Part shown: in pieces, positions 1 through 24,271 of the stretch
How positions within the stretch are numbered: position 1 is the first letter of the stretch
How the letters are laid out: every line of letters begins with the position of its first letter
Virus record (IMG/VR): IMGVR_UViG_3300043469_001288
Coordinates: 1 to 24,271 of that record
From: a virus
Reading direction: 5' to 3' (one strand)
Length of the DNA stretch: 24,271 nucleotides
Notes under the pieces: generated by a model
Told to the model about the DNA's origin: nothing
Databases searched by the model: none
What the model saw: only the letters and a program-made list of their open reading frames with translations
Position numbers and translations under genes: made by a program

Positions 1-463
1 TTATGATTTTTTTCATTCTGTTTATTTCCTCAAACAAAGCACTAGCAACTGATTTCTCTGAATTACTTTTAATACCTAAATTAATTCCTTGAGGTTTTTT
101 TGTATGTGTTTTTAAATGAGCATTTTTACGTTGTAGACCAGTGTTATTATTAATGTTTGCACTAGCATCTCTTTTATCTCTAACTAGTTGTCTTTCACCA
201 TTTAAAAATGTACTAGCCCATTCTTCCATTTGAGCACCACCATAAAGATCGTATCTTGCTTTTTCATTTACCTTATCCATAGTACTTAAATCATGAATAA
301 TTCTTTTTAATTGACCGTATGTTACCTTACCATCTGAAAGCAATTTTTCAGCACGTTTTTTACCTTTTGCGTTTTCACCATTTAAACCAGTAACAGTGTG
401 TCTAATGACATTTAACACTTTTGGTGGTATGGTATATACGTTTTGTTGTAATTTACTGTTCAT
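1..463 (-). CDS. Hypothetical phage protein, C-terminus cut by window edge
   Basis: The frame is open from an ATG at 461-463 to the left edge, giving 154 codons with no stop, so the C-terminus lies outside the window. I do not recognise a named family. The protein is basic and soluble-looking, with no signal peptide or membrane segment. The middle reads like a small helical domain (VTYGQLKRIIHDL, then YGGAQMEEWAS). A polar Asn/Lys-rich stretch follows, and the visible end, FEEINRMKKII, is an amphipathic helix of the kind often seen at the C-termini of large-phage structural proteins; that last comparison is from memory and weak. Its start overlaps the end of the upstream gene by 11 nt, so the two are probably translationally coupled and co-transcribed leftward. 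It could be a virion or assembly protein, but function is unknown. Confidence 0.75.
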   Translation of the reverse strand, partial: MNSKLQQNVYTIPPKVLNVIRHTVTGLNGENAKGKKRAEKLLSDGKVTYGQLKRIIHDLSTMDKVNEKARYDLYGGAQMEEWASTFLNGERQLVRDKRDASANINNNTGLQRKNAHLKTHTKKPQGINLGIKSNSEKSVASALFEEINRMKKII

Positions 464-1193
464 TTTTAAGGTAATCTAAAATTTGATTTAAATCAAGATT
501 ATTATCATCTATTGTTGTTTTTAAAGAATTAAGTTGTTTTTTAATCAATGGATTAAATTCTTTTTTTTCCTCATTTTTTTTGACAATATCATTATTTGTG
601 TTTTTTCTGTCCAAAGCTGTTTGAATATAATCTTCCATAAACTTTTTAGGATTCTCAACTAATCTAACTAATTCCTTTTCCCCAGGGATGTAACCCATAG
701 CGGATAATCTTTCTTTAGCTTCCTCGTCTGATAATCCCAATTTTTTCGTAAAATGTTTATATGCTTCTTTATATGACTCATCATCTCCTAGGGTATCATC
801 ATATCCAAGTGATTTACTCATATTAGCTTCACCCCAAAATCTTTTTGGTGCTTGCACTGTACCAGCGATGCCGTACATACCCATCATTCTAAACCCTGTT
901 GCGGCCGCTTGGTCAGTAGTGCTATTAGACCCGATAAACTTTGTTGACAAGTTACCATTTTTTTCGCCTCTTTTAATGTTACCCTTTTCATCCACCACCT
1001 CTTCAACATCCTGTTCCGCTTTTTCTGGTATTTTATCAAAATCAGTTTTGCTAGAAAATTCACTAGCCCATTTACCCCACTTTTTACGTTCTTTCTTGGG
1101 TATTGATTTATCCGACGCTTTTGCGTAGAACAATTTTTGTTGCTTTTTAGACGCAAATGTCTCCTCAATTACTTTTTTAAAAAAATGATTCAT
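453..1193 (-). CDS. Hypothetical phage protein (246 aa), Lys-rich
   Basis: This is a complete minus-strand ORF with ATG at 1193 and no competing upstream start. It is highly charged and Lys-rich with no signal peptide or membrane span. Residues about 13-60 hold a motif with the pattern ASKKQQKLFYAKA, then KKWGKWASEFS and KTDFDKIPEKAE. I recall similar stretches in other large-phage proteins of unknown role, but cannot name a family. The C-terminal 50 residues are predicted helical (LIKKQLNSLKTTI, then LNQILDYLK). It is the first gene of a leftward operon. Its start lies 14 nt from a TATTTATT element read on the minus strand, like those before the structural genes, so late expression and a structural or assembly role are plausible. 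Function is unassigned. Confidence 0.8.
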   Translation of the reverse strand: MNHFFKKVIEETFASKKQQKLFYAKASDKSIPKKERKKWGKWASEFSSKTDFDKIPEKAEQDVEEVVDEKGNIKRGEKNGNLSTKFIGSNSTTDQAAATGFRMMGMYGIAGTVQAPKRFWGEANMSKSLGYDDTLGDDESYKEAYKHFTKKLGLSDEEAKERLSAMGYIPGEKELVRLVENPKKFMEDYIQTALDRKNTNNDIVKKNEEKKEFNPLIKKQLNSLKTTIDDNNLDLNQILDYLKNEQ

Positions 1194-1207
1194 TTAAATA
1201 CTTTATT

Positions 1208-1215
1208 AATAAATA
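1208..1215 (-). promoter_or_regulatory. TATTTATT element (one mismatch to TATTTATA) before leftward genes
   Basis: Read on the minus strand the sequence is GATATTTATTAATAAAG, ending 14 nt before the ATG at 1193. It is a one-mismatch copy of the octamer seen before most structural genes and lies back-to-back with an exact copy serving the plus strand at 1233. Inferred late promoter or leader element. Confidence 0.4.
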
Positions 1216-1232
1216 TCAAATCATACGAAAGA

Positions 1233-1240
1233 TATTTATA
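1233..1240 (+). promoter_or_regulatory. TATTTATA element before adhesin cluster
   Basis: An exact octamer in the context GATATTTATAATAAC, ending 5 nt before the ATG at 1246. If it acts as a -10 box the mRNA would be leaderless or nearly so. There is no Shine-Dalgarno sequence here. Probable control point for the genes from 1246 rightward. Confidence 0.5.
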
Positions 1241-1245
1241 ATAAC

Positions 1246-1869
1246 ATGAATAGTCAGAATATTTTAAAGTTTTATGGTTCCAGATTGGATATTAAGTTGG
1301 ATAGTTCAGAGTTTTACGACTATGAGATATCTAAAGTTTCAGGTGATTATAACACAGATGTCCTAGATTTAGGTTCCCCAATTACATATACTGGGTTAAC
1401 GATTGATGAAAGTTTAGCATTTTTTAGTTGTTCTAGAATCACAATAACGTTAAGTGAATATAATAATACTGTAAATGACCCCAGCTACATATATTCTGGG
1501 ATATCATTTACTTTGGACTATGATAATTTTGTAAATAATTTTGGTTCACCATATGAACACATAATTTTAAATAACCATATATACACGTACACAGGTATTA
1601 CTGGGGAAACCCATTATTTTAGAATTACTCAGTTTAATCAGAATTTAAACATTGACGACAACTTATATGATTATTTAACGGATAACCCAACACCTACCCC
1701 TACACCAACAATAACGTCAACATCAACACCAACACCAACAATAAGTGCAACACCATATCAAACACCAACATTAACCACGACACCAAACCAAACATTAACA
1801 CCAACACCAACACCAACAACAAATACTAATGGATTAAATACGGTTTTTGTCTCTTATACAATTTTATAA
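1246..1869 (+). CDS. Putative virion/adhesin protein with Thr-Pro-rich C-terminal tail
   Basis: A 207-aa protein of two parts. Residues 1-147 form a beta-rich, Tyr/Asn-rich, acidic domain that I do not recognise. Residues 148-192 are a low-complexity Thr-Pro linker of TPTPT units, and the chain ends with a short hydrophobic tip containing VFVSYTIL. The same kind of linker occurs in the genes at 3134 and 5548, and the short C-terminal tip resembles the DITYNII ending of the 3134 product. That suggests one family of extended surface or fibre proteins. No signal peptide is seen, as expected for a virion protein. The start follows directly after an exact TATTTATA element. Its stop codon overlaps the next gene's start (TAATG), so it is translationally coupled to the serine protease. 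It may be an accessory fibre or a partner or substrate of that protease; this is inference. Confidence 0.75.
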   Translation: MNSQNILKFYGSRLDIKLDSSEFYDYEISKVSGDYNTDVLDLGSPITYTGLTIDESLAFFSCSRITITLSEYNNTVNDPSYIYSGISFTLDYDNFVNNFGSPYEHIILNNHIYTYTGITGETHYFRITQFNQNLNIDDNLYDYLTDNPTPTPTPTITSTSTPTPTISATPYQTPTLTTTPNQTLTPTPTPTTNTNGLNTVFVSYTIL

Positions 1870-3101
1870 TGATGAATAGTACTATAAACGAAAAAATAAA
1901 AGAACTTTTTGAATCAACACCCAAGAACATTAGTGTTGCTTTTGGTAAAAAAACGATTGCAGGGGAATTAACCGGTGAACTCGCATTTATGTTTATGGTT
2001 CCAGAGAAATTACCATTATCTGAAATCCCAGAACATGAAATATTACCATCAACTGTCGTTATTGGTGATGACACATATAAAACAGATGTTATTGAAGTTG
2101 GTGAAATAAAACTTATTGCTTGTGATTCAAGCACAAATTCTAGTTGTTATGGTTGGCAATCAACTCCACCGAGTAATCAAAATACAATCAGACCTATAAA
2201 AGGCGGTATTCAAATAAGTTCGCACAATAACTCTTTAAATTATCCTAGTTCAATAACAGTAGGAACTTTAGGGTTTATAGCAATAGATACTGAAACATCC
2301 GCAATAGTAGGGGTTTCAAACAACCACGTTTTGGTTAAAAATGCGTTTTATACTGGTGAAAGAAATATAAATGGCGCAAGTATAGAAAATGAAATAGATG
2401 ATAATGTGTATCAAAATGGATTTGACCATTCAACTGGTGGAACGATTGGTAAAGTTATTAGATACGTTCCTTTAACCAAATCTGGGGTAAATCAAGTTGA
2501 TGGTGCTTTGTTTGCAATATATTCAAATGTAATATCTAATTCAGAATCTTTTTTACAACATGGATTATCAATTTCAACATCGATGCCATTTGCATCAACT
2601 TCGGAGATAAATAATGCATTAGTTGGTGATTATCCTTTGGCTAGTTCTGGTAGAAGTACTGGGGCTAAAATGAACAGCCCATGTGGATTGGTCGTTAATT
2701 CTTTAGGTGCCATAACATATGTTGGTCCGTTTTATGATAATGGCGGATATGAAACGCCATTGTTTAATGATTTAATTGCGTTTAGTAGAGAAAATGCCGA
2801 TTGTAACTATCCTATTTATCCAGGAGATTCTGGTTCAGGTTTACTTGCTAATATTGATGGAACTTGGAAAATTATTGGGCTTTGTTTTGCCGGTAGTAAC
2901 ACAATGGGATACGCTTGTAGAATTGATCATGTGGCTTCACAATTAGGAATACAATCTTGGGATGGTACATCAAAACCATTTATCGATATTAATTCAATAG
3001 ATATAAAAGCAGTGCTTGGCACTTCAACAGATAAAACAATTGATTGTAGTGGTACAACATATTGGCAAATGGGGTCAGCTAATAATACAAACTTTTGTTA
3101 A
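1869..3101 (+). CDS. Trypsin-like (S1/NAL1-type) serine protease in the fibre cluster
   Basis: A 410-aa protein with a chymotrypsin-fold catalytic triad that can be read directly: His153 in SNNHVL, Asp211 in VDGALF, and Ser321 in GDSGSG (319-324). The N-terminal part, about residues 15-75 (FGKKTIAGELTGELAFMFMV, then KLPLSEIP, then TDVIEVG), matches the leader region I know from bacterial NAL1-like trypsin-like proteases, so the family call is firm. No signal peptide or membrane segment is visible, so if it leaves the cell it would do so on the virion or after lysis. It is coupled by TAATG to the small Thr-Pro protein upstream and followed 32 nt later by the large adhesin. Inferred roles are maturation of the neighbouring fibre proteins or cleavage of a host surface protein. 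It is unrelated to the usual prohead protease (gp21 type), so capsid maturation is unlikely. ATG at 1869 or 1872 could be the start. Confidence 0.85.
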   Translation: MMNSTINEKIKELFESTPKNISVAFGKKTIAGELTGELAFMFMVPEKLPLSEIPEHEILPSTVVIGDDTYKTDVIEVGEIKLIACDSSTNSSCYGWQSTPPSNQNTIRPIKGGIQISSHNNSLNYPSSITVGTLGFIAIDTETSAIVGVSNNHVLVKNAFYTGERNINGASIENEIDDNVYQNGFDHSTGGTIGKVIRYVPLTKSGVNQVDGALFAIYSNVISNSESFLQHGLSISTSMPFASTSEINNALVGDYPLASSGRSTGAKMNSPCGLVVNSLGAITYVGPFYDNGGYETPLFNDLIAFSRENADCNYPIYPGDSGSGLLANIDGTWKIIGLCFAGSNTMGYACRIDHVASQLGIQSWDGTSKPFIDINSIDIKAVLGTSTDKTIDCSGTTYWQMGSANNTNFC

Positions 3102-3133
3102 TAAGATTGAAAAATAACTAATTATAATATAGA

Positions 3134-5533
3134 ATGCCATATAGTTTAGAATTTGAGGGGATTATTTTATCTGGGTTTAGTAAAACCGTAATCGATTGTT
3201 CACAAAAACTTGCGGACCCAAATAACTGTTGCCCAATAACTCCAAAACTTTCAAATAAACCGTGGGCATATAAATTTGATACAGGGGCAGGTAGTGATAA
3301 TTGTGACCCAATCATTAAAAGAAGAACTGAAAAAGGTTGGACATTAGATTTTATATTTAACAGAGAAAACTTAAGTTGGGTATTTGGCGGGGTATTTTAT
3401 TATTTGGGTGTTAGAGGGGATAACGACCCAAATAACTATGCTGATAATAATCTATCATTTCAATTTACCTCAGATAGAAAAATTAAGTGGGTTGCTCATC
3501 ATTATTCTGGGTATTGTGCAACTGATTTAGGTTATCAAGAAGTTTTTTACACAGCTTCTGGTTTAACGCCGACAATTTGTACTACTGATGAAACAAAAGA
3601 TTTTAACGTCACAATTACATTTGATAGATATAAACATTATACGGATTGTGACATAGAGAACGATGGGGGTTGGAATGATTTATTACCTGGACCACGTTTA
3701 ATACCATATACCCCAACTGACACAGGGGTAACGTCTACACATATTTCTACTGGATATTATTTAACAAATTCAACAGGATCAACACTTTCAGGTGAAACTG
3801 AAGTTTATGTATATACTGAAGAATTAAATAAAAAATGGGCTAACGAAAGACAAAGAAGATTAGGTACGTTAAAAATTTATTTAAATGGTAGACCAATATA
3901 CAAATTAGAAGATTGGGAAGAAGTTATACCATCAAGTAGAGGTGTTCAACCATTCATACAATCTTGGGGTGGTGGGACTGGTTTAATGAATAATATACAT
4001 GCTGGAGTTTGTTGTTTTAACATGAAATCCATAAAATATTATGAAGAACCATTGGATTTTGTTCATGTTAGGCATAATTTTTTAACTAGATTGAATGATT
4101 ATGATTTCTTTATTTGTGGTGGTACTTGTGATGATGATATAAGTGGTTTTGTTCCGGAACCAACATCTACTAGAACACCAACACCAACACCTACGGTCAC
4201 TGCTAGTTCAACTAGTACACCTACACCTACGGCAACTCCTACCGCGACTCTTACGAGTACACCAACACCTACGGTCACTGCTAGTTCAACTAGTACACCT
4301 ACACCTACGGCAACTCCTACCGCGACTCTTACGAGTACACCAACACCTACACCAGCTTTAATTATACCAGAAAATGATTTCACATATGTGATTATTCCTG
4401 GTAATGATTTACTATATGTCATTATTCCAAATAATGATTTTACTTATACATTAATACCAACTAACGATTTAACTAGTACAATAATACCTAACAGTGATTT
4501 AGAGTATTTGGTTCTACCATTAAACGATATTAATTATACATTAATACCAAATACCGATTTAACATATACATTAATTCCAAATTCCGATTTAAGTTATTCA
4601 TTATTACAACCATCACCAACCCCAACAAGTACACCTACACCAACACCAACACCTACGGAGACAAGTACACCAACCCCAACTAATACACCAACACCTACGG
4701 AGACAAGTACACCAACTGAGACCAGTACACCAACAAGTACACCGACACCAACAATGGTTCCATATAACAAAATTGTTGACTTAAACATAAATGATTCAAT
4801 ATCATATTCTGGAAGTGGAACAACGGTTACGGACATTTTGGGTAACACAAATGCAAGTATAATTGGTTCACCATCATATCAAAATGATGGATGTACTTCG
4901 TCAATAGTGTTGAACGGTACCAGTCAATATATTTTAACCAACACCTCAATTAATACACTTTATGATTCTACAGATACATCTATATTTCTTTGGGTTTATT
5001 TAACAGATAATGGTGTAATATTGAGTGAACAAGGTAGTGCTGTTTTAAACATTGGTTGGCACGATTCACAAATTGAAATGGTTAGTGGAACATTAAAGTT
5101 TAGTGTTTGGCCATATGGTAGTGAAATAACATCATCAATATCAACACCTCTTAATAATTGGTACTATATTGGATTTGTACAGAACAATACAACTTTAACC
5201 GCATATGTAAATGGACAAAGTGCTGGTTCATCAACAGTTGTTAGAGAGGCACCGTACCAAAGTAGTAATGGTTTATATTATGCAATAGGTACCGCAGATA
5301 GTACGAACTTAGGTGATGGTACATATTCTGCATTGAAATTTGGTAGATTAGAAATATGGGATGGTGCGATTTCATCTTCAGATGTTTTACAGAACTATAA
5401 TGATTCAGTAACCACTTGGATTTGTCCTACACCGACCCCAACCCCTACACCAACTATAAATCCAAGTTGTGATATCACATACAATATAGTGCCTTTTGAT
5501 ATGACTTGTGACATAACTTATAATATAATATAA
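3134..5533 (+). CDS. Large modular adhesin/tail fibre with jelly-roll domains, Thr-Pro linkers and 10-residue repeats
   Basis: A 799-aa modular protein. Residues 1-340 are a Cys-containing, concanavalin/LamG-like virion domain: GTLKIYLNGRPIYK at about 244-257, then SWGGGTGLMNNIH at 277-289, resemble a domain of phage structural proteins that typically reads as sugar-binding jelly roll. Residues 341-409 are a Thr-Pro linker containing an exact 26-residue duplication. Residues 410-489 are eight consecutive 10-residue repeats of pattern (I/L)IPxNDLTYx. Residues 490-540 are a second Thr-Pro linker. Residues 541-767 read as a LamG-like jelly roll (VLNGTSQYI, SIFLWVYL, NNWYYIGFV, TAYVNGQ, GRLEIWDGAIS). 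A third short Thr-Pro linker follows, and the end holds two copies of CDITYNI. The layout suggests a long, flexible receptor-binding fibre with two lectin-like heads. Receptor and glycan specificity cannot be told from sequence. No Shine-Dalgarno. Confidence 0.8.
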   Translation: MPYSLEFEGIILSGFSKTVIDCSQKLADPNNCCPITPKLSNKPWAYKFDTGAGSDNCDPIIKRRTEKGWTLDFIFNRENLSWVFGGVFYYLGVRGDNDPNNYADNNLSFQFTSDRKIKWVAHHYSGYCATDLGYQEVFYTASGLTPTICTTDETKDFNVTITFDRYKHYTDCDIENDGGWNDLLPGPRLIPYTPTDTGVTSTHISTGYYLTNSTGSTLSGETEVYVYTEELNKKWANERQRRLGTLKIYLNGRPIYKLEDWEEVIPSSRGVQPFIQSWGGGTGLMNNIHAGVCCFNMKSIKYYEEPLDFVHVRHNFLTRLNDYDFFICGGTCDDDISGFVPEPTSTRTPTPTPTVTASSTSTPTPTATPTATLTSTPTPTVTASSTSTPTPTATPTATLTSTPTPTPALIIPENDFTYVIIPGNDLLYVIIPNNDFTYTLIPTNDLTSTIIPNSDLEYLVLPLNDINYTLIPNTDLTYTLIPNSDLSYSLLQPSPTPTSTPTPTPTPTETSTPTPTNTPTPTETSTPTETSTPTSTPTPTMVPYNKIVDLNINDSISYSGSGTTVTDILGNTNASIIGSPSYQNDGCTSSIVLNGTSQYILTNTSINTLYDSTDTSIFLWVYLTDNGVILSEQGSAVLNIGWHDSQIEMVSGTLKFSVWPYGSEITSSISTPLNNWYYIGFVQNNTTLTAYVNGQSAGSSTVVREAPYQSSNGLYYAIGTADSTNLGDGTYSALKFGRLEIWDGAISSSDVLQNYNDSVTTWICPTPTPTPTPTINPSCDITYNIVPFDMTCDITYNII
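4181..4350 (+). repeat. Exact 78-bp tandem duplication inside Thr-Pro linker
   Basis: 4181-4258 and 4259-4336 are identical base for base, including synonymous positions, followed by the first 14 nt of a third copy. Each unit encodes 26 residues in frame. Identity at silent positions indicates a recent duplication, or ongoing recombination that homogenises the copies. Confidence 0.9.
4361..4600 (+). repeat. Eight 30-bp (10-residue) tandem repeats within the adhesin
   Basis: Eight in-frame 30-nt units encode the decapeptide pattern (I/L/V)(I/L)PxN(D)(L/F)xY(T/V). Units are diverged at DNA level, unlike the neighbouring 78-bp duplication, so this array is older and kept by selection on protein. 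Asn-Asp and Tyr recur at fixed positions, as expected for a stacked beta-strand or fibre shaft. Confidence 0.9.
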
Positions 5534-5547
5534 AATAAAGATATAAA

Positions 5548-6636
5548 ATGACAACAGTTCAAATATTAACAACAAACTATAGTGGTCAAACCGCCACAAT
5601 CACATTTTCCCCGTGTAGTGGAGGAACTATAAATTTAGGTTCACAAGTCATTCCTTACAATTATATAAGTGATAATTACTTAGGTGAATATTCGCTATAT
5701 TTTGCGGATTTTAATCAAACCTGCACATTTAATGTTCCGTGTCCAACAGAAACTCCAACACCTACACCAACGGAAACTCCAACACCAACACCAACACCTA
5801 CATCAACAGAAACTCCTACACCAACAACAACTCCAACCAATACAGAAACCCCAACTAATACACCAACTCCAACTTCAACTGATTCGAGTTCAATAACTAC
5901 ATACACAATTTCAGGATGTACTAATCTAAATGTTTTAGTTGTCGATTTAGGACCAGGACTTATAGTTCCTGGAGATGTAAACTATTACACATTCACAGGA
6001 GCAACACCAAGTGGATGTTATTCAGTCATTGGTAAGATAAATGCTCCGATAGACGACGCGTTTACCACATCATTTGGAACTGGTGGATGTAATGATTGTG
6101 AGAGTACTTATATAACTCCAACCCCAACTCCTACGAGTACACCTACTCCAACATCAACAAATACCCCAACTCCTACGAGTACACCTACTCCAACACCTAC
6201 ATCAGGTCTTGTGGTAACAATTTTAGAGGTTGGTTCTGACGTTATAATGTCAGGTTCCGGTTCTCTTAACCTAACAGGATTAATTGAAGGTTCAGTACAA
6301 ACAGCCGGAGGTATTAACGGTACGTTGGGTTATTGGGTAATTGGTCAATCTAATCTATTTTTTGCTAGGAAATTTTTTGGAAATAATCTAAATGTTTACC
6401 CTAATAGTTTCGGTTCAGGATATACAGCACCAACATCATACTCGGGACAAACATTTGGTATTCAGGATGGGTCACTAGGTAAAGATATAATTTTACCGAT
6501 AGGTTATACTTCAGGTAGTCCATTAAGTGGAACTGCAACGTTTGCAAATAAAACAATATCAGGTATGGGACTAACACCTGGTACTTATTTATATGATTGG
6601 GGAAGTGATTCGATAACATTACAAATCGGTTCTTAA
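5548..6636 (+). CDS. Modular adhesin: shared N-terminal domain, two Thr-Pro linkers, Cys-rich domain, secreted-protein-like C-terminal domain
   Basis: 362 aa with clear modules. Residues 1-65 form a beta-rich domain (NYSGQTATITF, LGSQVIPY, YSLYFADF) that is homologous to the N-terminus of the next gene's product. Residues 66-114 are a Thr-Pro-Glu linker. Residues 115-188 form a small domain with four Cys (SGCTN, PSGCYSV, GGCNDC), possibly disulphide-linked or metal-binding. Residues 189-219 are a second Thr-Pro linker. Residues 220-362 form a beta-rich domain ending in the pattern LPIGYTSGSPLSGTATF, then GLTPGTYLYDWG, then DSITLQIG. I recall this end from bacterial secreted PEP-CTERM-type proteins, which suggests capture from a bacterial surface protein. 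The shared N-terminus probably docks the fibre to a common virion site, with the C-terminus as variable tip. No Shine-Dalgarno precedes the start. Receptor unknown. Confidence 0.75.
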   Translation: MTTVQILTTNYSGQTATITFSPCSGGTINLGSQVIPYNYISDNYLGEYSLYFADFNQTCTFNVPCPTETPTPTPTETPTPTPTPTSTETPTPTTTPTNTETPTNTPTPTSTDSSSITTYTISGCTNLNVLVVDLGPGLIVPGDVNYYTFTGATPSGCYSVIGKINAPIDDAFTTSFGTGGCNDCESTYITPTPTPTSTPTPTSTNTPTPTSTPTPTPTSGLVVTILEVGSDVIMSGSGSLNLTGLIEGSVQTAGGINGTLGYWVIGQSNLFFARKFFGNNLNVYPNSFGSGYTAPTSYSGQTFGIQDGSLGKDIILPIGYTSGSPLSGTATFANKTISGMGLTPGTYLYDWGSDSITLQIGS

Positions 6637-6678
6637 AAATAAAAAGTAACAAATAATAAAAGATACAACAGAATAAAG

Positions 6679-6686
6679 TATTTATA
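6679..6686 (+). promoter_or_regulatory. TATTTATA element before 700-aa fibre gene
   Basis: An exact octamer, context AAAGTATTTATAATAGAC, ending 20 nt before the ATG at 6707 in the 70-nt gap after the preceding gene. Another exact copy at 6586-6593 lies inside the end of that gene and may be chance. Inferred late promoter or leader element. Confidence 0.5.
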
Positions 6687-6706
6687 ATAGACAAAAATAA
6701 CAAACT

Positions 6707-8809
6707 ATGGCAGTAGGAGCAAGAATAACAAGTACACACCTGAGTGGTAAAACGGCAACAGTGACGTTTGTACCATATACAGGGGCAACATCGGGTACAA
6801 CTCAAAACCTTGGAACTAAGGTAATCCCTTTCAATAACATCACCACACACCCGTATGGTGTTTATAATTTATACTTTGCTGAATATGATTACACATACAC
6901 GTTAACCATACCACAACCAGATGCAAGTGTTCAATCGTTTGTTTATCAAAATAGAATGGTTGGTTCTGACAACTACGGTGCTGCGTTTTTAAATTTTGAT
7001 GTTTTAACCGCAGAAATTATTGACTTAGGTGTTGATACTAATGTATGGAATAATCAGAATATATATGTGTTAGATAATTCAGGTTATATGCACTATTTCA
7101 CAGGTGTTGACGATGGTGATGATAGATTAGTGATATTCACAAATGCCATTCACGAAGAAATTGGAAGATATAGTGGTACAACTAATGGTTATAGTGGTGA
7201 CGATTTAGATGGTAAGTGGGTTACATTTGAAGATGAAGATAATGGTGTGTTGACTTACTCAGATGGTGTGTCAGTATACACATACACTTGGAATCCAGAT
7301 ATATATAGTATCGATATTGAGTGGAATTATGATGCAACCACGTCCGATGGTACAATGATTATCGAAAAATGGGAAGTTGAACCTTTAAGTGGGTGGACAT
7401 ACAATGGACCGGGTACATCACACATAGTTAATCCAACTGACGGTACAACAACTTTATTTAAAACTTGGACAGATGGAACATACATTAGACATAAAATGAC
7501 AAATTCATCTGATTTTATTGCTGTTTTAACTGAAACTCAAGGTTCCTCAAACGTGTACACTAATTTTGAAATATATAACACAAGTGGAACCATTTTAGAG
7601 ACGGTTTCATTAACTGGTGCCACATATAGCAATTATAATGACCAATTTCACGGAACAAACAAATATACCATAATACTCTATGATAATGATAATGTAGACA
7701 CACCATATAAAATAATAAGTTATAATGGTAACACATCAAACTTAATTGAAACATCACACGCTAGAGGTACAGGATATACAGAAAACAATATAGATGGAGA
7801 TTCTGGTTTATATCCAGATAGTGATGGAAATGATGGTGGTGTTGTAATAACTTTTTATGACACTGATAATTGGAATAATTTTGGTTCAGATGTTACATAC
7901 TGTGACATTATGTATATGTTCAATAATCAAACATCATTTAGTACATATACATTCGCAAACAACGAACCAAAAACAATTAATACTTGGGGTCAATTAAGTG
8001 ACATTTATAGAGTTCCGTGTGTAAATGGTGATGGTATTGCATCTATGTTAACCATTATGTCGGGTAGTACTCGTATAGAAAGTATGAATATTAGTGTATC
8101 TGGTGTTACTAATTTGAACTGGAATTCATTGGGTAATAGAACGGCTGTACAAATTATGACAAACAGTAATAATAACGTAACTTACAAATTAATTAACGAA
8201 TTAGGTGTTGTAATTGATGAAATAAACGATTACGGTTTAATATCAGCTTATGCATCAAGTATGTATTCTTTTGGTGAAACCGCCTATCTTACAATCAGAA
8301 CGGATGGTGACCTTGGATTTTATGTATATAGTGGTAGTACTGGATTTACCTCAACAGATTATTATAATGATTTAAGTTCAACAAATCAATATTCTTCAGG
8401 TACAGATAAGTACAATGGTGCAATGGTTTTATATAACACCGACCAATTAGATTTTAGAGTGTTAACATCAACTGGAATAACTAATGAGTTTAGTTTCCCT
8501 GAGTATAATGATTTTGATATTTCAGTTGGTGAGAGCAAGTTTATGTTTGTTTATAATGAAACTAACGGTGGTGTAACTAAAATAAGATTGTATAATTTTT
8601 CTGGAACACTATTAAACAGTGAAACAACAACTTGGACTAATGGTTGGGATGATACATATGGTGTTAAAGATAGATTTGTTGTTATGAACTATAATGGGGA
8701 TGACACGGTTGAAGTTTATTTAGTTAGTGAAAATACTATTACATCAGTAACAACTCAAGATTATAGTAGTGAACAATCTACGAATGATTGGGTTTATCAA
8801 AATGACTAA
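6707..8809 (+). CDS. Putative tail fibre/adhesin (700 aa) with shared N-terminal domain and repetitive beta-rich body
   Basis: Residues 1-69 (SGKTATVTF, LGTKVIPF, YNLYFAEY) are clearly related to residues 1-65 of the 5548 product, with a few residues inserted after the TGA turn. The remaining 630 residues lack Thr-Pro linkers and are a Tyr/Asn/Asp/Thr-rich beta body. Repeated strand patterns include NFEIYNTSGTILETV, TYKLINELGVVIDEI and KIRLYNFSGTLLNSE, which look like successive blades of a beta-propeller; this fold call is inference. No catalytic motif, signal peptide or membrane span is seen. It is the last large gene of the adhesin cluster and has its own upstream TATTTATA element. Likely a receptor-binding or baseplate-decorating protein that attaches at the same site as the preceding protein, as an alternative or a companion. 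Confidence 0.75.
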   Translation: MAVGARITSTHLSGKTATVTFVPYTGATSGTTQNLGTKVIPFNNITTHPYGVYNLYFAEYDYTYTLTIPQPDASVQSFVYQNRMVGSDNYGAAFLNFDVLTAEIIDLGVDTNVWNNQNIYVLDNSGYMHYFTGVDDGDDRLVIFTNAIHEEIGRYSGTTNGYSGDDLDGKWVTFEDEDNGVLTYSDGVSVYTYTWNPDIYSIDIEWNYDATTSDGTMIIEKWEVEPLSGWTYNGPGTSHIVNPTDGTTTLFKTWTDGTYIRHKMTNSSDFIAVLTETQGSSNVYTNFEIYNTSGTILETVSLTGATYSNYNDQFHGTNKYTIILYDNDNVDTPYKIISYNGNTSNLIETSHARGTGYTENNIDGDSGLYPDSDGNDGGVVITFYDTDNWNNFGSDVTYCDIMYMFNNQTSFSTYTFANNEPKTINTWGQLSDIYRVPCVNGDGIASMLTIMSGSTRIESMNISVSGVTNLNWNSLGNRTAVQIMTNSNNNVTYKLINELGVVIDEINDYGLISAYASSMYSFGETAYLTIRTDGDLGFYVYSGSTGFTSTDYYNDLSSTNQYSSGTDKYNGAMVLYNTDQLDFRVLTSTGITNEFSFPEYNDFDISVGESKFMFVYNETNGGVTKIRLYNFSGTLLNSETTTWTNGWDDTYGVKDRFVVMNYNGDDTVEVYLVSENTITSVTTQDYSSEQSTNDWVYQND

Positions 8810-8828
8810 AAATTAAAAAAAATAGATT

Positions 8829-9071
8829 ATGAAAATATTAGATATTGATGTTAAAGTCATCAAAGACAAACAAAAAATTAAAAGTTTTCAAAAAACTTTT
8901 AACACTAATGAACCATTAACGGTTGAACACATTAAAGGTGTTATTAAAAATGAAATGGGATTTCCATTTGAAATAGTAAAAGAAGAATTTTACTGTAAGT
9001 CAAATGAATTAAAAAATGAAGATAACGCACCATTTAAATCAGGTAACGAATTTATTTTAACAATTAAGTAA
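8829..9071 (+). CDS. Small hypothetical protein (80 aa)
   Basis: Eighty residues, basic, no signal peptide or membrane segment, no recognised family. It has a plausible alpha/beta pattern: ILDIDVKVI, then helix VEHIKGVIKNEM, then strands FEIVKEEFYC and NEFILTIK. The shape recalls a ubiquitin-like small fold, but this is only a visual impression. It lies 19 nt after the 700-aa fibre gene and its stop codon overlaps the start of the next gene (TAATG), so the two are coupled and probably act together. An accessory baseplate or fibre-assembly protein is a reasonable guess from context only. Confidence 0.65.
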   Translation: MKILDIDVKVIKDKQKIKSFQKTFNTNEPLTVEHIKGVIKNEMGFPFEIVKEEFYCKSNELKNEDNAPFKSGNEFILTIK

Positions 9072-9439
9072 TGGAATTTTTTATCAGACAAGGGGCAACA
9101 GACCCAATCCTTAAAATGAGATTGATTGATGACGGTAAAAACGACAAGTCGTCCTTTAATGATCTATTGGAGAATTCTGACATAACATTTGAAATGTATG
9201 ATGTTAAAACCGGTAATCCAGTTATTTTAAACGCAAATTGTTATTTAACAACTAGAGACAAAAAATATAACCAAACAACCGATGAGTACTATATAACATA
9301 TAGATTTACAACTCAACAAACAGATATTATTGGTAAGTATGAAGCTATTATATCAGTTCAATTTTTAGATACAAACTCAAGCCCGACAAACAAATTAATT
9401 TTACCAATTAGAGAAAAACTATACATTAACATTATTTAA
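9071..9439 (+). CDS. BppU-like Ig-fold baseplate/fibre protein
   Basis: 122 aa. The arrangement FIRQGATDPILKMRLIDDG, a central SDITFEMYD strand, then YYITYRFTTQQTD, TDIIGKYEAIISVQF and a C-terminal LPIREKLYINI strand is the typical layout of the small Ig-like N-terminal domain of BppU-type phage baseplate upper proteins. In those a Thr/Asp-Gly-x-Tyr stretch precedes a long strand. Length fits one such domain alone, with no C-terminal trimerisation or receptor part. It is coupled to the 80-aa gene upstream. Its TAA and the polymerase TAA on the opposite strand share the palindrome TTAA, so the two genes converge with a 4-nt overlap and no space for a separate terminator. Inferred as a structural adaptor between baseplate and fibres. 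Confidence 0.6.
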   Translation: MEFFIRQGATDPILKMRLIDDGKNDKSSFNDLLENSDITFEMYDVKTGNPVILNANCYLTTRDKKYNQTTDEYYITYRFTTQQTDIIGKYEAIISVQFLDTNSSPTNKLILPIREKLYINII

Positions 9440-12339
9440 ATGTTTGTGGTGTGATAAGCATAATCATGCCCATTTGTTTCAATTATCTCCTCATCATCAT
9501 TATTCTTAACACTTTCTGCTTGAAATGATACAACTTTTCTATTGTGTTCAACCCAGTTTTGGTCCACTAGTTGTAAGCTGTCCTCAACATACATAAAGAA
9601 AGGGTCTCTATTTATTTTATTCCAAAATAAAACTTCGCTATCTGATAGTGTCATTACTTCATCGTAACTATCTTGTCCGCCAGTTTTTAATGGAAATCCA
9701 GATGTTAATTCACATTGTAGTTTTGTAAAATATTGGCGATCCTTAGGGTCTTCAATTAAAATCGAGTCACGAATCTCAGGTTTAAACACCACTAACAATG
9801 GTTCAATCCTTTTGTTAAAGTTATTAATGTATCTAGCAACATTATAATCACCAGTCATATTAGGATTATCCATTAAATCTTTTTCACTAATTCTATAGCA
9901 ATTAATTTGAATGTAATCAGTTGGCATCGGTTTACCAAAAGCAAATTCATAATCCTCTTGTTGTTTTTTTGTTGCTTTTGTTATTTTTTGAACATCACCA
10001 TCTGATTTTTTTACACCATTGTTTATGTAAAATATTGTTTCACCCAAACCAGCAGGATAATTTTCTTTTAAAATTAATTCCATATGCGCTTGTCTAGCCA
10101 TGGAACCACCAGATTTTGTTATCTTTTTAATATGTTTTCTATAATCCTCAACACTTTGTTTTACACGAGATTTATTTGCAATCTTAGCTAAAGGTATTTT
10201 ATTATCAAACAACAATTCAAGTGTTTCATAATAATATTCTAAAAAACTATGTCCATCACCATTTAGTAAGTAAACCAAACCAGTATCTAAAAATTCAACA
10301 ACATATGTTTGTAATTTTTTTGATTTAATGGTATTCCCAGTAAGTTTTATTTTTTCTTTACCTTTCTTGATAAGTTTAATGATATAATTCTTTCTAGAAA
10401 TATTAATACATGCAGGTGCGATATAATCAATATCTAAACTCATTTCACCTCTCATAAAAATATCATTGAACTCAGCAGTATCCGCTTCAATTCCTTTGTA
10501 TTCATTATCTAAATCAACCATCTCATTTAGACCGCGTCCAATATATGTATGTTCATCAATATCTACAGGTGTCTCAAAGTTAACACCATCGGTATCCATT
10601 ACTAGTGGTTTGTATCCTTTCTTTTCAAAAAACATAATCATCATACGAAGGCATTGACGCCCAGTACAAGTAATTGTTTCACCCATATTCATATCACCCC
10701 AGGGGAAAACTTGGGGCGCAGATAATGAACCAAAATATGCATTAATAAAAATTTTAATCGGCAATTGTTTACGATCATACATTTCCGATTCGATTGGATT
10801 TGTATTTTTTAATTCGCCTGCTAATCTTTTATATTTTATACGAATATTTCTAAAATATTTTAACATTGATTTTTGTACCCCCATAACATCACATTCGGGG
10901 AATACATCATAAACCAATTGAATTGATGGATATAGGGATGCGTAGTCAAATTTAACAATATTCTTAGAGTAACCAACGTTTAACAATCGAGACAATCCAC
11001 CAGTAATAGCTCTTTTACTATCGCGCGCGGGGATTGATAAATTGTTTTCATATGACCAAGCCAACATTATAATTTTCCATAATGTTGCAGTACCCATTGT
11101 AGATATTCTTTCATATGTTGTAGGAACAACCTTGGAAAGTAAAAAAGATGCTTGGCTAAATGAGTCATCAACAACCATAGTTTCATACAAGTCATCGTCA
11201 AGATATTGTTCAACCACTCTTCGACCAGTCCATATTTCAAATTTACCTGGATATTTTTCTAAAAGACCATCCGTACCTTTGTCACCAATTTTTTTAAATC
11301 CGCCGGTTTTTGGGTTAACATAATACGATTCGTTTTCTAAATAAATTTTAGAAATAAATGCACCGTCAACATAAACACGATTTTCTTTTTCTTTCTCCAA
11401 ATACGTGGTGATATATTTCAAACTCCAAGATTTGATTTCCGAATTTATAGCTTGTGCCCTTCTGACTCCGTGAGCGATATCAATAACACTAAAACCCCAT
11501 AACATAAATTGGTTATAAGGTTCAATCTCATTAGCCAACTTCAACATCCCCTCTTTGATTTTTATTCCTTGCTTTTTATTGAAAATTTTTGTGTGCTCTT
11601 CAATATTAATTCCTAATATTTCCGCACGTTTTAATATAAATGGAAAGTCAAAAGATGCTGAGTTATAACCTCCAATAATTGTCGGTTTAATTTCGCCAAT
11701 TATTCTGAAAAAATCCTCAATAGATTTCTTTTCACCGTCATCACCAAACGCATCTAATGTTTTAGTGTATCCTCGATTATCTTTAATTCCAATAAGAATT
11801 ATTTTACATTTTTCAGGTTCTAAACCTGTTGTCTCAATGTCAAATACAAGTCGATGAACATCATTATAATCTTCAATACCCTTGAACAATCTTTTCTTTT
11901 TTTGAATTAAGAATTGTTCAACTGGTGTTAATATTGTAAAAGATGATTTGTATTGTTCATCCCAAGGATTAATTCCACCTTCACGAAAAAACGCCATTAA
12001 GTTGGTATACGTTTTTAAACTTTTAACCAAATAGTTCAAACCATCTTCTAACCTTTCGTTACCATGTGAATCTAATTTTTCAATTATAATCCCATGCTGA
12101 CGCATTTTTGCTTTTTGTAATGATTTATTACCTTGATAAAAGTTGAAACCACTTAAATCACCCACCCAAAGAAATGGTGTGAGTGTGTCTGAAAGAATCA
12201 TTTTACCCTTTTCAGGGTGCTGAATGATTTTAAAAATTGTGTTTGTTTTGTAATCGTATTCTAACCCAACAATATATTCTTCTGGGTCCGAACCGTTTAA
12301 GAAACTTTCGATTACTTCTTGTGATATTACCTCTGGCAT
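9436..12339 (-). CDS. gp43: Family B replicative DNA polymerase (T4 gp43-like)
   Basis: 967 aa, somewhat longer than the roughly 900 of T4 gp43. The N-terminal half carries a 3'-5' exonuclease: Exo I FDIETTG (Asp167, Glu169), Exo II GYNSASFDFP (Asn226, Asp231) and Exo III YLDDD (Tyr379, Asp383). The polymerase half has motif A DYASLYPS (465-472), motif B KIFINAYFGS (Lys529, Asn533, Gly537) and motif C MDTDG (Asp582, Asp584), followed by the SRKNY element at 648-651. All metal-binding and nucleotide-binding residues are present, so it should be an active, proofreading enzyme. Two small departures are Gly for the common Ser after DTD in motif C, and Phe in place of Tyr in motif B. I see no obvious clamp-binding peptide at the C-terminus. 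The gene runs against the flanking tail genes and has no TATTTATA element in front, consistent with early or middle expression. Confidence 0.95.
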   Translation of the reverse strand: MPEVISQEVIESFLNGSDPEEYIVGLEYDYKTNTIFKIIQHPEKGKMILSDTLTPFLWVGDLSGFNFYQGNKSLQKAKMRQHGIIIEKLDSHGNERLEDGLNYLVKSLKTYTNLMAFFREGGINPWDEQYKSSFTILTPVEQFLIQKKKRLFKGIEDYNDVHRLVFDIETTGLEPEKCKIILIGIKDNRGYTKTLDAFGDDGEKKSIEDFFRIIGEIKPTIIGGYNSASFDFPFILKRAEILGINIEEHTKIFNKKQGIKIKEGMLKLANEIEPYNQFMLWGFSVIDIAHGVRRAQAINSEIKSWSLKYITTYLEKEKENRVYVDGAFISKIYLENESYYVNPKTGGFKKIGDKGTDGLLEKYPGKFEIWTGRRVVEQYLDDDLYETMVVDDSFSQASFLLSKVVPTTYERISTMGTATLWKIIMLAWSYENNLSIPARDSKRAITGGLSRLLNVGYSKNIVKFDYASLYPSIQLVYDVFPECDVMGVQKSMLKYFRNIRIKYKRLAGELKNTNPIESEMYDRKQLPIKIFINAYFGSLSAPQVFPWGDMNMGETITCTGRQCLRMMIMFFEKKGYKPLVMDTDGVNFETPVDIDEHTYIGRGLNEMVDLDNEYKGIEADTAEFNDIFMRGEMSLDIDYIAPACINISRKNYIIKLIKKGKEKIKLTGNTIKSKKLQTYVVEFLDTGLVYLLNGDGHSFLEYYYETLELLFDNKIPLAKIANKSRVKQSVEDYRKHIKKITKSGGSMARQAHMELILKENYPAGLGETIFYINNGVKKSDGDVQKITKATKKQQEDYEFAFGKPMPTDYIQINCYRISEKDLMDNPNMTGDYNVARYINNFNKRIEPLLVVFKPEIRDSILIEDPKDRQYFTKLQCELTSGFPLKTGGQDSYDEVMTLSDSEVLFWNKINRDPFFMYVEDSLQLVDQNWVEHNRKVVSFQAESVKNNDDEEIIETNGHDYAYHTTNI

Positions 12340-12368
12340 TTTTATATATTAAAAGTGACACATTATAC

Positions 12369-12386
12369 TCATATCGAATGATATGA
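12369..12386. repeat. Short inverted repeat upstream of the polymerase gene
   Basis: TCATATC and GATATGA form a perfect 7-bp inverted repeat with a 4-nt spacer in the 93-nt gap between the polymerase and structural genes. It lacks a T-tract, so an operator for the polymerase promoter is more likely than a terminator. A TATATTTG box on the minus strand at 12401-12408 resembles the Bacteroidota -7 element TAnnTTTG, but no clear -33 partner is seen. Confidence 0.3.
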
Positions 12387-12432
12387 TTTGTCTTGAACTT
12401 CAAATATACATAATTGTTCCTTAAATAAAAAA

Positions 12433-13548
12433 TTAGATTACGTTAATAGGTGCCGGCATTGCCCTATATTTTAATGCTTTGTTAAGATTTTCTGCCTCGT
12501 TACCCTTTCTTTCCATCATTTTGTCTGGGCGCAATCTTTCCAATCTTTGCATTAATTCCTCGTTTAATTTTAATTTTTCGTCCTTTCCTTCTGTTAAAAG
12601 TGATTGATAATCAAGTGTTACTTCGCTATCTGGCACCTTTAATGCACCAGAAAATTTACCATAAATTCTACCCAACGCTTCTTTAGAATAAGCGGTCGTA
12701 TACTTTCTAACCCAGTTTTGTGCGGGTTTATTTAGTTCATCCCAAGCTAATTGTTCAACCATAACATCTGAAGGTAATTTTACAATACTTTTGTTGTCAT
12801 CTATACAAGTATCTGGGTCGTTAAGATCATAGTACCAATACCAAACCTTATAATTCGTGGATGCTAATTTATTGAAATCGAATCTACCGCCTGGAACATT
12901 GTAAAGGTGAATGAATTTTTTACCTTCAGGACCTGCTGTAATTCTATATGTTAAATCACCGCCAATTAAACGGTTTTTAATATTTCTGTCTTGCATTCTA
13001 AGTAACAAGTCATATGCTGGTAGCATAAAATAAGAGCCCTGAGCACCTACCTGAGCAAATCCACCAATACCACCAAAACCAACGCCACCTAGTCCACCAA
13101 AACCACCTAAAAACGGATCAACAATTGAATCACTCAATTCTGGTCTGGTAAACCATAATAACTCATTTATTTCTCTACCAGCGGGGATTTCGTAAACCTG
13201 AACGTTTTCTTGAATATCAAAATAGTCCTTTTTAAGTATGTCTTTACCACCGGCCTGTAAACCAACGATTTTAGAATAAGCATGAGAATATTGTGTTTCA
13301 AAATTCATATCCCTAGTAGTAAACGCCCTTGTAAGTGACTGTGTATCAACGTCTAAACCAACCAATGATGACCATTGAGATTCAATTAACCAGTCGTGGA
13401 CTAGTTGCTCATAGTCGTTAATTGATAATTCTAGGAACGTATCCATTTGTTCTTCCGTTAACTCAATACCTCTAACAGGCATACCTAAAAGGTGCAAAAT
13501 CTGAGTATAAAGTTTTTCTTTTTCGGGGGCGCTAATAACTGTGCTCAT
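12433..13548 (-). CDS. Probable virion structural protein (neck-like)
   Basis: 371 aa. The N-terminus (YTQILHLLGMPVRGIELTEE, followed by a helix and DYEQLVHDWLIESQW) is the pattern I know from T4-like phage proteins annotated as neck or virion structural protein: a short helical module around LGxPVxxIELT. The assignment is from memory and the exact role is unsure. Residues 148-171 are an unusual Gly-rich insertion built from GGFGG and GGIGG units, probably a flexible loop. The C-terminal third (EKLKLNEELMQRLERLRPDKMM) is helical and charged. No membrane span or signal peptide. A TATTTATA element reads toward the gene 14 nt before its start, like the other structural genes and unlike the polymerase it precedes. 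So it is likely expressed late while the polymerase has separate control. It may be the gp13/gp14 counterpart. Confidence 0.6.
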   Translation of the reverse strand: MSTVISAPEKEKLYTQILHLLGMPVRGIELTEEQMDTFLELSINDYEQLVHDWLIESQWSSLVGLDVDTQSLTRAFTTRDMNFETQYSHAYSKIVGLQAGGKDILKKDYFDIQENVQVYEIPAGREINELLWFTRPELSDSIVDPFLGGFGGLGGVGFGGIGGFAQVGAQGSYFMLPAYDLLLRMQDRNIKNRLIGGDLTYRITAGPEGKKFIHLYNVPGGRFDFNKLASTNYKVWYWYYDLNDPDTCIDDNKSIVKLPSDVMVEQLAWDELNKPAQNWVRKYTTAYSKEALGRIYGKFSGALKVPDSEVTLDYQSLLTEGKDEKLKLNEELMQRLERLRPDKMMERKGNEAENLNKALKYRAMPAPINVI

Positions 13549-13562
13549 ACTTGTTTTATTTC

Positions 13563-13570
13563 TATAAATA
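13563..13570 (-). promoter_or_regulatory. TATTTATA element (minus strand) before neck-like gene
   Basis: The plus strand reads TATAAATA. On the minus strand it is TATTTATAGAAATAAAAC, ending 14 nt before the ATG at 13548. Read on the plus strand the octamer equals the T4 late-promoter box, which could instead serve the small gene at 13599. The orientation of the other copies favours the minus-strand gene. Confidence 0.45.
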
Positions 13571-13598
13571 CCTTATTATTGGATAAATAAGTAAAAAT

Positions 13599-13811
13599 AT
13601 GAGCATATCAGAATATCTTTTTAACGCATTTAGTTATTGTGGGCAGAAAAACATCGATTTCCGATTAATCAATTCGGATTTAAAAGAAAACAAATACCAT
13701 TTCGATGCTGAAAATAATTTAGTGACCGTAACCATAGGGGATTACGATGATAAAGAATTTGTTAAAGTTTTAGAAGAAAACATGGAACAATTAAAACAGT
13801 CCTTTAAGTAG
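13599..13811 (+). CDS. Small acidic hypothetical protein (70 aa)
   Basis: Seventy codons, with amino-acid use like that of neighbouring genes and no rare-codon runs. The product is acidic and soluble: a helix (SEYLFNAFSYCGQ), strands (KYHFDAENNLVTVTIGDYD), then a helix (EFVKVLEENMEQLKQSF). No family recognised. It starts 50 nt from the divergent neck-like gene and its last 21 nt overlap the end of the convergent helicase gene. An isolated plus-strand gene inside a minus-strand block suggests later insertion or an independent regulatory function. Its size and charge would suit a small inhibitor or host-takeover protein, but that is speculation. It could also be a chance ORF, although the folded-looking pattern argues against this. 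Confidence 0.55.
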   Translation: MSISEYLFNAFSYCGQKNIDFRLINSDLKENKYHFDAENNLVTVTIGDYDDKEFVKVLEENMEQLKQSFK

Positions 13812-15533
13812 TTCAGAAGCGAAGGTATCACTGTATTCACCATCACCCATAACCTGATCAATAACATTTTTCTTTTTTTGTAAGATGTTATAGATGTTCA
13901 TTTCAATTGTATTCTCAAAAACTGGGTAATAAACCAACACCGAGTTTTTTTGACCATAACGGTATGCTCTATCCTCGGCTTGTGAATGGTGAGCTGGCAC
14001 AAATGATAAGTCATTCATAATAACCCCTTCTGCGGCAGTAAGAGTAATACCAACACCACCAGCAATAATGTTAGAAATAAATATTTTTACCTTATCTTCA
14101 TTTTGAAATCTATCAACACTATCCTGTCTTTTTTCTTTTGACATTCTACCATCCAATATCACAGCATTTTTGCGGTATTTTTCATATAAAGTATCTAGTG
14201 TTGCGGTAAAATTTGTAAAAACAATAACTTTTTTACCTTGTTCAATAAATTTATCAATTAACTCACAAGTATACGGAATCTTCTCGATTGAAATCAATTG
14301 TCTAATTTTCATTAAACGATTAATAGTTACAGAAACACTTTCATTCTTTTTACTTTCTTTTGAAATTCTCATAAACTCCTCAAGTTCGTCATCATAAAAT
14401 GTGTTTTTTAGTTCGACAAAAATTGGTGTAATTATTTTTTCTGGTAAATCTAATATATCGGTTTTCATTCTACGCAGTATTAGATTTTTAGTTCTATCGC
14501 GCAATTCGTCCAAGTTACTAGCACCACTAGTGTTCCATATTTTTTTCATTCCAACATTAAATTGAAATCCTTTACAATAACGTCTAACATAACTTTGCCA
14601 GTTTAATGTTAAAGGTGAATTTGCGATTTTCAATAAGTTGAAATAGTTAATAGGTCTAGAAGTCATTGGTGTTCCAGTCAATAACCAAACCTTAGGTATC
14701 TTATCTAGAATATCATTAAGTAATTTAGTTCTTTGCGCCGTTGAGTTTGAAATGTAATGCGCCTCATCAACAATTGCCAACTCAAACTTCTCATTCATTA
14801 TTAATTTATACGCCTCACTATCTTCTGTGTTATCCGTCGTGTGGAAATTTTTAAGAATATCATAGTTGATTATATAGTAATCAAATGTGGACCCCCATTT
14901 CTTTCCTTCAATCAATAAAATTCTACGGTCGGTATAATTTTTAATTTCTCTTTCCCAGTTAATTTTAAGAGATGCTGGACAAACAATTAATATTTTTTTA
15001 ACCCCGCTTTCAATTGATGCAATTACGGCAGATGTTGTTTTACCTAGACCCATATCATCAGCCAAGATAAAGCGGTCGTTAACTAATAGTTTTTCAATCG
15101 CTTCTTTTTGATGATTCATCGGAGGTCTAACAGAATATTTTTCATAATCAATTACTCTGTTTAACTTTTTTTCTTCAGCCATTATTACCACCTTAGGTAC
15201 CCATAACGCTTGTAGTTTCTCGGCGTCTAAAACTTTACCCCATATGTGGTACGCCTTATCTGATTCACACAATAACTTTTCAATCCAAATTTTTTCTGGG
15301 GGCTTAACCAATAGTTTATCTTCCATTAGTTTCTCACCAAAAGTTTGAACAATATTCACATATTTTCTAGCCACTTTAGGAACCACATTTTGATATTTTA
15401 TAATATAATCAGCTTGTGTTCTTGTTAATTTATAGTTCTTGGTGTCAAGTAACTTTTTCTTCCAATCAAGGATTTGGTTATTTGACCCTTCATATATTGC
15501 TAGTATTTCTCGAGCTTCAATTTCTGGTAACAT
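13791..15533 (-). CDS. SNF2/DEAH-type DNA helicase or translocase (UvsW/SMARCAL1-like role)
   Basis: 580 aa with a complete superfamily 2, SNF2-type motor: Walker A DDMGLGKTT (159-167), Ia CPASLKINW, II DEAH (256-259), III LTGTPM (285-290), then lobe 2 with VIVFTNF (436-442), V AGGVGITLTAAEG (491-503) and VI QAEDRAYRYGQ (518-528). The motif VI form with HSQAEDRAYRYGQ is typical of SNF2 proteins and of the fork-remodelling SMARCAL1 group rather than classical unwinding helicases. The N-terminal 130 residues are helical and unassigned and may bind DNA. Likely tasks are branch migration, replication-fork reversal or annealing, as UvsW does in T4. It lies next to the polymerase block, with convergent overlap of the small 70-aa gene. 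No exact TATTTATA octamer precedes it (only TATTTCTATA on the minus strand), consistent with non-late expression. Confidence 0.9.
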   Translation of the reverse strand: MLPEIEAREILAIYEGSNNQILDWKKKLLDTKNYKLTRTQADYIIKYQNVVPKVARKYVNIVQTFGEKLMEDKLLVKPPEKIWIEKLLCESDKAYHIWGKVLDAEKLQALWVPKVVIMAEEKKLNRVIDYEKYSVRPPMNHQKEAIEKLLVNDRFILADDMGLGKTTSAVIASIESGVKKILIVCPASLKINWEREIKNYTDRRILLIEGKKWGSTFDYYIINYDILKNFHTTDNTEDSEAYKLIMNEKFELAIVDEAHYISNSTAQRTKLLNDILDKIPKVWLLTGTPMTSRPINYFNLLKIANSPLTLNWQSYVRRYCKGFQFNVGMKKIWNTSGASNLDELRDRTKNLILRRMKTDILDLPEKIITPIFVELKNTFYDDELEEFMRISKESKKNESVSVTINRLMKIRQLISIEKIPYTCELIDKFIEQGKKVIVFTNFTATLDTLYEKYRKNAVILDGRMSKEKRQDSVDRFQNEDKVKIFISNIIAGGVGITLTAAEGVIMNDLSFVPAHHSQAEDRAYRYGQKNSVLVYYPVFENTIEMNIYNILQKKKNVIDQVMGDGEYSDTFASELLKGLF

Positions 15534-15577
15534 AATCTTTATATAGAAATATACGGAAAAACAAATACATTATAAAC

Positions 15578-15585
15578 TATTTATA
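15578..15585 (+). promoter_or_regulatory. TATTTATA element before connector-like gene
   Basis: An exact octamer in the context ACTATTTATATTGTATG, ending only 4 nt before the ATG at 15590, in the divergent gap with the helicase gene. If it is a -10 box, the transcript would start at or inside the coding sequence. This makes a leader/translation role worth testing. Confidence 0.45.
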
Positions 15586-15589
15586 TTGT

Positions 15590-16102
15590 ATGGATAATAA
15601 ACTACCAATAACTAGATTAAGTAAATTTTTCTCAAACGAGGATTTTGATTTACAGATACAAATAGGTCAAGAATATTTGCACGGTGATCTTAACATGAAA
15701 TTGGTCCTTTTTAGAGTTGATAGACAAAAAACAGATACCGATGGGGTTTATGGTGAGGTAGGTCTTGATGAAATCAAATATTTCCCACCAATCGAAGTTA
15801 ACGCCTTGGTTCAAGTAGAAGCGTCTAAAAATAATTCATACAAAGCTGGTATGATGCGATATAATGAACCGGGTAATTTAACATTCTCAGTTTATATTAA
15901 GCATCTAAGTGAATTAGGGGTTGAAATTAAGTACGGTGATTATATTGGTTATCCAGAAACCGAAAATAAAATGCGTTACTATACTGTGACAAACGATGGT
16001 AAGGTAACATCTGATAACAAACATAACTTGTTTGGTTATAAGCCGTATTATCGCACAATAACTTGCGCGCCAGCACAGGAACAAGAATTTAGAGGAGTAT
16101 AA
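15590..16102 (+). CDS. Putative head-tail connector/completion protein
   Basis: 170 aa, mixed alpha/beta. Features include YFPPIEVNALVQVEAS and a C-terminal pattern in which a GDYIGYPETENKMRYYTVT strand pair precedes YKPYYRTITCAP. A G-D-Y-I-G-Y turn followed by 'value then Tyr-Tyr-Thr-Val' strands is common in small head-completion and stopper proteins of tailed phages, so a neck role fits. The evidence is pattern plus position, not a firm family hit. It is the first gene of the plus-strand tail module, immediately before the gp15-like terminator and only 1 nt away, so the two are surely co-transcribed. An apparent GAGGAG before the next start is just part of this gene's Arg-Gly-Val codons. 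Alternative: a tail-terminator-associated or baseplate protein. Confidence 0.55.
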   Translation: MDNKLPITRLSKFFSNEDFDLQIQIGQEYLHGDLNMKLVLFRVDRQKTDTDGVYGEVGLDEIKYFPPIEVNALVQVEASKNNSYKAGMMRYNEPGNLTFSVYIKHLSELGVEIKYGDYIGYPETENKMRYYTVTNDGKVTSDNKHNLFGYKPYYRTITCAPAQEQEFRGV

Positions 16103-16103
16103 A

Positions 16104-17339
16104 ATGGGAATACCAAAAAGAAAAAACGACATACAAATCTACAAAGGTAAAGAATTGACCGGTAGAAGACAGGAATTGTTAGATAAAATAACAAAGTCGG
16201 ATACGTATTTACCTGACTCTATTCTACATGACGATTTAGATATGGGTATGTTAGATTTTGTTAACACTAATTTTAAAGTTATTAGTGACGGTAAACCTAT
16301 TCCAATTATTCCAAAAATTTTAACGATACAAAGATGGGCTCAGGTAATGAATACTTGGGAGTTTTCCGACGATGACGGTAATATGAAAATACCATTTATG
16401 GGTATCATAAGAAGACCTGATGTACAACCGGGAACAAATCCATCAATACAAAGAACAATCCCAGAAAGATTACCTTTCCATTACGCAACAGTTGCTACTT
16501 GGAACGGCACACAAATGGGTGCAGACGTTTATAAGATACCACAGCCGGTCGCAGTGGACATTACATATGAGGTTACCATTATTTGTAACAAAATACGTGA
16601 ACTAAACAGATTCAATAAAATTGTAATGCAAAAATTTGCATCTAGACAAGCGTATACAACGGTAAAAGGTCATTACATACCTATTTTACTAGATAAGGTT
16701 GAGGATAACTCTCCGATTGAACAAATTGATAATCGTAGATTTTACTCGCAAAATTATCAATTTACTTTGTTAGGTTTATTAATTGACTCTGAAGAATTTG
16801 AGGTTAAGCCGGCCATTAGTAGAATGTTTCTATTAAATGAATTCATTGCAGGATCTAATTATCAAAAGAAATATATTAATAAAACAATAGAATTGACCGT
16901 TGTAACTTTCCCAGGGGATGGTTTGCAAAAACAATTTAGCGTTGGTGAGAGTATTGGTATTCTATTTAATGTTTCAATAAACGGTCTTTTACAAGAAAGA
17001 GATGTAGATTATTTCCATATCGCCGGAACATCTAAAATAACATTTGTAGATGCTCCGTTTGAAAATAGTTTAATTGCAATAACATATTATAAAGGTAAAA
17101 ATAGTGTATTCATAGATAGCTACGGTAAACCAATTCAAGTTTCCACAGAATATTACACTTACGATGGTTCAACCCTTGTTTTCGAATTATTGAATAATAT
17201 TGACAGCATTGTTAGTTTAGATATTAACGGTCTTTTGGAAGAAGAGGGTGGCGGATTTGATATTAGTTCATCAAATGAAATAACTCTCAATTATTCCCCT
17301 GTGATTAATTCAAAAATTGGTGTGACATATCTACACTAA
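16104..17339 (+). CDS. gp15-like tail terminator/sheath-stabilising protein with two C-terminal tandem domains
   Basis: 411 aa. Residues 94-245 follow the plan of T4 gp15: IPFMGIIRRPDVQPG, then PQPVAVDITYEVTIICNKIRE, then a long helix and a second strand set (IDNRRFYSQNYQFTLLGLLI), where gp15 has a similar strand, an Asp-containing loop and an Arg-Arg-x-x-x-x-x-x-x-F stretch. Position just before sheath and tube genes supports the call. Residues 268-330 and 351-411 form two tandem copies of one domain: each has an F-x-x-x-G start, then a VSINGLL or LDINGLLEE strand, then IAITYYK or IGVTYLH. T4 gp15 (272 aa) lacks these, so they are additions, possibly extra collar decorations or head-contact modules. 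No Shine-Dalgarno beyond coincidental GAGGAG. Its stop overlaps by 4 nt the stop of the opposite-strand ribbon-helix-helix gene. Confidence 0.65.
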   Translation: MGIPKRKNDIQIYKGKELTGRRQELLDKITKSDTYLPDSILHDDLDMGMLDFVNTNFKVISDGKPIPIIPKILTIQRWAQVMNTWEFSDDDGNMKIPFMGIIRRPDVQPGTNPSIQRTIPERLPFHYATVATWNGTQMGADVYKIPQPVAVDITYEVTIICNKIRELNRFNKIVMQKFASRQAYTTVKGHYIPILLDKVEDNSPIEQIDNRRFYSQNYQFTLLGLLIDSEEFEVKPAISRMFLLNEFIAGSNYQKKYINKTIELTVVTFPGDGLQKQFSVGESIGILFNVSINGLLQERDVDYFHIAGTSKITFVDAPFENSLIAITYYKGKNSVFIDSYGKPIQVSTEYYTYDGSTLVFELLNNIDSIVSLDINGLLEEEGGGFDISSSNEITLNYSPVINSKIGVTYLH

Positions 17340-17494
17340 GATTCTCCGTAAATGTCCCTTTTTTTAGGTTTACAGGTTTCTTCTATTAATTTTTCTAAAA
17401 GTTTATAAATTTTTAATCCGTGTTTATCACAGTGGGTTTTAACCATTTCGTGATGTTTATCACTTATTTTGACGTTTTTGGTTGTTGTTTTCAT
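17336..17494 (-). CDS. Ribbon-helix-helix (RHH-like) small DNA-binding protein, 52 aa
   Basis: A short minus-strand ORF, start ATG at 17492-17494, stop TAG at 17336-17338. The order KNVKISDKHHEMVKTH, then DKHGLKIYKLLEKLIEE, matches the RHH plan: an N-terminal strand with alternating Lys, Val and Ile, helix A, a Gly turn, then an amphipathic helix B ending in LIEETC. The basic KTTTKNVK strand start is typical of the DNA-contacting ribbon. The family call is by pattern only. It lies wholly between the gp15-like gene and the sheath gene on the opposite strand and overlaps the former by 4 nt at the stops. Three GATAAA repeats lie just before its start, and an inverted repeat adjoins the sheath gene's octamer. 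It may therefore control itself and the sheath gene. It has no recognisable Shine-Dalgarno. Confidence 0.6.
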   Translation of the reverse strand: MKTTTKNVKISDKHHEMVKTHCDKHGLKIYKLLEKLIEETCKPKKRDIYGES

Positions 17495-17501
17495 ATCTAA
17501 A

Positions 17502-17527
17502 GATAAATAACGATAAAAAAGGATAAA
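17502..17527. promoter_or_regulatory. Three GATAAA direct repeats at 10-bp period, candidate RHH operator
   Basis: GATAAA occurs at 17502, 17512 and 17522, exactly one helical turn apart, starting 8 nt before the ATG of the RHH-like gene (minus strand). RHH repressors often bind arrays of short direct repeats on one DNA face, so autoregulation is a natural inference. The spacing is seen; the binding is not shown. Confidence 0.4.
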
Positions 17528-17556
17528 ATACTATCTAAGTAGTCAAAATCTTGGAA

Positions 17557-17577
17557 ATCTTTGCTAAAAACAAAGAT
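17557..17577. repeat. Perfect 7-bp inverted repeat upstream of sheath gene
   Basis: ATCTTTG and CAAAGAT are separated by CTAAAAA. The 3' arm's last T is also the first base of the TATTTATT element. With no T-tract it is not a usual terminator. Overlap with the presumed late element fits an operator or a leader hairpin controlling the tail sheath gene. Confidence 0.4.
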
Positions 17578-17584
17578 ATTTATT
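17577..17584 (+). promoter_or_regulatory. TATTTATT element (one mismatch) before tail sheath gene
   Basis: Context GATATTTATTTGATAAG, ending 36 nt before the ATG at 17621, the same distance as for the tail tube gene. A one-mismatch copy of the octamer. Inferred late promoter. Confidence 0.4.
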
Positions 17585-17620
17585 TGATAAGAATAAAATA
17601 ACTTAACCAAACATTTATCA

Positions 17621-20440
17621 ATGGCAAATTCAAACAGAGTTTTCGTTTCTCCGGGGGTCTACACTTCAGAGAAAGATTTAACATTCGTAGCGCAAAGTGT
17701 AGGGGTAACAACATTGGGTTTAGTAGGTGAAACTTTAAAAGGTCCAGCTTTCGAACCAATCTTGGTGTCTAATTTCGACGAATTCAAAACATATTTTGGT
17801 GGCACTTCACCCGCAAAAGACGGAAGTGATAACCCAAAATACGAGTTACCTTATGTAGCAAAATCATATTTACAAGAATCAAATCAGTTATTTGTAACCC
17901 GAGTATTGGGTTTAACTGGTTATAAACCAAACAGAACCTATGGTATTAAAACATTGGGTGGTATGGTTGTTGGAGACCTTGTAACAACAGGAACAACAAC
18001 TGGAACAACAGTGGTTACCGCAAGTGGTATTACTGGTTCAACATTTTATGCTGAACTTTCAGGAAAAACAGCATCTGATGGCGACTCAGTACCAGGATTT
18101 ATCTTAGACCAATATAGTGGAAACACTAGTGGGAATACTGGTAACTGGTTTACAATTGGAACTGTACCAACTGCTGCAACAAGTTCTTTAACTGGAACCA
18201 CTGTTTCATCACCAATAGGTGCTAGTGCAACCAAAAACTGGTATAACACATACTCAAACTTTACAAACAAGGTTTATTCATACCTATTCGTTTATAATCA
18301 CGGAACAACATCATTTGATGTTACAAGATATGAATATAGCGCAACTTTAGCAAATGACGGAAAAGTTGTTTGTTTGTTAAGGTCTAGAGGTTCATACATT
18401 TCGGAAGTATTAACACATAGAGTTACTGGTACAACATCGGTTCAAATTACTGGATCAGATATTGCATTAGATCCTTTATCAGAATTCACATTAACTGTTA
18501 CAGACGTCGATGCTGATGTTAGAACATTTGATTGTAGTTTTGACACTGCTTCAACAAAATATATTACAAAAGTTTTAGGTGTTGATGTTTTTGATAAAGA
18601 AAAAACGGTTAACCCAATATATGTTCACGAAGTTTATCCAAATTTAATTAAAAATCTTTTCCAACAAGGTCAAATCAGAGGTTTAAATACTACTGAATAT
18701 GTAAACGCAGAAGGAACAGATTTTGTACAACAATGGGATATGGCGGGTTCAAATTTAGTTGTTTCTGAAGTAAGAGGTGGTAACGTATTTGATTTATTTA
18801 GTTTCTTAACAATATCAGATGGTAACGCTTCTAATAATGAAGTTAAAATTACTATTCAAAATATTAATGTTGAAACTGGTGAATTTGATGTTTTAGTTCG
18901 TGATTTTTATGATTCAGACGAAAACCAAGTGGTTCTAGAGAAGTTCTCAAGATGTTCAATGAATCCGGATCTTCCAGGTTTCGTTGCTAAAAAAATTGGT
19001 ACATCTGATGGTGAATATGAAATCAGAAGTAAATACGTTATGTTAGTATTGGCTGATAACGCGCCAGCAGACGCAATTCCAGCGGGTTTCAAAGGATGTA
19101 CAACCAAAGATTCTATCGGAGGTTTAACATTTAAAACAAAATACAATACAGCAGGTGAAACAATTTATTATAACACAGATGGTAGTGCGGAAATATCTAA
19201 TGGAGATAAAGTTAAAAAAGTAACATTAGGTTTATCATCGCAATCACATATTGGATATGACAAAGACATGTTCAAATTTAAGGGTGTTGGTGCTAATGAG
19301 GTAACATTTGGTTTTCACTTATCAACAAATGCCTCAACAATAACTGACGCTAATGGAAATACAGTATATGAAACAACTGCATATGACTTTGAAGGTCAAA
19401 CAGGTGTGGATAACCCATTAACAGGTATATCTTATTGTAAATTCACATTACCAGTATTTGGCGGATTTGATGGTTGGGATATCTACAGAAATGTTAGAAC
19501 AAACACAGACGGATATATTTTTGGTAAAAACACATATTCAACCAATCACTCAACAAGTGGTGGTGTATTCAGTTCAACAGTTGGTAACTCAGATTATTAC
19601 GCTTATTTAGAAGGTATTAATTCATTCTCTAATCCAGAAGCAGTAGATATTAATTTATTTGCAACTCCAGGTATCAATTGGTTAAACCACAGTTCTCTTG
19701 TAACTCAAGCTATTGATATGGTTGAGAATGATAGAGCGGATTCATTATACATTATTAATGCACCAAACCACACAACAACAGCGGAAGTTGTTGATGATTT
19801 AGATAGTGTTAGTTTAGACACAAACTATTCAGCAACTTACTGGCCTTGGATTCAAGTAAGAGATACTGACAACGCAACTCAACTTTACTTACCACCAACA
19901 GGAGAAGTTGTTAAAAACATTGCATTAACCGATAATGTATCATATCCTTGGTTTGCAGTTGCAGGTTATTCAAGAGGTTTAGTTAACTCAATTAAAGCAG
20001 CTAAAAAATTAACATTAGATGATAGAGATGAATTATACAAAAACAGAATTAACCCAATTGCGACATTCTCTGATACAGGTACAATTATTTGGGGTAACAA
20101 AACCTTACAAGTAAGAGAATCAGCATTAGATAGAATTAACGTAAGAAGATTGTTATTAAGAGCTAGAAAGTTGATTTCAGCAGTAGCAGTTAGATTATTG
20201 TTCGAACAAAATGATGATCAAGTAAGACAAGAATTCTTAAGTTTGGTTAACCCAATATTAGATTCTATTAAGAAAGAAAGAGGTTTGTATGATTTCCGCG
20301 TAGCGGTTTCTAACGACCCAGAAGACATTGATGCTAACACACTAAGAGGTAAGATTTACATTAAACCAACTAGATCATTAGAATTTATCGATGTAGAATT
20401 CATAATAACACCAACAGGTGCTTCTTTTGAAAATATATAA
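17621..20440 (+). CDS. gp18: Tail sheath protein (T4 gp18-like), enlarged
   Basis: 939 aa against 659 for T4 gp18. The N-terminus VFVSPGVYTSEKD, then GLVGETLKGPAFEPILV and FDEFKTYFGG, then LPYVAKSYLQ is a standard contractile-sheath start. The C-terminal 270 residues are the conserved sheath core: PPTGEVVKNIALTDNV, PWFAVAGYSRG, LTLDDRDELYKNRINPIATF, the INVRRLLLRARKLI helix, then NDPEDIDANTLRGKIYIKP. Between about residues 105 and 670 lie large beta-rich, Gly/Thr/Ser-rich insertions that should sit on the outside of the tail. The protein polymerises around the tube and contracts to drive it through the host envelope. Followed by a strong hairpin terminator, so it is probably transcribed as its own unit, as expected for a protein made in many copies. 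Start ATG follows an A-rich leader with no Shine-Dalgarno. Confidence 0.93.
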   Translation: MANSNRVFVSPGVYTSEKDLTFVAQSVGVTTLGLVGETLKGPAFEPILVSNFDEFKTYFGGTSPAKDGSDNPKYELPYVAKSYLQESNQLFVTRVLGLTGYKPNRTYGIKTLGGMVVGDLVTTGTTTGTTVVTASGITGSTFYAELSGKTASDGDSVPGFILDQYSGNTSGNTGNWFTIGTVPTAATSSLTGTTVSSPIGASATKNWYNTYSNFTNKVYSYLFVYNHGTTSFDVTRYEYSATLANDGKVVCLLRSRGSYISEVLTHRVTGTTSVQITGSDIALDPLSEFTLTVTDVDADVRTFDCSFDTASTKYITKVLGVDVFDKEKTVNPIYVHEVYPNLIKNLFQQGQIRGLNTTEYVNAEGTDFVQQWDMAGSNLVVSEVRGGNVFDLFSFLTISDGNASNNEVKITIQNINVETGEFDVLVRDFYDSDENQVVLEKFSRCSMNPDLPGFVAKKIGTSDGEYEIRSKYVMLVLADNAPADAIPAGFKGCTTKDSIGGLTFKTKYNTAGETIYYNTDGSAEISNGDKVKKVTLGLSSQSHIGYDKDMFKFKGVGANEVTFGFHLSTNASTITDANGNTVYETTAYDFEGQTGVDNPLTGISYCKFTLPVFGGFDGWDIYRNVRTNTDGYIFGKNTYSTNHSTSGGVFSSTVGNSDYYAYLEGINSFSNPEAVDINLFATPGINWLNHSSLVTQAIDMVENDRADSLYIINAPNHTTTAEVVDDLDSVSLDTNYSATYWPWIQVRDTDNATQLYLPPTGEVVKNIALTDNVSYPWFAVAGYSRGLVNSIKAAKKLTLDDRDELYKNRINPIATFSDTGTIIWGNKTLQVRESALDRINVRRLLLRARKLISAVAVRLLFEQNDDQVRQEFLSLVNPILDSIKKERGLYDFRVAVSNDPEDIDANTLRGKIYIKPTRSLEFIDVEFIITPTGASFENI

Positions 20441-20460
20441 TATTAATTAAAATAAAACAC

Positions 20461-20500
20461 AAATGGGGGGTAGACATAATATCCCCCATTTTAATTTTTG
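20461..20500 (+). terminator. Rho-independent terminator after sheath gene
   Basis: AAATGGGGG (20461-20469) pairs perfectly with CCCCCATTT (20483-20491) around a 13-nt loop, followed by TAATTTTTG. It lies 20 nt after the sheath stop codon. The rest of the gap to 20711 is very AT-rich, holds no gene I can support, and carries the tube gene's octamer at 20668. Confidence 0.85.
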
Positions 20501-20667
20501 ATAGTGAAAAGAGATGATGTTTTTTAAAAATTTTATATTTTTTTCTCTATTTTTTAAGATTTGTTTGATATTTTTTTAATGTTTTATATAAGTGTTTGCA
20601 AAAAGCTACGGAAAAAAATCGACAAAACCAAGAAAACCCAAAAATAAATTTATTTTAATTAGTGATA

Positions 20668-20675
20668 TATTTATA
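20668..20675 (+). promoter_or_regulatory. TATTTATA element before tail tube gene
   Basis: An exact octamer, context GATATATTTATAATAAAG, 36 nt before the ATG at 20712. Since a terminator lies upstream, the tube gene needs its own promoter in this gap, which makes this the best-placed copy of the octamer for a true promoter. Confidence 0.55.
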
Positions 20676-20711
20676 ATAAAGCAAATAAACTAAAAACAAA
20701 TATAACAAAAA

Positions 20712-21200
20712 ATGGCGGATTTATTAATGAAAATGCCGGTTCCCTACGAACCAAAAAGAAAAAATAGATTTATCCTAAGATTTCCATCTACATTAGGTAT
20801 AAATGAGTGGTACGTGACTTCAACATCTCGCCCATCAGCTAAAATTAAATCTGTTGAAATACCTTTCTTAAACACCTCAACTTACGTTGCTGGTAGATTT
20901 GACTGGGAAGAAATTAAAGTTCAGTTTAAAGACCCGATTGGTCCTTCAGCAGCACAAGCACTTATGGAGTGGTTCCGCTTACACGCAGAATCAGTTACAG
21001 GTCGTATGGGTTATGCCGCAGGATATAAAAAAGATGTATACTTGGAAATGTTAGACCCAACAGGTGTTGTTGTTGAAAAGTGGTTATTAGAGGGTTGCTT
21101 CCTTACCAACTTAAACTTTGGTGATTTAGCATATTCTCAAGATGAATTGGCAAGTATCGACTGTTCTTTAAGAATGGATAGATGCGTACTTATTTACTAG
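20712..21200 (+). CDS. gp19: Tail tube protein (T4 gp19-like)
   Basis: 162 aa, almost exactly the length of T4 gp19 (163). The pattern PYEPKRKNRFILRFP, then STSRPSAKIKSVEIPFLNTSTYVAG, FDWEEIKVQFKDPIGPSAAQALMEWFR, then YKKDVYLEMLDPTGVVVEKWLLEGCF and a final SLRMDRCVL strand is the family signature of contractile tail tubes (gp19/Hcp-like fold). Hexameric rings of this protein stack to form the inner tube through which DNA passes. It follows the sheath gene in the usual order but is separated by a terminator and its own octamer, and has a second strong terminator behind it. The gene is thus a single transcription unit with high output. No Shine-Dalgarno; the leader is A-rich. Confidence 0.95.
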   Translation: MADLLMKMPVPYEPKRKNRFILRFPSTLGINEWYVTSTSRPSAKIKSVEIPFLNTSTYVAGRFDWEEIKVQFKDPIGPSAAQALMEWFRLHAESVTGRMGYAAGYKKDVYLEMLDPTGVVVEKWLLEGCFLTNLNFGDLAYSQDELASIDCSLRMDRCVLIY

Positions 21201-21225
21201 TATTCTATACAATATATTGATATTC

Positions 21226-21280
21226 AATTCGTTAAGTCCAGTGTTCCACGTGAAATGCAGGATTTAACGAATTTTTTTTT
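21226..21280 (+). terminator. Strong rho-independent terminator after tube gene
   Basis: AATTCGTTAAGTCC (21226-21239) pairs with GGATTTAACGAATT (21260-21273) over 14 bp with one G-U pair, around a 20-nt loop, followed by nine T. The loop holds the palindrome CACGTG. It sits 25 nt after the tube stop codon. Confidence 0.9.
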
Positions 21281-21296
21281 AAACTTTACTTTAATG

Positions 21297-21304
21297 TACT
21301 TATA
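21297..21304 (+). promoter_or_regulatory. TACTTATA element (one mismatch) before gp26-like gene
   Basis: Context TGTACTTATAGTGTAAAC, ending 15 nt before the ATG at 21320 and 16 nt after the terminator T-tract. It is the weakest copy of the octamer, but a start signal is needed between the terminator and the gene. Confidence 0.3.
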
Positions 21305-21319
21305 GTGTAAACTAGTATT

Positions 21320-22069
21320 ATGGAAAATTTTAACATAGACCCCTCAATTGCATACGACGTTGTGCAATTACCTTCGCAAGGACTATCATACACAAATAAG
21401 AAAAAATCCGTCAGGGTGGGTTATTTAACCGCTGCTGATGAGAATGTATTGATGTCCCCCAACTTAATCAATGGCGAAGCCGTTATTGACGAATTATTAA
21501 GAAGAAAAATTCTTGATAGAGATTTAGACGTAAATGAACTTTTAGAAGAAGATAGACAAGCAATCTTAATTTTCTTGCGAAATACCGCATTTGGTACAAT
21601 TTATAAGGTAAAAGCGGTTGACCCTAAAACAAGTGAAAATTTTGAACAGGATATTGATTTATCTAGTTTAAAGACAAAAGATTTTACTTTAAAAGCAAAC
21701 GAAAATGATGAATATTCATATCATTTACCAATCTCTAAAAAAGATATTACATTCAAATTCTTAACACAATCACAAGAAAATGAATTACTAACAATAAGAA
21801 ATAAAACAACTGGTAAAGAAGTTTCTAATGTAATAACCAAACGACTAGAAATGATGATTAAATCCATTGATGGGAATAAAGACCCAATGGCACTTTACCA
21901 ATTCATTCAAACGATGCCAATTAAGGACTCTCAGGACTTTAAGAAATTCGTTTCAGATAATAAACCAGGATTAGATTTGTTTATTGATATAGCCGCCCCG
22001 TCAGGAGAAAAAGTCACAGTTGTTATTGACTTTGGGGTGGAGTTTTTTCGTCCTTTCTACGGATTATAA
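21320..22069 (+). CDS. T4 gp26-like baseplate hub assembly/tail chaperone protein
   Basis: 249 aa. The opening VQLPSQGLSY, then SVRVGYLTAADENVLMSP, then NGEAVIDELLRRKILDRDLDVNELL is the recognisable head of the T4_baseplate (gp26-type) family, in which a Leu-Pro-Ser-x-Gly-x-x-Tyr motif precedes Arg-x-x-Thr-x-x-Asp-Glu. C-terminally it has QSQENELLTIRNKTTG and a helical stretch up to FRPFYGL. In other phages with this gene order it acts in baseplate hub or tail-tape assembly and is not a major virion part. It sits between tube and tape measure, the classic place of tail assembly chaperones (lambda G/T), and is followed by a 38-codon ORF in the +1 frame. A +1 slip would fuse the two; see findings. 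Alternative: gp51-like. Confidence 0.7.
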   Translation: MENFNIDPSIAYDVVQLPSQGLSYTNKKKSVRVGYLTAADENVLMSPNLINGEAVIDELLRRKILDRDLDVNELLEEDRQAILIFLRNTAFGTIYKVKAVDPKTSENFEQDIDLSSLKTKDFTLKANENDEYSYHLPISKKDITFKFLTQSQENELLTIRNKTTGKEVSNVITKRLEMMIKSIDGNKDPMALYQFIQTMPIKDSQDFKKFVSDNKPGLDLFIDIAAPSGEKVTVVIDFGVEFFRPFYGL

Positions 22070-22079
22070 GAAATATCAA

Positions 22080-22196
22080 ATGGATGAAATATTATTCTTG
22101 TTGAAAAACGGTTTTACGTATCAAGATGTATTAATGATTCCAGTACACGAAAGAAGAAATTTCGTTAGTTATTTATTTGACTTGCAAAATGGTTAA
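22080..22196 (+). CDS. Small downstream ORF (38 aa), possible T-part of a tail assembly chaperone
   Basis: Starts at ATG 22080, 10 nt after the preceding stop, and ends at TAA 22194-22196; no Shine-Dalgarno. The sequence FLLKNGFTYQDVLMIPVHERRNFVSYL has the pattern Phe-x-Tyr-x-Asp-x-x-x-x-Pro-Val-x-Glu-Arg-Arg seen, from memory, in small proteins after gp26-type genes in other phages. Its frame is open back to 21993, 76 nt inside the upstream gene, so it may also be made as a C-terminal extension through a +1 frameshift. It may be expressed independently, fused, or both. It ends 17 nt before the tape measure gene. Confidence 0.55.
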   Translation: MDEILFLLKNGFTYQDVLMIPVHERRNFVSYLFDLQNG

Positions 22197-22201
22197 TCTA
22201 A

Positions 22202-22209
22202 TATTTATA
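22202..22209 (+). promoter_or_regulatory. TATTTATA element before tape measure gene
   Basis: An exact octamer, context TAATATTTATAGGTTATG, ending 4 nt before the ATG at 22214. Spacing is too short for a normal promoter-plus-leader arrangement, as also at 1246 and 15590. Confidence 0.45.
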
Positions 22210-22213
22210 GGTT

Positions 22214-24193
22214 ATGGGATTTAACAGCGCAATTGACGAATTATTTAGTAGTAATGGTAGACGTGGTAATACGGATTTGCTTTCTTTTATGCAATCCAAT
22301 ACAACTAACTATAGTTCAAACAATGCACTAAAGCAAGACATTAACGATGGTATATCGACTCTTCAAAACAAAATCAGAACGCTTACAGCATCTTCCGCTG
22401 CAACTGGCGCTGCTGCCGGTGGTGCTGGTGTTCTAGCAGCAACATCTGGTGCTGTTGGCAGTGTTGTTGGTAGAATATCGAGTTTGGCTGGTACTGCAAT
22501 AGGTGGATTAGGTAATATTATTGTTAGTGGCGCTGAAAGTATATTTAAAGACCAATTGAATGTTCAGAGAGATTTGCAATCCTCAGAAATTTCTGCACTA
22601 CTTAAAACAGTTGCCACAAATGTGTTAAAACCCGTGGATCTTGTTAAAGGAGTAATTAGTTCACTGGCATCAAATGCTGGAGCATTAATTGCTGATGCAT
22701 ATGATAACGAAGCTAAAATGTTAACATCAATTTCACAAGCAGGTGGAATTATGGGCGATTTAGCTGGTGTTATGAAAGAGGAAATGTTAACGGCGGCAGA
22801 AGAAGCGGTTAAATTTGGTGTTTCAATTCAAGATGCGCGAGACGCTTCAGCAGCATTAAGTAAAAATTCCGGACAAACAAAACTATATACAGCAGAAACA
22901 GTTGCAAATGCACTTAAGATTAGTAGTACATTAACGGATAGCGCAAAATCTATATTTGAAAATGCTGAGAATTTTAGAAATATTGGTTATGGGTTACAAG
23001 ACGCAACTAAAATTATATTAAACGCTGGTAAAGCATCTTTAGCACAAGGTTTAACAGCTAGGGAAACCACAAAAACATTAATGGCTAATTTAGGTAAACT
23101 AAATGAATACGGATTTAAAAATGGTGTTGCAGGTTTAACTCAAATGGTTCAACAAGCACAATCACTAAAACTAAACATGGATAAAGTTTTTGTAGTTGCT
23201 GACAAAGTTTTTGAACCAGAAGGGGCTATTGATATGGCGGCTAAACTACAAATGATTGGTGGTGCTGCTGGTGACCTAGCTGACCCTATTAGAGCAATGT
23301 ACGATGTTACCAATAATATGGAAGGCATACAAAGTTCAATCATTGATTCAGCAAGAAGTTTAGCTGTGTTTGATGAAGCTCAAGGTCGTTTTGCTGTTAC
23401 AGGTATCAACTTAAGAGTTGCAAAAGCTAGAGCAGATGCGCTAGGGATGACACTGGGGGAAATGTCGAGTTTAGCTATAAAAGCAGCAAACCAATTTGAG
23501 GTAATGAGTCAAATAGATATGTTTCCTCAATTCAAGGATGGTGATCAAAAAGAGTTTATAAAAAATATGGCTCAAATTGGTTCAGGTGGAACAATTGGGT
23601 TTGAAATACCAAAAGAAATGCAACAATTCTTTGGTGGTCAGGCGTTTGTTGAATTATCAAATATGACTGGTGACCAAGTTGCCGCACTACAAAGATATCA
23701 AGAACAAATTGCTGGCGCTAGTTTGGAGGATTTGTCTAGAAGCCAATTTACCGTTCAAACACAAATGATGAGTGATATTAATAGCATTTATTTGTTATTA
23801 CAAAACAATTTAAGAAGAGGTATTCGTGAAACTCAGGTTTATGATTTATTAGATAAAGCTAAAACCGCATTAATGGACCCGAGTAACGGTCCTGCATTAG
23901 TTGAAGGCGCCACAGAAACCTTAAACAAAATTATGGGTATAATACCAGGTGGTGATAGTTTTAAGGGAAAATCTTATGAAAAACAACAGAAAGCAATACA
24001 AGATGAAATAGATAAAGCTAAAAGTAGACCTATTTCCGGAAATGAAACAACATTTAATGTTAATCTAAAAATTTCGGGAGCCGATAACTATGCTAATTTA
24101 CTAGCCACAACAATGCAAAAAGACCCATCAATGAAGGATCAGGTGGTTGCAGCAATAAATGAACCAATTAGGTCATATTTAGCAAATGCTTAA
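22214..24193 (+). CDS. Tape measure protein (gp29-like role)
   Basis: 659 aa, largely helical. Residues 58-105 are a hydrophobic Ala/Gly-rich stretch (AAATGAAAGGAGVLAATSG and on to VGRISSLAGTAIGGLGNII) like the membrane-active segment of tape measures. The remainder is long amphipathic helices rich in Ala, Lys, Gln and Ser, with few Cys or Trp. The position after tube and gp26-like chaperone genes and before further baseplate-type genes is where the tape measure gene lies in contractile phages. The protein would set tail length and help DNA enter the cell. A length near that of T4 gp29 (590) implies a tail of roughly T4-like length. The C-terminal part (TTFNVNLKISGADNYANLLA, then MQKDPSMKDQVVAAIN) is a compact domain. 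No Shine-Dalgarno; the octamer is 4 nt upstream. Direct family identity is not certain. Confidence 0.7.
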   Translation: MGFNSAIDELFSSNGRRGNTDLLSFMQSNTTNYSSNNALKQDINDGISTLQNKIRTLTASSAATGAAAGGAGVLAATSGAVGSVVGRISSLAGTAIGGLGNIIVSGAESIFKDQLNVQRDLQSSEISALLKTVATNVLKPVDLVKGVISSLASNAGALIADAYDNEAKMLTSISQAGGIMGDLAGVMKEEMLTAAEEAVKFGVSIQDARDASAALSKNSGQTKLYTAETVANALKISSTLTDSAKSIFENAENFRNIGYGLQDATKIILNAGKASLAQGLTARETTKTLMANLGKLNEYGFKNGVAGLTQMVQQAQSLKLNMDKVFVVADKVFEPEGAIDMAAKLQMIGGAAGDLADPIRAMYDVTNNMEGIQSSIIDSARSLAVFDEAQGRFAVTGINLRVAKARADALGMTLGEMSSLAIKAANQFEVMSQIDMFPQFKDGDQKEFIKNMAQIGSGGTIGFEIPKEMQQFFGGQAFVELSNMTGDQVAALQRYQEQIAGASLEDLSRSQFTVQTQMMSDINSIYLLLQNNLRRGIRETQVYDLLDKAKTALMDPSNGPALVEGATETLNKIMGIIPGGDSFKGKSYEKQQKAIQDEIDKAKSRPISGNETTFNVNLKISGADNYANLLATTMQKDPSMKDQVVAAINEPIRSYLANA

Positions 24194-24212
24194 TTGGTTT
24201 TATAATAATATC

Positions 24213-24220
24213 TATTTATA
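24213..24220 (+). promoter_or_regulatory. TATTTATA element before the last, partial gene
   Basis: An exact octamer in the context TATCTATTTATAGAATAAAG, ending 13 nt before the ATG at 24234. Confidence 0.45.
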
Positions 24221-24233
24221 GAATAAAGAATAG

Positions 24234-24271
24234 ATGCCAAGTTACTTAGATTTTGATTCAACCAAAAAATT
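24234..24271 (+). CDS. Start of a gene, cut by right edge (probable baseplate protein)
   Basis: Begins MPSYLDFDSTKKF and runs off the window after 12 codons plus two bases. This opening is familiar from tail/baseplate gene starts in related phages, from memory only. It follows the tape measure gene and its own octamer, so a baseplate component is likely; too short to assign. Confidence 0.5.
   Translation, partial: MPSYLDFDSTKK

Follow-up and report, generated by a model that had tools for sequence, protein, structure and literature searches.

Positions 1869–3101 (+) of the DNA stretch analysed here (hereafter, the window, a 24,271-base virus record whose ORFs and start codons are mechanical calls) encode what, judging by homology, profile and predicted fold, is a complete NAL1-like trypsin-fold serine protease, predicted to be active, and the product of the gene directly upstream ends in a conserved peptide, or tag, of approximately ten residues, which is specific to the gene adjoining the enzyme and was overlooked in the original prediction made for this locus. 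The best explanation, to which a probability of about 0.64 could be assigned, is that the protease is carried by the virion, held at the end of a flexible tether by a portable docking peptide, a reading in which we infer the enzyme activity, the docking, the virion location and the host substrate.

The protease would, accordingly to this explanation, belong to the phage particle, and the upstream protein would be its tether, the N-terminal domain of which would fix the protein to the tail, followed by a flexible Thr-Pro linker and the 10-residue tag, with translational coupling yielding partner and protease in balance. The tag would add to the protease as a beta-strand, probably at a phage-specific C-terminal module, thereby leaving the enzyme hanging at the end of a flexible arm, and tag and protease would move between phages as a single cassette attachable to almost any virion protein. 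Once displayed, the protease would probably trim a putative host surface protein during adsorption, such a protein being the most likely substrate by analogy with tail depolymerases. Phage tails carry enzymes degrading sugars and cell walls; trypsin-type proteases, to our knowledge, are hardly known on them.

The protease, its setting and its relatives

The window derives from a T4-like myovirus, as it has recognised tail sheath (17621–20440), tail tube, baseplate hub, head-tail adaptor and DNA polymerase genes, and a second contig of the same phage (60.7 kb) shows 99% DNA identity to it and encodes an identical protease protein. The proposed tethering partner (1246–1869, +; 207 aa) consists of an N-terminal domain (aa 1–146), a Thr-Pro-rich flexible linker (aa ~148–196; 1687–1833, +) and the C-terminal candidate docking tag NTVFVSYTIL (1837–1866, +), the latter recognised by the conservation of this motif at the end of the pre-protease gene in relatives. 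The partner stop codon TAA (1867–1869) overlaps the protease ATG (1869–1871) in a TAATG (1867–1871, +), and a second ATG directly follows the first, so the protease starts at either Met1 or Met2. The next gene after the protease encodes a 799-aa adhesin (3134–5533, +) that combines a Laminin_G_3 domain (Pfam E 1.9e-10) with Thr-Pro linkers. Both the coupling to the preceding Thr-Pro-tailed protein and the fibre-operon setting, as originally proposed, are thus borne out. Between the Thr-Pro linkers of the adhesin (window positions 4361–4600), a 10-residue unit of the [ND]DLTYTLIP type is repeated about eight times (30-nt repeats), and the C-terminus of the adhesin reads DITYNIVPFDMTCDITYNII; these may be peptides by which further partners dock in a strand-like manner.

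The protease itself (410 aa; a single stop-free frame) has a conserved NAL1-type N-terminal domain (aa ~20–80; 1926–2108, +), as delineated by alignments, and its predicted catalytic triad is made up of His153 (CAC, 2325–2327, +), Asp211 (2499–2501, +) and Ser321 (TCT, 2829–2831, +), the serine lying in GDSGSG. Among 83 distinct relatives, the corresponding residues are His in 82, Asp in 81 and Ser in 81 (one of the serine exceptions being a contig-end truncation), and the triad aligns with invariant columns in the Rhizobium, archaeal-virus and phage homologs. In addition, PHROG 20754 (“protease”) was matched at E 4.5e-16, a profile built from four homologs matched the rice NAL1 chains at E 1e-13 over both domains, and the AlphaFold model of the window protease (pLDDT 89.2, pTM 0.92) returned NAL1 as all of its best 34 Foldseek matches in the PDB (E down to 1.6e-15, TM about 0.60). 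Taken together, these settle the identity of the protein, and the original prediction of a complete triad in a NAL1-like enzyme stands down to the exact residues. The single-sequence Pfam match to NAL1_N was sub-threshold (E 0.081; 13.1 bits vs. a curated cut-off of 27), and, as the cut-off was missed and the profile and fold were positive, the protein is classed as a distant relative of NAL1 rather than its ortholog. The raw-sequence Pfam matches to NAL1_N and Cyclophil_like, being both overlapping and sub-threshold, were discarded as evidence.

The same protease subfamily is encoded at more than 100 metagenomic phage loci, all of them on uncultured contigs (up to 321 kb), and the triad is intact in 80 of the 83 distinct copies in the subfamily alignment, the exceptions being an Asp-to-Glu replacement in L138, a contig-end truncation (L144) and a divergent paralog in L155. 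Common to the phage members is a C-terminal module, some 50 aa long, that closes with YWQVG (aa 362–410 in the window protease, where it ends in ..YWQMG..; 2952–3098, +), which is absent from the Rhizobium and archaeal-virus homologs. A search for relatives in cultured phages gave a protein of the Aeropyrum coil-shaped virus as the sole match, and two further members searched likewise had none, while a search for a cellular origin of the phage subfamily among 84,980 genomes gave two weak distant matches and nothing more. The protease family is widespread in uncultured phages and, by these searches, near-absent from cultured ones, and the original remark that such enzymes are not standard phage parts holds for the latter but not for the former. 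Searches of open-access literature turned up no account of the family in phage tails, and subscription journals might hold such a description. One relative stands out by its architecture: the NAL1-like protease of L022 (6634–9984, +; record 3300001446_000012; compare L019:7962–9020) has two in-frame inserts of ~400 and ~350 aa, the first of which begins at a Cys after ITAG, ends in VVHN-Ser and contains a LADGY-type motif, and the sequence features suggest that these are probably inteins within a protease gene.

The terminal peptide of the upstream protein

The peptide shared by the products encoded directly before the protease takes, apart from its window version, such forms as NTIYTHFESL, NTIYKYLDIL, NTIFTKFNSKPF, NTIYTTFGTL, NTLFIHIPTI, NTIYVHTP and RTIFTKFS. 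With locus counts reduced to 63 distinct proteases, 48 loci have an upstream product that terminates in an approximate consensus of [N]T[ILV][YFW]xx[FIW], compared with <1% of other genes, and in all 48 tagged pairs the gap to the protease start is between -10 and +20 nt. A plain motif (T[ILVM][YFW]xx[FIWYLVT] within the last 16 residues) gave a similar picture, being present in 47/62 distinct upstream products vs. 7/1078 other ORFs. A PSSM trained on the first 13 partners and scored on loci retrieved later, with the training tags excluded and a cut of 9 bits, recovered 24 of the 50 new distinct upstream C-termini and none of the 594 other C-termini from the same loci (Mann–Whitney p 2e-18), and across a whole 215-kb contig the partner was the top tag match (19.3 bits vs. 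10.3 for the next one). The plain motif was missed in 15/63 distinct upstream products, six of which have a protease upstream and some of which carry degenerate versions; L130, L147 and L051 are tagless with no obvious fusion either. As the tag is written in differing synonymous codons and its spacing from the start codon is not constant, the tag is a protein-level signal, and a reading at the RNA level (e.g., as a ribosome-binding site) was ruled out on the same grounds. The peptide HTIYCHYDF at the C-terminus of the distant L018 protease also scored as tag-like, and was rejected as a chance likeness, since the alignment places it in the last strand of the trypsin fold.

Despite the constancy of their ends, the partners are otherwise diverse, with N-termini that are unrelated across many groups (42 clusters, contig-end fragments included), and the tag is thus portable among unrelated virion proteins. 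Among the partners ending in a tag or a tag-like peptide are homologs of the window proteins starting at 1246, 3134, 5548, 9071 and 16104. The N-terminal domain of the window partner has a counterpart at the beginning of the L136 partner (62% identity over 131 aa), which bears a different tag, and the L137 homolog of the adhesin (61% over 328 aa) bears one too, as do homologs of the Thr-Pro fibre protein (5548–6636, +) in L089 and L091. The N-terminus of the following 700-aa fibre-like protein (6707–8809, +), which is without recognised domains, is related to the 5548–6636 type (L089 match). The 122-aa protein (9071–9439, +) has homologs in L027/L096 and L033/L099 that continue into Thr-Pro linkers and the tag, and the structural-region protein encoded directly before the tail sheath (16104–17339, +) has an L155 homolog (51% over 243 aa) ending in a tag-like peptide, with a protease encoded next. 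The L014 partner is of the crassvirus muzzle type (crAss_MUZ, E 8.7e-40), and the L064 partner clusters with it; in phiCrAss001, the tail terminates in the muzzle (PMC10172136). Such partners, recognised by their sequences, support the virion role that had been suggested for the protease at the outset. Tag similarity tracks protease similarity even between loci whose partners have no relation to each other (r 0.43, a value reached in none of 5000 permutations). Part of this correlation is expected, tag and protease being physically linked on the same stretch of DNA; it nevertheless shows that both are passed on as a unit, independently of the rest of the partner.

Fusions, arrays and the competing explanations

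A tag was also sought elsewhere in genomes with an untagged protease, where G004 and G005 gave weaker matches (10–11 bits) and G002 nothing convincing, the best score on its 177-kb contig (L013) being 6.1 bits. In this tagless genome with its orphan protease, a single chain combines the protease, Thr-Pro linkers, Cohesin, PKD and DUF285, and comparable protease fusions are seen in L071 (PKD, DUF285) and L148 (a glycine-rich domain). Among distinct loci whose upstream gene is not a protease, a long C-terminal extension is present in 6/9 tagless vs. 8/47 tagged proteases, which makes tag and fusion look like partial alternatives; 8 of the 63 distinct proteases combine the tag with a C-terminal fusion. 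Proteases can also follow one another: the first protease of L027 ends in a Thr-Pro linker and a tag, after which a second one is encoded. This second tandem protease (L027:10924–12870, +) also has a phosphatidylethanolamine-binding-protein (PBP) domain (E 3e-10) in the same chain. A row of NAL1-like proteases, several with tag-like ends, lies directly before the tail sheath in L155 (418–13577, +), the last of them (12372–13577) having apparently lost all three triad residues and being a possible pseudoenzyme. The partner in L110 (6441–6989, +) ends in two tandem tag copies (NTVFVKYDIIPGDAPGTNTVFVKYDVY), as if able to hold two proteases.

When the partner tail of L082 was modelled by AF2 as read through an in-frame stop into the protease (14 paired alignment rows; run without a control), tag residues 9–14 came out as a strand at pLDDT ~70 and the joining residues 19–30 as disordered at pLDDT <50. 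The terminal YWQVG strand is longer in this tag-bearing model than in the window protease modelled alone, and the modelling thus suggests the phage-specific C-terminal module as a candidate tag-docking site.

The rival explanations, in decreasing order of plausibility, cast the tag as a substrate, the tag as an inhibitor, the protease as an intracellular enzyme and the linkers as its targets. A peptide conserved in the protein encoded next to a protease might mark the site of cutting, an active-site cleft can also hold an extended strand, and maturation proteases are usual in phages according to a jumbo-phage survey (PMC7824862), all of which would suit a maturation protease clipping the C-terminus of the upstream partner, e.g., to license fibre folding or assembly. 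However, the tag core ends 0–24 nt ahead of the ORF end, so that cleavage would remove very little, the proteases of L027 and L155 themselves bear tag-like ends ahead of the next protease, and the natural fusions substitute covalent attachment for the tag, which tethering fits better; the substrate reading is, hence, deemed unlikely, albeit the most serious of the four. A good deal less probable is that the tag acts as an inhibitory, zymogen-like plug keeping the protease inactive until host binding pulls it off: a strand-like docking, as hinted at by the model, and the coupled production would suit this, yet the tag has few residues and tolerates changes to them, and a propeptide-like co-folding domain is absent.

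Cellular relatives of the enzyme, such as plant NAL1, have no part in phage virions, and those from bacteria are hypothetical proteins, so a protease acting inside the host during takeover, and found in a late operon by chance, might be imagined, but its position after virion proteins is fixed in several phage groups, and the covalent fusion to adhesin domains and the tag on crassvirus muzzle proteins argue against this as well, leaving it slightly more improbable still. Least credible of all, and in our opinion very improbable, is the cutting of the Thr-Pro linkers of neighbouring fibres, which the original prediction had named as obvious candidate cleavage sites. The survey of relatives for co-occurring Thr-Pro fibres that it had called for did find Thr-Pro, Ser-Pro or Thr-rich tails in 38/63 distinct upstream products; the linkers, however, may be Thr-Pro, Ser-Pro or poly-Thr, or missing altogether (L111, L132 and L135), and it is the tag of about ten residues that is conserved instead.

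Should the tethering of a virion-borne protease by a docking tag, which remains the preferred explanation, be true, a portable tag would account for the acquisition of an enzyme by fibres of uncultured phages that have no relation to each other, with no need for the genes to fuse. It would also serve as a sequence signature for virion enzymes in metagenomes and predict what crassvirus muzzle proteins bind, and might be turned into a small genetically encoded device for joining proteins. There is perhaps an even chance of the broader proposition that uncultured T4-like myoviruses and crassviruses share a tag–protease cassette, the tag of which recombination has placed on unrelated virion proteins, and that some genomes daisy-chain proteases at the tail tip, shaving host surface proteins as the phage adsorbs.

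Comparison with known systems

Rice NARROW LEAF 1 (NAL1; PDB 8pmi, 7y77 and 8hau) shares the N-terminal domain and the trypsin-like fold architecture with the phage protein, which, at 16–18% identity, adds the C-terminal module and a dedicated partner tag, and the plant substrates differ. The solved NAL1 structures show an oligomeric assembly, whereas the phage protein was modelled as a single chain. The NAL1-like hypothetical proteins encoded on Rhizobium and Gemmatirosa plasmids have the same two domains and triad (26–33% identity), with the bacterial plasmid proteins lacking the phage C-terminal module. The two Rhizobium copies (L005:2277–5858 and L006:2345–5894) adjoin radical SAM and HEXXH putative peptide-modification genes, and not fibres, gene neighbours that suggest a role in peptide modification or maturation for these copies. 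The “putative serine protease” gp25 of the Aeropyrum coil-shaped virus (PHROG 20754) places the same family in a virus, although in an archaeal one, with the C-terminal module absent and an upstream tag looked for and not found.

The tail-tip family of the crassvirus muzzle (phiCrAss001 gp44) includes the upstream partners of L014 and L064; the paper on gp44 makes no mention of a protease (PMC10172136). Unlike gp44, these partners have C-terminal Thr-rich linkers and the tag, followed by NAL1-like proteases. In terms of the working principle, the phage tag would resemble dockerin–cohesin pairs and encapsulin cargo-loading peptides, in which recruitment of an enzyme or a scaffold partner depends on a small terminal module that is portable. 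These have no sequence relation to the phage tag, and the proposed system differs from them in that a phage virion protein would recruit a protease, with the recruiting gene coupled to the gene of the enzyme.
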